Shown piece by piece: positions 1-54,279 of a DNA stretch of 54,279 nucleotides. The stretch's first letter is position 1. Each line of letters starts with the position of its first letter. Origin of the DNA: an uncultured Bacteroidales bacterium. Lineage in GTDB: Bacteria > Bacteroidota > Bacteroidia > Bacteroidales > Bacteroidaceae. The translations under genes and the position numbers were made by a program. The DNA lies in assembly GCA_902779315.1 (NCBI GenBank), contig CACZBC010000013.1:1-54279 (forward strand), given 5' to 3'. The notes under the pieces are model-generated. The model ran no database searches, had not been told where the DNA came from, and saw only the letters and a program-made list of their open reading frames with translations.

Positions 1-57
1 TAAAATAATTACTTAATTATATAATAATATATAGTCGCCGCCTTTCTCTCAAAAAAG
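1..57. repeat. Partial copy of AT-rich palindromic element (core and one arm)
   Basis: Bases 1-57 closely match 366-422: an AT-rich core, then TATATAGTC, a C-rich stretch, TTCTCT and an A-run. This appears to be the right half of another copy of the palindromic element at 304-452, cut by the window edge. No coding sense was found. Confidence 0.55.
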
Positions 58-90
58 CATGTTTTGTTTTGCTTTTTTGCTTTTTTTTCG

Positions 91-98
91 TAACTTTG
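91..98 (+). promoter_or_regulatory. -7 box (TAACTTTG) of the small HTH gene
   Basis: TAACTTTG matches the Bacteroidales -7 consensus TAnnTTTG and lies 18 bp before the ATG at 117. A GAGGAAAG purine stretch sits between them and could serve as ribosome binding site. Confidence 0.6.
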
Positions 99-116
99 CG
101 GAGGAAAGAAAATACC

Positions 117-329
117 ATGAAAAGCGCATACAAAACAGAATTAGCAGATGCTGCGGGTGTCAGTCGCACAACCTTTTGGCGGTGGATGAAAGAGAACCGC
201 TGCCAGTTAGCACGATTGGGAGTCAGTCCCAAAACCAAACTTCTTCCTCCAAGGGCGGTGGAATGGATATGCATGAATACGGTATCGATTTGTAGGGGGG
301 GGGATAACAGGAACAACAGGAACACGTAA
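117..329 (+). CDS. Small helix-turn-helix protein, 3' end frameshifted
   Basis: The 70-residue reading frame starts at the ATG after a GAGGAAAG site and a TAACTTTG box. Residues about 5-25 (TELADAAGVSRTTFWRWMKE) read as a helix-turn-helix: a helix, a GVS turn and a recognition helix. The rest (LGVSPKTKLLPPRAVEWIC) resembles small Bacteroidales HTH proteins of about 60 residues, a recollection not checked by search. The frame then runs into Asn/Arg-rich codons that belong to the neighbouring repeat. One base over, the sequence reads E-Y-G-I-D-L-stop at 274-294, a natural end for such a protein, so one base appears lost near 269-274. A run of nine G follows that stop. DNA binding is inferred, targets are unknown, and the gene may be a recent pseudogene. 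Confidence 0.5.
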   Translation: MKSAYKTELADAAGVSRTTFWRWMKENRCQLARLGVSPKTKLLPPRAVEWICMNTVSICRGGDNRNNRNT

Positions 330-452
330 AAAAAAAGAGATGTGCAGTTTCGCTATATATATCAATAATTACATATATTATTAATTATATAGTAATATAT
401 AGTCCTCGTCCTTCTCTAAAAAAAATTGTTCCTTTTGTTCCTTTTGTTGCAT
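304..452. repeat. AT-rich imperfect palindrome with 9-nt iterations in both arms
   Basis: The left arm holds AACAGGAAC twice in tandem (306-323). The right arm holds TTGTTCCTT twice plus TTGTTGCAT (426-452), the inverted counterpart. Between them lie A- and T-runs, an AGAGA/TCTCT pair, and an AT-only core around 350-405 containing TATATAGTAATATATAG. The same core and arm layout recur at 28893-29062. It resembles a MITE or an iteron-like protein-binding array. No encoded protein is evident. Confidence 0.6.
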
Positions 453-514
453 TTGTGGAAAATACGGAAAATCGACTCTTTTTCATGCCAAAAAGAAATG
501 CCTGTCTTAGCACG

Positions 515-666
515 GAATCCAGAACCCCCGAAAACCCCTCTCTTTTGCCCCAGAATCGCTTCAAATGTCTCCGACGTACATTTATACCTCCGAGGCAAAA
601 ACTTGCGCTCTACGGTGCCTTAAAACGAGCCGTTAAAATTCTTCGAATTTTACTCCTCCGAAAACC
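515..666 (-). repeat. 152-bp dispersed element, inverted copy 1
   Basis: Read on the minus strand this closely matches 53955-54107 on the plus strand over about 150 bases. Both copies keep a perfect AAAATTC/GAATTTT hairpin whose 3-base loop differs (GAA here, AAA there). Both keep the block GGCACCGTAGAGCGCAAG and an AAATGT/ACATTT stem around ACGTCGGAG. Short ORFs across it (with a CTSETFEAIL motif) are probably artefacts of repeat conservation. A structured RNA or mobile-element end is possible. Confidence 0.7.
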
Positions 667-690
667 ATAGTAAAATTGCACCCAGAGCAG

Positions 691-714
691 CCATGAATAC
701 GGCATCGATTTGTA
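691..714 (+). pseudogene. Remnant 3' end of a second small HTH gene
   Basis: CATGAATACGGCATCGATTT followed by GTAG differs at one base from the end of the HTH gene at 272-294. In the right frame it encodes E-Y-G-I-D-L-stop. No HTH sequence was recognised before it; the 152-bp element ends 24 bp upstream. This suggests a duplicated HTH module whose 5' part was lost. It is too short to exclude chance on its own. Confidence 0.35.
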
Positions 715-895
715 GTTGTGACAAAATGACACTTGTGACAGTCACAAAGTTTCACAACGCGACAGGGGCACGAACGCTGCAAAAATGCAAAAAACGCCCA
801 TTCCATCGCAAAATTTGGACTTTCCCCGCCTGTGCCTCCGCTAAAAAAGATTGCATTTTCTGCCCGAAGAAGCGCCGACTATGGATTTTTTTTCG

Positions 896-903
896 TAAAT
901 TTG
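896..903 (+). promoter_or_regulatory. -7 box (TAAATTTG) of the dockerin/TonB-C gene
   Basis: TAAATTTG followed by C fits TAnnTTTG and lies 36 bp before the start at 940. Confidence 0.5.
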
Positions 904-939
904 CATGCCGAAACTTACGAAACATAACTTTTTACCCTT

Positions 940-2433
940 ATGAAGAAACTATTACTTTTCATGTTGGCAGTTGTGGCCGGGGCTACGGCTGTCAGGGCTC
1001 AGGCCGACGAGACGATTCCCGAAGATGCCATCGTGGTGCTCGACTACATCAAATCGACCGGCCAACAGGCTTTCAACACGAACTACATCCATACGTCCAC
1101 TACGATGGTGGTTATGGGATGTGTCATCGAACAGGACCATCAGAGGAACTACGAGGCTCTGTTCGGAGCACGTCTGACCAGCTTCCACAATAATGCCTTC
1201 TGCTTCTTCTCGCGTTTCAACGGTCAGGACGTTCCTTGCTACAACCGCTCCGGCAACGAGAAGACGGGCTCGGGCCTCCCCTACAACCGGTATGTCGAAG
1301 TTGCGGCTATGGGACAGATGGCTGCATGGGGAACCGAGGAGGAAGGCATGATAGGTTCTGTGACGACAACGGGCACAGCGGACGACGGCAAGACGCCCAT
1401 GCTGATCTTCAACCTGAACACAGCCACCACTGCCGGCGGAGTGCAAATCGACACTTCTCCCTGCTGCATGTCGCTGTACGAATTCAAAATTTACGAAGGC
1501 GACTATAATCTGAAACACGCATTCGTGCCCGCAAAGGTGAGGGGCGTAATAGGCCTCTACGACAGGCTAACTGGCGAGTTTGGCGGCTCGATTACGTCAA
1601 CTCCGTTCGTGGCCGGACCGGAGAAGCACATCATCTACCCCATAAGGATCGTCAGCACGGTTGGCGGCGAGGTGAACCCTGATTCCTATGCGGTTGAAGA
1701 GGGCGGTTGGGGTAGCTTCACCATCACACGCAACCCTGGCTATGGCATACAGAGCATCTCGCTGAAAGATAACGACGGAAACGACATCGACTACTCCCTC
1801 GCCCAAGAGGAGGGCGGCAAGGGGCTGTACTTCTTCCAGATGCCCAAGGGAGGCGCCAACCTGAGCGTCGTGTTCAAGGCGATACCCAGGGGCGACGTGA
1901 ACGGCGATATAGACGTGACGATAGCCGATTTCGTAGCCGTACTGAACGCCATGGCCGGCGGAGAGGTGAATGGAAATGCCGATGTGAACGGAGACTCGCA
2001 GGTGACGATAGCCGACGGCGTGGCCATCCTGAACATCATGGCTGGAGGAGGAAGCAGCTCGGCTGGTAGCGATGACTCCGGAGGCGATCAAGGAGGCGAT
2101 ATTGGCGACGGCGGGGAGAAGATCTACGATGTGGTGGAAATTATGCCCGAGTTTCCAGGCGGAGCAGCGGCCATGTTGCAATGGATTCAAAACAACATGC
2201 GCTATCCGCAAGCGGCTCTGGACGACGGGGTTCAGGGACGCGTAATTGTACAGTTCGTGGTGGAGAAGGACGGTACGCGCTCGAATGTCAAGGTAATGAG
2301 AACCATAGACGAACGCCTCAACCCAGAAGCCATCCGACTGGTGAACGCCATGCCGAAATGGACACCTGCCAAGCAGAACGGCCAAGTCGTAAGATGCCGA
2401 TTCACGCTCCCAATCACATTCAGAATTCAGTAG
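940..2433 (+). CDS. Secreted LamG-like / dockerin-like protein with C-terminal TonB domain
   Basis: This 497-residue protein begins with a signal peptide (MKKLLLFMLAVVAGATAVRA). Residues about 30-225 look like the concanavalin/LamG-like region of Bacteroidetes surface proteins (D-Y-I-x-S-T-G, later L-Y-E-F-K-I-Y-E-G and G-L-Y-D-R). Residues about 235-312 form a beta-rich repeat-like segment. Two calcium-loop dockerin-type repeats follow at about 318-366 (G-D-V-N-G-D, then A-D-V-N-G-D, each ending L-N-x-M-A-G-G). After a Gly/Ser/Asp linker, residues about 395-497 match the TonB C-terminal fold (M-P-E-F-P-G-G, Y-P-x-x-A, G-x-V-I-V-Q-F-V-V). There is no inner-membrane anchor or Pro-rich spacer, so it is not a classical TonB. 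Its role is unknown. Confidence 0.8.
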   Translation: MKKLLLFMLAVVAGATAVRAQADETIPEDAIVVLDYIKSTGQQAFNTNYIHTSTTMVVMGCVIEQDHQRNYEALFGARLTSFHNNAFCFFSRFNGQDVPCYNRSGNEKTGSGLPYNRYVEVAAMGQMAAWGTEEEGMIGSVTTTGTADDGKTPMLIFNLNTATTAGGVQIDTSPCCMSLYEFKIYEGDYNLKHAFVPAKVRGVIGLYDRLTGEFGGSITSTPFVAGPEKHIIYPIRIVSTVGGEVNPDSYAVEEGGWGSFTITRNPGYGIQSISLKDNDGNDIDYSLAQEEGGKGLYFFQMPKGGANLSVVFKAIPRGDVNGDIDVTIADFVAVLNAMAGGEVNGNADVNGDSQVTIADGVAILNIMAGGGSSSAGSDDSGGDQGGDIGDGGEKIYDVVEIMPEFPGGAAAMLQWIQNNMRYPQAALDDGVQGRVIVQFVVEKDGTRSNVKVMRTIDERLNPEAIRLVNAMPKWTPAKQNGQVVRCRFTLPITFRIQ

Positions 2434-2455
2434 GGCCTCACCCCCGAGGGGGAGT

Positions 2456-2489
2456 TTAGCGTTTAGAGTCAGTTGACTCTAAACGCTAA
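2456..2489. terminator. Long perfect hairpin after the dockerin/TonB-C gene
   Basis: Arms TTAGCGTTTAGAGTCA and TGACTCTAAACGCTAA (16 bases each) are separated by only GT. The hairpin begins 23 bp after the stop. No T-tract follows, so it may act as a 3'-end stabiliser or a cruciform rather than an intrinsic terminator. Confidence 0.5.
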
Positions 2490-2624
2490 CCTCTGAACCA
2501 GTTTTAGTCCATTTTTGACCTCTTGCCAGGAGGAAATCATACTTTCTTTATCCAAATCGGAGAAATCACTATCCATTTTCTCGCATATCCGACAAATGTA
2601 TGAATTATTATTCGTAATTTTGTT

Positions 2625-2752
2625 CTTGAAACATGGAAGTAATAGATATTATTCTGTCCCAAATGGGGACGAAGTGAGTTATTTTTTCATTCATGTTCGT
2701 ATAATTTTTGGAGGGAACTTCCCGGGAGTAATCTCGGGAAGTTTTTTTTGCC
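2625..2752 (+). ncRNA. Candidate small RNA (promoter-terminator pair, no ORF)
   Basis: A TAATTTTG box near 2614 is followed about 105 bp later by a strong intrinsic terminator at 2718-2752. The interval has no convincing ORF. It contains a small GTCCC-aaat-GGGGAC hairpin. The promoter match is only moderate, so transcription is inferred. It resembles no RNA family I can name. Confidence 0.3.
2718..2752 (+). terminator. Intrinsic terminator
   Basis: AACTTCCCG and CGGGAAGTT form a 9-bp stem around a roughly 10-base loop, followed by a run of T. It is a classic plus-strand terminator in an otherwise gene-free gap. Confidence 0.8.
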
Positions 2753-2844
2753 CCCGAAATGATATGGGGAATGGCACGAATGTTGTCATTCACAGCATAA
2801 CCCTCCCCCTTAACTCCATAAATACAGGGGGAATATTACGAAAT

Positions 2845-2893
2845 TGCACTACTTTAGTGCATTTTTCTTGCTTTTCTGCACTACTTTAGTGCA
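2845..2893 (+). promoter_or_regulatory. Twin palindromic operator upstream of the AAA ATPase
   Basis: The 17-bp palindrome TGCACTA-CTT-TAGTGCA occurs twice, at 2845-2861 and 2877-2893, 32 bp apart (about three helical turns). The second copy ends 7 bp before the -7 box at 2901, covering the -33 region. Two identical phased palindromes over a promoter are what a dimeric repressor would bind. No obvious repressor gene lies beside it. Confidence 0.6.
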
Positions 2894-2900
2894 AAATTCG

Positions 2901-2908
2901 TATCTTTG
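2901..2908 (+). promoter_or_regulatory. -7 box (TATCTTTG) of the AAA ATPase
   Basis: TATCTTTG followed by C matches TAnnTTTG and lies 18 bp before the ATG at 2927. Confidence 0.65.
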
Positions 2909-2926
2909 CTCCAAAATACAAGGTAA

Positions 2927-4108
2927 ATGATGCTTATGGATACGTCGTTGATTGCTTATATGAACGGGCAGTTGGAGCTTACCACTTCCACAATTCACCG
3001 CTATATGTACGACCGGGTGAACTGGGATGCCCGTATGTTTGGACTTGTAGGGCCTCGTGGCGTGGGTAAGACTACCATGATTCTTCAACACATCAAGGAA
3101 CATGGCCAGGGACGCAAGATGATGTATGTGTCTGCAGACCATGTGTACTTCTCTACGCATACGCTTATAGAGGTGGCCGATGAGTTTTCCAAGGAGGCTG
3201 GCGAGCAGCTGTTCATCGACGAGATTCACAAATATGCGGACTGGTCGCGCGAGTTGAAACAGATCTACGATTCCCATCCCGACTTGCATATTGTGTTTAC
3301 AGGCTCTTCGGTCCTGGACATCTACAAGGGAGTGGCCGACCTGAGCCGACGCGCCCCGATTTTCCTGATGCAGGGCTTGTCTTTCCGCGAATACCTGATG
3401 CTGTTCCATGGGATAGAGGTGCCGGTATATCCTTTGAAGGACATCCTGCAGCAGAAGGCTTCCATCCCAGGTGTGGCACATCCCCTGCCTCTGTTCAAGG
3501 ACTATCTGCGCAGAGGGTATTACCCCTTCTCGTCCGATGCTCATTTCGACATCGAACTGCGTCAGGTCATCAATCAGACTATGGAGGTGGACATTCCCCA
3601 GTACGCCAACATGAATGCCTCTACGGGCCGCAAACTGAAGAAGTTGCTGGCTGTGATTGCACAAAGTGTCCCCTTCAAACCCGTCATGGACACACTGGCC
3701 AATGTATTGAACGTGAGCCGTAATGTGCTGCCCGACTATTTCCTGTTTATGGAGCAGGCGGGAATGATAGCCCAGTTGCGTGACGATACGGGCGGTATAC
3801 GCGGACTGGGCAAGGTCGAGAAGGTGTATCTCGACAACACGAATCTGGCTTATTTGCTGGGTGAGAATGCAACAGATGTGGGCAATCTGCGCGAGACTTT
3901 CTTCTACAACCAGATGCGTGTCACAACCGATGTCATCAGTTCTCGTGTTTCCGACTTTGAGATTGACGGTAAGACATTTGAAGTGGGAGGGAAGAGAAAG
4001 TCCAAGAAACAGATAGCGAATACAGTAGACGGGTATGTGGTGCGTGATGACATCGAGTTTGGCTCCGGCACCATCATTCCTTTATGGGCCTTTGGACTGA
4101 CTTATTAG
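2927..4108 (+). CDS. AAA_14/DUF4143-family ATP-binding protein
   Basis: This 393-residue protein is a Bacteroidetes-type ATPase of the AAA_14 plus DUF4143 family. Visible motifs are a Walker A at about 42-50 (GPRGVGKTT), a Walker B at 95-101 (LFIDEIH), a sensor-like TGSS at 125-128, and the SFREYL motif that follows in this family. The C-terminal half is the DUF4143 region, ending I-P-L-W-A-F-G-L, so the gene looks complete. Met codons at positions 1, 2 and 4 compete as start; 2927 is used, with AGG just upstream. The molecular role is not established; such ATPases are often found as accessory genes. Transcription is probably repressed through the twin palindromes. Confidence 0.85.
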   Translation: MMLMDTSLIAYMNGQLELTTSTIHRYMYDRVNWDARMFGLVGPRGVGKTTMILQHIKEHGQGRKMMYVSADHVYFSTHTLIEVADEFSKEAGEQLFIDEIHKYADWSRELKQIYDSHPDLHIVFTGSSVLDIYKGVADLSRRAPIFLMQGLSFREYLMLFHGIEVPVYPLKDILQQKASIPGVAHPLPLFKDYLRRGYYPFSSDAHFDIELRQVINQTMEVDIPQYANMNASTGRKLKKLLAVIAQSVPFKPVMDTLANVLNVSRNVLPDYFLFMEQAGMIAQLRDDTGGIRGLGKVEKVYLDNTNLAYLLGENATDVGNLRETFFYNQMRVTTDVISSRVSDFEIDGKTFEVGGKRKSKKQIANTVDGYVVRDDIEFGSGTIIPLWAFGLTY

Positions 4109-4198
4109 TCAACGGAATCATTAACGAAAAGAACGCTAACAGTTTGTCGGTGGCCAATACAAATGGGTCGAGAGTGACTGCAAGCGATTTTGCTGATG

Positions 4199-4206
4199 CA
4201 AAGTTA
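4199..4206 (-). promoter_or_regulatory. Minus-strand -7 box facing the ATPase gene
   Basis: The minus strand reads GTAACTTTGC, a perfect TAnnTTTG box. Transcription from it would run antisense into the 3' end of the ATPase gene. No minus-strand ORF lies downstream, so it may be a relic or an antisense promoter. Confidence 0.3.
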
Positions 4207-4267
4207 CAACAATTTTTCAAAATTGCTAATGAATCTCAAAAATTATTGATAAAAAATGGCGAGCACT

Positions 4268-5776
4268 ATGAAATATTTAATTACCTTCGCTTTGGCCTGG
4301 GGGCTGAATGGCACCGGGGCACAGGCCCAACCGAACTTGATTCCCGCTCCGGCTGTGTATTCGGTACGCCCTGGCAGCATATCGCGCGACAAACTGTCCG
4401 GCCGCTCCGAAAAGGTCAGCATCTCGCCCAAAAAGCTCCTGCGACACCTGGAGGACAGGAACCTGGCCGACTGGCAACTGAAATCGGCCTACTTGCTGGA
4501 ACTGGACAAGAAGGGCGCTAAGATTGTGGCAGCAGACGAGGAAGGCGTGTTCTATGCCCGTCAGACACTCAGAATGATGGCGCTGGTGGACAGCTCGCTG
4601 AACTGCTGCACGATTCTCGACTGGCCTCGATTCCGCCACAGAGGGGTGATGCTCGACGAGAGCCGCCACTTCCAGGGAAAAGCCTTCGTGATGAAACAAC
4701 TGGAAATGATGGCTCTGCTGAAAATGAACCGCTTCCACTTCCATCTGGTGGACAATCCCGGTTGGCGCGTGCAGATTGACGCCTATCCCCGACTCACCCA
4801 GCTGACAGCTTGGCGGCCTCAGGCCTACTTCTGGGACTGGGAGAAGGACGAGATAGGCGGACCGTTCGTGGAGGAAGGAACGCCCGGGGCCTACGGCGGA
4901 TACTACACGAAGCAGGACATAGCCGAGATTCTCTCTTTTGCCCAAGAGCGACACATCGAGGTGATTCCCGAGATAGAGATGCCCGGCCACAACTACGAGA
5001 CGCGATACGCTTTCCCCGAACTGGCCTGCAGTCTGCCCGGAGGCGGGAAAGACCCCTGGGAACTGTGTCCCGGAAAGGAGGGCACTTTCGAGTTCCTGGA
5101 GAAGGTCTTGCTGGAAGTGTTCGAGATGTTCCCCTCGGAGTACATCCACATAGGCGGAGACGAGGCCAGGAAGAACAACTGGAAGGTCTGTCCCGACTGT
5201 CAGGCACGCATGAAGGCCGAAGGGCTGAAGAGCGCGGAGGAGCTGCAGAGCTATATGATCAGAAGGATGGAGCGTTTCGCCCACGAACACGGCAAGCGCA
5301 TCATCGGTTGGGACGAGATACTGCAGGGAGGACTGGCTCCGGACGCCACTGTGATGTCCTGGCACGGGATAGAAGCCGGACTGCAGGCCGTAAAGCAGGG
5401 GCACGATGTCATCTTCACGCCCACACACTATTTCTATCTCGATTACCATCAGGACCCGGCTCAGTTCCGACCTGTGGGACGACTGGTTTCGCTGGAGAAA
5501 GTCTACTCCTTCGAGCCGATAACGGAGGGCGTTTCCGAGGCCGATGCGCATCATGTCCTGGGCGTTCAGGGCAACCTGTGGACCGAGCACATACAGGACG
5601 CCTGGCACGCAGAGATCATGCTCTATCCGCGCGTCTTCGCCATAGCAGAGACGGGCTGGAGCCAAGCCGAAAGGAAGAACTGGCCCGACTTCGAGCGAAG
5701 GGCCTCATCCCTCTCGGAAACTGCCAGGGAATGGGGATACAGGGTGTTTCCTTTTGAGCCGGCTCAAAAGAATTAA
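4268..5776 (+). CDS. Beta-N-acetylhexosaminidase, GH20
   Basis: This exported glycosidase would remove terminal GlcNAc/GalNAc residues from glycans. The start at 4268 gives a good signal peptide (MKYLITFALAWGLNGTGAQA); the in-frame ATG at 4256 adds only M-A-S-T. An N-terminal GH20b-like domain is followed by the catalytic barrel. Family markers are H-F-H-L-V-D-N-P-G-W-R, the catalytic pair in HIGGDEA (Asp298-Glu299), G-W-D-E-I, and the tryptophans in M-S-W-H-G and G-N-L-W-T-E. Length (502 residues) is normal for short Bacteroidetes members. It faces glyA convergently, with a terminator between them. It may feed GlcNAc recovery through nagA further right (inference). Confidence 0.93.
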   Translation: MKYLITFALAWGLNGTGAQAQPNLIPAPAVYSVRPGSISRDKLSGRSEKVSISPKKLLRHLEDRNLADWQLKSAYLLELDKKGAKIVAADEEGVFYARQTLRMMALVDSSLNCCTILDWPRFRHRGVMLDESRHFQGKAFVMKQLEMMALLKMNRFHFHLVDNPGWRVQIDAYPRLTQLTAWRPQAYFWDWEKDEIGGPFVEEGTPGAYGGYYTKQDIAEILSFAQERHIEVIPEIEMPGHNYETRYAFPELACSLPGGGKDPWELCPGKEGTFEFLEKVLLEVFEMFPSEYIHIGGDEARKNNWKVCPDCQARMKAEGLKSAEELQSYMIRRMERFAHEHGKRIIGWDEILQGGLAPDATVMSWHGIEAGLQAVKQGHDVIFTPTHYFYLDYHQDPAQFRPVGRLVSLEKVYSFEPITEGVSEADAHHVLGVQGNLWTEHIQDAWHAEIMLYPRVFAIAETGWSQAERKNWPDFERRASSLSETAREWGYRVFPFEPAQKN

Positions 5777-5858
5777 AAATTAAAAATGAAGGCTAGCTTA
5801 CAGCTTAAAAGCTTAAGAAAATAAGAAAATAAGAATTGAAGATTGAAAATTGAAAATT

Positions 5859-5892
5859 GTCCTGGCGGATTTGAAATCCGTCTGTACAGGAC
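5859..5892. repeat. Two-tier hairpin, REP-like
   Basis: The outer arms GTCCTG/CAGGAC enclose inner arms CGGATT/AATCCG around TGA. It follows AT-rich runs of AATTGAAAATTG type (5776-5858). Similar short runs lie at 7740-7806 and 8820-8870. It looks like an intergenic repeat rather than a gene. Confidence 0.45.
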
Positions 5893-5912
5893 TATGGTCT
5901 GACTGAAAGGAC

Positions 5913-5950
5913 AAAAGCCCCTCCTAAACGGGAGAGGCTTTTTTATTTTT
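5913..5950 (+). terminator. Terminator between hexosaminidase and glyA
   Basis: AAAAGCC-CCTCC and GGGAG-AGGCTTTT form a stem followed by TTTTATTTTT. The flanking genes converge, and the hairpin may serve both. Confidence 0.75.
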
Positions 5951-5969
5951 AAGCAGTAAGCTCTTAAAC

Positions 5970-7250
5970 CTAATAAGCGAAAATGGGATAGTCAGCCATG
6001 ATGGCATTCACTTCGCTACGGACTTGAGCGATAACGGCTTCATCCTCCGGAGCGTTCAGAACGCGCTCTATGAACTCGGCTATCTTGACCATCAGGTCTT
6101 CCTTGGCGCCACGAGTGGTAATGGCCGGTGTACCAAGACGAATGCCAGAGGTCTGGAAAGCGCTACGAGAGTCGAAGGGCACCATATTCTTGTTCACAGT
6201 CAAATCAGCTGCCACAAGGGCTTTCTCGGCAACTTTACCTGTGAGGTCGGGATACTTGGAGCGGAGGTCGACCAGCATGGAATGGTTGTCTGTTCCACCG
6301 GAAACGATATCGAATCCGCGCTTGATGAGCTCGTCTGCCAATACGGCTGCGTTCTTCTTCACTTGCTTTGCCCATTCCTTGAACTCGGGCTGGAGAGCTT
6401 CGCCGAAAGCGACTGCTTTGGCTGCTATGACGTGCTCCAGAGGTCCGCCCTGAATGCCTGGGAAGACGGCACTGTTCAAGAGGGCCGACATCTTCTTGAT
6501 TTCGCCCTTAGGAGTGGTTTTGCCCCAAGGATTGTCGAAGTCTTTGCCCATCAGAATGATACCGCCACGAGGGCCACGAAGGGTCTTGTGGGTAGTACTC
6601 GTCACGATATGGGCGTACTTGACGGGATTGTCGAGCAGACCAGCGGCTATGAGGCCTGCAGGATGGGCCATATCGATCATGAGGAGGGCTCCAACCTTGT
6701 CAGCGATCTGACGCATACGAGCATAGTCCCACTCGCGGCTATAAGCCGAGCCACCACCTATGATGAGCTTGGGCTTGTGCTGGAGAGCGAGCTCTTCCAT
6801 CTCGTCATAATCCACTCGGCCCGTCTCTTTCTTGAGATTATAACCAACTGGCTTGTAAATGATTCCGCTGGTATTAACGAGGGAACCGTGACTGAGGTGG
6901 CCTCCGTGGTCGAGGTTAAGTCCCATGAATGTGTCGCCAGGATTGAGGCAAGCCAGGAAGACTGCAGCATTTGCCTGAGCGCCCGAGTGGGGCTGCACAT
7001 TGGCGTATTCTGCGCCAAAGAGCTTGCAGACACGGTCGATGGCAAGCTGCTCCACCTCGTCCACAACCTGACAGCCGCCATAATAGCGCTTGCCAGGATA
7101 GCCCTCGGCATATTTGTTGGTCAGGCAAGAGCCCATGGCTGCCATAACCTGATCGCTTACATAATTCTCTGAGGCAATCAGCTCGATGCCTTTACGCTGT
7201 CTCTCGTCCTCTTTCTTGATGAGAGAGAAAATGGTTGAATCCTGAATCAT
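5970..7250 (-). CDS. glyA: Serine hydroxymethyltransferase
   Basis: This PLP enzyme interconverts serine and glycine with tetrahydrofolate, supplying one-carbon units for purines and thymidylate. The 426-residue sequence is full length. Hallmarks are the N-terminal I-A-S-E-N-Y-V-S, the K-R-Y-Y-G-G region, D-M-A-H-P-A-G-L and the PLP-lysine motif [11 protein letters not shown] (Lys222). It starts 3 bp after the pyrI stop, so pyrB-pyrI-glyA is read as one operon. That grouping links pyrimidine and folate metabolism and is familiar in Bacteroidetes. Confidence 0.98.
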
Positions 7251-7253
7251 TTT

Positions 7254-7709
7254 TTATACTAGTTTTACGTCTGAAAGATTGATTTCCCTGTTGCAGTAGT
7301 GGCATTGGAGGGTGCCGCGTTCCTTGCCGAGGAAGTGGAAACGAGTCTTCATGGGCTCGTTGTTGGTGATGCACTTGTGGTTGTCACAACGGACTATTCC
7401 CACCAGTTCCTCGGGCATCTTCACTTCCTTCTTCTCCACCACTTCGTAGTCGCGAATCACGCTCAAAGTGACGTTTGGAGCCACTACGGAGAGCTGGTTG
7501 ATTTCGTCATCGGAGAAGACTTTGTCGGCTATCTTGATGATGCTCTTGTGGCGCATCTTCTTGCTCTTGAGGTTGTAGCCCACGGTAACGGCAGAATGCA
7601 CGTTTTCGAGGTGAAGCAGGCTGATGACTTCGAAAAGCCGGGCCGATGGTATGTGGTCGATAACTGTCCCGTTCTCGAGGGCAGCCACTTGAAGTTCCTG
7701 ACGTTTCAT
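7254..7709 (-). CDS. pyrI: Aspartate carbamoyltransferase regulatory chain
   Basis: This 151-residue protein is the allosteric partner of PyrB. In the holoenzyme it binds nucleotide effectors and tunes the first committed step of pyrimidine synthesis. The N-terminal allosteric region is followed by a zinc domain with four cysteines (108, 113, 136, 139, in C-D-N-H-K-C and C-H-Y-C), the family's zinc ligands. It lies 97 bp after pyrB; that gap is AT-rich with repeated TTTCTTA motifs. Confidence 0.97.
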
Positions 7710-7806
7710 ATTCTGAATATTTAGAAAATGTGAAATGTAGATAATAAGAAACTCTCTCCTAATTTCTTATTCTCTAATTTTCTTAATTTCTTATTTTCTT
7801 AACTTC

Positions 7807-8754
7807 TTAATTTATAATTGTTTTATCGTTGATAATGTCTTCGAGGGTGATGCCAAGCGCGTCACAAAGAAGTGCCTCGCGAGCATAAAGTCCGTTGCGG
7901 GCCTGCTGGAAATAGTAGGCATAGGGCGTATCGTCGATACTGTACTCTATCTCGTTGACGCGAGGCAGTGGATGGAGGATCTTCATGTTGGGCTTCGCCT
8001 TCGAGAGCATATTGCGGGTGAGGAGATAGCGGTCCTTGACGCGCTCATACTCGTCGAGGTCTGTGAAGCGCTCCCTTTGTACGCGCGTCATATATAATAT
8101 GTCGGCTCCCGCTATTGTGTTGGCGTCAAAATCCTGATGCTCCACGAACTTGATCTTCTTCTCCTCGCAATACTTCTTGTAGTGCTCAGGCATAGCGAGC
8201 TCGTCAGGAGCGATAAAGTGGAAGGTCGGGTTGAAGTGGCGCATAGCAGTCAGGAGGCTGTGAACCGTCCTGCCATACTTGAGGTCACCGACCAGATAGA
8301 TGTTCAGGTCCTCCAGCGTTCCCTGAGTCTGGTAGATGGTGTAGAGGTCGAGCATCGTCTGGCTGGGGTGCTGATTGGCTCCGTCTCCTGCATTCACGAC
8401 GGGCACAGGCGAAACCTCGCTGGCATACTGGGCAGCTCCCTCCAGATAGTGGCGCATCACGATTATGTCGGCATAGTTCGACACCATCATGATTGTGTCC
8501 TTCAGGGTCTCGCCCTTTGTTCCGCTGGTCACTTTGGGATCGGCAAAACCGATGACTTTCGCTCCAAGGCGATTGGCCGCAGTCTCGAAGCTGAGGCGCG
8601 TTCGTGTGCTCGGCTCGAAGAACAAAGCGGCAACTATTCTACCCTCGAGAAGCCTACGGTTGGGGTGCTTCTCGAACTCCTGCGCCATACGGATGAGGTA
8701 CTCGATTTTCTCGCGCGTATGGTAAGCGATGGTTACAAGACTTCTACTTTGCAT
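7807..8754 (-). CDS. pyrB: Aspartate carbamoyltransferase catalytic chain
   Basis: This cytosolic enzyme joins carbamoyl phosphate and aspartate to make carbamoyl-aspartate. The carbamoyl-phosphate motif F-F-E-P-S-T-R-T-R is at about residues 45-53, and H-P-L-P-R-V-N-E is near the C-terminus. The start at 8754 (M-Q-S-R-S-L) gives a normal 315 residues. A longer ORF start at 8796 is rejected because a TATCTTTG promoter box sits at 8775-8782, inside the would-be extension. It is first in the pyrB-pyrI-glyA operon. Confidence 0.97.
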
Positions 8755-8774
8755 TACTTTCTGATTTTTCTGTG

Positions 8775-8782
8775 CAAAGATA
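8775..8782 (-). promoter_or_regulatory. -7 box of the pyrB-pyrI-glyA operon
   Basis: The minus strand reads TATCTTTGC, about 20 bp before the pyrB ATG. It decides the pyrB start, because a transcript from here cannot include the upstream ATG. Confidence 0.7.
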
Positions 8783-8871
8783 GTAAAAAAGTTCATAGTT
8801 CATAGCGCATAGTTCATAGTTATTTTATAATTCTTATAATTTTTCACTTTTCATTTTTAATTTTCAATTAA

Positions 8872-11201
8872 ATGTCGTACCTTTTCTTTGGACGCTCTAC
8901 ATCCTGGGAATACTGGCCATCGGCATCATTTTCTTCTGCATTTTCACAGGAGCCATCGGCTATATGCCCGACATCCAGCAACTGCAGAACCCCGTCAACA
9001 AGTTCGCCACTCAGGTCTTCTCGGCTGACGGGAAACAACTGGGAACGTGGAGCTACAGTAGTGCCAATCGTGTCTTTGCAGACTACGACGAACTGCCTCC
9101 AGCCCTCGTGCAGGCACTTGTTGCGACAGAGGATGTGCGCTTCTACGAACATAGCGGAATAGACTTCATGGCCCTGATGCGTGCCATCGTGAAGCGAGGC
9201 GTGCTGGGGCAAAAGAGCGCCGGTGGCGGCAGTACCATCACTCAGCAATTGGCCAAGCAGCTCTACTCGGAAAAGGCTGCAACCACGATGGAGCGACTCT
9301 TCCAAAAGCCCATCGAATGGGTGATTGCGCTCAAGTTGGAACGCTTCTACACGAAGGAGGAAATCATCTGTATGTACTTCAACTACTTCGACTTCCTCCA
9401 TAATGCAGTCGGCATCAAAACTGCAGCCCAGACCTACTTCGGCACGAAACCTGCAGAACTCGACACCTGTCAGTGTGCCCTGCTCGTAGGCATGTGCAAG
9501 AACCCAAGCTTCTTCAATCCGGTCCGGTTCCCGGAACGGTGTGTGGACCGCCGGAATACCGTCCTGATGCAAATGGAGAAGGCTGGCTACCTCTCCGAAG
9601 AGCAGCGCGAGGAACTGCGCGAACGTCCTCTCGAACTGAATTTCCATCGCGTCAGCCATAAGGAAGGACACGCCACCTATCTGCGCGACTATCTCCGCCA
9701 AATCCTGATGGCAAAGAAGCCCGTCAGGAGCGATTACGCTTCGTGGCAATACCAGAAGTTCTACGAGGATTCCCTGGCTTGGGAACGCGACCCCATCTAT
9801 GGCTGGTGCAACAAAAACTACAATCGCGAAGGACGTCCCTACAACATCTATACTGACGGCCTGAAGGTCTATACCACCATAGACAGCCGTATGCAGGAAT
9901 ATGCCGAACAAGCTGTAGCAAAGCACGTTACGGGCGAACTGCAACCTCTCTTTGACAAGGAACAGCGTTCGAACAGAAATGCTCCCTACGCTTCGGCCAT
10001 TTCCAGTGCGAGAGCAAAAGAGAATTTGGCTCGGGCAAAACGTCAAAGTCCTCGCTATATGGACATGAAACGGGCAGGATTCTCCGATGCAGAAATAGAG
10101 GAAGCCTTCAACAAACCCATCGAAATGGTGGTCTATACCACGAAGGGCGACAAGGATACCGTCATGACGCCACTTGACAGTATTCGCTACTACAAGTCGT
10201 TCCTGCGCACAGGTTTCATGTGTATGGATACAGAAACAGGCCACGTGAAAGCCTATGTTGGCGGAGTCGACTACAGCCATTTCCAATATGACATGTGTAC
10301 GCTCGGCAAGAACCAAGTCGGTTCTACCATCAAGCCCTACCTATACTCCCTTGCGATGGAAAGCGGATGGTCGCCTTGTGATGTGGCTCCAAACGTTCAG
10401 CAGACCTATTATGTACAAGGAAGTGGTGCTTGGACGCCCAGGAACGGCTCAAGAGCCCGTTATGGCGAGATGGTGACACTCAAGTGGGGCTTGGCTACGA
10501 GTAACAACTGGATTTCGGCTTATCTGCTCAATCAACTCAGTCCGGACCTTTTCGTCAAGCTCCTGCACGACTTCGGCATTCAGAATCAGGAAATCCATCC
10601 CTCGCTCTCACTCTGCCTTGGCCCTTGCGACATCTCAGTTGCGGAGATGGTGGGAGCCTACTCTGCCTTCCCGCAGAAAGGTGTTCGCCGTACCCCGCTC
10701 TATGTCACTCGAATTGAGGATAGCGACGGAAACGTGCTGGCTCAGTTCCAATCGAGAGTGAAAGAGGTAATCTCCGAAGAGTCAGCCTACAAGATGATTA
10801 TCATGATGCGAGGCGTCATAGACGGTGGTACAGGCCAGCGAATGCGTAACCGCTACCACATCACGGCTCCGATGGGAGGTAAGACAGGAACCACCAACGA
10901 CAATAGTGACGGCTGGTTCGTAGGTTACACTCCACGGCTAAGCTTTGGTGCTTGGGTTGGAGGTGATGAACACGACATTCACTTCGCAAGTATGGCTTAC
11001 GGTCAAGGTGCCAACTCGGCTCTTCCCATCACGGCCTACTTCCTCCAGAAAGTCTATGCCGACAAGAATCTAGGCTACAATCAGGACGAAGACTTCGACA
11101 TACCCTCTGGCTTTGATCCCTGTGGTAACGTCATCGTAGTAGGCGAACAGGAAGAGGAGGAAGAAGAATTCGACGAATTCGATTTTGACCTCGACGAGTA
11201 A
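8872..11201 (+). CDS. Class A penicillin-binding protein (PBP1A type), N-terminal frameshift
   Basis: This is a bifunctional peptidoglycan glycosyltransferase/transpeptidase. In the frame of ATG 8964, the GT51 glutamate is in A-T-E-D-V-R-F-Y-E-H-S-G (Glu56), followed by G-G-S-T-I-T-Q-Q-L. The transpeptidase has G-S-T-I-K (Ser454), an S-N-N motif and K-T-G-T-T (Lys640). The tail is very acidic. The family's membrane anchor (LWTLYILGILAIGIIFFCIF) lies upstream in the same frame but without a start codon. The ATG at 8872 is one frame away, and a single extra T in the T-run at 8882-8885 would join them. This is an error, a real disruption or slippage. The unbroken ORF alone is 8964-11201, without anchor. 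Confidence 0.85.
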
Positions 11202-11229
11202 CACGCTCCCCTACTCCTTCAGCATTAAT

Positions 11230-11350
11230 GCCAAACGACTGCAGTCACGATCGCCATCGTATAACGTGACGTTTGCAATCTTCACACTAGATGTTTGCCA
11301 ATGTCACACTAGATGTTTGCAATCATACAACTATACGTTTGCAGCTAAAC
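11230..11350. repeat. CTAGTGTGACG-family repeat cluster (gap 1)
   Basis: The stretch after the PBP stop repeats variants of CACACTAGATGTTTGC and ACGTGACGTTTGCA about four times at roughly 20-27 bp intervals. It belongs to the family also found at 18358, 29387, 33990, 41343 and 44842. Confidence 0.6.
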
Positions 11351-11517
11351 CTGGCATTTGAGTCAAACCGACTAGCACATTCTCGGCAAACCTTAATTTC
11401 TGCAAAAATTGTGTTATACAATATCAAGATAGTGTAATAATCTTGATTTAAATCAACAAAAGTTGCATTTTTGAAACATTTCCCTTATAAATTCTTGCAA
11501 TTTGAAAGAATTGCCGT

Positions 11518-11525
11518 ACCTTTGC
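11518..11525 (+). promoter_or_regulatory. -7 box (TACCTTTG) with no ORF downstream
   Basis: TACCTTTG followed by C is a strong match, and a TTTG lies about 20 bp upstream at a -33-like distance. The next downstream signal is a terminator at 11639, not a start codon. Confidence 0.6.
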
Positions 11526-11531
11526 AGTGCC

Positions 11532-11671
11532 TAAGAAAAAGAGAGTGCTCTTAAACAGGCCAAACTTAGATTAGTTTTGTTTTTAGACGAAATAGATTTG
11601 TTTGAAGGTTAATAATAGTTGTTAGTTTTAGTTTTTGGAGAAGCAATCCGTGAGGACCGCTTCTTTTTTTT
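11532..11671 (+). ncRNA. Candidate small RNA between PBP and calpain genes
   Basis: A strong -7 box at 11518-11525 and an intrinsic terminator at 11639-11671 (AGAAGC/GCTTCT stem, then about ten T) bracket roughly 140 nt with no credible ORF. The transcript would begin near 11532 and carry an A-rich 5' part and a U-rich middle. I do not recognise the family. A 6S-like or Bacteroidales-specific regulatory RNA is possible but unproven. Confidence 0.4.
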
Positions 11672-11692
11672 ATCCGAGAGGATAAAACAAAG

Positions 11693-11737
11693 CACCCTGC
11701 CTGAAGCGACAAACTTCCGACAGGGTGTTTTTCTTTT
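11693..11737. terminator. Bidirectional terminator at the calpain gene 3' end
   Basis: CACCCTG (11693-11699) pairs with CAGGGTG (11721-11727), and the inner parts CTGAAG/CTTCCG may extend the stem. TTTTTCTTTT follows on the plus strand and CTTTGTTTTAT on the minus strand. Confidence 0.7.
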
Positions 11738-11767
11738 GCTAAGCAGGGAACTTAGTCCACTCTGCTT

Positions 11768-13342
11768 TTATTCCGTCTCTTCCGGTTCAGTCTCTTCCAC
11801 GGGTTCATCACCATAGTGGAAGTCATAACTCTTCAGGTTATACATGCGCAACATCTCCTCGGAAGGACGCAAATCCATAGGCATCGGGATGAACTGAGGA
11901 GGCGTGTAACCGCCAAGATTCTCCTTCTTGTACTGAGCCATAGCCCCGCCAGGGAAAACCAGACGGAAGTCGATGGTCTTCAAAACCTCGCGCTTGTTGG
12001 GTATCTTCAGCTTACCATCTGTGGGATAGCCGCTTCCCCAAGGATTACGCATCACGAACTTATAGTCGGCTCCTGCGTCAGGATACATAACGGTAAAGGC
12101 ATGACCTGTTATCGTTTCCATTTCGCCACATACAAGACCACCGACATTAAAGCCGCCAACACTAATCATTCCATGACTCAAAGCATAATCGACTACAAGG
12201 TCGAACTCCGAGTTGTAAAGTTTGTCAGGACTGAAGCTATAGCTGTTGCCATTGCCTGTGAAGGGAGGTGCGGCATGCTCTGTTCCGATACCACCTATGT
12301 TGTTGCACTTGAAGCGGGTTTCCCACTTCATGAGAGCCTTCTCCATAATTGTCGCCCAATTGAAGACGCCATTCTTGCCGCTCACTTGCGCACAACCGCC
12401 ACCAGAGTTGCAAAGAAGCTTGTTATCCACGACAACATCGATGGGATTGCCTTGAGGATCGAACATATGGACGGTATAGTTGTTACCGTCCTTCTCGATA
12501 ATCGACTTGATCCACTCGGGATAGATATAAGCGAAGGAAGCGAAGACGGCACACATACAGCAGTCGCCGATGGAATGTTGGTTGACATCTGCAGGAACGG
12601 GAGAGCCGAAGGGATAAAGATTGATGCCCTTTGCCGTCCAGCTCTTGTAGCTGCCAATGTTCAGCCATTCTGCATCGGGTTGGTTGGCTGGGTTGGTGAG
12701 CCATGCAATATCCGCTTCGGAAGCAGCATTGAATTTCTCGAAGTGCTTTCCCATCGGCGTAATCTGGGAAGCAGAAGAGCCGCCCTTGACGCTGGCTGCC
12801 CAAAGCTTGTCTGCATCCGTATAGATGGTAGCACGTGTGGGATAGGCCACAAATTCAGACAAAGCAGCAGCATCTTTCGACTTATAGAAATAGTAGCGGT
12901 TGGTTCCTTGCTTGAGGAGGAGCAGGTCACCCTCAATGGCAATAATCTGATATGTGTACGGATAAGTGGTGCCTTCCTTTGTTGCCGTGAAGGTAGCACC
13001 TTCGGCTCCACCCATTTCAGTATAGGCGAGGTCGTAAATTGTCTCGCCAGACGACTTCATCCATTTCATCTTGGGACCTGACGTAAACACTATGACTTCT
13101 GAACCATCGTAATGAGTCTTGGTGCCAGAACCATTGTTTCCGACTTTCCAGCCAAGATACCAGACGCCATCCAACTCACCAGAAGCAGCGCCTTCCACAA
13201 TTTCCATGTAGTCGATGTCTTCAAGGGGACAGGAGACAATGCTTTTGTTCTTGAGCGTAATGTCTACGCGAAGCTGTGCCATAACGGCAGTACTGAGTGC
13301 CAACATAAAGAGGACAGTACTCAGAATACGTTTTGTCTTCAT
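11768..13342 (-). CDS. Secreted calpain-family (C2) cysteine peptidase with lipocalin-like domain
   Basis: This 524-residue protein has a signal peptide (MKTKRILSTVLFMLALSTAV). A beta-rich segment at about 55-155 (D-G-V-W-Y-L-G-W, Y-Y-F-Y-K) looks lipocalin-like. The C-terminal half carries the calpain triad: Cys261 in Q-H-S-I-G-D-C, His414 in T-G-H-A-F, Asn433 in R-N-P-W-G. The usual Trp after the catalytic Cys is Cys here. The tail is acidic. Bacterial calpains are uncommon; the Porphyromonas Tpr thiol protease is the known relative by family. Extracellular or surface proteolysis is the likely role (inference). Confidence 0.85.
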   Translation of the reverse strand: MKTKRILSTVLFMLALSTAVMAQLRVDITLKNKSIVSCPLEDIDYMEIVEGAASGELDGVWYLGWKVGNNGSGTKTHYDGSEVIVFTSGPKMKWMKSSGETIYDLAYTEMGGAEGATFTATKEGTTYPYTYQIIAIEGDLLLLKQGTNRYYFYKSKDAAALSEFVAYPTRATIYTDADKLWAASVKGGSSASQITPMGKHFEKFNAASEADIAWLTNPANQPDAEWLNIGSYKSWTAKGINLYPFGSPVPADVNQHSIGDCCMCAVFASFAYIYPEWIKSIIEKDGNNYTVHMFDPQGNPIDVVVDNKLLCNSGGGCAQVSGKNGVFNWATIMEKALMKWETRFKCNNIGGIGTEHAAPPFTGNGNSYSFSPDKLYNSEFDLVVDYALSHGMISVGGFNVGGLVCGEMETITGHAFTVMYPDAGADYKFVMRNPWGSGYPTDGKLKIPNKREVLKTIDFRLVFPGGAMAQYKKENLGGYTPPQFIPMPMDLRPSEEMLRMYNLKSYDFHYGDEPVEETEPEETE

Positions 13343-13383
13343 CTTTTTTACCTTATTATGTTATTTTTGTATATTTTCTCTTG

Positions 13384-13391
13384 CAAAGATA
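13384..13391 (-). promoter_or_regulatory. -7 box of the calpain gene
   Basis: The minus strand reads TATCTTTGC, about 41 bp before the ATG at 13342. Confidence 0.65.
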
Positions 13392-13426
13392 GTATTTATT
13401 TGGAATAAAGGAACAATCTGCCCTAA

Positions 13427-14215
13427 TTATTTTACATTATTGTATACTTGCCGTTGTCTGACTGCCTCAAAAAGAAGGATTGCAGCACTTACCGAGACAT
13501 TCAGGGAGTCCAAATGGCCCAACATGGGGATGCGAATGTGTGCATCAGCTTCTTTTCTCCACAAATCGGTCAATCCTGTCGCTTCCGTTCCCATCACGAT
13601 GGCGGTCGGACCTGTCATCGGAGTGTCGTAATAGAGGCTGGAGTCTTGCAGTTGTGCAGTCAGTATCTTTATGCCTTTCTCCTTGAAGAAAGCGATACAT
13701 TCCTCTGTGCTGCAAGCCACACAAGGAACCGTGAAGAGCGCTCCAACTGCAGAACGGATGAGATTGGGATTGTAGAGGTCAGTAAGCGGGTCACAGACTA
13801 TGACTGCATCAGCCCCAGCTGCATCGGCACTTCGAAGTACCGCTCCGAGGTTTCCAGGCTTTTCCACGCTCTCCAGAACCACAATAAGTGGCGAGGAAGA
13901 GAGTTTCAAATCGGCAAGCCTCATGTTTCGAGCCTCAACCAAAGCCACTATTCCTTCTGTCCCGCCACGATAGGCGATTCGTTCGTACACATTTCGAGCG
14001 ACAGGAACAATCTCAACAGCCTTGGGCAGAGAGAATGGAGTTTCCGCAATCTCCTCACAGACAAAGGCCATCCGCAGCCGGTAGCCTGCTGCCAGACAAT
14101 GTTCCACTTCGCGACGGCCCTCTACGACAAAGAGCCCTTCTGCCCTTCGCTGAGAGGATTTCTGCTGAAGCAAGAGCAGATGCTTGATCTGCGGATTTTG
14201 CGTACTCGATATCAT
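13427..14215 (-). CDS. SpoU/TrmH-family RNA 2'-O-methyltransferase
   Basis: This 262-residue enzyme would methylate a ribose 2'-hydroxyl of rRNA or tRNA using S-adenosylmethionine. The N-terminus matches the SpoU substrate-binding domain (N-P-Q-I-K-H-L, F-V-V-E-G-R-R-E-V). The C-terminus has the knotted-fold motifs: E-x-V-E-K-P-G-N-L-G-A-V-L-R-S, I-V-M-G-T-E-A-T-G-L, and I-P-M-L-G-H-L-D-S-L-N-V-S-V. The substrate cannot be told. The start lies 2 bp after the stop of the serine-hydrolase gene, so the two are co-transcribed. Confidence 0.93.
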   Translation of the reverse strand: MISSTQNPQIKHLLLLQQKSSQRRAEGLFVVEGRREVEHCLAAGYRLRMAFVCEEIAETPFSLPKAVEIVPVARNVYERIAYRGGTEGIVALVEARNMRLADLKLSSSPLIVVLESVEKPGNLGAVLRSADAAGADAVIVCDPLTDLYNPNLIRSAVGALFTVPCVACSTEECIAFFKEKGIKILTAQLQDSSLYYDTPMTGPTAIVMGTEATGLTDLWRKEADAHIRIPMLGHLDSLNVSVSAAILLFEAVRQRQVYNNVK

Positions 14216-14217
14216 TC

Positions 14218-15435
14218 CTATTTCGTTCTGCCTGTATATGCGTCAATCCCTGAAGTGTTGATTGTCTGCGAGAAGAACTTGTTTGCGGCTTCGTTCATGG
14301 CTCCACTCCAAGGTTGAGAGCCGTTAACCTGAACCACCCAAAGCTTCAACTGCTTCTTGTGCCAGTTCACCATGCAATTCGTTCCCCAAGCACCTCCATG
14401 GCCGAACCACTCGTTCTCGCCGTCTTTCTTTGGCGCATTCAAGCCGAGAGAATAGCCACCAAGGTTGTCAGGACGGGTAGTGACAGCAAGTATCGACTTG
14501 ACCGTCTCCTCTTTCAGGATGCGAACTCCATTATCGCCCAAGCCCAAGTTCATCAACATCTTGTAGAACTTCAGCTGGTCGTTTGCAGTCGTCCAGAGTC
14601 CTGCTCCAGCCGAAGCGAACACATGACCATCGTTATATGGACGCTGTTCCCAGCCGTTCTCGAGACGATAAACAGCCTTCTCGCCTGCCTTCACATCATA
14701 CATCTCGACCTGTTTCTTCAGTTGCTTGTCTGTGGGCCAGAACCAAGTCGACTTCATGCCCAAGGGGTCGAGGACTTCCTTCTTCAGATAATCCTCCCAT
14801 TTCATGCCGGTTACGACCTCCACGATTGCAGCTCCGATGTCGATTCCAGTGTTGGAATACTGGTCACGAGTACCAGGTTCGAACGAGATGGGAGAGCCTG
14901 CAGCGATGGATGCGACTTGTCTGAGAGGAGCGCCTCCTGACCATCCTCCACCACGAACATCACTTCGTTTTGCACTACATTCAAAGGGGAAACCGCCAGT
15001 ATGATTCAGGACCATTCGAACCGTCAAGACATTCTTGGCCTTGTGAAGCGTTTTGATGCCGTCCTTATCGCTGTCCTGAACCCAAAGATCCTTGAACTCT
15101 GGCAGATACTTCGAAACGGGATCGTCCAGCGAGATTTTGCCCTCCTCGACCAATTTGGCAATCGTCACTCCGCAGAAGCCCTTTGTCTGGGAACACTGCA
15201 TGAAGACGTTATCGAGTCGGATGGGACGCTTCTGCTCCACATTCGCATAGCCGATGCAGCAAGTTTCCTGCACGCCGTTATTGTAGAAAATGCTGATTGC
15301 ACCAGGCAATTCGCCGCGATCAACATAGGGTTGCAACACTTCTTTGGCAAATGTCGTCTTGGATTCGATGACTTTCGTCTTGGCATTCGTGGTCAGAGAA
15401 AACGTGACCAGTAAAAGGAAAAACAGTTTCTTCAT
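14218..15435 (-). CDS. Beta-lactamase-family serine hydrolase (class C-like), exported
   Basis: This 405-residue protein has a signal peptide (MKKLFFLLLVTFSLTTNA). Motifs of the AmpC/EstB fold are S-Q-T-K (Ser82, Lys85), Y-S-N at the tyrosine position, and H-G-G in F-G-H-G-G-A-W-G. It could be an esterase, D-peptidase or amidase; a true beta-lactamase is not implied. It is first in a two-gene unit with the SpoU methylase. Confidence 0.88.
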   Translation of the reverse strand: MKKLFFLLLVTFSLTTNAKTKVIESKTTFAKEVLQPYVDRGELPGAISIFYNNGVQETCCIGYANVEQKRPIRLDNVFMQCSQTKGFCGVTIAKLVEEGKISLDDPVSKYLPEFKDLWVQDSDKDGIKTLHKAKNVLTVRMVLNHTGGFPFECSAKRSDVRGGGWSGGAPLRQVASIAAGSPISFEPGTRDQYSNTGIDIGAAIVEVVTGMKWEDYLKKEVLDPLGMKSTWFWPTDKQLKKQVEMYDVKAGEKAVYRLENGWEQRPYNDGHVFASAGAGLWTTANDQLKFYKMLMNLGLGDNGVRILKEETVKSILAVTTRPDNLGGYSLGLNAPKKDGENEWFGHGGAWGTNCMVNWHKKQLKLWVVQVNGSQPWSGAMNEAANKFFSQTINTSGIDAYTGRTK

Positions 15436-15480
15436 ATTCTTTTGTGTTTAGATTAGTTTAGTTTATAGCGTTTTGCGGTA

Positions 15481-15488
15481 CAAAATTA
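15481..15488 (-). promoter_or_regulatory. -7 box of the serine-hydrolase gene
   Basis: The minus strand reads TAATTTTG followed by T, about 45 bp before the ATG at 15435. Confidence 0.5.
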
Positions 15489-15592
15489 CGAATAAGAAAG
15501 AGAATTACAAAGGAAAAACAAAAAGATTTTCAGATTCGACCCTAACAAATTCCTTCTTATGACACGAGTTGCAGGGATTGGTAAATTTTTGA

Positions 15593-16531
15593 TTATGATA
15601 TTCCAAGCAGTTTGTGCAAGCGTTTCGAGAAAAGTCCTCTTCCAACGCCAGACAGGTGCAAGAGGTCGGAAAAGTTTTCTGCACTATCATCATCGAAAGG
15701 ATACTTGACAATCTCCGTTTGAGGATGGATTTTGCCGTATGTGTTCTCATCCATTATTATATTTGTGCCTTTCAGCAACGTAGCATACTTGTCCATTATC
15801 ACAGGATAGCTTGTTTCTTCTGTCACTTTTCTATACTTCGGTGTTTCAATGAAGTACAGGTTGATGCCGTTCTCTTGAGAAAGCTTTACTATCTCGTTGA
15901 TGTAATGAAGTTGTCTTTCGTCGAGTTCTGATGGTGCTGCGTCAACTTTGCTGGCGAGAAGGGCTTCTGCGGCTTGGCCTTTCTCGTTTGACGGCAAAGA
16001 TGCTCCTCTGTCGTATCGTGCATTAATGAGCGGATAGCTGATTGGCCATGTTGCCAACACCTCGATATTCGAGGTTACGAGTGCATCGTAATAAGTGCCG
16101 AAGTTTCCTTTTCCATATGTTTTCACCTCGTCAAGCACATCCATTTGGAAGGGCAGGTCGGTATCGAGGAAGATTCGTTCGTCAAAGATAGACGGCTTAG
16201 ATACTGCAGCATAAGCATACATGTCGCAATAGAGGTTGTCTATCTTCACTCCTTTCTTCAGCAAATAAGAGACGACTTTATAAATCAAGTATGGTTGATT
16301 GCCGTCATAAGCTATCAGATACATATCGTCTGTCTTGACATCGTCGGCTTGCATCCCGTTTCTGAACATTGAACTGCCGATGAACAGATGGCTTACTTTC
16401 CCCCTGTCCACCAGCGCCTCTATTCCGAAATTACCCGTTGCCATCCGGCTTTTAAACAGGATTGGTTTTGTCGCTACAACTGCCGATGCGAGCAGGATGG
16501 CAATAATCACTTCTATAATCAACCTTCTCAT
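15593..16531 (-). CDS. SGNH/AlgJ-like partner of MBOAT acyltransferase
   Basis: This 312-residue protein has an N-terminal membrane anchor (residues about 4-22). It has the hydrolase block F-I-G-S-S-M-F-R, with the serine of a GxS motif, and a late D-L-L-H-L-S-G that supplies the Asp/His pair. This is the DltD/AlgJ/AlgX-like layout, so it probably transfers an acyl group to an exported glycan. It starts 13 bp after the MBOAT stop, so they form one operon, close to the exopolysaccharide locus. Confidence 0.8.
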   Translation of the reverse strand: MRRLIIEVIIAILLASAVVATKPILFKSRMATGNFGIEALVDRGKVSHLFIGSSMFRNGMQADDVKTDDMYLIAYDGNQPYLIYKVVSYLLKKGVKIDNLYCDMYAYAAVSKPSIFDERIFLDTDLPFQMDVLDEVKTYGKGNFGTYYDALVTSNIEVLATWPISYPLINARYDRGASLPSNEKGQAAEALLASKVDAAPSELDERQLHYINEIVKLSQENGINLYFIETPKYRKVTEETSYPVIMDKYATLLKGTNIIMDENTYGKIHPQTEIVKYPFDDDSAENFSDLLHLSGVGRGLFSKRLHKLLGIS

Positions 16532-16544
16532 CGATACCTTTTAA

Positions 16545-17960
16545 TTAGAAGTTTCCATAGATAAACCCTGCACCAAACTTTCCGAACAAGAGGATGCTGA
16601 ACATCATAAAAATGTACCAAGCCGACCTCATCCATGCTCTTCCCTTCATCGTTCCAAAGACATCGTTCCACTCTTTAAGGCCAAGCAAAAGGATAAAGCC
16701 AAGGATGACCATGAATTTCGCGATACATGTGTTGCGATTGTCAAAAGGAAGAATGGACATTTGCAAAGACGATATGTCAAAGTGGACATCTGTGAACATC
16801 CTCCATATGAATATTGAAGCGTCGTGAACGCTTTCCGACCTGAAGAATATCCAAAGGAAAACGCTGATTAGGAATGTGACAAGAACGCTTCCACACACAA
16901 GCAACTTGTTGTTTGTCTTGCTTAATGCTTTAGGTGACAAATAGACAAAAAGTCCGTGCAACAATCCCCAAACGATGAATGTCATGCCTGCTCCGTGCCA
17001 TATTCCACTGACGAGAAATGTCAGCATCACATTCATGAAGTAGCGCAACCTGGAGCATCTGTTGCCTCCAAGCGAGATATAAACATAGTCTCGAAGCCAT
17101 GCGGACAAAGTTATGTGCCACCTACTCCAGAACTCTTTAATGGTCCTGGAATAATAAGGTCTGTTGAAGTTGACCTCGCACCTCAGTCCAAGCATATCGG
17201 TAAACCCTATTGCCACATAAGAATAGCCTGCGAAGTCGCAGTACAACTGGATTGCATAGAAGATTGCTGCCATCCATAGTGCGAGCCCGGGAGCAGAAGA
17301 GTAGTCCGCATAGATGTTCGACACATACAAGGACAACCTGTCTGCAATGACGGCTTTCATGAAGATGCCGAGAATGATTTTGCGGATTCCAGCCACAGCC
17401 GACGTTTCGCGATACCCGATTTCGTGCAGGTTCTCCTTGTAGACATCATATCTGGAGATGGGACCACACAGGATATGCGCGAAGAAAGAGATGTACACAA
17501 AGACATTCACGAAGTTGGAGTCTGCCTCGTATTTCCTGCGATAGACATCGATGGCATAGGATGTGGCCTTAAAGACATAGTACGAGAGTCCGAGTATAGA
17601 CACGGCTTTGATGCCATTACTTGAGACCTCTCCAACGCCTATCATGTTCAAAAGTGAGCGAGCGAACTCATCGATCAGGCCAATATACTTGGTCAGGAAC
17701 AGGAGCAAGAGCGAAGGGACTATCGTCAGAGCCAGTGCTCGTCTCCTTTGCTTGCCTTCCGAATAAGCAATCCAAAGCGAACCCTTGTACGTCAGCAGAA
17801 TGACAGCCAACAGAACAACGGACATCTTCCAACTGCACATAAGATAGAAAGTGCAGTTTGCCAAAAGGAGTCCCCATAGTCTGAACCTCTTTGGCAAGGC
17901 GTATATGACAAGTGTAACTGCCAGTGCGAAAAGGCAGAACAGCAGGATATTACTCTCCAT
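16545..17960 (-). CDS. MBOAT family O-acyltransferase (AlgI/DltB-like)
   Basis: This 471-residue polytopic membrane protein has about ten hydrophobic segments. Family hallmarks are F-V-Y-I-S-F-F-A-H-I-L-C-G-P-I-S-R, Y-C-D-F-A-G-Y-S, F-W-x-R-W-H-I-T-L, and the catalytic histidine in S-G-I-W-H-G-A-G. It would move an acetyl or similar group across the inner membrane for the SGNH partner downstream. Modification of exopolysaccharide is the likely job (inference from context). Confidence 0.93.
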   Translation of the reverse strand: MESNILLFCLFALAVTLVIYALPKRFRLWGLLLANCTFYLMCSWKMSVVLLAVILLTYKGSLWIAYSEGKQRRRALALTIVPSLLLLFLTKYIGLIDEFARSLLNMIGVGEVSSNGIKAVSILGLSYYVFKATSYAIDVYRRKYEADSNFVNVFVYISFFAHILCGPISRYDVYKENLHEIGYRETSAVAGIRKIILGIFMKAVIADRLSLYVSNIYADYSSAPGLALWMAAIFYAIQLYCDFAGYSYVAIGFTDMLGLRCEVNFNRPYYSRTIKEFWSRWHITLSAWLRDYVYISLGGNRCSRLRYFMNVMLTFLVSGIWHGAGMTFIVWGLLHGLFVYLSPKALSKTNNKLLVCGSVLVTFLISVFLWIFFRSESVHDASIFIWRMFTDVHFDISSLQMSILPFDNRNTCIAKFMVILGFILLLGLKEWNDVFGTMKGRAWMRSAWYIFMMFSILLFGKFGAGFIYGNF

Positions 17961-18003
17961 CCGAATGAACTCTTCCTATTGCGGTTTCGATTGAATTCAG
18001 ATG

Positions 18004-18011
18004 CAAAGATA
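18004..18011 (-). promoter_or_regulatory. -7 box of the MBOAT-SGNH operon
   Basis: The minus strand reads TATCTTTGC, about 44 bp before the ATG at 17960. Confidence 0.65.
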
Positions 18012-18357
18012 AACATTTTTTGTCAGATTTGGAAAGATACGGAAGGAAAATTAAACTAATTGCGAAGTTAAACGACAGAATTGGGAAGAAAAGAGAGCCG
18101 AAGTGCGAAATGACATTTTGTAAACAAAAACATGACTTTTGCTTACATATTGATTTTTCACACCTCTCCGAGAATGGCACGAAAATGCCCGACCTGCACC
18201 TAGGGTCGAGACATCAGGACTGTCGCAGTTTTCCGTAACTGCCTGAGTGTGTGGACGATACATTCTCTGCGGAAGAAAAGAGCAAGGGAAAACACCCGAT
18301 TTCGAGTGAAAAAGTGCCGTTTTTACCCCTTTTGGGGGGCCATCGAAGCACGTTAAA
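18012..18357. other. Gene-free stretch before the tmRNA terminator
   Basis: Short ORFs exist on both strands, but none has a start context, family resemblance or codon pattern that supports a gene. A CCCC-tttt-GGGG hairpin lies near 18327-18338. Nothing else is recognised. Confidence 0.5.
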
Positions 18358-18442
18358 ATGTCAAACGTGGGCAGTGTCGTTTGAAAACATCTAGTGTTAC
18401 GTTTGCAAACGACCTTAGTGATGTTGGAAAACCTCCTTAGTC
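18358..18442. repeat. CTAGTGTGACG-family repeat cluster (gap 2)
   Basis: Degenerate units such as CTAGTGTTACGTTTGCAAAC and CCTTAGTGATGTTGGAAAAC occur here, with inverted TCAAACGTGG pieces. Confidence 0.5.
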
Positions 18443-18546
18443 AAGTCTGGATTTTTGACGTTTTTCTCTCTAAAACTTCACGCTTTACGTTCAAATCCAA
18501 AATAGCAAAAAGAAAGCAAAACGACACTTTTCGCGACAAAATGAAA

Positions 18547-18582
18547 AATCCCTCGCAAGGTATTTTCCCTTGCGAGGGCGAA
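18547..18582 (-). terminator. Terminator of the tmRNA transcript
   Basis: CCCTCGCAAGG pairs perfectly with CCTTGCGAGGG across an AT-rich loop of about seven bases. The minus strand continues ATTTTTC. It lies about 140 bp past the mature tmRNA 3' end. Confidence 0.75.
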
Positions 18583-18738
18583 ACGAAGTGGAGCTGGAGG
18601 GGATTGCTCCAGCCAGCCGCTTGAGTGAAACGAAAGTCCGGCTTTGCCGCCTGAGCATCTGCCAAGGGCAGAGCGCAAGAACCCTCACGAGGGTGAAATC
18701 CTCGCGAGGGCGAAACGAAGTGGAGCTGGAGGGGATTG
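18572..18738. repeat. 35-bp direct repeat duplicating the tmRNA 3' end
   Basis: Bases 18572-18606 and 18704-18738 are identical. The second copy's last 18 bp are the 3' end of the tmRNA gene; the rest is its downstream flank. Between them are 97 bp with further CCTCGCGAGG- and ACCCTC/GAGGGT-type hairpins. It could be a relic att-like duplication or tail slippage. Confidence 0.75.
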
Positions 18739-19121
18739 AACCCTCGTCCAAACAGGGACGTCCTGTGCTTTCTACACGCTTATTCCAGCCTTCATTTTCG
18801 TGCATCGACAAGACCTGGACCACCAATCAATGCCTTAGTTTCTAAAGGTTTCGCCTAAGGATAGAAACGTCTCCGAAGACTATTTCCGATTTTCCTGCAC
18901 CGCTTGATCAAACGCTTCGGAACAACAGCTTTTGAGCGATGTCTCGTCTCAACACCTGGTGTCGAGATAAAGCCACAGACCTACTGTACTTCGGTTAGGC
19001 AGCGAGAGCGTAGTTGTTTGCGCCAATTAAATTGTTGAAAGTCAGAGATTAAAGAGAGTGGCTAACAACTCTCTGCGTGCTTACACAACACCTCGACCTG
19101 CTGTCAAATCCAGTCAGCCCC
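18721..19121 (-). ncRNA. ssrA: tmRNA (transfer-messenger RNA)
   Basis: The 401-nt one-piece tmRNA rescues stalled ribosomes and tags the unfinished protein. The 5' end GGGGCTGACTGGATTTGACA and the 3' T-arm GGTTCAATCCCC are diagnostic. The acceptor stem pairs GGGGCTG with CAGCTCC, followed by an A. CCA is not encoded; CTT follows. The reading frame at 19021-18995 gives tag A-N-N-Y-A-L-A-A-stop, with GGC as a possible resume codon. A TACCTTTG box lies upstream. Confidence 0.96.
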
Positions 19122-19149
19122 GTTGTGATGCTTTCCATCTAATGGGCTG

Positions 19150-19157
19150 CAAAGGTA
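19150..19157 (-). promoter_or_regulatory. -7 box of ssrA
   Basis: The minus strand reads TACCTTTGC, about 29 bp before the tmRNA 5' end. Confidence 0.65.
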
Positions 19158-19261
19158 CGAAGAATTTTGGAATATGCAAAATAATTGAAGAAAATTTCAT
19201 TTCCTCGCAGCAAACACAATAAAAGAACCCTCGCGCACGTTATATAAAAAAAATAAAATCG

Positions 19262-19269
19262 TACCTTTG
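19262..19269 (+). promoter_or_regulatory. -7 box of the exopolysaccharide operon
   Basis: TACCTTTG followed by C lies 64 bp before the first ATG at 19333. It leaves a 5' leader of about 55 nt. Confidence 0.65.
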
Positions 19270-19332
19270 CAAAACTTATGCCCTAACCGGCATCAACAAG
19301 GACCTGGAAAAACAATAAAACCAAAATAATAC

Positions 19333-21705
19333 ATGAAAAGAATTTTATTTGCTCTGATGCTTGCCCTCTTCGCAGTAGGCCAAGTGTCGGCACAGATGAC
19401 TGACGACGAGATCATCGAGTACGTCCAAGAGCAACACGAAGCTGGCAAAAGCCAAACCGCCATCCTCATCGACTTGCAACGAAAGGGAGTGAAAAGAGAT
19501 CAGCTGCTCCGACTCAAGGAACAATTCGATGCGGCAAAGTCCGAAACCTCCACTTCCACAAGCAGCACTCCCCAAACAACTTCAGGAGACCGCATCCGCA
19601 AGGCTAACGGCGAGACTCAGGTGGGAGGCGAAGGAAGCGAAGACCTCGCAGTTGTAGGGCTCGTGACGAACGCCAAAGAAATCTTCGGTCACGACATCTT
19701 CAAGTCAGACAAACTGACTTTCGAGCCGAACATGAACATTGCAACACCAGCCAACTACGTCCTCGGACCAGGCGATAAAGTGTTGATTGATGTCTATGGA
19801 ACTTCCCAAAGCAGTCGCGAATACTCCATCTCGCCCGAAGGAACCATCATCATCGAGAAGATAGGGCCTATGGAAATAGCCGGATTGACAGCCGAACAGG
19901 CTCAAGCCAAAGTGAGAAGCAAGATGGGGCAGCACTATCAGGGCTCGAGCATCAAACTCACTGTCGGCCAGACTCGCACAGTAATCGTGAACGTCTTGGG
20001 CGAAGTCATCAATCCCGGAACCTACACTTTGTCGGCATTCTCGACAGTCTTCAACGCCCTCTATCTGGCTGGAGGTGTCACCGAAATAGGTACACTCAGA
20101 AACATCAAAGTGAGTCGAGGCGGAAGAATCATCTCCAAGATTGACGTTTACGACTACATCCTGAACGGCAAACTCACTGGAAATGTGATGCTTCAGGACA
20201 ACGACGCCATCATCGTGGGTGCCTACGACGCCCTCGTAAACATCAGCGGCGCCATCAAACGACCCATGTTCTACGAAATGAAGGAAGGCGAGACGCTGAA
20301 GTCCTTGCTGGATTATTCAGGAGGATTCAAGAGCGAGGCAAACAAAAGCACCATCAGCGTCGAACGCAAGACCAGCGAAGGCCTCACCGTTCACACAGTC
20401 GAAGAATGGGACTTCGCATCCTTCGTCATACAAGATGGAGACAGTATCAACGTCAAGGAAATCATCGACCGATACAAGAACATGGTCGAAGTCAGCGGAG
20501 CCGTCTTCTATCCCGGACGCTATTCTATCTCCAACGAATGCAACAGTGTACGCACCCTCGTGGAGAAAGCAGGTGGTGTCTTGGAGAATGCATTCACCAA
20601 CCTTGCCGTCCTCTTCCGCATGAACGAGAATCGCACACGTAAAGCGATGAGCGTCGACCTTGCCGGCATCATGAACGACAACGCTCCCGACGTCATCCTG
20701 GAAAACGAAGACTCGCTGGTTATATCGTCGAACGAAGATATTACCAGAGCACGAAAATACCACATCTACGGTCCTGTCGCAAAGCAAGGTCTTTTCCCCT
20801 ACGTTGAAAACATGACTCTGGAGGATGCCATCGTGGCTGCTGGAGGATTGAGAGAAGAAGCCCTGCTGAGCAACATCGAGATTGCACGACGTCTGCAATA
20901 TACAGATGAGCGGGACAGCACCTTCAACAGGAAAGCAAAAATCTTCACCTTCAACATTCAGGACGGACTGATTGCAAAAGACGGACAAGACTTTGCATTG
21001 AAGCCCTTCGACGTGATAACCATTAAGAGAAACCCAGAGTTTGCCGACGTTGCTGTCGTATATGTGGGAGGAGAAGTCAAATATCCAGGAAACTATAGCC
21101 TGCAGAGCAGAAACGACCGACTGAGCGACCTGATAGAACGCGCTGGTGGTCTTACAGAAGCAGGCTTTGCCGAAGGAACACGCATGACACGGTCTTTGAT
21201 GCCGAACGAAAGGGAGCGTGCCCTGCAATTACTGGAAATGGCTCATAGCGCAGACACCGTCGACGTCGACAAGATAACCATCAAGGACAGATATCCCGTA
21301 GGTGTTGACCTCACAGCAGCAATGAAGAAACCTGGTTGCGACAAAGACATCATTCTGCGGAACGGTGACCAGATTATCATCCCGCAACGCATCAACACAG
21401 TTCGCATCAGTGGTGAAGTACTGTATCCCAACACCGTTCCATACGTCGAGGACAAGTCCGCCTCATATTACATCAACCAAGCTGGTGGAACAAGCAGCAA
21501 CGGACAACGCAGCAAAGCATTCATCATCTATGCTAACGGACAAGTCAGTCGCTTGTATCACGGCCGAATCCAACCCGGATGCGAAATCGTCATCCCCACG
21601 AAACCCGAGAAGGGTGACGAAAGCAAAAAAGCATCTGTTGCTCTGGCCGGTGTAAGCGCACTCTCCACCGTTGGCGCCGTCCTCATTAGTGCTCTCAGGA
21701 GATAA
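19333..21705 (+). CDS. Polysaccharide export protein with SLBB domains (Wza-like)
   Basis: This 790-residue protein would form the outer-membrane/periplasmic export channel for exopolysaccharide. A signal peptide (MKRILFALMLALFAVGQVSA) is followed by a short helical region and a Ser/Thr linker. The polysaccharide-export domain is at about 135-220 (N-Y-V-L-G-P-G-D-K-V-L-I-D-V-Y-G), followed by about five SLBB-type repeats (V-x-G-E-V, P-G-x-Y). A hydrophobic helix near the C-terminus (A-L-A-G-V-S-A-L-S-T-V-G-A-V) is a probable membrane anchor. There is no lipobox, unlike classical Wza. First gene of the operon. Confidence 0.93.
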   Translation: MKRILFALMLALFAVGQVSAQMTDDEIIEYVQEQHEAGKSQTAILIDLQRKGVKRDQLLRLKEQFDAAKSETSTSTSSTPQTTSGDRIRKANGETQVGGEGSEDLAVVGLVTNAKEIFGHDIFKSDKLTFEPNMNIATPANYVLGPGDKVLIDVYGTSQSSREYSISPEGTIIIEKIGPMEIAGLTAEQAQAKVRSKMGQHYQGSSIKLTVGQTRTVIVNVLGEVINPGTYTLSAFSTVFNALYLAGGVTEIGTLRNIKVSRGGRIISKIDVYDYILNGKLTGNVMLQDNDAIIVGAYDALVNISGAIKRPMFYEMKEGETLKSLLDYSGGFKSEANKSTISVERKTSEGLTVHTVEEWDFASFVIQDGDSINVKEIIDRYKNMVEVSGAVFYPGRYSISNECNSVRTLVEKAGGVLENAFTNLAVLFRMNENRTRKAMSVDLAGIMNDNAPDVILENEDSLVISSNEDITRARKYHIYGPVAKQGLFPYVENMTLEDAIVAAGGLREEALLSNIEIARRLQYTDERDSTFNRKAKIFTFNIQDGLIAKDGQDFALKPFDVITIKRNPEFADVAVVYVGGEVKYPGNYSLQSRNDRLSDLIERAGGLTEAGFAEGTRMTRSLMPNERERALQLLEMAHSADTVDVDKITIKDRYPVGVDLTAAMKKPGCDKDIILRNGDQIIIPQRINTVRISGEVLYPNTVPYVEDKSASYYINQAGGTSSNGQRSKAFIIYANGQVSRLYHGRIQPGCEIVIPTKPEKGDESKKASVALAGVSALSTVGAVLISALRR

Positions 21706-21726
21706 CACCGTTCAATGTTTATCGTT

Positions 21727-22785
21727 ATGGAAGAAAAGAAAGAAAACATACTGGATTTGACCGAAATCATTCCAATGTTGCTCAAGAAGTGGAAAGTGTA
21801 TGCCGCATGCATGGCAGGCGTCATCATCTTCTCCTTGATATTCGTGTTCACCATTCCTCGCTACTATTCCTGCCAGGTCATGCTTGCTCCAGAAGTCAGC
21901 AGCGGAGGAATGAACTCGATTCTGAACTCGTTTGGTTTTGGCGAAGCACAGACGACGAACGATGCCATCTCGCCCAACCTTTACCCCGACCTGATGAAAT
22001 CAAAGGACTTCATTGTATCGATGTTCGATGTCGAAATCACAACATTAGACGGCTCCATCAAATCCACCTATTACGACTACCTGCTCAAGCACAACAAGAC
22101 TTCCTGGTACATGAGTCTCATCGGCAAGCTCAAGAGCATGATGAAGCCGAAGAAGGTCGAGGCAAACACTACCGGAGCAAAGGGAAAGACATACTCCAGC
22201 AGTTTCTTGCTGAACGAGAAGCAATACAATATTGCTGGAGCCATTGGTGCGAAGATTCAGTATGTCTACGACAGGAAGACCGGAGTCATCTCTGTCATCG
22301 TCAACGACTTCGACCCCTTGGTTTGTGCTCTGATAGCAGATACCGTCAGCAACAAGTTGCAGAACTTCATCATGGACTACCGCACGAAGAAGGCTCGCAA
22401 CGACTTGGCGTATGCTCAGCGCATCTATAATCAAGCAAGAGCCGACTACGAGGTAAGCAACGGACAATACGTGGCTGCCGTAGATGCTAATTGGGACATC
22501 ATCAACGAAACGGCTAAGGCTCATCTGGAAGCACTCAACAACGACAAAACGATGAAGTATCAGACCTTTTCTGCTGCGACACAGAAGTTGGAAGCAGCAA
22601 AAGCGAAACTGCAGGAAGCCACTCCTGTCATCACCGTCCTGCAAGGCGCATCCGTCCCTCTGAAGCCTGCAGGCCCCAAACGTGTGTTCACCACATTGGC
22701 GTTGATGTTCTTGGCCGGCTTCGCATGTACGATTTATCTCATTGTCGTATACAATAGCAAGAAAAGAAAAGAACAAGCATCTTAA
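21727..22785 (+). CDS. Wzz/GNVR-type chain-length determinant
   Basis: This 352-residue inner-membrane co-polymerase sets polysaccharide chain length and bridges to the export protein. TM1 is at about 25-44, and TM2 is near the C-terminus (V-F-T-T-L-A-L-M-F-L-A-G-F-A). Between them lies a periplasmic region with long helices (about 220-310). The tail is short, with no tyrosine-kinase domain. A start at 21715 would add M-F-I-V; 21727 is preferred because the chain then begins with charged residues before TM1. It follows the SLBB gene by about 20 bp. Confidence 0.88.
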   Translation: MEEKKENILDLTEIIPMLLKKWKVYAACMAGVIIFSLIFVFTIPRYYSCQVMLAPEVSSGGMNSILNSFGFGEAQTTNDAISPNLYPDLMKSKDFIVSMFDVEITTLDGSIKSTYYDYLLKHNKTSWYMSLIGKLKSMMKPKKVEANTTGAKGKTYSSSFLLNEKQYNIAGAIGAKIQYVYDRKTGVISVIVNDFDPLVCALIADTVSNKLQNFIMDYRTKKARNDLAYAQRIYNQARADYEVSNGQYVAAVDANWDIINETAKAHLEALNNDKTMKYQTFSAATQKLEAAKAKLQEATPVITVLQGASVPLKPAGPKRVFTTLALMFLAGFACTIYLIVVYNSKKRKEQAS

Positions 22786-22794
22786 CTGCGACCG

Positions 22795-23838
22795 ATGGAT
22801 ATCCTGATTCTATCCATATTTGCCATTGTTGTAGTTTTGTCTTTTGTAGAAGACTATATGCCTTCATGGCAGAAGATACCCATACTCATCGGTATTTGTA
22901 TCTGCATGGTGTGTATTGCAGGATTTAAGCCACTGTCGACGACGGATGCTCGAACCTACGAATATTACTACTATTTCAACTACAACCCTATCATTGAACT
23001 TGCCACAGAGCCTACATACATCTATCTGAGTCGGCTCTTCGTATCCTTCGGTTGGAAAGTTGGTGCCATCTTCCTCGCGTATGCCATAATGGCCATTCCA
23101 ATGAAACTTGTCATTCTTTGGAAGACCACTCCGTATATCTTCACGGCATTGATTGTATATGTCGGCATCTACTATCCTTTGCACGATATAGTGCAGATTC
23201 GTTGCGGAGTTGCTGTAGGCTTTCTGCTGTGGGCCATGATTCCATTGGCGAAAAGACACTATTTCAAAGCAACTGTGTTGACGATATGTGCCATACTGTT
23301 TCATTACTCCAGTGTGGCTTTCCTTCCTCTTCTTGTTGTGGGGAACATGCGAATCGGCAAATACTGGAAATACCTTCTTGCATCTGCCGTACCTATTTGT
23401 TTGACTTTGTATGTGATGGGGTTCAGTGCAGTCTCGTTTATACCCAATTCCTTGGTTGAGGGCAAACTGGATTTGTACAGAGACATGAGTGAGACCGGCA
23501 ACCTGGATGAGTATGTGCCGTACAAGCAGATACCCTTCTTCGCGGAATTCATTTTGCTCTACTTCTTCATCTTCTTCTACGAAACCATTGAAAAGTATTG
23601 CGTCTACGCACCTATCCTCATAAAGATTCTTGTTTTGGAATTGGCGTGCATGATAATGTTTGCCGAAATACCAGTGCTCGGAGCCAGACTTCACGAACTG
23701 TTTGGAATGTTTAATGTAATCGCATACACCTGTTGCCTTTATTGCATTAAGCCACGATATGTTGCCAGGATTGGGATAACCCTATTCTGTTTCGCTTTCT
23801 ATCTCCATCAAATGTTATACCATTTATACTTTCATTAA
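22795..23838 (+). CDS. EpsG-family polysaccharide polymerase (Wzy-like)
   Basis: This 347-residue protein is mostly hydrophobic, with around nine membrane segments. The pattern T-D-A-R-T-Y-E-Y, E-P-T-Y-I-Y-L-S-R, I-R-C-G-V-A-V-G and F-H-Y-S-S is that of EpsG/Wzy proteins, which polymerise lipid-linked repeat units in the periplasm. It sits right after the Wzz-like gene, as expected. The repeat-unit structure cannot be deduced. Confidence 0.85.
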   Translation: MDILILSIFAIVVVLSFVEDYMPSWQKIPILIGICICMVCIAGFKPLSTTDARTYEYYYYFNYNPIIELATEPTYIYLSRLFVSFGWKVGAIFLAYAIMAIPMKLVILWKTTPYIFTALIVYVGIYYPLHDIVQIRCGVAVGFLLWAMIPLAKRHYFKATVLTICAILFHYSSVAFLPLLVVGNMRIGKYWKYLLASAVPICLTLYVMGFSAVSFIPNSLVEGKLDLYRDMSETGNLDEYVPYKQIPFFAEFILLYFFIFFYETIEKYCVYAPILIKILVLELACMIMFAEIPVLGARLHELFGMFNVIAYTCCLYCIKPRYVARIGITLFCFAFYLHQMLYHLYFH

Positions 23839-23841
23839 AAT

Positions 23842-24951
23842 ATGGAGAGAGAGGAGAAACGAATCATATTCCTGCTACCAGGTCGCGACATAGACGCAAC
23901 AATCCGGAAATGTGTACCCGTCGGCGGTTACAAGGTTGTATACGAGTATGCTAACATGTTTTCCAATGATGGTTTTGATGTCGTCCTTGTTTTCCCCCAC
24001 GCAAGATGCACATACAAGAACCCGCTTCATCATTTATACAGTTTTGCGGGGTTCCTTTATAGAAAGTTGATTGGTGAGATGCGGGCTGGAGAATACTTTT
24101 CCCTGAATCATTCCATCCGGAAAAGATTCCCGTATTGCTTTCATTGGCCTTTCTTCTCATTTCGCAACACCGACACTGTCTTCGCTACCGCCTATGATAC
24201 TGCTGTAGAGTTGAACAATTTGTCCAAGATTCCACAAGACAACAAATACTATCTCATACAAGGTTACGAGATATGGAACGACAGCCCGGAAGCGATAAAA
24301 GCATCGTATCGTTTTGGTTTTCACAACATTGTTATTGCACCTTGGCTTGGCGACATTGTTAGAGAAGCCGGAGCAGAGTCAACCTTGATAACAAACGGAC
24401 TGGATTTCCAACGTTTCTCTCTGAACGAGTCCATCGAGGAGAGATCGCCATTCGAAATCGTCTTGCTGAACCATACCCTCGAGCACAAACGCGTGCAGGA
24501 CAGCCGTGCAGCATTGGACCTCGTCAAGAAAGAGATTCCCGAACTACATGTCACCATGTTCGGCACTTGCGATGCTCCAAAAGACTTGCCTTCGTGGTAC
24601 ACCTACCATCGGCAACCGACAGGAGAGGAACTATGCGACATCTATAACAAAGGAGCCATTTATGTGGCGGCATCAGACTATGAGGGATTCGGACTCACCA
24701 TTGGCGAAGCCATGATTTGCGGTTGTGCTGTAGCCTGCACAGACAATGGCGGATTCCGATGCATGGCAGAGCATGAGAAGACCGCTCTCTTGTCCCCCGT
24801 TTACAATGTGGAAACTTTGGCAAAGAACATCACCCGACTCATCACTGACAATGAGTTGAGACACAAAATAGCACACAACGGGACCGAAAACATCAAGCAA
24901 TTCTCGTGGGAGAATTCCTATCACAAACTAAAAACACTTATACAAAGATGA
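23842..24951 (+). CDS. Glycosyltransferase, GT4-like
   Basis: This 369-residue GT-B fold enzyme has an N-terminal domain with G-G-Y-K-V-V-Y-E-Y and a Q-G-Y-E-I-W block. The C-terminal nucleotide-sugar domain has S-D-Y-E-G-F-G-L-T-I-G-E-A-M (the E-x7-E motif of family 4). Q-G-Y-E plus T-N-G-L-D resembles retaining rhamnosyltransferases, but the sugar is not certain. The start is 3 bp after the polymerase stop. Confidence 0.85.
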   Translation: MEREEKRIIFLLPGRDIDATIRKCVPVGGYKVVYEYANMFSNDGFDVVLVFPHARCTYKNPLHHLYSFAGFLYRKLIGEMRAGEYFSLNHSIRKRFPYCFHWPFFSFRNTDTVFATAYDTAVELNNLSKIPQDNKYYLIQGYEIWNDSPEAIKASYRFGFHNIVIAPWLGDIVREAGAESTLITNGLDFQRFSLNESIEERSPFEIVLLNHTLEHKRVQDSRAALDLVKKEIPELHVTMFGTCDAPKDLPSWYTYHRQPTGEELCDIYNKGAIYVAASDYEGFGLTIGEAMICGCAVACTDNGGFRCMAEHEKTALLSPVYNVETLAKNITRLITDNELRHKIAHNGTENIKQFSWENSYHKLKTLIQR

Positions 24952-26057
24952 AAAGACTTCTTTTAATAGTCCTCACGCTGTTGTCCCTCCAGACTCTCCG
25001 AGCAGGTGGACCAGACGGCTTCCCCATCATTGCCGACGTCATGCACACGGATTTATACGATGCCACCAGGTTTCGCGACATTCACAAAGCCGGGTTCAAT
25101 GCATGCATGTGTTGGTGTCGAACACCCGAAAAGATGCAGGCTGCACTTTACCACGCTAATGTGCACGGAATGAAGGTAATCATGTATAGCGACATGATTG
25201 TCGACCAGCCGGAAAAGGTTGTACCTCTCATCAAAGGACACGAAGCTTTGTGGCAATATCATCTGGCTGACGAACCCACCATGAAACGCTGGGACAGATT
25301 GAACAAACTGCAAGCAAGAATCAAGAAGATTGATCCCAAAGCACAATGTTATATCAACCTTCTTCCCAACAGCAGCAAGGAAGTGCTCAAAGCGATTGGA
25401 CTGAACAATTATCCCGACTATCTGAGGGAGTTCAGCAAGATTGAGCAGCCGCAGATATCCTACGACTACTATCCAGTCCTGAAGAATGGTAAGCAAGGTC
25501 CGAAATGGTACAGCATTCTGGACGACATCCGGAACGAAAGCCTTCGCACGGGCAAACCCTTCTGGGCCTATATATTGTGCGTTCCCCATCTCATCTATCC
25601 GAAGCCTACTTTAGGTCACCTTCGTCTGCAATGCTACATCAATTTAGCTTACGGCGCACAGGGAATACTCTATTTCTCCTATTCCACTCCCGCCCCAAAT
25701 GCACACGCCGACTTCCACGACGGACCTCTGCTTCGCAATGGCAAGTTGAGCAAGACCTACAAGGTGGTCAGGAAGATGAATGCCGAGTTGAAACCAGTGG
25801 CCAGTCTGTTCTGGAAGAGCCAGGTGACTGGAATTGAACATCGCAAGTGCGAGGACGGAGAGGTTGTCGTGTCGCACTTCAAGAAAGGAGACAAGTACTA
25901 CACTTGCTATGTCAACAAGAGTGCAGTCAACGATGTGACGGTCAGTCTGCGTGCCAGCAATCACATCATGCGGATACGGAAGGACCTGAGCACCGAAGCC
26001 GTCAAGACACGCTACAAGCTCTCAGCTGGAGACATCTTAATCATGAGGGACAAATAG
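24948..26057 (+). CDS. Secreted glycoside-hydrolase-like TIM barrel protein in EPS operon
   Basis: The start at 24948 overlaps the previous stop (ATGA). It gives a signal peptide (MKRLLLIVLTLLSLQTLRA) and 369 residues. The body resembles a beta/alpha-barrel hydrolase: G-F-N-A-C-M-C-W, H-L-A-D-E-P (a candidate acid/base Glu), I-S-Y-D-Y-Y-P and G-I-L-Y-F-S-Y. A beta-rich C-terminal domain follows. I cannot assign a GH family. Being translationally coupled to glycosyltransferases, it may trim or release the exopolysaccharide in the periplasm or outside (inference). Confidence 0.75.
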   Translation: MKRLLLIVLTLLSLQTLRAGGPDGFPIIADVMHTDLYDATRFRDIHKAGFNACMCWCRTPEKMQAALYHANVHGMKVIMYSDMIVDQPEKVVPLIKGHEALWQYHLADEPTMKRWDRLNKLQARIKKIDPKAQCYINLLPNSSKEVLKAIGLNNYPDYLREFSKIEQPQISYDYYPVLKNGKQGPKWYSILDDIRNESLRTGKPFWAYILCVPHLIYPKPTLGHLRLQCYINLAYGAQGILYFSYSTPAPNAHADFHDGPLLRNGKLSKTYKVVRKMNAELKPVASLFWKSQVTGIEHRKCEDGEVVVSHFKKGDKYYTCYVNKSAVNDVTVSLRASNHIMRIRKDLSTEAVKTRYKLSAGDILIMRDK

Positions 26058-26060
26058 GAA

Positions 26061-26933
26061 ATGAGTTGCGTCGTCGTCATACCTATTTACAAAGATGTGC
26101 CTTCCGCTTCGGAGCGTGCATCCATCCGCCAGACATTCCGTGTCTTGGGCAAGCACGACATTGTGTTTGTCACCCAAGAAGGATGTCTGTTGGACGAATA
26201 CAGAAAGATTGTCGAGGGCGAGCAAGGAACGCTGAGAACTGAGTTCTTCAGCAAGGGATTCTTCGATTCGACGGCTCACTATAGCGACCTTTGTTTTTCA
26301 GAGGAGTTCTATCTGCGCTTTAAGGACTACGAGTACATGCTCATCTGTCAGCCCGATGCATGGGTCTTCCGCGACGAACTGGACTATTGGTGCGGCAAAG
26401 GTTATGACTTCATCGGAGCACCTATCTTCTATCCCTACAATCCGAAGCGATTCACTCGAATTTTCTATGGCGTAGGCAATGGTGGCTTCTGCCTGAGGAG
26501 AATAGGTCACTGCTTGAGCATCATCAGGTCGAACTGGCACAAGATATTCCTCAAACCAGGCATCCTGGCCAAGATATACTGGTATGGCTTCCTGTACAAC
26601 GAAGAGTACAAAACATCTCTGTGGAAACGGCTGGGGCTCCTTCCTCTATTCATCCTCAAAGTTTTTGGATTCCGGAACACGATTGCACAGTTCAGGAAAA
26701 AAGGTTGCGAGGAAGACATGCTGTTCTCCGTATGGGCCAAGAATGCTTGGGGAAAGACCTGTTTCGTACCCGACGAAGAGGAAGCGGCACATTTCTCCAT
26801 GGAGGTTAATCCCGAGTATCTTTACAACAAGATCGGACAACAACTGCCTTTCGGTTGCCATGCCTTCGAAAAATGGGAATTCCAGAGTTTCTGGAAGAAG
26901 CACATAAAGTTCAACAATAACCCTATTGCATGA
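26061..26933 (+). CDS. DUF5672-type glycosyltransferase
   Basis: This 290-residue protein begins C-V-V-V-I-P-I-Y-K and has Y-M-L-I-C-Q-P-D-A-W-V-F, F-I-G-A-P-I and V-G-N-G-G-F-C-L-R. It also carries E-E-D-M-L-F-S near the end. This is the DUF5672 glycosyltransferase pattern, with the D in Q-P-D-A-W as likely metal/nucleotide ligand. It has no signal peptide and is expected in the cytosol. Its 3' end overlaps the next gene by 4 bp (ATGA). Confidence 0.82.
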   Translation: MSCVVVIPIYKDVPSASERASIRQTFRVLGKHDIVFVTQEGCLLDEYRKIVEGEQGTLRTEFFSKGFFDSTAHYSDLCFSEEFYLRFKDYEYMLICQPDAWVFRDELDYWCGKGYDFIGAPIFYPYNPKRFTRIFYGVGNGGFCLRRIGHCLSIIRSNWHKIFLKPGILAKIYWYGFLYNEEYKTSLWKRLGLLPLFILKVFGFRNTIAQFRKKGCEEDMLFSVWAKNAWGKTCFVPDEEEAAHFSMEVNPEYLYNKIGQQLPFGCHAFEKWEFQSFWKKHIKFNNNPIA

Positions 26934-27718
26934 TGTCCACTCCTAAGATAACCGTCATAACAGTCTGCTACAACAGCGCTCAGACCATCGAGAAGGCGAT
27001 ACAAAGTGTCGTCCGACAGGACTATGCCCATCGAGAATATATTGTCGTAGACGGACTTTCCACGGATGGGACTCTGAGCATTGTGGACAAATATCGCAGC
27101 CAGATTGATGTCGTCATCTCGGAGAAGGACAAAGGGATAAGTGATGCGTTCAACAAAGGAATACGCCGAGCCACTGGCGACCTCATCGTCATGATCAATT
27201 CGGACGACATCCTGCTCGAGGGAGCCCTTTCGAAAGTGGCAGAGGCATGGACACCTGATGTGGATGTCCTCGCCACGAATGTCATCATGCGGGACTATCA
27301 GACTGGCTACGAATGCCGCGAAAAACCCTCCACGACCTTCCCCCTGATGCCCTTCTTCCGCCATGTGGCCCATCAGGGAGCCTACATCAGTCGCAAGTGT
27401 TACGACAAATATGGGCTCTACGACACCAGCATCCGCTGGCCGATGGATTTGGAATTCCTGATGAGAGTCTACACTAAAGGCGGCACTTTCAGGTACGCCG
27501 ATATCGATACGGCCGTGTTCATGAGCGGAGGAACGACTAATAAGAATAGTATCTTCAAGAAGAAGGACGACTATCTGTATATGGTCAAAAAGAACGGAGG
27601 CAGCGCCCTTCAAGCCTGGGCTTTCTATCTGTTCCTGGTGGCCACCCAGATGGCGAAGAAGGTCTTGTTGGTCTTCGGAAAGAACTTTGCACAAAAACTG
27701 AGATACACAAAATCATAG
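26930..27718 (+). CDS. Family 2 glycosyltransferase
   Basis: This 262-residue GT-A enzyme opens with I-T-V-I-T-V-C-Y-N-S and V-V-D-G-L-S-T-D-G-T, followed by M-I-N-S-D-D (the DxD-like pair at 92-93). It also has G-A-Y-I-S-R and P-M-D-L-E-F-L. It probably adds one sugar with inversion to the lipid-linked unit. Adjacent Met codons 1 and 2 are both possible starts; both overlap the previous stop. Confidence 0.92.
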   Translation: MMSTPKITVITVCYNSAQTIEKAIQSVVRQDYAHREYIVVDGLSTDGTLSIVDKYRSQIDVVISEKDKGISDAFNKGIRRATGDLIVMINSDDILLEGALSKVAEAWTPDVDVLATNVIMRDYQTGYECREKPSTTFPLMPFFRHVAHQGAYISRKCYDKYGLYDTSIRWPMDLEFLMRVYTKGGTFRYADIDTAVFMSGGTTNKNSIFKKKDDYLYMVKKNGGSALQAWAFYLFLVATQMAKKVLLVFGKNFAQKLRYTKS

Positions 27719-27721
27719 ATT

Positions 27722-28849
27722 ATGAAAACCATACTACACATTTCCAAGTACTACTACCCCGATCTGGGCGGCATCGAGACCGTTGCCATGTATCTGGCCG
27801 AAGGAATGACGAACTATCACAATGTGGTCATCTGCTTTGCCACAGACGGCATGTATAGCGAAGAGGACATTCGTGGCGTGACCGTCTATCGCGTGCCAGT
27901 AAACTTCTCGTTCATGAGCCAGGATGTAGCCCTTACCTATCGGAAAGTGCTCAAGCAGGTCATCAAGCAGGAGAAGCCCGAAGCCGTGCATGTCCATTGC
28001 CCCAATCCGTTCATCTATCCTCTGGTCTGCACTTGTGTCGACAAAAAGACGAAGGTCGTCCTGCATTGGCATTCCGACATCCTCTCCAAGGGCCTGATGT
28101 ACTATCTGGTCAAGCCATTCGAGACGGCAATCCTTCGTCGTGCCGATGTCATCATCTCCACCTCGCCCAACTACATTCCCGACTCCAAGCCCCTGCAGCG
28201 CCACATCGACAAGGTGCGTATCGCGCAGAACGGCATCATCTCGGAACGTTTCTACCCCCTGTTGGGTGACGAGGAGAAGGTCAAGGAGATTCGGGCTCGC
28301 TACAAAGGAAAGAAAATTGTCTTCACTTGTGGGCGTCACATCCCCTACAAAGGCCTGGACAACCTCATCAAAGCCGATGCCTTCATCAAGAGCAATTGCG
28401 TCATACTCATCGGAGGCAAAGGCCCCATCGACGGAGAACTGAAGCAGATGCCACATTCCGACCGCGTCATATTCCTAGGCCGATTGCTGAACGACAGACT
28501 TCGCCAGTACCTATATGCTGCCGACATCTTTGCCTTCCCCTCGAACACCAAGGCCGAAGCCTTCGGAATTGCTCTGGCCGAAGCCATGTATTGCCGTTGT
28601 GCTTCAGTCAGTTGCGAGCTGAAAGGTTCGGGCGTAAACTGGGTGTCGGTCGATAAGGAGACGGGCATCGTAGTTCCCCTGAACGACATCAAAGCCTTTG
28701 CCGAAGCCATCGACACTTTGGCCGAAAACGACCAACTCCGAAAGAAGTATGCCGAAGCAGCCAAGAAGCGCATCGAGGAGAACTTCACCCGCGAGAAAGC
28801 CGTTGCCGTGATGGACAGCATCTACAAGGAACTGCTGACGAATGAATAA
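27722..28849 (+). CDS. Family 4 glycosyltransferase
   Basis: This 375-residue GT-B enzyme has the N-terminal glycine motif Y-P-D-L-G-G-I-E-T and H-V-H-C-P-N-P. In the C-terminal domain are F-T-C-G-R-H-I-P-Y-K-G-L, I-G-G-K-G-P, F-P-S-N-T-K-A-E-A-F-G-I-A-L-A-E-A-M. The sugar donor is unknown. It is the last gene of the operon; no strong terminator was found in the next 40 bp, but the AT-rich palindrome at 28893 follows. Confidence 0.93.
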   Translation: MKTILHISKYYYPDLGGIETVAMYLAEGMTNYHNVVICFATDGMYSEEDIRGVTVYRVPVNFSFMSQDVALTYRKVLKQVIKQEKPEAVHVHCPNPFIYPLVCTCVDKKTKVVLHWHSDILSKGLMYYLVKPFETAILRRADVIISTSPNYIPDSKPLQRHIDKVRIAQNGIISERFYPLLGDEEKVKEIRARYKGKKIVFTCGRHIPYKGLDNLIKADAFIKSNCVILIGGKGPIDGELKQMPHSDRVIFLGRLLNDRLRQYLYAADIFAFPSNTKAEAFGIALAEAMYCRCASVSCELKGSGVNWVSVDKETGIVVPLNDIKAFAEAIDTLAENDQLRKKYAEAAKKRIEENFTREKAVAVMDSIYKELLTNE

Positions 28850-28892
28850 GCAATGAATATGGCCTTATAGAGAGACAAATCACTATAGGGCC

Positions 28893-29062
28893 GTTACAGT
28901 TGTTACAGTTATTACAGTTTATTTTGAGGTATGGTTATACTTCCATTTCCCCTTATATTACTATATAATTAATTAATATATAATTAGTTATATGTATAAT
29001 ATAATGAAAAAGGGAAAATACAAGTACCCTTTAAAAATAACTGTAACAACTGTAACTGTAAC
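28893..29062. repeat. AT-rich imperfect palindrome with 9-nt iterations, complete copy
   Basis: The left arm is GTTACAGTT, GTTACAGTT, ATTACAGTT (28893-28919). The right arm is AACTGTAAC, AACTGTAAC, TGTAAC (29039-29062). Inside, AGGTATGG...TTCC and GGGAAAATACAAGTACC mirror imperfectly around a pure AT core holding TATTACTATATAATTAAT. The core matches those at 1-57 and 304-452, while the 9-mers differ among elements. Confidence 0.75.
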
Positions 29063-29386
29063 GCTTTATCTGGTCATTTCTCATCTAAGAGGCAGATTTA
29101 CAACGAGTTAGGTTGTTCGCTTGGGCTCCGAACGAGGGACATTAATCTCAAAAATGTGACAGAAAGTGCTCATATTCTGCCTATTTAGGCCTCGAAAACG
29201 TGCAAAAACCACTCGTTTCGGTGCTTTTTCCCATACATTTCGCTCAGTTTGGTCGTTCGCATTTTTAATGGTTTGACCTCAAAATGAAGGCCGTTTATAT
29301 AGAAAAGGTACATCATTTTGCAGGAAATGGGTGTGAAGAGGGTAGATTTTCACACTTTATTGGGACAATTGTACGCAGTTAAACTG
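29063..29386. other. Gene-free stretch
   Basis: No ORF with a credible start or family resemblance on either strand, and no clear terminator. It lies between the palindromic element and a CTAGTGTGACG-type cluster. Confidence 0.45.
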
Positions 29387-29443
29387 GCTAACGTCACACT
29401 AGTAAATGGCAAACGTAACACGTTATGTTCTGGGACGACCTTA
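29387..29443. repeat. CTAGTGTGACG-family repeat cluster (gap 3)
   Basis: GCTAACGTCACACTAGTAAA then GGCAAACGTAACACGTTATG and GGGACGACCTTAG are inverted-orientation units of the dispersed family. They end 13 bp before the stop of the convergent gene at 29456. Confidence 0.55.
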
Positions 29444-29455
29444 GCCTGAGCGACT

Positions 29456-30463
29456 TTACTTGACCAGAATCTTTCTGGTGAAGTTGTGCTGGCCATCGGT
29501 GGCGACGAGGATGTAAAGGCCTGAACTGGGAGCCGTCAAGGTGACCTCGGAACCGGAAGATGCTATTTGCTGGCTGCCGTCCACAGAAACGAGTCGGACC
29601 GTCAAGGGCCTCTCTGCTTTGACAGAGATTCTCCGTCCCACCACATCGATATCGGCATAGGCTTCATCTGTCAAGCGAATTCCGTCGGGCATTTCCGTAC
29701 CCAGATAATCGGCCTCGATGGTTTCCTCGAAGACATTTATCCTGATGCGATAGTATCCATCGCTGGAGATGCGCCATTTGTAGTCCTCCGAACCGTTGTA
29801 CCATACCTGCTTGGCCGTCAGGATAGAGGCATCCTGGGTGAAGGGATGAAGCACTTTGGGACTCCATCCATACTGGCCGTTAATCTTGAAGCGTTTGGGT
29901 TCTTGGTTGTAGGTATAGTTCTTCAGGTAGCCCGTCCACTCGAAGACGTTGGGATCTTCCCAATTCTGTTCCATCTGCTTGCCTGAAGTGAGTTGCCAAT
30001 GTCCTTCCTGACCGGAGATGCCTTTGCCCTGCTCATCTTCGACACAACCGCCGCAAATCCAAGCTTCGTACCAACGGACAAACAGTTCGCCCGTGAGTTG
30101 CTTGTTGTAAGTGTCGACAGTAAAGCGGTAGTTGTCTGCCTCGAAGAGAACCACCCATTCCGATCCGACGCTGTCTCGCTTCTGAACATAGTCGGCTTTG
30201 TCTGTAACGATATCTGTGTCAACAAGTTTCGGTGCATAGTAGGTGGAAGGCGTCTCTGAGTTGGTGGTAGTGATATAAAGGTTGCCGGGAAGCAGTTTGC
30301 CGTGGAACTTGAAGGTGTTCCTGCCGCTCACATTCGTCGGGAACTTGGTTAACTGCTGAATGCCTCCAGGCACAGCGGAACCTCGAACATAAAGGCGCGT
30401 CTGGGCAAAAACGCCAGAAACGGAAATCAGGGAGCAGAGAAGATATAATATTGTGTGTTTCAT
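29456..30463 (-). CDS. Secreted carbohydrate-binding-like protein with T9SS sorting tail
   Basis: The start at 30463, 4 bp after the GH31 stop, gives a signal peptide (MKHTILYLLCSLISVSGVFA) and 335 residues. Two beta-sandwich-like segments contain repeated patterns such as F-E-W-T-G-Y-L and Y-K-W-R-I-S-S-D-G-Y-Y-R-I, which recall SusE/SusF-type starch-binding domains. The C-terminus (about 265-335, ending S-S-G-L-Y-I-L-V-A and K-I-L-V-K) looks like a type A T9SS sorting domain. It is probably exported and surface-attached with the GH31 enzyme to hold glucan-type substrates (inference). Confidence 0.75.
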   Translation of the reverse strand: MKHTILYLLCSLISVSGVFAQTRLYVRGSAVPGGIQQLTKFPTNVSGRNTFKFHGKLLPGNLYITTTNSETPSTYYAPKLVDTDIVTDKADYVQKRDSVGSEWVVLFEADNYRFTVDTYNKQLTGELFVRWYEAWICGGCVEDEQGKGISGQEGHWQLTSGKQMEQNWEDPNVFEWTGYLKNYTYNQEPKRFKINGQYGWSPKVLHPFTQDASILTAKQVWYNGSEDYKWRISSDGYYRIRINVFEETIEADYLGTEMPDGIRLTDEAYADIDVVGRRISVKAERPLTVRLVSVDGSQQIASSGSEVTLTAPSSGLYILVATDGQHNFTRKILVK

Positions 30464-30467
30464 CGTT

Positions 30468-32810
30468 TTATGCCATTTCGCTAAGTGGAACATTGATTGT
30501 GATGGGAGCCGAAAGGTCGGCTGTGCTGACGGTAATCGTGAGTATGTGTTTGGCCTCATCGTAAGTGACGTCCGATTCCGACACAGGTTCTCCGTTGACC
30601 GTTATGCCTTCCTGAATGAAGGAAGATGGAGTGCCGAGGAATTCGACTGTCCATTTCCTTTCGGTCGGCATCCCTTCGAAACTGCCCTCGCGACCACCGA
30701 TGGTCAGCAGGACATTACTTGCCGAACGTTCTTGTGTGAAAGTCGTCATAGCCCAGGCATCACCTTTGTACTCCTGTCCGTCACCTCTGTCCTCGTAGAA
30801 TCGGCCTGTACCGTTCGCTCCAGGCACAACCTTGAGGATAATCTCGCCAGGGTCGTTCACAACGGTTCGACGAACGGGATAGAAGGGAATGACACTGCCT
30901 GCACGATAGAAGACGGGGAACTCGTCGAGGGTATAAGCACCATAGTAAGCCTGAGCGCCACTCAGCAGTTGGGCCCTCGTCACATCCCACCACTTCTCGT
31001 CTGCGCCAGGAAGCCATACCATCCGGCAGGAAACGCCGTTCTGCTGAGGCGCATAAATGGGTGCGACAAGCATGTCGTTTCCGAACATATACTCGTCCTC
31101 GTAGATGTACGCATTACCGTCTTCGGGATAATCATAATAGAGAGGACGGTTCATGCCGATGCCTGTATCGTAGGTTTCCCTTGCCGCCGTATACAAATAT
31201 GGGAAGAGACGATAGCGCAGACGGACTGCTTCGCGAAGTTGCTCGAAATTGCTATACTTCCAGATGCGACGTTCCAACTTGCTGTCGTTCGTGGCGTGTG
31301 TGCGGAAGATAGGCGTGTAGGCTCCGAACTGCAACCAGCGAAGCAGGAGTTCCGGATCGTTGTTGCCGCCTTGATGACCGCCAAGATCATGTCCCCAATA
31401 AGCATAGAGGACATTGCTCGCATTACTCGTGAAGAAGATTTCATACCCTAGCATAGACCATGCGGCCCAAGCGTCTCCAGAGAAGCAGATTGGGTATCTG
31501 TGCGAACCAAGCCCGCCCCAACGATGGTAGATTACAGGACGGAGTTCAGGTCGGTTCTTCTGCATGTCCTCGAAGAACGTGTGATTGCACCAGAAAGTCT
31601 CGCCCAAAGTCTCCGATCCGGCAGCCGGAGTGTAGCTCTTCTCCTGTCCGTGTTTGCCTACGGTAAGCGCTTGCTGCCAGTCCAACCACCAGAAATCCAC
31701 GCCTTCCTGCTCGTGAGGACGGATGACATCCTTGAAGAAGTTCTTCATGAAGGTATAGTCCTCCACCTTCCACAAAATGGTCTGTCCGGAATTGTCACCA
31801 AGGTCGTTGGCCAAAGCACTGTAGGAATCTTCGTGCGTTCCTACGCCATCCGAGGGATGCAGGTTGAGGGCAGTACGGACTCCATGCTGATGCATGAAGT
31901 TGATGAGCGTTTTGGGTGAGGTGATGAGGTTCTTGTTCCAGCTCCATCCGGTCCATCCGCTTTTGTGCCAACCCATATCCATAATGAGGACATCCATCGG
32001 CACATCATAGTTCTCGGCATCCCTGATCAGCTGCATAAACTCGGCTTGTTTGTAAGACCAGTAGCGGCTGTACCAATATCCCATTATGTATTTTGGCGGA
32101 AGAGGAACGCGTCCACCCACCTTCGTATAGTCCTGCAAGCACTCTTTATACTTGTGACCATAGCCGAGGAAGTACCAGTCGATGGCATTCACATCGACGG
32201 GAATTGCCCACCACGAAATGCCGTCTTCCTTCGGTTCGAGCGCATAAGAGGAACTCCCGTCACCCCGAAGTGTGGAAGGGCTCTCGTCTATGATGCTCCA
32301 TCCGGCTCTGGACAGGAGGCCTTTCTCCAGGTTTTTCCGTTTGTTGTCGCCCCAAGCCTGATCGAGTGTGCGACAGGTTCCGAGCAAGTTCATCGAGTCG
32401 TCTTTGCCCGGATACCAAGTCACATTCCTTCCGTTCAGCTGAAAAGTGACCATCAGATTGTCAGGCTTCTTGTCCGAGGCCTTGAAGACGGAGCCTTCCT
32501 TGTAACGGAGCGTCAAGTCTTCAGTACGGATATATAGATAGCCGTCGCTGATTTCCGTAGTGAACTCAGGCACAGGCAAACGGCGGTTCACAATGCCGAA
32601 GGTGGCTCTGTCCTCAAACTGAGCGCTCGAGCTGTACTGGATGCGGATCATCCTGCTCGTGAGAACCGTGAAGCGGGCATTGCCCGAAACGACTACTGCA
32701 GCCGGATCTGCGACTGGATCGAGCACTTCCTGGCCGCTCAAAGAGGGTGAGGCAAGGAATAACGCGAAAATGAGAAAATGAAAGAATGAAAGCTTAGGAC
32801 TGGTCTTCAT
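30468..32810 (-). CDS. GH31 alpha-glycosidase (alpha-glucosidase/xylosidase type)
   Basis: This 780-residue exported enzyme has a signal peptide from the start at 32810 (MKTSPKLSFFHFLIFALFLA). The longer start at 32843 lies inside the promoter box. It has an N-terminal beta domain, then the catalytic barrel with W-W-L-D-W-Q-Q (nucleophile Asp377), C-F-S-G-D-A-W-A-A-W (acid/base region), W-G-H-D-L-G-G-H and T-P-I-F-R-T-H-A. C-terminal beta domains follow. Substrate could be alpha-glucan or xyloglucan side chains. It is first in a two-gene operon with the T9SS-tailed binding protein. Confidence 0.93.
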   Translation of the reverse strand: MKTSPKLSFFHFLIFALFLASPSLSGQEVLDPVADPAAVVVSGNARFTVLTSRMIRIQYSSSAQFEDRATFGIVNRRLPVPEFTTEISDGYLYIRTEDLTLRYKEGSVFKASDKKPDNLMVTFQLNGRNVTWYPGKDDSMNLLGTCRTLDQAWGDNKRKNLEKGLLSRAGWSIIDESPSTLRGDGSSSYALEPKEDGISWWAIPVDVNAIDWYFLGYGHKYKECLQDYTKVGGRVPLPPKYIMGYWYSRYWSYKQAEFMQLIRDAENYDVPMDVLIMDMGWHKSGWTGWSWNKNLITSPKTLINFMHQHGVRTALNLHPSDGVGTHEDSYSALANDLGDNSGQTILWKVEDYTFMKNFFKDVIRPHEQEGVDFWWLDWQQALTVGKHGQEKSYTPAAGSETLGETFWCNHTFFEDMQKNRPELRPVIYHRWGGLGSHRYPICFSGDAWAAWSMLGYEIFFTSNASNVLYAYWGHDLGGHQGGNNDPELLLRWLQFGAYTPIFRTHATNDSKLERRIWKYSNFEQLREAVRLRYRLFPYLYTAARETYDTGIGMNRPLYYDYPEDGNAYIYEDEYMFGNDMLVAPIYAPQQNGVSCRMVWLPGADEKWWDVTRAQLLSGAQAYYGAYTLDEFPVFYRAGSVIPFYPVRRTVVNDPGEIILKVVPGANGTGRFYEDRGDGQEYKGDAWAMTTFTQERSASNVLLTIGGREGSFEGMPTERKWTVEFLGTPSSFIQEGITVNGEPVSESDVTYDEAKHILTITVSTADLSAPITINVPLSEMA

Positions 32811-32840
32811 ATTCGTTATGGGCTTTGCTTTATTTGCTTG

Positions 32841-32848
32841 CAAAGTTA
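32841..32848 (-). promoter_or_regulatory. -7 box of the GH31 operon
   Basis: The minus strand reads TAACTTTGC, about 30 bp before the chosen ATG at 32810. It rules out the start at 32843. Confidence 0.65.
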
Positions 32849-32964
32849 CACTTTTCTTGCATAACTGGCAATAATTGCAAGCTTAAAATCGCATTTTTAC
32901 ACTTCGAAGCACTTTGGGTCTGCTATTTTATGGCGTTTTCTTTGCTCATCTCGAAGGAAAATCG

Positions 32965-32972
32965 TAACTTTG
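32965..32972 (+). promoter_or_regulatory. -7 box (TAACTTTG) of the GH43 gene
   Basis: TAACTTTG has a TTTG at 32941-32944, 20 bp upstream, as a good -33 element. The ATG is at 33009. Confidence 0.75.
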
Positions 32973-33008
32973 CGCGAGATTAATAAATATATATAAGGTA
33001 TAGAAATC

Positions 33009-33980
33009 ATGTTCCGCACACTCTCACTTTTGCTGACGGTCTTGTGCTCAAGCCTGGCTTTGGCACAGAACATCACGAATCCCGTTTGGCGAGGGAACTG
33101 GCCTGATCCAACTGTTTGGCTTGGCGAAGACGGTCGCTACCACTGCCTGGCAACCAATCCCACCCGCTCTCTCGTGAGCGACGACCTGTTCAATTGGGAG
33201 ATAAGCGAGGTCGCCCCTATCGACATCGAGTCGTGGAACCAGATGCACGCCATCAGTCGCAACTACTGGGCCCCAGATGTGGCTACCGTCGCAGGCAAGC
33301 GAAACCTCTACATATCGCTCTACAATAGTGCGGAAGACAGCAATATCGGGGTCTTTCAGGAGTATGCTCCAGGTCAGTTCCGCTATGTCGGCATCATTAC
33401 GAGAGGCCGAGAGACGGGCATTCACGACACGATAGACCCCGAGGTGGTGACCGATCCGAAGACGAAGAAAGTGTGGCTCTTCTTCGGTTCCGTAGGCGGC
33501 ATCCATCGCATCGAACTCAACAAGGACGGACTTTCCCTGAAAGAGGGAGCGAAATACGAACATGTGGCTGGCCTCAAGGTGGAGGAGAACCCCAACCGCT
33601 CGAAGGTCTTCGAGGGCTCGTATCTGCACAAACACGGCAAATACTGGTACCTCTTCGTCAGCTCAGGCTTTTTCGGAGACCACACTTATCAGCTGAAAGT
33701 GGGTCGCGCAAAAAAGCTGACCGACGACTTCTTCGACAGAGAAGGCCGACCCATGAAGGAAGGCTTTGCCACAACGGTACTTCATAGCGATGAAGGTGAC
33801 CATTTCTACGGCCCCGGACATTGTGGCGAAATCTTCAAGGCGAAAGACGGAAACGAATACATCTTCTACCATTGCCATGTTGCAGGAAGCAGGAGACAAG
33901 GAAGCCGACCACTCTTCATCTCCCAGATAAAATGGGACAAAGAGGGCTGGCCATACGTGGAAGGAGGAAAGCCACAATGA
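33009..33980 (+). CDS. GH43 glycoside hydrolase, secreted
   Basis: This 323-residue protein has a signal peptide (MFRTLSLLLTVLCSSLALA). Five-bladed propeller motifs of GH43 are W-P-D-P-T-V (catalytic base Asp), H-D-T-I-D-P-E-V (Asp) and V-F-E-G-S-Y-L (general acid Glu). It would act on arabinose- or xylose-containing plant glycans. It is transcribed divergently from the GH31 operon across a 160-bp gap with a promoter for each. Confidence 0.92.
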   Translation: MFRTLSLLLTVLCSSLALAQNITNPVWRGNWPDPTVWLGEDGRYHCLATNPTRSLVSDDLFNWEISEVAPIDIESWNQMHAISRNYWAPDVATVAGKRNLYISLYNSAEDSNIGVFQEYAPGQFRYVGIITRGRETGIHDTIDPEVVTDPKTKKVWLFFGSVGGIHRIELNKDGLSLKEGAKYEHVAGLKVEENPNRSKVFEGSYLHKHGKYWYLFVSSGFFGDHTYQLKVGRAKKLTDDFFDREGRPMKEGFATTVLHSDEGDHFYGPGHCGEIFKAKDGNEYIFYHCHVAGSRRQGSRPLFISQIKWDKEGWPYVEGGKPQ

Positions 33981-33989
33981 CGCGAACGG

Positions 33990-34140
33990 AAACGACTAGT
34001 GCGACGATGGCAAACGTATAGTGTGACGTTGGCGATTTACTAGTGTGACGTTCGCAATTTACTAGTGTGACGTTCGCAATTTACTAGTGTGACGTTCGCA
34101 ATTTACTAGTGTGACGTTTGCAATTGTCACTGGAGTCGTT
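33990..34140. repeat. CTAGTGTGACG-family array with four 22-bp tandem units (gap 4)
   Basis: Four 22-bp units occupy 34036-34123 head to tail. Each reads TTTACTAGTGTGACG plus TTCGCAA; the last has TTTGCAA. Degenerate units (ACTAGTGCGACGATGGCAAA, TAGTGTGACGTTGGCGA) precede from 33990. The array begins about 10 bp after the GH43 stop. There are no spacers, so it is not a CRISPR. Confidence 0.85.
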
Positions 34141-34189
34141 TGGAAACACAACTGGAAGAAAGAAAAAACCAACTAAGATAACTGACAAT

Positions 34190-35575
34190 ATGACACTCAT
34201 TAAATCAATCTCAGGAATCAGAGGAACCATCGGAGGGAAAGCTGGAGACACGCTCAATCCCCTCGATATCGTGAAGTTCACATCTGCCTACGCAACCCTC
34301 ATTCGCCGCACAACTACGGTCAAGAGCAACAAGATAGTGGTCGGCAGAGATGCCCGCATCTCCGGACCCATGGTGAAGAACGTGGTTTGCGGAACACTTA
34401 TGGGAATGGGCTTCGACGTAGTCAACATCGGACTCGCCACGACCCCCACAACCGAAGTCGCAGTCACGATGGAAGGCGCTTGTGGCGGCATCATCATTAC
34501 TGCCAGCCATAATCCGCGAATGTGGAACGCCCTGAAACTCCTCAACGCTCAAGGCGAGTTCCTCAACAAAGAGGAAGGAAACGAAGTGCTCCGCATCGCC
34601 GAAGCCGAAGACTTCGAGTACGCAGACGTGGACCACTTGGGTTCTTATCGCGAGGACAACACCTACGACCAGAAACACATTGACCTCGTTCTCGGCCTCG
34701 ACCTTGTGGATGTGGAAGCCATCAAGAAGGCGAACTTCCGCGTAGCCTTCGACAGCGTCAACAGTGTGGGCGGAGTCATCCTGCCGAAACTGCTCGAACA
34801 ACTTGGCGTAAAGACCGTCACAGGGCTCTTTACCGAACCTACAGGCGACTTCCAGCACAATCCCGAACCCCTCGAGAAGAACCTCGCCGACATCAAAGCC
34901 TTGATGCAAAAAGGCGAGCACGACATCGCCTTTGTCGTCGACCCAGATGTGGACCGCCTCGCTCTCTTCTGTGAAGACGGAACCATGTATGGTGAAGAAT
35001 ACACGCTCGTAACGGTTGCCGACTACATCCTGCAGCATACGCCAGGCAATACGGTCAGCAATCTCAGCTCCACTCGCGCCCTTCGAGATGTCACTCGCAA
35101 GTACGGATGCGAGTATAACGCAAGTGCCGTTGGCGAAGTCAATGTGGTAACAAAGATGAAGGAAACTAACGCAGTCATCGGCGGAGAAGGCAATGGTGGC
35201 GTCATCTACCCTGCAGCCCACTACGGACGAGACGCTCTGGTAGGTATCGCACTCATCCTCACATACCTCGCCAAAAAGGGAATGAAGGCAAGCGAACTGC
35301 GTGCAACCTATCCTCCCTACTTCATCGCCAAGAACCGTATCGACCTGACTCCAGAAACAGACGTGGATGCAATCCTCGCCAAAGTTAAGGAAATGTACGC
35401 AAGCGAAGAGGTGAATGACATCGATGGCGTCAAGATAGACTTCCCCGACAAGTGGGTTCATCTCAGAAAGAGCAATACAGAACCCATCATTCGCGTCTAT
35501 AGCGAAGCCAGCACAATGCAGGACGCAGACGCAATAGGCAAGCAAATCATGGACGTAGTCTACAGTATGGCATAA
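34190..35575 (+). CDS. glmM: Phosphohexomutase, probable phosphoglucosamine mutase
   Basis: This 461-residue enzyme of the phosphoglucomutase/phosphomannomutase family most likely converts GlcN-6-P to GlcN-1-P for peptidoglycan and LPS precursors. It has phosphoserine Ser106 in I-T-A-S-H-N-P, a metal loop D-P-D-V-D-R, a sugar loop G-G-E-G-N-G-G and a phosphate loop R-K-S-N-T-E-P. The N-terminus (S-I-S-G-I-R-G-T-I-G-G) fits GlmM-type Bacteroidetes mutases. The start at 34190 avoids a 24-codon extension that overlaps the repeat array. It is followed by nagA, forming an amino-sugar pair. Confidence 0.88.
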   Translation: MTLIKSISGIRGTIGGKAGDTLNPLDIVKFTSAYATLIRRTTTVKSNKIVVGRDARISGPMVKNVVCGTLMGMGFDVVNIGLATTPTTEVAVTMEGACGGIIITASHNPRMWNALKLLNAQGEFLNKEEGNEVLRIAEAEDFEYADVDHLGSYREDNTYDQKHIDLVLGLDLVDVEAIKKANFRVAFDSVNSVGGVILPKLLEQLGVKTVTGLFTEPTGDFQHNPEPLEKNLADIKALMQKGEHDIAFVVDPDVDRLALFCEDGTMYGEEYTLVTVADYILQHTPGNTVSNLSSTRALRDVTRKYGCEYNASAVGEVNVVTKMKETNAVIGGEGNGGVIYPAAHYGRDALVGIALILTYLAKKGMKASELRATYPPYFIAKNRIDLTPETDVDAILAKVKEMYASEEVNDIDGVKIDFPDKWVHLRKSNTEPIIRVYSEASTMQDADAIGKQIMDVVYSMA

Positions 35576-35612
35576 ACTTTAACAACTAACCTATAAACTT
35601 CCAACTATTCTC

Positions 35613-36776
35613 ATGTTAACCCAAATCATTAATGCAAAAATCCTGACCCCGCAAGGATGGCTCAAGAACGGCAGCATCATCCTTCGAGACAACAAGATAC
35701 TCGAGGTGACAAACTGCGACTTGGCCGTCATCGGAGCTGACCTCATCGACGCTAAAGGCATGTATGTAGTGCCCGGATTCATCGATATGCATGTTCACGG
35801 AGGAGGCGGCAGAGACTTCCAAGAAGGCACACCTGAAGCATTCAAGACCGCTGTGGAAGCTCACGCGAAACATGGCACGACCACTATCTTCCCCACCCTG
35901 AGCAGCAGTACCGTGCCCATGATTGAGAAGGCAGTACATACTTGTACCAAACTCATGCAGGAAAAAGACTCGCCCATCCTCGGTCTTCACCTCGAAGGAC
36001 ACTACCTCAACCCCACAAAGGCTGGGGCGCAACAACCCGAATGGATAAAGAACCCAGACCCCAACGAGTACATCCCCATCGTGGAAAAGTCGGAATGTCT
36101 CTCGCGTTGGGACGCTGCTCCAGAACTTCCAGGAGCCCTGCAGTTCGGACGTTACTGCGCAGAAAAGGGAATCCTGCCAAGCATAGCACACACCAATGCA
36201 GAATATGATGACGTAAAAGCCGCTTTCGAAGCAGGCTTCACCCACGTCACGCACTTCTACAATGCCATGCCTGGCTTCCACAACAAGATGGGATACAAGT
36301 ACGAAGGTACAGTCGAAAGTGTCTACCTCATTGACGACATGACCATAGAATGCATAGCTGACGGCATCCATGTTCCGCCCACAATCCTTCGCATGGCCTA
36401 TAAGATCAAAGGTGTTGAACGCATGGCCGTCATCACGGACGCATTGGCTGTGGCTGCTGCGCCTGCCGACGCTAAGGCTTTCGACGAGCGTGTCATTGTC
36501 GAGGACGGCGTTGCAAAACTCTCCGACCGCAGTGCCCTTGCAGGTTCCATCGCTACAACCGACCGACTGGTCCGCACTCTTGTTCAACAAGCAGAAGTGC
36601 CTCTTGAGGATGCAGTCCGTATGGCAAGCGAAACGCCGGCTCACATCATGGGCATCTTCGGCAGGAAAGGCGCTTTGGCTCGCGGCAAAGATGCCGACGT
36701 CCTTATCCTCGACGAGAAACTCAAGGTTCGCTGCGTTTGGCAAATGGGCAAGATTATCGAGAACACACTCTTCTAG
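35613..36776 (+). CDS. nagA: N-acetylglucosamine-6-phosphate deacetylase
   Basis: This 387-residue enzyme hydrolyses GlcNAc-6-P to GlcN-6-P and acetate, recycling cell-wall and dietary amino sugar. Amidohydrolase-fold motifs are I-D-M-H-V-H-G-G-G-G, G-L-H-L-E-G-H-Y-L-N (metal Glu), A-H-T-N-A, H-F-Y-N-A-M-P-G-F, A-D-G-I-H-V and V-I-T-D-A (catalytic Asp). It lies 37 bp after glmM and 6 bp before the channel fusion gene, so the three may be co-transcribed. Confidence 0.97.
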   Translation: MLTQIINAKILTPQGWLKNGSIILRDNKILEVTNCDLAVIGADLIDAKGMYVVPGFIDMHVHGGGGRDFQEGTPEAFKTAVEAHAKHGTTTIFPTLSSSTVPMIEKAVHTCTKLMQEKDSPILGLHLEGHYLNPTKAGAQQPEWIKNPDPNEYIPIVEKSECLSRWDAAPELPGALQFGRYCAEKGILPSIAHTNAEYDDVKAAFEAGFTHVTHFYNAMPGFHNKMGYKYEGTVESVYLIDDMTIECIADGIHVPPTILRMAYKIKGVERMAVITDALAVAAAPADAKAFDERVIVEDGVAKLSDRSALAGSIATTDRLVRTLVQQAEVPLEDAVRMASETPAHIMGIFGRKGALARGKDADVLILDEKLKVRCVWQMGKIIENTLF

Positions 36777-36782
36777 AAGTTC

Positions 36783-39700
36783 ATGAATCTCATTCGAAGA
36801 CTTTGGCAGAAAGCCATGCATAATGAAGCGCTACGGGAAAAGTTGCGCGTCATTATATTCCAAAGCGACACTCCGCTTGGAAAGGCTTTCGATGTCGCGT
36901 TGCTTTGTTGCATTGTTGCAAGCATACTGATCGTCGTGTTGGAAAGCTTGCAAGGAATGCCACCAAAGGCAAAGTTGGTCTTTACCGTCTTGGAGTATGT
37001 CTTCACATTCTTCTTTACGCTCGAGTACCTTTGCCGGCTTTACTGCTCCGACAAGCCACGCGATTATGCCCTAAGCTTCTTCGGAATCATTGACTTGCTG
37101 AGCACTTTGCCGCTCTACATCGGATGGATATTCGGTCCTGTTCGCTACCTTATGGTAGTGCGTACATTCCGCCTCATCCGTGTTTTCCGCGTCTTCAAAC
37201 TCTTCAGTTTCCTGCAAGAGGGCGACCTTTTGATGCGCTCCATCATCATCAGCGCCCCAAAGATTGGCGTCTTCTTCCTCTTCATGGTCATCATGGTCAT
37301 CAGTATGGGAACACTCATGTACATGGTGGAAGGCAGCATTCCGAACACTCCATTCACCGACATACCGACCAGCATTTACTGGGCTGTCGTGACAATGACG
37401 ACTGTAGGCTATGGCGACATTGCTCCTGCAACATTCCTTGGGCGCGTGCTTTCCGCTATAGTCATGCTGATGGGCTACACCATTATGGCCGTTCCGACAG
37501 GTATCGTCAGCGCGCAAATGGTGCATGATCACAAGTCAAAAGGCAATGAGAAGTCTTGTCCGGAATGCGGTTCTCCCCTACCCTTCGACGCGCATTTCTG
37601 TCCTTTCTGTGGCTTGAAACAAGATGCCACAAAGAATATAAAGAGCGTTAATGCGCCATTGGTGGTGTTGCTGCTCTTGTTCCTGCCGAGTTTCACACTC
37701 CATGCTCAAGACCAGCTGCTTACAGGCACCATCATTGGAACTGCCGAGAGTGTGGACTATTCGAGTGGGCAGGCCAGCACAACCGTCAATACTGCAGCTA
37801 ATGCCTTCGATGGAAACTTCTCCACCTTCTTTGCTTCCTACGAACGCAGCAAGACATGGGTGGGGCTCGACTTAGGGGAAAAACATGTCATTACTCGTGT
37901 CGGATGGTCGCCTCGCGAAGGAAGTTATGGACCGAAACGCGTGGTCCTGGCTCTCTTCGAAGGCGCAAACGACCCGAACTTCCTTGATGGCGTCCCGCTC
38001 TATCTGGTTGATCAGGAAGGCACAGTCGGTTCGATGAGCTATGCCGACGTGAATGTCTCAAGAGGCTTCCGTTATGTTCGATACATCGGTCCCAACGATG
38101 CAAGATGCAACATAGCGGAAGTTGCTTTCTATGGCCACGCTGGCGAAGGCGACGACACACAGTTCTATCAACTGACCAACTTGCCAACCCTCTCCTTCCA
38201 TACTGTCGACAACATCGACCCATACGACAAAATACACGAACTCGTCTCGTCCTTCACAATCATATATGCTGACGGCACGATGATTCAGGAAGAGACAGGC
38301 ACAAGCCGATACCGCGGAAACGGTTCGCTGACAAACCCCAAGAAGCCCTATCGCATCAAACTCGACACCCAGAAACGCATGTTCAAGGATTCCGATATGC
38401 GTTCTCCAGCAAAAGCCAAGAAGTGGACACTCATCAACAATCACGATGATAAAACGCTGATGCGAAACCTTGTGGCCTTCGAGATAGCACGTCGAATGGG
38501 CTACGATTATGTGCCTTGGAGCAAGCCTGTCGATGTTATAGTTAACGGCGAATACAAGGGATGTTACCAACTAAGCGACCAATTGACAGTTGACAGGAAT
38601 CGCATTAACCTTACTGAGATGGAACCAACTGACATCGAAGGCGAGGCTTTGACTGGCGGTTATCTGTTGGAGCTGGATGGTTACGCTGCTCAGGAAACAT
38701 CCTGGTTCACAAGTGCGTCAGGCAATCCCGTTACCATCAAGAGTCCGGACGATGAGGAAATCATGCCCGAACAGGCTGCTTACATTCGTCGCGAATTCAA
38801 CCTGATGGAGGCAAAGATACTGGCTTCCAACTTCGACGACCCGGTTTTGGGCTTTCGTTCGAAACTCGACGAAAAGACTCTTTTGCAGTATTGGCTGACC
38901 GAAGAACTGGCTGGCAATCCTGATGCCTTCTGGAGTTGCTATTTCACAAAAGAGCGAGGAGACGAACGATTCCACATGGGACCTGTCTGGGACTTTGACA
39001 ATGCATTCGACAACGACTACCGAAACTTCCCGACGAACGACCTCGGCGACTTCATTTCGCTTGCCCGAGGCGGTGCAGGCAACTTCCGAGCCTTGCTCAA
39101 ACGTATATTCTCCGACCAGGTTCTTCGCGATTCTATGGCTGTGATGTGGAACTATGCGCGAGCCGAGCGAGGCATTACGAAAGAGAGTCTTCTCGCTTAC
39201 ATCGACTCGACGGCTCAAGAATTGATGCAATCCCAACGACTCAATTTCATGCGATGGCCCGTTTTGGACCAAAAGGTACAGGTCAATCCGAGAGCTGGCG
39301 GCTCGTATGAAGTTGAACTTGGTTGGCTGAAGGAATACCTCGAGAACCGAATTTCGTGGCTCGACAACTTCATCAACAATAATCCGAGTGGCGAGGAGCC
39401 AGAAGTCGTGGAGATTGCTTCGGCAGCCGATTTGGCAGGCTTTGCAAATCGCGTCAACAGTGGAGAGACTTCACTTTGTGCTGTTCTGAGAGCAGACATC
39501 GACTTCTCTTCCTACCCAAGTGTCATGATTGGAACCAACAATCACTACAAGGGAGAGTTCGACGGAGCTGGACATTCCATCAAACTTGCCCTGCGACGAA
39601 GTGCAGAAGATGCAGGTCTTTTTGGCTGGCTATCAGGTCATGTTCACGACCTCAGCACGACGGGTACCATCACGACCTCAGCTAAGTTTGCCGGAGGCAT

Positions 39701-41342
39701 TGCCGCAAGGACAGAGAATGCCACGATAGAGCGATGCCAGAGCAAGGTTAATATTGTCAGCACAGTTAATGGCGACGGCACTCACGGCGGCATTATGGGT
39801 ATTGCTTATCAGGGCACAATTGTTCGCGATTGCCTTATAAGTGGTGGCATGTTGGGCACTCAGACGAATTGTTGCGGAGGTGTTGCGGGTTGGACAGACG
39901 GCTCTATTCACATCTCGAACTGCCTCATTACCAGTCGCTTCACAGTTGGCACAGACGGAAGCGACTTGATAGCTCGAAACGTGAGCAATGTCACTTCAAC
40001 AAACAACTACATCCAGAGTGACTGGAACGCCCCGAATGGATGCGGAGGCATTACAATGTTGACGGAAAATCAGGTGAATTATGGAGAGGCATGTTTCCTG
40101 CTTGAAGGGAAACAGCCGGGCAGTTCTGCATGGCGACAGACGCTTGGCGCAGACACCACACCCATTCCAGACCCCTCTCACAGCACAGTCTATTCATTCT
40201 CCCATCTGCATTGTGACGGCTCGCCCTACACTACTATCGACGGCTATACCAACAATGCTTCGCTCAACAGACAAGACAATCACAACTATGTTGGCGGCAT
40301 TTGTCAGTACTGCGGAAACATCGACATAAACAACATGCCTCGCGACGAACGCGGATACTACCAGATTGCTTCGGCCGAGGCACTCAAATGGTTCGCCCAG
40401 ATGATAGAGCAGGGCCACACAGATATCTGTGGTGTGCTGACCGACGACATTGACTTCACGCACTATCCCACCACGATGATTGGCGAGAGCAAGACTTTCG
40501 AAGGCATCTTCGACGGAGGCGGCCACACCATCACTATCGCGTTGGTTCGTTCGGCAGACTATGCCGGACTCTTTTGTCATCTGTCCGGAACCGTGCAAGA
40601 TCTTATAGTTCGCGGCACAATCACTACAAGTCGCAAGTTTGCCGGCCTTGTTTCCGATGTTCGCGGCGGCACTATGCTTCGATGCCAGAGTTACATCAAT
40701 ATCAACGCCACAATAGATGGTGACGGCACTCATGGCGGTTTGGCGGGACTCGCCAGCGATGGTCCGAGCATTCCCACGATACAGGACTGCATCTTTGCTG
40801 GCAGCATAAACGGAGCGAATGTGAACTTGTGCGGAGGTCTCGTCGGCTGGGCTTCATATACTTGTCTCATCTCGAACAACCTCATGATGGGCAAGATGAA
40901 CATCAGTTCGGAAGGCGGCGACATCATTTGCCGCAATAATAGTCGGGCCATCATCCTCGACACATACTACTACACCGACTGGGACATTAGCGTACCGACT
41001 GATGCTATCAGCACCGACGAGTACGAAATGACGAGCGGCGACCTTTGCCTCATGCTCAATGCCGGCAGGTCGGAAGAGCGGCAAGCATGGTTCCAAACGC
41101 TGAACGAGGATAACTATCCCGTTCCGGACAATAGGCATCTGCCCGTCTGGTACTACGACGGATCGTACATCAACGAAGATCCTGACGGCATACAAATCGT
41201 TAAGAATCAAGAGACTAAAGCAACCGATCAAATCTACGACCTTAGTGGACGGCGTATTCTCGGCACACCAGATCGAGGCATTTACATCGTGAACGGAAGG
41301 AAGATTGCATTCGGTAATGACAAATACAAAGTGCAACGTTGA
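36783..41342 (+). CDS. Fusion: voltage-gated-type K+ channel + zinc ribbon + secreted CotH/beta-helix protein
   Basis: One uninterrupted 1519-residue frame joins two normally separate proteins. Residues about 1-255 are a six-TM ion channel: an S4-like helix (R-x-x-R-L-I-R-V-F-R-V-F-K) and filter T-V-G-Y-G-D at about 206-211. Cys259, 262, 273 and 276 form a zinc ribbon, where such channels usually end. Residues 284-308 read K-N-I-K-S-V then a hydrophobic run to L-H-A-Q, exactly like a signal peptide lacking its Met. Then come a discoidin-like domain (about 310-460) and a CotH domain (R-Y-R-G-N-G-S at 509, W-D-F-D at 736). Two beta-helix/GLUG-like domains follow (about 870-1010, 1195-1380). The tail (D-L-S-G-R-R-I, G-I-Y-I-V-N-G-R-K-I) matches Prevotella secreted proteins. 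The topology is coherent: the extra helix would send CotH to the periplasm. Confidence 0.85.
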   Translation: MNLIRRLWQKAMHNEALREKLRVIIFQSDTPLGKAFDVALLCCIVASILIVVLESLQGMPPKAKLVFTVLEYVFTFFFTLEYLCRLYCSDKPRDYALSFFGIIDLLSTLPLYIGWIFGPVRYLMVVRTFRLIRVFRVFKLFSFLQEGDLLMRSIIISAPKIGVFFLFMVIMVISMGTLMYMVEGSIPNTPFTDIPTSIYWAVVTMTTVGYGDIAPATFLGRVLSAIVMLMGYTIMAVPTGIVSAQMVHDHKSKGNEKSCPECGSPLPFDAHFCPFCGLKQDATKNIKSVNAPLVVLLLLFLPSFTLHAQDQLLTGTIIGTAESVDYSSGQASTTVNTAANAFDGNFSTFFASYERSKTWVGLDLGEKHVITRVGWSPREGSYGPKRVVLALFEGANDPNFLDGVPLYLVDQEGTVGSMSYADVNVSRGFRYVRYIGPNDARCNIAEVAFYGHAGEGDDTQFYQLTNLPTLSFHTVDNIDPYDKIHELVSSFTIIYADGTMIQEETGTSRYRGNGSLTNPKKPYRIKLDTQKRMFKDSDMRSPAKAKKWTLINNHDDKTLMRNLVAFEIARRMGYDYVPWSKPVDVIVNGEYKGCYQLSDQLTVDRNRINLTEMEPTDIEGEALTGGYLLELDGYAAQETSWFTSASGNPVTIKSPDDEEIMPEQAAYIRREFNLMEAKILASNFDDPVLGFRSKLDEKTLLQYWLTEELAGNPDAFWSCYFTKERGDERFHMGPVWDFDNAFDNDYRNFPTNDLGDFISLARGGAGNFRALLKRIFSDQVLRDSMAVMWNYARAERGITKESLLAYIDSTAQELMQSQRLNFMRWPVLDQKVQVNPRAGGSYEVELGWLKEYLENRISWLDNFINNNPSGEEPEVVEIASAADLAGFANRVNSGETSLCAVLRADIDFSSYPSVMIGTNNHYKGEFDGAGHSIKLALRRSAEDAGLFGWLSGHVHDLSTTGTITTSAKFAGGIAARTENATIERCQSKVNIVSTVNGDGTHGGIMGIAYQGTIVRDCLISGGMLGTQTNCCGGVAGWTDGSIHISNCLITSRFTVGTDGSDLIARNVSNVTSTNNYIQSDWNAPNGCGGITMLTENQVNYGEACFLLEGKQPGSSAWRQTLGADTTPIPDPSHSTVYSFSHLHCDGSPYTTIDGYTNNASLNRQDNHNYVGGICQYCGNIDINNMPRDERGYYQIASAEALKWFAQMIEQGHTDICGVLTDDIDFTHYPTTMIGESKTFEGIFDGGGHTITIALVRSADYAGLFCHLSGTVQDLIVRGTITTSRKFAGLVSDVRGGTMLRCQSYININATIDGDGTHGGLAGLASDGPSIPTIQDCIFAGSINGANVNLCGGLVGWASYTCLISNNLMMGKMNISSEGGDIICRNNSRAIILDTYYYTDWDISVPTDAISTDEYEMTSGDLCLMLNAGRSEERQAWFQTLNEDNYPVPDNRHLPVWYYDGSYINEDPDGIQIVKNQETKATDQIYDLSGRRILGTPDRGIYIVNGRKIAFGNDKYKVQR

Positions 41343-41441
41343 AAAACGTAACGTGCCTAAAACGCAAACATATAGTGTTACGATTGCAAACATAACGTGT
41401 TATGATCGCAAACGTAACGTGCCTAATTGACAAACGTAACA
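41343..41441. repeat. CTAGTGTGACG-family repeat cluster (gap 5)
   Basis: Directly after the fusion-gene stop, five to six variant units alternate: AACGTAACGTGCCTAAAACG, CATATAGTGTTACGATTGCA, AACATAACGTGTTATGATCG, then AACGTAACGTGCC. Spacing is about 20-24 bp. It is more degenerate than the 34036 array. Confidence 0.65.
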
Positions 41442-41449
41442 CAAGTGAT

Positions 41450-43147
41450 ATGTCTGACAGTATCATTGAAAGAGTTGAAGCGCTTCGCGAATACTTGCGG
41501 AAGAACGGGCTGAATGCCTTCATCTTCCCAAGTACAGACCCGCATCAAGGCGAATATGTGCCCGAACATTGGATGACGCGGCAATGGATTTCAGGTTTCG
41601 ACGGAAGTGCAGGAACTGCCGTCGTGACCCTTTCCGACGCGGCACTTTGGACGGACAGCCGTTATTTCATCGCAGCCGAGGAGCAGCTCAAAGGCACACC
41701 TTTCCAATTAATGAAGGACGGATTGGCTGAGACGCCTTCCATCGCAGAGTGGATTTGTAATCAACTCACTGAAGGAGAGACGGTTGGAATAGACGGTAAC
41801 GTCTTCACTACGGCTGAGATGGAGGAGATGGAAAGTGCATTTGCAAAGGCTGTCATCAAGCTCAGAACAGACCTCGACCCTGCCGAAACGCTTTGGACAA
41901 ACCGTCCTCCCATCCCCAAGAACAAGGTGGAAATTCAACCCCTGGAGTTTGCCGGAGAGTCGGCTGAAAGCAAGATTGAGCGCGTTCGACAGGCTTTGAG
42001 GGAACAAAAGGCTGAGGGTCTCGTCATCTCTCAACTGGATGAAATTGCCTGGCTCCTCAATCTTCGCGGTTCCGACGTACATTGCAATCCCGTTTTCGTC
42101 AGTTATGTTCTCCTCACACAAAACGATGTGACGCTCTTCATAGACAGTGAAAAACTCGATGAAACCGTTCAAAATTACCTCAAGAGCATAGGCGTGAAGG
42201 TTCTTCCCTATGGCAAACCGAGTTTTGAAAGCAAGGCTTCGAACCCAATTCCCGCTATGAAATCGATTAAGAACCATGCTGAAATTGAAGGTTTCCGCAG
42301 GGCAATGATACGAGATGGCGTGGCGATGGTAAAGTTTCTGCGCTGGTTGAAGCCTGCAGTAGAAGCAGGGAAGGAGACGGAAATCAGCATAGACAAGAAG
42401 TTGACGGCTTTGAGGGCGGAGCAAGACCTGTATCGAGGCCTCTCGTTCGACACGATTGCGGCTTACGCTCAGCATGGCGCGATTGTCCACTACGAAGCCA
42501 CTCCAGAGACGGATGTCGTGCTTGAACCTAAAGGTTTGCTGCTTCTGGATAGTGGCGCTCAATATCAAGACGGCACGACTGACATCACGCGAACCATCGC
42601 TCTGGGTGCTTTGACGGATGAGGAACGACTCGACTACACCTTGGTTCTCAAGGGGCATATCCGCTTGGCACTCACCAAGTTCCCCGATGGAATTAGCGGC
42701 ACTCAGATAGATGCCCTTGCCCGTTATGCAATGTGGCAGCACGGCATCAACTTCGGACACGGAACCGGTCACGGAGTTGGCTCGTATCTGTGTGTTCACG
42801 AAGGACCTCATCAGATTCGACACACATGGAAACCTGCCCCACTTCATGCAGGGATGACAGTCACCAACGAACCTGGCATTTACCGACAAGGCAAGCATGG
42901 AGTGCGAATTGAGAACACCATGCTCATCGTCGAGGCTGGCGAAACTGAGTTCGGCAAGTTCCTGCGTCTCGAACCGCTCACGCTTTGCCCAATCGACCTC
43001 ACACCCGTCGTTTGGGAACTGATGACGCCAGAAGAGATAACTTACCTCAATACATATCACAAGAAAGTATACGACGAGCTCTCGCCTCTGCTTGATGAAG
43101 AGGAGAAAGAGTGGCTCAAAAGCAACACAAAAGAATGGCAATCATAA
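41450..43147 (+). CDS. Xaa-Pro aminopeptidase (M24B)
   Basis: This 565-residue cytosolic dimetal peptidase removes N-terminal residues before proline. Two creatinase-like N-terminal domains precede the pita-bread domain. Metal ligands are in L-L-D-S-G-A-Q-Y (Asp), T-T-D-I-T-R-T (Asp), G-T-G-H-G-V-G (His), T-N-E-P-G-I-Y (Glu) and V-R-I-E-N-T (Glu). The start at 41450 (M-S-D-S-I-I-E-R) excludes an upstream extension made of repeat-cluster sequence. Confidence 0.95.
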   Translation: MSDSIIERVEALREYLRKNGLNAFIFPSTDPHQGEYVPEHWMTRQWISGFDGSAGTAVVTLSDAALWTDSRYFIAAEEQLKGTPFQLMKDGLAETPSIAEWICNQLTEGETVGIDGNVFTTAEMEEMESAFAKAVIKLRTDLDPAETLWTNRPPIPKNKVEIQPLEFAGESAESKIERVRQALREQKAEGLVISQLDEIAWLLNLRGSDVHCNPVFVSYVLLTQNDVTLFIDSEKLDETVQNYLKSIGVKVLPYGKPSFESKASNPIPAMKSIKNHAEIEGFRRAMIRDGVAMVKFLRWLKPAVEAGKETEISIDKKLTALRAEQDLYRGLSFDTIAAYAQHGAIVHYEATPETDVVLEPKGLLLLDSGAQYQDGTTDITRTIALGALTDEERLDYTLVLKGHIRLALTKFPDGISGTQIDALARYAMWQHGINFGHGTGHGVGSYLCVHEGPHQIRHTWKPAPLHAGMTVTNEPGIYRQGKHGVRIENTMLIVEAGETEFGKFLRLEPLTLCPIDLTPVVWELMTPEEITYLNTYHKKVYDELSPLLDEEEKEWLKSNTKEWQS

Positions 43148-43710
43148 AGACACTCAAGGGGATGCCCGCTCCCCGATTCGGCAAACATTGCTACTTTAGC
43201 GAGGGTGCCGTGATAGTGGGCGACGTCGAAATGGGGGACGACTGCACCGTCTGGTTCAATGCCGTCATTCGTGGAGACGTTCATTTCGTAAAGATAGGAA
43301 ACAGAACGAACGTTCAAGATAACTCGTGCATCCATACGCTCAACGGCAAGGCGCCTTGCATCCTTGGCGACGACGTTACCATCGGGCATTGTGTCACCCT
43401 TCATGGATGCGAAGTGAAGGATGGCGCGTTGGTTGGAATGGGTGCGACTGTGCTCGATCATGCCGTTGTGGGAAAGGGCGCAATCGTGGCTGCGGGAGCA
43501 CTCGTCCTGAGCAATACGCAGATTGGTGACGGCGAACTTTGGGGCGGAGTGCCTGCCAAGTTCATCAAGAAGGTTGACCCTGAGCAGGCTCAAGCCCTGA
43601 ACAAAACCTATGCGCGGCACTACATCGAGTACAGCGACTGGTTCCGCGAAGCCGACAGCGACCCAAGGAACACGCAAACAGTAACAACCAGCGAAGACTA
43701 TAAACACTAA
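43135..43710 (+). CDS. Gamma-carbonic-anhydrase-family hexapeptide protein
   Basis: This 191-residue protein has a left-handed beta-helix of hexapeptide repeats (G-D-V-E-M-G-D-D-C, I-G-N-R-T-N-V-Q-D, I-G-H-C-V-T-L-H-G-C). Histidines suited to a metal site lie in S-C-I-H-T and G-H-C-V-T-L-H. The YrdA/PaaY/CaiE family includes carbonic anhydrases and proteins of unknown function. The start at 43135 overlaps the peptidase stop by 13 bp; 43111 is an alternative. The two genes are translationally close. Confidence 0.9.
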   Translation: MAIIKTLKGMPAPRFGKHCYFSEGAVIVGDVEMGDDCTVWFNAVIRGDVHFVKIGNRTNVQDNSCIHTLNGKAPCILGDDVTIGHCVTLHGCEVKDGALVGMGATVLDHAVVGKGAIVAAGALVLSNTQIGDGELWGGVPAKFIKKVDPEQAQALNKTYARHYIEYSDWFREADSDPRNTQTVTTSEDYKH

Positions 43711-43712
43711 TT

Positions 43713-44825
43713 ATGAAAGCAAAACTCTTAGTGGCACTCATGTGCCTGTGCTTCTGTGCTTGCAATCTGAGCAAGAAGGCCGAGATGAAGACAAGTACTG
43801 TGACGAACCCCATTCCGCTGAAGTTCGGCGACCCCTTCCTGCTTCACGCAAGCGACGGACGTTATTACATGTACGGCACATCGCTTGGCGACGGCTTCGA
43901 AGCCTTTGTGAGCGACAACCTCATCCAGTGGGATTCGTGCGGACAAGTGTATAAAGGCGGCAATCCGGACCAATGGAATCTCGATTGTTTCTGGGCTCCG
44001 GAGGTTTACGAGCGTAATGGAAAGTACTATCTTTTCTTTAGTTCCAACTACAGAGAGAACCCCACGAACGAAGGCGAGAACTTCAAGATTGGTGTTGCCG
44101 TCAGCGATTCTCCTGCAGGACCATTCGCCGACTTGTATGACAGACCTGTCTTCAATCCCCCCTATCCCATTATTGACGCGAACGTTTACTTCGACGACGA
44201 GACTGGCAAGTGCTACCTCTACTTCAGTCGTTGCTGCTATAAACATGCCGTAGAGAGCGAGATAGCCGACAGTTTGCGCCAAGCCGGCAGTTTCCAAGAG
44301 ATTGAGGAAAGTTGGGTTTATGGTGTCGAGTTGAAGCCTGACTTCAGTGGCGTCATCGGAGAACCTGTGTTGCTGCTCCAACCACCTACTGCCCTTTCAG
44401 ACCGCCAGAGCGAATGGGAGAGCCGAAGCGCCACTCATGGCGAGGTGAATCGTCGTTGGACGGAAGGCAGCTATCTGTTCCGCGAAGGCGACACATATTA
44501 TATAATGTATAGCGCGAACCACTATGGCGGACAATACTATGCAGTAGGTTACGCCACTTCCGACAATCCTCTAGGCCCCTTCACAAAGGCTGAGAACAAT
44601 CCCGTTCTGCAGGAAAATGTGAGCAAAGGCGGCAAAGTCATGGGAACGGGCCACAATATGGTCATCACGATGCCTGATGGGAACCGCTATTGCGTCTATC
44701 ATGGACGCATGACCAGCAATCCTGGAGAACGCGTTGTATTGATGGACAAGATCAATATCGACGAAAATGGAATCCTCACAGTGGACGGTCCTACGACAGA
44801 AGCGCAAGAGATTGTTTACCAATAA
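43713..44825 (+). CDS. GH43-family lipoprotein glycosidase
   Basis: This 370-residue protein has a lipoprotein signal (MKAKLLVALM... C-F-C-A-C), so it is probably anchored in the outer membrane. Propeller motifs are F-G-D-P-F (base Asp), P-I-I-D-A-N-V-Y-F (Asp) and W-T-E-G-S-Y-L-F (acid Glu). It starts 3 bp after the preceding gene. The target is a plant or host glycan, not identifiable from sequence alone. Confidence 0.9.
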   Translation: MKAKLLVALMCLCFCACNLSKKAEMKTSTVTNPIPLKFGDPFLLHASDGRYYMYGTSLGDGFEAFVSDNLIQWDSCGQVYKGGNPDQWNLDCFWAPEVYERNGKYYLFFSSNYRENPTNEGENFKIGVAVSDSPAGPFADLYDRPVFNPPYPIIDANVYFDDETGKCYLYFSRCCYKHAVESEIADSLRQAGSFQEIEESWVYGVELKPDFSGVIGEPVLLLQPPTALSDRQSEWESRSATHGEVNRRWTEGSYLFREGDTYYIMYSANHYGGQYYAVGYATSDNPLGPFTKAENNPVLQENVSKGGKVMGTGHNMVITMPDGNRYCVYHGRMTSNPGERVVLMDKINIDENGILTVDGPTTEAQEIVYQ

Positions 44826-44841
44826 GAAATGCCACACTTGG

Positions 44842-44950
44842 GAACGACTGCAGTGACGTTGCCAAACATCTAGTGTGACGTTTGCAATTTACTAGTGTGA
44901 CGATTGCGATTTACTAGTGTGACGTTTGCCAACGTCACACTAGTTGTTTT
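44842..44950. repeat. CTAGTGTGACG-family cluster forming a terminator-like hairpin (gap 6)
   Basis: Three forward units end in a perfect 14-bp inverted repeat: ACTAGTGTGACGTT (44913-44926), loop TGCC, AACGTCACACTAGT (44931-44944). TGTTTTTG follows on the plus strand. It lies between convergent genes, so the repeat probably acts as their terminator. Confidence 0.75.
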
Positions 44951-44971
44951 TGATAAGACTGTGAGGCCTAC

Positions 44972-46315
44972 TCAATCGCAGCCGAAGATGTCGCGAGTGT
45001 AGACCTTTTCTTTCACGTCATCAAGCACGGATTCATAGCGATTTGCGACAATGGCTCTGGAGAGTTTCTTGAAGTTTTCGAGGTCGTTCACAACGCGAGA
45101 ACCGAAGAAACTCTCGCCGTCTTGTAGCGTTGGCTCATACACAATCACCTCAGCACCCTTGGCTTTGATGCGTTTCATAATGCCTTGGATGGCTGACTGA
45201 CGGAAGTTATCGCTGCCTGACTTCATGGTAAGGCGGTAAACGCCAATCACACAATGTTGCTCGCTATCACTGTTCCATTGTGCATTCTCGCTGTAATAGC
45301 CAGCCTTTCGAAGTACCGCATCGGCAATATAGTCCTTTCTGGTCCGATTGCTCTCCACGATAGCCGTCATCATTTGCTGAGGCACATCCTGATAGTTGGC
45401 AAGCAGTTGCTTGGTATCTTTCGGCAGACAATAGCCTCCGTAACCAAACGAAGGATTGTTGTAGTGCGTCCCAATTCGAGGATCAAGGCCGACACCTCGG
45501 ATGATTTCCTTCGGATCGAGACCCTTCACCTCTGCATAAGTGTCGAGTTCATTGAAGTAGCTGACTCGAAGAGCCAAGTATGTATTGGCGAACAACTTGA
45601 CCGCCTCAGCCTCCTTCATGCCCATCAAGAGGGTATCTATGTTCTTCTTCTCAGCCCCTTCCTGCAGAAGTTTTGCGAAAGTTTCCGCATAAGTCTTGGC
45701 TTCAGGATTGCCTATCGCAGTAATCGCAGCATTCTCCTCCGTGAAATTACTGTCGCTTATCTCGATGATTTTGGGATAGCCGACGATAATCCTGGAAGGA
45801 TAAAGGTTGTCGTACAAAGCCTTGCTCTCGCGAAGGAACTCAGGCGAAAAGAGGAGGTTGAACTTCTTTCCCTTCAACTCAGGCTTGTAGAGGAACTTCA
45901 AGGCATACTTCGCATAAAGGCTTCTGCAATAGCCTACTGGAATGGTACTCTTGATAACCATTACGGCATCGGGGTTCACGCTAACGACAAGATTGATGAC
46001 ATCCTCGATATGATGCGTGTCGAAGAAGTTCTTGACGGGATCGTAGTTGGTCGGCGCAGCAATAACCACGAAGTCGGCATCCTTGTAAGCCGAGGCGCCA
46101 TCGAGTGTGGCATGCAGATGAAGATCCTTTTCTTTCAGGTATTTTTCGATGTATTCATCCTGAATGGGAGACTGCCTCTTGTTTATCTTCTCCACTTTTT
46201 CAGGGATGACATCTACTGCCGTCACTTCATGGTTCTGACTGAGCAATGTGGCAATCGACAAGCCTACATAACCCGTACCTGCAACCGCGATTTTCAGTTC
46301 ACTGAAGTCTCTCAT
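44972..46315 (-). CDS. UDP-glucose 6-dehydrogenase family protein
   Basis: This 447-residue enzyme would oxidise UDP-glucose twice with NAD+ to UDP-glucuronate for surface polysaccharides. It has the Rossmann motif [24 protein letters not shown], the F-A-N-T-Y-L helix and catalytic Cys296 in [10 protein letters not shown]. Related GDP-mannose or UDP-GlcNAc dehydrogenases cannot be wholly excluded. The start at 46315 follows the promoter at 46341-46348; an 81-codon extension is rejected. It could supply the EPS operon (inference). Confidence 0.93.
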
Positions 46316-46340
46316 ATCATTCCTTGTTTCCTTTTCTTTG

Positions 46341-46348
46341 CAAAGATA
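46341..46348 (-). promoter_or_regulatory. -7 box of the UDP-glucose dehydrogenase gene
   Basis: The minus strand reads TATCTTTGC, about 25 bp before the ATG. On the plus strand a divergent TACCTTTA near 46393 may drive the next gene. Confidence 0.65.
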
Positions 46349-46469
46349 AGACATTTTATCGAAACAGATTTGTAGAATCACAAGGAATTGCGTACCTTTA
46401 CACAAAATTTGGTAAAATGTACCTACCAACGAAGCATTCGAAAGCAAAAAGAGCACAGCATCGCAACAA

Positions 46470-47597
46470 ATGACGTTCGACGACATCATAGGACAAGAGG
46501 AAGTGAAAAAGCACTTGGCAAGACTTCTCTTCGAGAACAAACTGCCACATGCAATCATGTTTTGCGGACCTCAAGGCGCAGGAAAACTCCCGTTAGCCTT
46601 GGCGTTCTCGCAGATGCTTCTGTGCCAGCACCCCAATGACAAAGGTGCTTGCGGCACTTGTCCCGACTGCCAAATGTCTTCCATCTGGGCTCATCCAGAC
46701 CTTCACTTCACCTTTCCTGTCTATAAAGGGAAGAGCAGCGACAAGCCTGTTTCGGACGACTTCTTGCAGGAATGGCGCGACCAGATAAGCAGTTCTCCCT
46801 ACTTCGACACAGAAGATTGGCTCGAAGACATTGGGGCCGAAAACCAACAAATAACGATATATGTGCAGGAAAGCGACAACCTGCAAAGGAAGTTGGCACT
46901 CAAATCGAGTCAGGGAGGCCGCAAAGTCGTCATCATTTGGCTGCCTGAACGCTTGAACGAACAGACGGGAAACAAACTCCTCAAACTCATCGAGGAACCT
47001 CCCGTCGGCACCCATTTCCTCTTGGCCAGCCAAGAGCCAGACCTCGTGCTAGGCACCATACAAAGCCGCGTTCAACGCATCAACGTCCCCGCCCTGTCGG
47101 AAGAAACGATTAGCAAGGCTTTGCAAGAGCGCCACAACATGTCTTCGGAAGATGCAGACCTGCTGGCCCACATTGCTCAAGGAAGCTACACAGAAGCCCT
47201 GAAACGCATGCAGCGAGACACGGAACAGCAGCAGTTCTTCGACCTCTTCATACAGCTCATGCGCCACAGCTACGCTCGCCGAGTCAAGGAATTGCAAGCG
47301 TGGTCGCTTTCTGTGGCAGAACTCGGACGCGAACGCCAAAAACGAATGCTCGAATACTTCCAAGGACAATTGCGCGAAAACTTCATATATAACTTTCACC
47401 AACCACAGATAAACTTCCTCGGACGAGAAGAGGAGAACTTCAGCACACGCTTCGCTCCGTTCATCAACGAACGCAATGTCGTCGGCATCATGAACGAACT
47501 AAGCGATGCAGGACGCGACATCGCACAAAACGTCAGTGCCCGTATGGTGTTCTTCGACCTCGCTCTAAAAATGATAGTACTACTGAAGAATGGATAA
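46470..47597 (+). CDS. holB: DNA polymerase III delta' subunit
   Basis: This 375-residue clamp-loader subunit helps load the sliding clamp. It opens [10 protein letters not shown] and has a degenerate P-loop (G-P-Q-G-A-G-K-L) whose last Ser/Thr is Leu, in line with delta' not hydrolysing ATP. The zinc cysteines are at 52, 61, 64 and 67. L-L-K-L-I-E-E-P-P is also characteristic. It overlaps ricT by 8 bp; holB-ricT-gldH is a familiar Bacteroidetes order. Confidence 0.93.
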
Positions 47598-48708
47598 ACA
47601 ATACATCAGCGGCGAGACAGGACACGGCTTTTCCGCCAAAAGTGCCAATACAGGACACTACGCCCAGCTCAATACATACGACTATCTGGCAGACATCCCA
47701 AACAATAGCGAAGTCACAGATCTGGTCGAGGTACAGTTCAAGAATACTCGCAAAGCCTACTTTCACAACTGCGAAAACCTGCCTCTGAAGAAAGGAGACA
47801 TCGTAGCTGTCGAGTCCAACCCTGGGCACGATATCGGCGTCGTATCGCTGACCGGCAAGCTCGTCCCGCTACAAATGAAGCACGCCAACCTGAAGCCAAA
47901 CGAGGAAATACGCAAGATATACCGTCTGGCTCGCCCGAACGACATGGAACGCTATGCCGAAGCCAAGGCTCGCGAGCACGACACGATGATACAGAGCCGT
48001 CAGATTGCCAAGGACTTGGGCCTCGAAATGAAGATAGGAGACGTGGAATACCAAGGCGACGGCAATAAAGCCATCTTCTATTACATTGCTGATGGGCGTG
48101 TAGACTTCCGCCAACTCATCAAAGTTCTTGCCGACACATTCCATGTTCGCATTGAGATGAAGCAAATCGGGGCGCGTCAGGAAGCTGGACGAATCGGCGG
48201 CTTTGGACCATGCGGGCGTGAGCTATGCTGTGCTGGATGGCTTAAGAACTTCCAAAGCGTCGGCACGAGTGCTGCACGTTTTCAAGACCTGAGCCTCAAT
48301 CCGCAGAAGCTTGCCGGACAATGTGCAAAACTGAAGTGCTGCATGAACTATGAGGTTGACCAATATGTTGAAGCCTTCCAAAAGCTGCCGACACGCGACA
48401 CGATGCTCTACACGCAGGATGCCGACTACTATTTCTTCAAGGCAGACATCCTGGCGGGCCTCGTTACATACTCCACCGACAAGCGTGCCCCTGCAAATCT
48501 CGTCACTATAAGTGCTGAACGGGCACACGACATCATCGAGATGAACAAACGTGGCGAAAAGCCTGTTTCGCTCGAAGTGGGTGGACGTAAAGAGCCTGAA
48601 CGCCCAATAGACCTTGCCACGCAAGAAGACCTGAACCGCTTCGACAAGAAAAAGCGCAAGAAGAAGCACAAGAACAGGCAACATCACAACGACAATCGTC
48701 CTGAATGA
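47590..48708 (+). CDS. ricT: PSP1-domain protein, RicT/YaaT-like
   Basis: This 372-residue protein has the PSP1 C-terminal domain with conserved cysteines in F-G-P-C-G-R-E-L-C-C and C-A-K-L-K-C-C-M-N-Y-E. In Bacillus RicT works in a complex that aids RNase Y-dependent processing; the role in Bacteroidetes is not settled. The tail is strongly basic (K-K-x-R-K-K-K-H-K). It overlaps holB at the 5' end and gldH by 4 bp at the 3' end. Confidence 0.9.
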   Translation: MDKQYISGETGHGFSAKSANTGHYAQLNTYDYLADIPNNSEVTDLVEVQFKNTRKAYFHNCENLPLKKGDIVAVESNPGHDIGVVSLTGKLVPLQMKHANLKPNEEIRKIYRLARPNDMERYAEAKAREHDTMIQSRQIAKDLGLEMKIGDVEYQGDGNKAIFYYIADGRVDFRQLIKVLADTFHVRIEMKQIGARQEAGRIGGFGPCGRELCCAGWLKNFQSVGTSAARFQDLSLNPQKLAGQCAKLKCCMNYEVDQYVEAFQKLPTRDTMLYTQDADYYFFKADILAGLVTYSTDKRAPANLVTISAERAHDIIEMNKRGEKPVSLEVGGRKEPERPIDLATQEDLNRFDKKKRKKKHKNRQHHNDNRPE

Positions 48709-49160
48709 TGCGCCGTGCCCTATGCTTTTCTATGGGCTTGTTTCTGGCTGCTTGCAACGAAAGCACATTGCTGCACAGCTACAAGCCTTTGCCCCTGGAA
48801 GGTTGGGACAGGCGTGACACCATTCGTTTCGACCTGCCTCAAGTTCAAAAGGACATCGATGCGACTCTCCATATCGGACTTCGCACAAAAGCATATATCG
48901 GCATACAGGACATAACACTTGCTGTGGAACTTCTTGATGACACTGCAGGCATTTACCGATGCGACACTGTGCATTATCCTTTGACAGACGACGAAGGATA
49001 TACTTTGGCAAGAGGTGTCAACACACATCAATACGAGACACAGCAACTCCCGTTCCATCTGAAGAAAGGCAAACAAGGTGCAGTCCGCATACATCACTTG
49101 ATGGCAAACGAAACACTGACAGGCATCACAGAAGTCGGCATCAAGTTAGAAACGAGATAA
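48705..49160 (+). CDS. gldH: Gliding-motility lipoprotein GldH
   Basis: This 151-residue lipoprotein has the lipobox F-L-A-A-C (Cys17), so it is expected in the outer membrane. The pattern S-Y-K-P-L-P-L-E-G-W-D-R-R-D-T-I-R-F-D matches GldH. In gliding Bacteroidetes it is linked with gliding and T9SS function; in non-motile relatives its role is less clear. It overlaps the ricT stop (ATGATG). It is followed by a strong terminator. Confidence 0.9.
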   Translation: MMRRALCFSMGLFLAACNESTLLHSYKPLPLEGWDRRDTIRFDLPQVQKDIDATLHIGLRTKAYIGIQDITLAVELLDDTAGIYRCDTVHYPLTDDEGYTLARGVNTHQYETQQLPFHLKKGKQGAVRIHHLMANETLTGITEVGIKLETR

Positions 49161-49171
49161 CGGAATATAAA

Positions 49172-49210
49172 GAAGAAGCCCTGGGCAAATGTCCAGGGCT
49201 TCTTTCGTTT
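49172..49210. terminator. Strong bidirectional terminator after gldH
   Basis: GAAGCCCTGG and CCAGGGCTTC form a perfect 10-bp stem with an 8-base loop. TTTCGTTTT follows on the plus strand, and a T-rich stretch on the minus strand. Confidence 0.85.
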
Positions 49211-49233
49211 TATGTTATCCAAGACTCGGAAGA

Positions 49234-49389
49234 TTATTCGTCGCCCCAGATATCCCAAGTTGCGTTACCTTTTACCAGAGCATCAGCGCCGTCAACGGGT
49301 TTTTCGGAGTTGATGATCAAGCTCTCAGCAAGCATCTGTGCTGCCTGAGCCTCTTCTACCTGCATAGCAGGTGCAAAATACTTCTTCAT
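49234..49389 (-). CDS. 51-residue small protein downstream of the giant secreted protein
   Basis: The minus strand encodes 51 residues: start M-K-K-Y-F-A-P-A-M-Q-V-E-E-A, middle A-E-S-L-I-I-N-S-E-K-P-V-D-G, end T-W-D-I-W-G-D-E. Codon use matches the neighbouring large gene. The M-K-K-Y-x-x-P start with a later L-A-x-S recalls a class of tiny Bacteroidales proteins of unknown function. No signal peptide is evident. It lies 77 bp after the giant gene on the same strand, with a CTCCCC/GGGGAG hairpin between. Function unknown; a leader-peptide or secretion-substrate role is speculation. Confidence 0.65.
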   Translation of the reverse strand: MKKYFAPAMQVEEAQAAQMLAESLIINSEKPVDGADALVKGNATWDIWGDE

Positions 49390-49430
49390 ATCTTATAAAT
49401 TATAGTTTATTTTATAATGTTATAGTTCCC

Positions 49431-49446
49431 CTCCCCCTAAGGGGAG
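49431..49446 (-). other. Intergenic hairpin between giant gene and small protein
   Basis: CTCCCC and GGGGAG pair around CTAA. There is no T-tract, so it may attenuate or protect rather than terminate. Confidence 0.4.
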
Positions 49447-49466
49447 AGGAGTTAGATGAGAGCGTT

Positions 49467-52400
49467 TTAGAAGAGAACCTTCTTGCCGTTAACGATATTG
49501 ATGCCCTTCTGCATCTTGTTCAGGCGCTGGCCTGCGATGTTGTAGATAGGACCGTTCTCGCTGGCCTTCTCAACAGCGTTGATGCCAGTAGCACCGTCTT
49601 CGTCGAAGAGGAATGCCTTCACACCAGGAGCAGCAACTCCGAGGTAAGCCTTGCCTGCCTTGATAGTACCTGCGCTTGCCCTGTAGAAGCCAACAGGTTC
49701 GCCTTCAGGCTTAGCGAGGATATAGTTGCCAGCAGCTTCAATATCTTCGGCAGCGCCCATCAGGTCGTTGGCAGCAGCCTTAGTGGCACCTGTGGTGGGA
49801 ACGAAGCCGTAGAAACCGGCAGCACCCTTCAGTACAACGGGCTCGCCAGCAGCGACAGCACCTTCAATGGCGTTCAGCTTCAGGTACTTACCGTCAACTA
49901 CACCAGCGAATGCTTCAACACCTTCTGGAACAGTGAGGTCAACGTCTTCAACGAACAGAGTAGCATAACCTGCATCGGTGATCTCAGCAACAAGAGCCTT
50001 GGTGTCATCCAGTACAGGATAGTCATCTGTGCCGAGAGTCTGACGGAATGCTGGAGCCAACTTAGCAGCTACGAAGCCGCTTGCCAACTCTTCGTCGGTA
50101 ACCTTTGTAGCTTCACAAGGATTCAGAGTAACTGTGCTTGCAGAACCGTTCACAACATCACCCTTATAGTAGCTGTTGTGGATGGTAGAACGTGTGCTCT
50201 TGACTGCGCCGAAGAACTGAGCAGCAATTGCTGATTGAACAGTACCGATGGAGAGGACGTTCTGAATTGTTACATGCGCACCATTGCTGTAACCAATCAT
50301 ACCGCCGAAGGTGCAGTTGCCAGGAGTTGCAGCAGAGTTAACCAACTTACCGTCGAAGAGACAGTTACTGATGGTGAGGTAGCAAGCATCATTGTTGTTT
50401 GCATAACCTACGAGGCCACCATAGTTGCCACTACCACCTGCATCGTTGCCATCCAGTGTGCCAGAATACCAGCAACGGTCAACGACTGTTGCGTTACCAT
50501 TGAGAGCGCCACCAAGGACACCACCAACCTGAGCACCAGCCAACTGGTTGAGGTACTTCATCTTGCTGTTGATGTTCTGGATAAGAACGCCACCATCGCC
50601 TGCAACAGCAATAAGAGCGACTGCTCTGCCTGTTACACCAGTAGAAACAGTCATGGTGCCTTCTGCTGTGAAGTTCTTGACGGTAGCACCTGTAGAGAGC
50701 TTACCGAACAAGCCATTGTACTGACCTGTAGCTGTGTAAGTGATGTTCTTGATAGTATATCCCTGACCATCGAATGTGCCCTTGTAAGGAACATCATTGG
50801 TACCTATTGATGTCCAAGCATCGCTTGTGATTACATCAGCAAGGTCGATGTCGGCAGTAACGACTGCATCAGCATCGTTCTCGCCACCATTCACTACAGC
50901 AGCGAAGCTTGCCAGATTGTAAGCGTTGGCAATCTGATAAACGCCATCAACCTTCTCGAGCTGAGCAGCGGCTATCAAAGCGGGAGCTTCAACTGTGATG
51001 TAATTCAGAGCAGCGGCAAATGCGGGGAGCAGGTCGTCTGCCTTTGCAGTTTGGACTGCAGCAGCCTTAACCTGTCCTTCAGCCAAAATCTGCTGCTTCA
51101 GAGCATCGGGAACAGTTGCTCCTGCATACTCTTCGGCAATAGCAGTACCAACCTTGACGAGTGAATCAACATACTCCTGACGAATCTCTTCATACTGTTC
51201 GTCAGTCAGCATCTTGAACTCAGACATCTGGATGCTGCCACCATTGTTGTATGCAGCCTCAACCTCGATCTTGAAGTACTTGTAGCTCTTAGTCCATTCC
51301 TCGCTGAAGTTGAAGTAAGCAGGAGCGAAGTTTGCTCCAGGCAGACGGTCCTGACCGATGTCAGTCTTCTGGTCGAGCAACGTCCATGCGGCATTGTCGC
51401 GTGTAGCAGAAGAGTCGGTAACCTTACCTGCTATACCATAGATCTTCCAAGTCTTCCAGTTACGGTCTGGGCTGTTCTTCGTGTCGTTACCAGTTACCAG
51501 CATATACTGGTTGTATGTCTTAGCTTCATAAGTTCTGAAGATGACGTATGAACCGCCTTCGGGCATACCGCCACCCCACTTGGTCTGGATGTTGCCGTCA
51601 ACCAGCTTTGTCCAGTTCTCGTTGTCGCCCCAAGCTGTGTTACCGGAAAGAACCTGAGCGCAGTCACCTGCAACGAATGCTGCAGAACTCTCAAGTTTCT
51701 CCTTCAAAGCAACCAGATCGTTATACACCTTTGTCATGCGAACTGCGTCGGATGTAGTCTTCAGTTCTGCATAAAGTTCTGCGAAGGTTGCCTTGTCGCC
51801 CTCAAGGCCGGGTTCAACAGCCAAGTCTTCTAAGCCATCAGCAAATTCTGCCAACTCTTCTACCAACGGCTGACGGATAGCTTCAAATTCATCCTCAGTG
51901 CAGAGATACATCTCAGACATTTGCTGCTGAGTGCCACCATGAGGCGCAATCACCTTTACCATATAATATAGGTACTCCTCGCTAACACCCTTATTGAAGT
52001 CGAATGTTGCAGGATAGAAGTTCTTCATGGGCAGATACTCCTCACTAACGTCAACTCTTTCGTCAAGCAATGTCCAATTTGTAGTGGTACTATCTGTAGC
52101 AGCGCTGAAAGAAGTGAAGTTACCACCATATACATTCCAAGTCTTCCAGTTACGACCTGTATTATTTGCTGTGTCGTTACCTGTCACAAGCTTGTAGAAG
52201 AAAGGCTTGAAGGCAGCCTTCACGCGGAAGATAACATACTGCGGGAAATTATTGCCACCCCACTTGGAAGCAGGTCTGCCTTCACAACCGTCTTTACCGT
52301 CAAACAACTGCGAATAGTGACCGTCGCCCCAACACTTATCGCCAGAGCCGGCGATTGCTGCATAGTTAGCGCCATTGACAAACAGATTCAGTGCCTGACC

Positions 52401-53579
52401 AATTGCATTGTTCTCTGCTTCTGCCAATTTTGCTTCAAGCGTAGCATAATCGCTAGAGCTAATGGCTGCTGCCAATACTCCATCCAAGTCCAGGCCATTA
52501 AAGAAGGTTGCATATTCCTGACACCAAGGATCGCTTTCACCCATAAGTGTCTCGTATCCAGCCTTAGTAGCCTTTGCATTATCAACCAAATTTGTATAAT
52601 ACTGTGCATCGGAAACATCAGAGGTGCTCAACACATGGAACTCGCCTACTTGAGTCCAGCCTGTGCCCTTCATGGCAACCAATGTCAGCTTGATGTAGCG
52701 GAATTTGTCTGTCGTGTTGCTGGGAGTGAACTCGAATGTCGTGTAATTGGCATTCTGAATTGTTTCATCATTAACGACTTCGTCGATAAGCGTCCAATTA
52801 GTGTTGTCATTTGAGCCTTCAATCTTCCAGCTCTTGGGAGCACGTTCGCTCCAGTCGCCATCATCGTGAGTAGAGAAAGAGTAGCTCTTCACAGCGTATG
52901 CCTGACCGTCACCTGTCTCGATTGTCACCCAATTGCCTGCAAGGTTGCTGCCTTCCCACTTCTGGCCGAGCAGCAAGTCAACGGCCTTCTTGGAGTTGTC
53001 CTGAGAAGAAGCCTTCCACTTGTAGGTGGTCACACGATTGGTCTCAGCAAGGAGTTTGAACTCTGAAAGCTGAATCGTGCCATCGTAATACGTTGCTTCA
53101 TCACCGTCTTTTTTGTATCCAGCACTCTCATTCAAGACAATCTTGAAATACTTGAAAGGCTTCATAATGTTCTTTTCGCAGAAGAAGCGTTGTGTGTAGT
53201 AGTTCTTCTGCTGCACAAAGTTGTTGCGACCAAGGTCCGAAAGAACTACCCAACCTTCTGCATCGGGATTAGCGCCGACTGTGGCATCGTTGGTTCCATA
53301 GAGAGTCCATTTCTTGACGAGACGACCATAGTTCGAATTGTCGTTAGCTGTGGTCATCTCATAGGCCCAAACATAGACTGGGTCAGAGGCTGTAAAGAGG
53401 GCATAGGTGCCATCTCCCGCATTTCCACAGAACTTTGTTTCGGTGTTGCCGTCGAACAACTTGGCAATGCCCTCGTCACCATCGAAATTCGTTCCCGCTG
53501 TGCAGGTGTAGGTCACCTGAGCGGACATTGTTGCTGCCATTGCTAGGGCAGCAAACAGAGATAGTAATTTCCTTTTCAT
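49467..53579 (-). CDS. Giant secreted protein with discoidin-like and beta-helix (GLUG-like) domains
   Basis: The start at 53579 gives a signal peptide (MKRKLLSLFAALAMAATMSA) and 1370 residues. Four discoidin-like units follow (markers such as L-F-D-G-N-T-E-T-K-F, L-F-D-G-K-D-G, L-V-D-G-N-I-Q-T-K-W-G-G, and N-W-K-T-W-x-V/I-Y-G). Helical linkers lie between them. A GLUG-like beta-helix is at about 950-1200 (G-T-F-D-G-Q-G-Y-T-I, G-L-F-G-K-L-S, N-Y-G-G-L-V-G). The tail (I-Y-N-I-A-G-Q-R-L, G-I-N-I-V-N-G-K-K-V) matches the Prevotella secreted-protein ending also seen in the channel fusion. It is probably a surface glycan-binding or adhesive protein; no catalytic motif was recognised. Confidence 0.85.
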   Translation of the reverse strand: MKRKLLSLFAALAMAATMSAQVTYTCTAGTNFDGDEGIAKLFDGNTETKFCGNAGDGTYALFTASDPVYVWAYEMTTANDNSNYGRLVKKWTLYGTNDATVGANPDAEGWVVLSDLGRNNFVQQKNYYTQRFFCEKNIMKPFKYFKIVLNESAGYKKDGDEATYYDGTIQLSEFKLLAETNRVTTYKWKASSQDNSKKAVDLLLGQKWEGSNLAGNWVTIETGDGQAYAVKSYSFSTHDDGDWSERAPKSWKIEGSNDNTNWTLIDEVVNDETIQNANYTTFEFTPSNTTDKFRYIKLTLVAMKGTGWTQVGEFHVLSTSDVSDAQYYTNLVDNAKATKAGYETLMGESDPWCQEYATFFNGLDLDGVLAAAISSSDYATLEAKLAEAENNAIGQALNLFVNGANYAAIAGSGDKCWGDGHYSQLFDGKDGCEGRPASKWGGNNFPQYVIFRVKAAFKPFFYKLVTGNDTANNTGRNWKTWNVYGGNFTSFSAATDSTTTNWTLLDERVDVSEEYLPMKNFYPATFDFNKGVSEEYLYYMVKVIAPHGGTQQQMSEMYLCTEDEFEAIRQPLVEELAEFADGLEDLAVEPGLEGDKATFAELYAELKTTSDAVRMTKVYNDLVALKEKLESSAAFVAGDCAQVLSGNTAWGDNENWTKLVDGNIQTKWGGGMPEGGSYVIFRTYEAKTYNQYMLVTGNDTKNSPDRNWKTWKIYGIAGKVTDSSATRDNAAWTLLDQKTDIGQDRLPGANFAPAYFNFSEEWTKSYKYFKIEVEAAYNNGGSIQMSEFKMLTDEQYEEIRQEYVDSLVKVGTAIAEEYAGATVPDALKQQILAEGQVKAAAVQTAKADDLLPAFAAALNYITVEAPALIAAAQLEKVDGVYQIANAYNLASFAAVVNGGENDADAVVTADIDLADVITSDAWTSIGTNDVPYKGTFDGQGYTIKNITYTATGQYNGLFGKLSTGATVKNFTAEGTMTVSTGVTGRAVALIAVAGDGGVLIQNINSKMKYLNQLAGAQVGGVLGGALNGNATVVDRCWYSGTLDGNDAGGSGNYGGLVGYANNNDACYLTISNCLFDGKLVNSAATPGNCTFGGMIGYSNGAHVTIQNVLSIGTVQSAIAAQFFGAVKSTRSTIHNSYYKGDVVNGSASTVTLNPCEATKVTDEELASGFVAAKLAPAFRQTLGTDDYPVLDDTKALVAEITDAGYATLFVEDVDLTVPEGVEAFAGVVDGKYLKLNAIEGAVAAGEPVVLKGAAGFYGFVPTTGATKAAANDLMGAAEDIEAAGNYILAKPEGEPVGFYRASAGTIKAGKAYLGVAAPGVKAFLFDEDGATGINAVEKASENGPIYNIAGQRLNKMQKGINIVNGKKVLF

Positions 53580-53954
53580 CTCGTTTTGTTTTAAGTTAAA
53601 CTTAGGTTTATTAATTGTTTTTGAATATTGTTTGCAACAGTTCACTTTTCCACATAAACGCACACAAATTTACACATAATTCTTTTAGCTTGTGCGCGCA
53701 AGTATGTTAAATGTTGTTAACAAACCCCATTCTTCTGAAAAAAAGTCTAATTTGGCAGCAAAAGCAAGTCCCCGCAAAAGGGGACATATCCTTTAACTCT
53801 ACGGAAAAATTGCAAACTACTGCAGACTCCTGTTGCCTTGAGCTGTTTCTTGCCCACTTATTGCAATAACGTTTTCTTCTGCAAATTCACGAAAAATCTC
53901 TCATCACTCATAGAGAAGAGAGAAAAAACTGCATTGAGGGCAAAGTTTCATGGC
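53580..53954. other. Upstream gap of the giant gene
   Basis: This probably holds the promoter of the giant gene, but no clean TAnnTTTG box was found close to the start. A CTTGTGCGCGCAAG dyad lies near 53689-53702 (imperfect palindrome). Otherwise no gene is seen. Confidence 0.4.
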
Positions 53955-54107
53955 CGTTTTCGAGGAGGTAAAATTCAAAGAATTTTAACTTTTCATTTTA
54001 AGGCACCGTAGAGCGCAAGTTTTTGTCTCGGTGGTATAAATGTACGTCGGAGACATTTGAGGCGATTCTGAGGCAAATTAGAGGGGTTTTCGGGGGTTCT
54101 GGATTTC
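53955..54107 (+). repeat. 152-bp dispersed element, copy 2
   Basis: Inverted partner of 515-666, with conserved AAAATTC/GAATTTT hairpin, GGCACCGTAGAGCGCAAG block, AAATGT/ACATTT stem and GGGGTTTTCGGGGGTTCTGG end. The short ORF from 54023 is the same repeat-derived frame seen in copy 1. Confidence 0.7.
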
Positions 54108-54241
54108 AATACTGCAAAAACTTCCGAAAGAAAATGTTGCAAAACAAATCAAAAAACACTCGTCACTCTACACCAATTCTGTGTAACGTATTGTTTTCCA
54201 GCAGGATGAAGAGGTGATGGGTGGGTGATGAGTCAACTCGT

Positions 54242-54279
54242 CTTACAAATCTTACATTTCTTACAACTGTTTTTGAGAG
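54242..54279. repeat. Truncated arm of a third palindromic element
   Basis: CTTACAAAT, CTTACATTT and CTTACAACT run in tandem (54242-54268), then a T-run and GAGAG at the window edge. This is the 9-nt triplet plan of the elements at 304 and 28893, with its own sequence. Confidence 0.55.

Follow-up and report, generated by a model that had tools for sequence, protein, structure and literature searches.

The window, a stretch of 54,279 nucleotides that was analysed whole, contains an open reading frame in which a K+ channel continues in frame into a secreted CotH protein. This raises the question of whether such a joint is a real gene fusion and, if so, what becomes of its product. The first-pass annotation, made from the sequence alone, had left the choice between a real fusion, a mutation that merged two genes and an artefact. 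The window is an entire contig of a metagenome assembly (107 contigs, 84% complete), and all records compared with it are also metagenome assemblies.

Architecture of the Fused Frame

The initial reading of a channel frame running unbroken into the CotH protein was confirmed at 36783-41342, as were TVGYGD, the zinc ribbon and the codon before KNIK, which is ACA and not ATG. The frame encodes, in order, the channel, the zinc ribbon, an internal signal-like segment and a CBM62/CotH protein with a T9SS-type tail:

36783..41342, + strand: fusion ORF, 1519 aa, a single open frame, shared by 22 further genomes of the genus
36882..37529, + strand: six-TM voltage-gated-type K+ channel domain, residues 34-249 (Pfam Ion_trans, E 3.5e-33 with the whole fusion)
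37161..37199, + strand: S4-type segment RTFRLIRVFRVFK, residues 127-139, identical in 23/23 fused copies
37401..37418, + strand: selectivity filter TVGYGD, residues 207-212, present in 23/23 fused copies
37557..37613, + strand: C-terminal zinc ribbon CPECG...CPFCG, residues 259-277, four Cys kept in 23/23
37614..37655, + strand: variable linker, residues 278-291, with no ATG; its sole start-like codon is the in-frame TTG at 37614
37656..37706, + strand: signal-peptide-like hydrophobic core and c-region APLVVLLLLFLPSFTLHA, with the presumed signal peptidase I cut after Ala308 (37706)
37719..38156, + strand: CBM62-like carbohydrate-binding domain, residues 313-458 (PDB 2yb7, E 1.3e-23; 5g56, 3.4e-22)
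38307..39362, + strand: CotH kinase-family domain, residues 509-860 (Pfam PF08757, E 1.6e-35, 123.6 bits, cut-off 23.8)
41178..41339, + strand: T9SS short-CTD-like tail DPDGI...YDLSGRR...GIYIVNGRK; such a tail in 19/21 complete fused frames

The Ion_trans domain, TVGYGD and an S4 with repeated Arg indicate that the channel half is probably a K+ channel of the voltage-gated type; the role of S4 is one that we assign to residues 127-139. Its matches in the PDB included Kv4.2 (7e87, 5e-26) and KvAP (1orq, 6.7e-20). The zinc ribbon scored above the Pfam cut-off for UPF0547 with the channel alone (30.2 vs 29), and both UPF0547 and Zn_ribbon_3 fell below their cut-offs when the whole fusion was scored. 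After the ribbon, the junction reads LKQDATKNIKSVNAPLVVLLLLFLPSFTLHA/QD, and a whole protein of secreted type follows. A model of the first 479 residues of the fusion by AlphaFold2 (9-sequence alignment) had a mean pLDDT of 34.6, too low to be of use.

The match to PF08757 above the curated cut-off places the secreted half, by sequence, in the CotH kinase family. A CotH profile built from 5 sequences found zero PDB chains at E 0.1, and phmmer with the secreted half returned CBM chains from the PDB only and no solved CotH kinase structure. Residues 313-458, first described as a discoidin domain, are better assigned to CBM62 from their match to CBM62 structures; the Pfam model F5_F8_type_C scored under its cut-off. 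The CBM62 structure 2yb7 is titled 'carbohydrate binding family 6' in the PDB. The stretch originally called a beta-helix (residues ∼871-1440) gave no Pfam match at E 0.01.

Conservation of the Fusion

A search of 139 genomes of the genus found the joint in a single open frame in 23, this one included. The relatives had been proposed as the place to look for one gene or two adjacent ones, and in 22 other genomes it is one. With the channel alone as query, 86/139 genomes were positive, and their frames comprise 23 of 1077-1931 codons, which are the fused ones, and 63 of 274-644 codons; the 644-codon unfused frame owes its length to an open stretch upstream, according to the matching named record. 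Two of the fused copies (G036 and G393) are incomplete at contig ends, leaving 21 complete fused frames. Two others, L124 (G065) and L125 (G013), have fused frames of just 1203 and 1195 codons with the usual tail intact and therefore lack part of the interior of the CotH half.

Family-wide, the channel was present in 105/301 genomes, and no open frame exceeded 457 codons in the channel genomes from other genera of the family (n = 91). Three loci in another genus of the family (L050, L051 and L052, from G228, G256 and G170) carry the same kind of channel fused to a NUDIX domain in place of the zinc ribbon, identified by Pfam in the first two (2.1e-12 and 4.3e-13) and by eye in L052, a layout reminiscent of TRPM2. 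In L064 (G047), the channel matches only to residue 253 and has no zinc ribbon; its tail looks unrelated, perhaps from a frame change.

When a named collection was scanned with two channel peptides, 22/52 loci were fused; the pattern used detected no frame in L191 or L192. The fused records come from the RGIG, RUG, RUI, metaWRAP and UBA projects; all 22 are titled uncultured Bacteroidales, Bacteroidaceae or Prevotellaceae, and the animals given in some titles are yak, water buffalo, goat, sheep and roe deer. Among viral contigs, 113 stretches matched a pattern, none of them a relative.

The 23 linkers contain 0 stops in 829 codons vs ∼38 expected from base composition, a contrast that is not a probability since the rows are related. 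They have seven different lengths, every one in frame. Because the same open frame is kept in 22 other genomes and the linkers are free of stops, the fusion is real and more than chance: it is a natural, conserved and selected gene fusion, not an artefact.

Selection on the Two Halves and the Joint

Both the channel and the CotH halves are under purifying selection. In 11 chosen pairs, NG86 dN/dS was 0.01-0.09 for the channel, 0-0.10 for CBM62 and 0.03-0.18 for CotH. The signal core gave 0-0.55 (one pair saturated); for the linker, 6/11 pairs were saturated, including one with 0 nonsynonymous change, and the others lay at 0.21-0.77. Mean pairwise identity was 0.877 for the channel, 0.870 for the zinc ribbon, 0.828 for CBM62 and 0.777 for CotH, and at the joint 0.417 for the linker and 0.455 for the signal core. 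Both ends are thus kept, and the joint drifts yet never leaves frame.

Neighboring Genes

All 23 fused genes stand in the same glmM-nagA locus, with flanking genes of the following types:

34118..35575, + strand: glmM-type gene, upstream of the fusion; beside 23/23 fused loci
35613..36776, + strand: nagA-type gene, ending 6 bases before the fusion ATG
41402..43147, + strand: pepP-type aminopeptidase gene, directly downstream; behind 19/23 fused loci

Of the 4 fused loci without pepP, two break off within the fusion at the end of the contig; in G052 and G398 the fetched stretch contains no such gene. One Bacteroidetes promoter pattern had six matches in the window vs 1.41 expected. The nearest upstream, at 32941-32972, lies just before an ORF at 33009 and is the only one near the gene row; none occurs anywhere in 33009-41342.

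Channel-Only Relatives and the Origin of the CotH Half

Five close relatives (G005, G403, G072, G035 and G396) have the order glmM-nagA-channel-stop-pepP with no CotH between channel and pepP; G035 has another CotH gene farther along, 48% identical. The first-pass annotation had named separate genes in all relatives, together with an internal start in this strain, as grounds against the fusion. This was not borne out: no CotH gene stood directly behind the unfused channel in any of the 18 genomes read on the 3′ side. There are 63 unfused channel genomes, and the other loci fetched stop at or near the channel. In L078 (G086) and L073 (G066), another gene of secreted type follows the unfused channel directly: one of the two matches Abhydrolase_2 and carries a T9SS-like tail, and one encodes an alpha-L-rhamnosidase.

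The 23 fused and five channel-only members form one clade (channel tree 100/99, glmM+nagA tree 100/98), and the five nest inside the fused ones; the trees leave out G016, which has a very long branch, and rows with <250 channel residues (G080). The best channel tree and the best glmM+nagA tree each require 5 changes, such as a single gain followed by four losses, and the starred branches alone force only three and two, respectively. A clade of the 23 fused alone was disfavored (AU p 0.0005 for the channel, 0.044 for the neighbors). In view of these changes and of the AU results, the CotH half has either been lost several times or been gained or exchanged more than once. Since five members of the clade live without it, the coupling of channel and CotH is dispensable.

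The nearest free-standing CotH proteins, from a sister clade, are 65-68% identical to the CotH half in the core. Their gene stands behind one for a bPH2-like membrane protein in six sister-clade genomes; in 23 loci of the fused clade with the bPH2-like gene (22 fused and G035), no CotH was found in the ∼1.5 kb fetched, some of which ended at contig ends. In a tree of CotH cores with 38 rows, which has fewer outgroups than a 52-row version, the free-standing CotH of seven sister genomes grouped with the CotH halves of G398, G085, G390 and G393 (96/91), and holding the 23 fused together was not rejected (AU p 0.063). Free genes thus group with some fused halves and a joint grouping is not rejected, so transfer out of the fused gene, repeated exchange of CotH and an ancestral free gene all remain as origins of the CotH half.

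A Proposed Precursor of Two Products

At position −1 of the presumed cleavage site, 22 of the 23 fused copies have Ala and one has Gly, and the site has the form Ala/Gly before Gln, Glu or Lys in all 23. Free-standing homologues have an N-terminal signal peptide at the equivalent place before CBM62. By simple patterns, a short-CTD tail of T9SS type was recognized in 19/21 complete fused frames, with P-x-G-[IL] in 18 of all 23 fused copies, a set that includes the two truncated at contig ends. In the remaining 2 complete frames (L128 from G390 and L127 from G398), dockerin-like repeats replace this tail, seen by eye in G390 and as a Dockerin_1 match (E 4.5e-12) in G398. Both kinds of ending are endings for outside the cell. 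No curated model of a sorting domain matched: the CotH part gave nothing in NCBIfam at E 1 or in Pfam at E 0.01. A search of this genome with the tail as query gave 64 hits at E 0.1, many of them weak and one of them the fusion. The T9SS machine was judged present from PorU (999.9 bits, cut-off 420) and SprA (2647.7 bits, cut-off 200).

The residue at −1, the signal peptide of the free homologues, the T9SS and dockerin tails and the presence of PorU and SprA favor release and export. We therefore prefer, at a probability of roughly 0.6, a reading from sequence in which the fusion would be a two-product precursor, with signal peptidase I freeing CotH for export by the T9SS and the channel staying in the inner membrane. 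The channel would take its place in the inner membrane, the zinc ribbon facing the cytosol, and the hydrophobic segment after the ribbon would act as an internal signal peptide that takes the remainder through Sec. Signal peptidase I would cleave after Ala308; a short tail would then remain on the membrane-bound channel, and the C-terminal tail of the released CBM62/CotH protein would direct it to the type IX machine and on to the cell surface. The fusion would couple the amounts of both products, and CotH would enter by the route of a membrane protein. The topology suggested at the outset, with a cytosolic ribbon, a signal-like helix and CotH outside and cleaved off, fits the conserved −1 residue and the tails; the cleavage is what we infer. 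In these uncultured, mostly rumen bacteria of the fused clade, the gene probably yields one polypeptide that is later split into two.

Translation of the CotH half mainly from an internal start, with the read-through fusion as a by-product, appears rather unlikely. TTG 37614, for instance, would give MKQDATKNIKSVNAPLVVLLLLFLPSFTLHA with a normal signal peptide. A look for a start near the linker had been proposed at the outset, and an in-frame TTG (13) or ATG (2) is indeed the first linker codon in 15/23 fused copies, with the n-region so produced basic in most. However, the identical TTG occurs in 4/5 channel-only members of the clade, where it starts nothing; being shared with them, it is a codon of the channel and not there as a start. 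The other fused copies have CTG (4), CTA (3) or ACG (1) at this position. Nor do G012 and G024 have any ATG, GTG or TTG between the zinc ribbon and the cut site, although these two are close kin and count as one lineage, in which unusual starts are possible; G393 has no start-like codon before the core. The channel, moreover, has no stop to end it, and the stretch described above that has no match to the promoter pattern extends through the fusion.

Less probable still is an uncut fusion, in which the seventh helix would tether CotH/CBM62 in the periplasm to act on the channel or sense for it. The single frame under selection would be in keeping with this, as would cores of up to ∼20 residues, which could span the membrane, but Ala or Gly at −1 in every copy and outward-directed tails in 21/21 complete frames suggest release and export. 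The T9SS presumably could not use a cargo that remained tethered to the inner membrane.

Frameshifting or other recoding that yields a channel-only product besides the fusion is very unlikely: the +1 frame has a stop in 23/23 linkers, but the one at the first linker codons comes from Leu-Lys codons shared with 4/5 channel-only members. Of the three options raised initially, an assembly or sequencing artefact and a mutation private to one strain were rejected as practically negligible, even for a contig of an incomplete metagenome assembly, given 23/139 genomes and 22/52 named loci from several assembly projects, and the real fusion stands.

If the two-product precursor is correct, signal peptidase would be a polyprotein processing enzyme in Bacteroidota, T9SS-type cargo could join the export route from within a larger membrane protein, and a K+ channel would be tied stoichiometrically to a secreted surface protein. 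The precursor may, tentatively, couple the channel and the surface CotH/CBM62 in function as well, for example by linking membrane potential to the sensing of carbohydrates at the surface or to attachment. Our guess is that the pairing serves to supply a channel and a surface carbohydrate-binding protein together. Annotation pipelines are warned that a genuine fusion of this kind resembles a missed stop.

Comparison with Known Systems

Literature searches, including full text, turned up no report of a K+ channel fused to CotH and none on CotH with T9SS and Prevotella. FbcH of Bradyrhizobium is a precursor of cytochrome b and cytochrome c1 whose internal signal is said to be cut by signal peptidase. 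As in FbcH, one bacterial gene here encodes an integral membrane protein and then an exported protein in frame, with an internal signal-like segment between them; both products of FbcH belong to one complex, whereas a K+ channel and a CBM62/CotH cargo of T9SS type have no known partnership. The channel half resembles KvAP (1orq) and Kv4.2 (7e87) in its six TM segments, basic S4-type segment and TVGYGD, but it is followed by a C-terminal zinc ribbon and a secreted protein, unlike either. The secreted half shares CBM62, CotH and similar C-terminal tails with the free-standing CotH proteins of the genus, which, in contrast, have an initial Met and an N-terminal signal peptide of their own. For the short CTD of the Prevotella intermedia T9SS, PMC11969387 gives a preferred cut at PT/GI, a Motif B with Tyr, Gly and a basic residue, and a Motif D of GxY. 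The tail of the fusion has PD-GI, YDLSGRR and GIYI in similar fashion, but, unlike the cargo described there, the presumed cargo here sits behind an inner-membrane channel rather than behind an N-terminal signal peptide.
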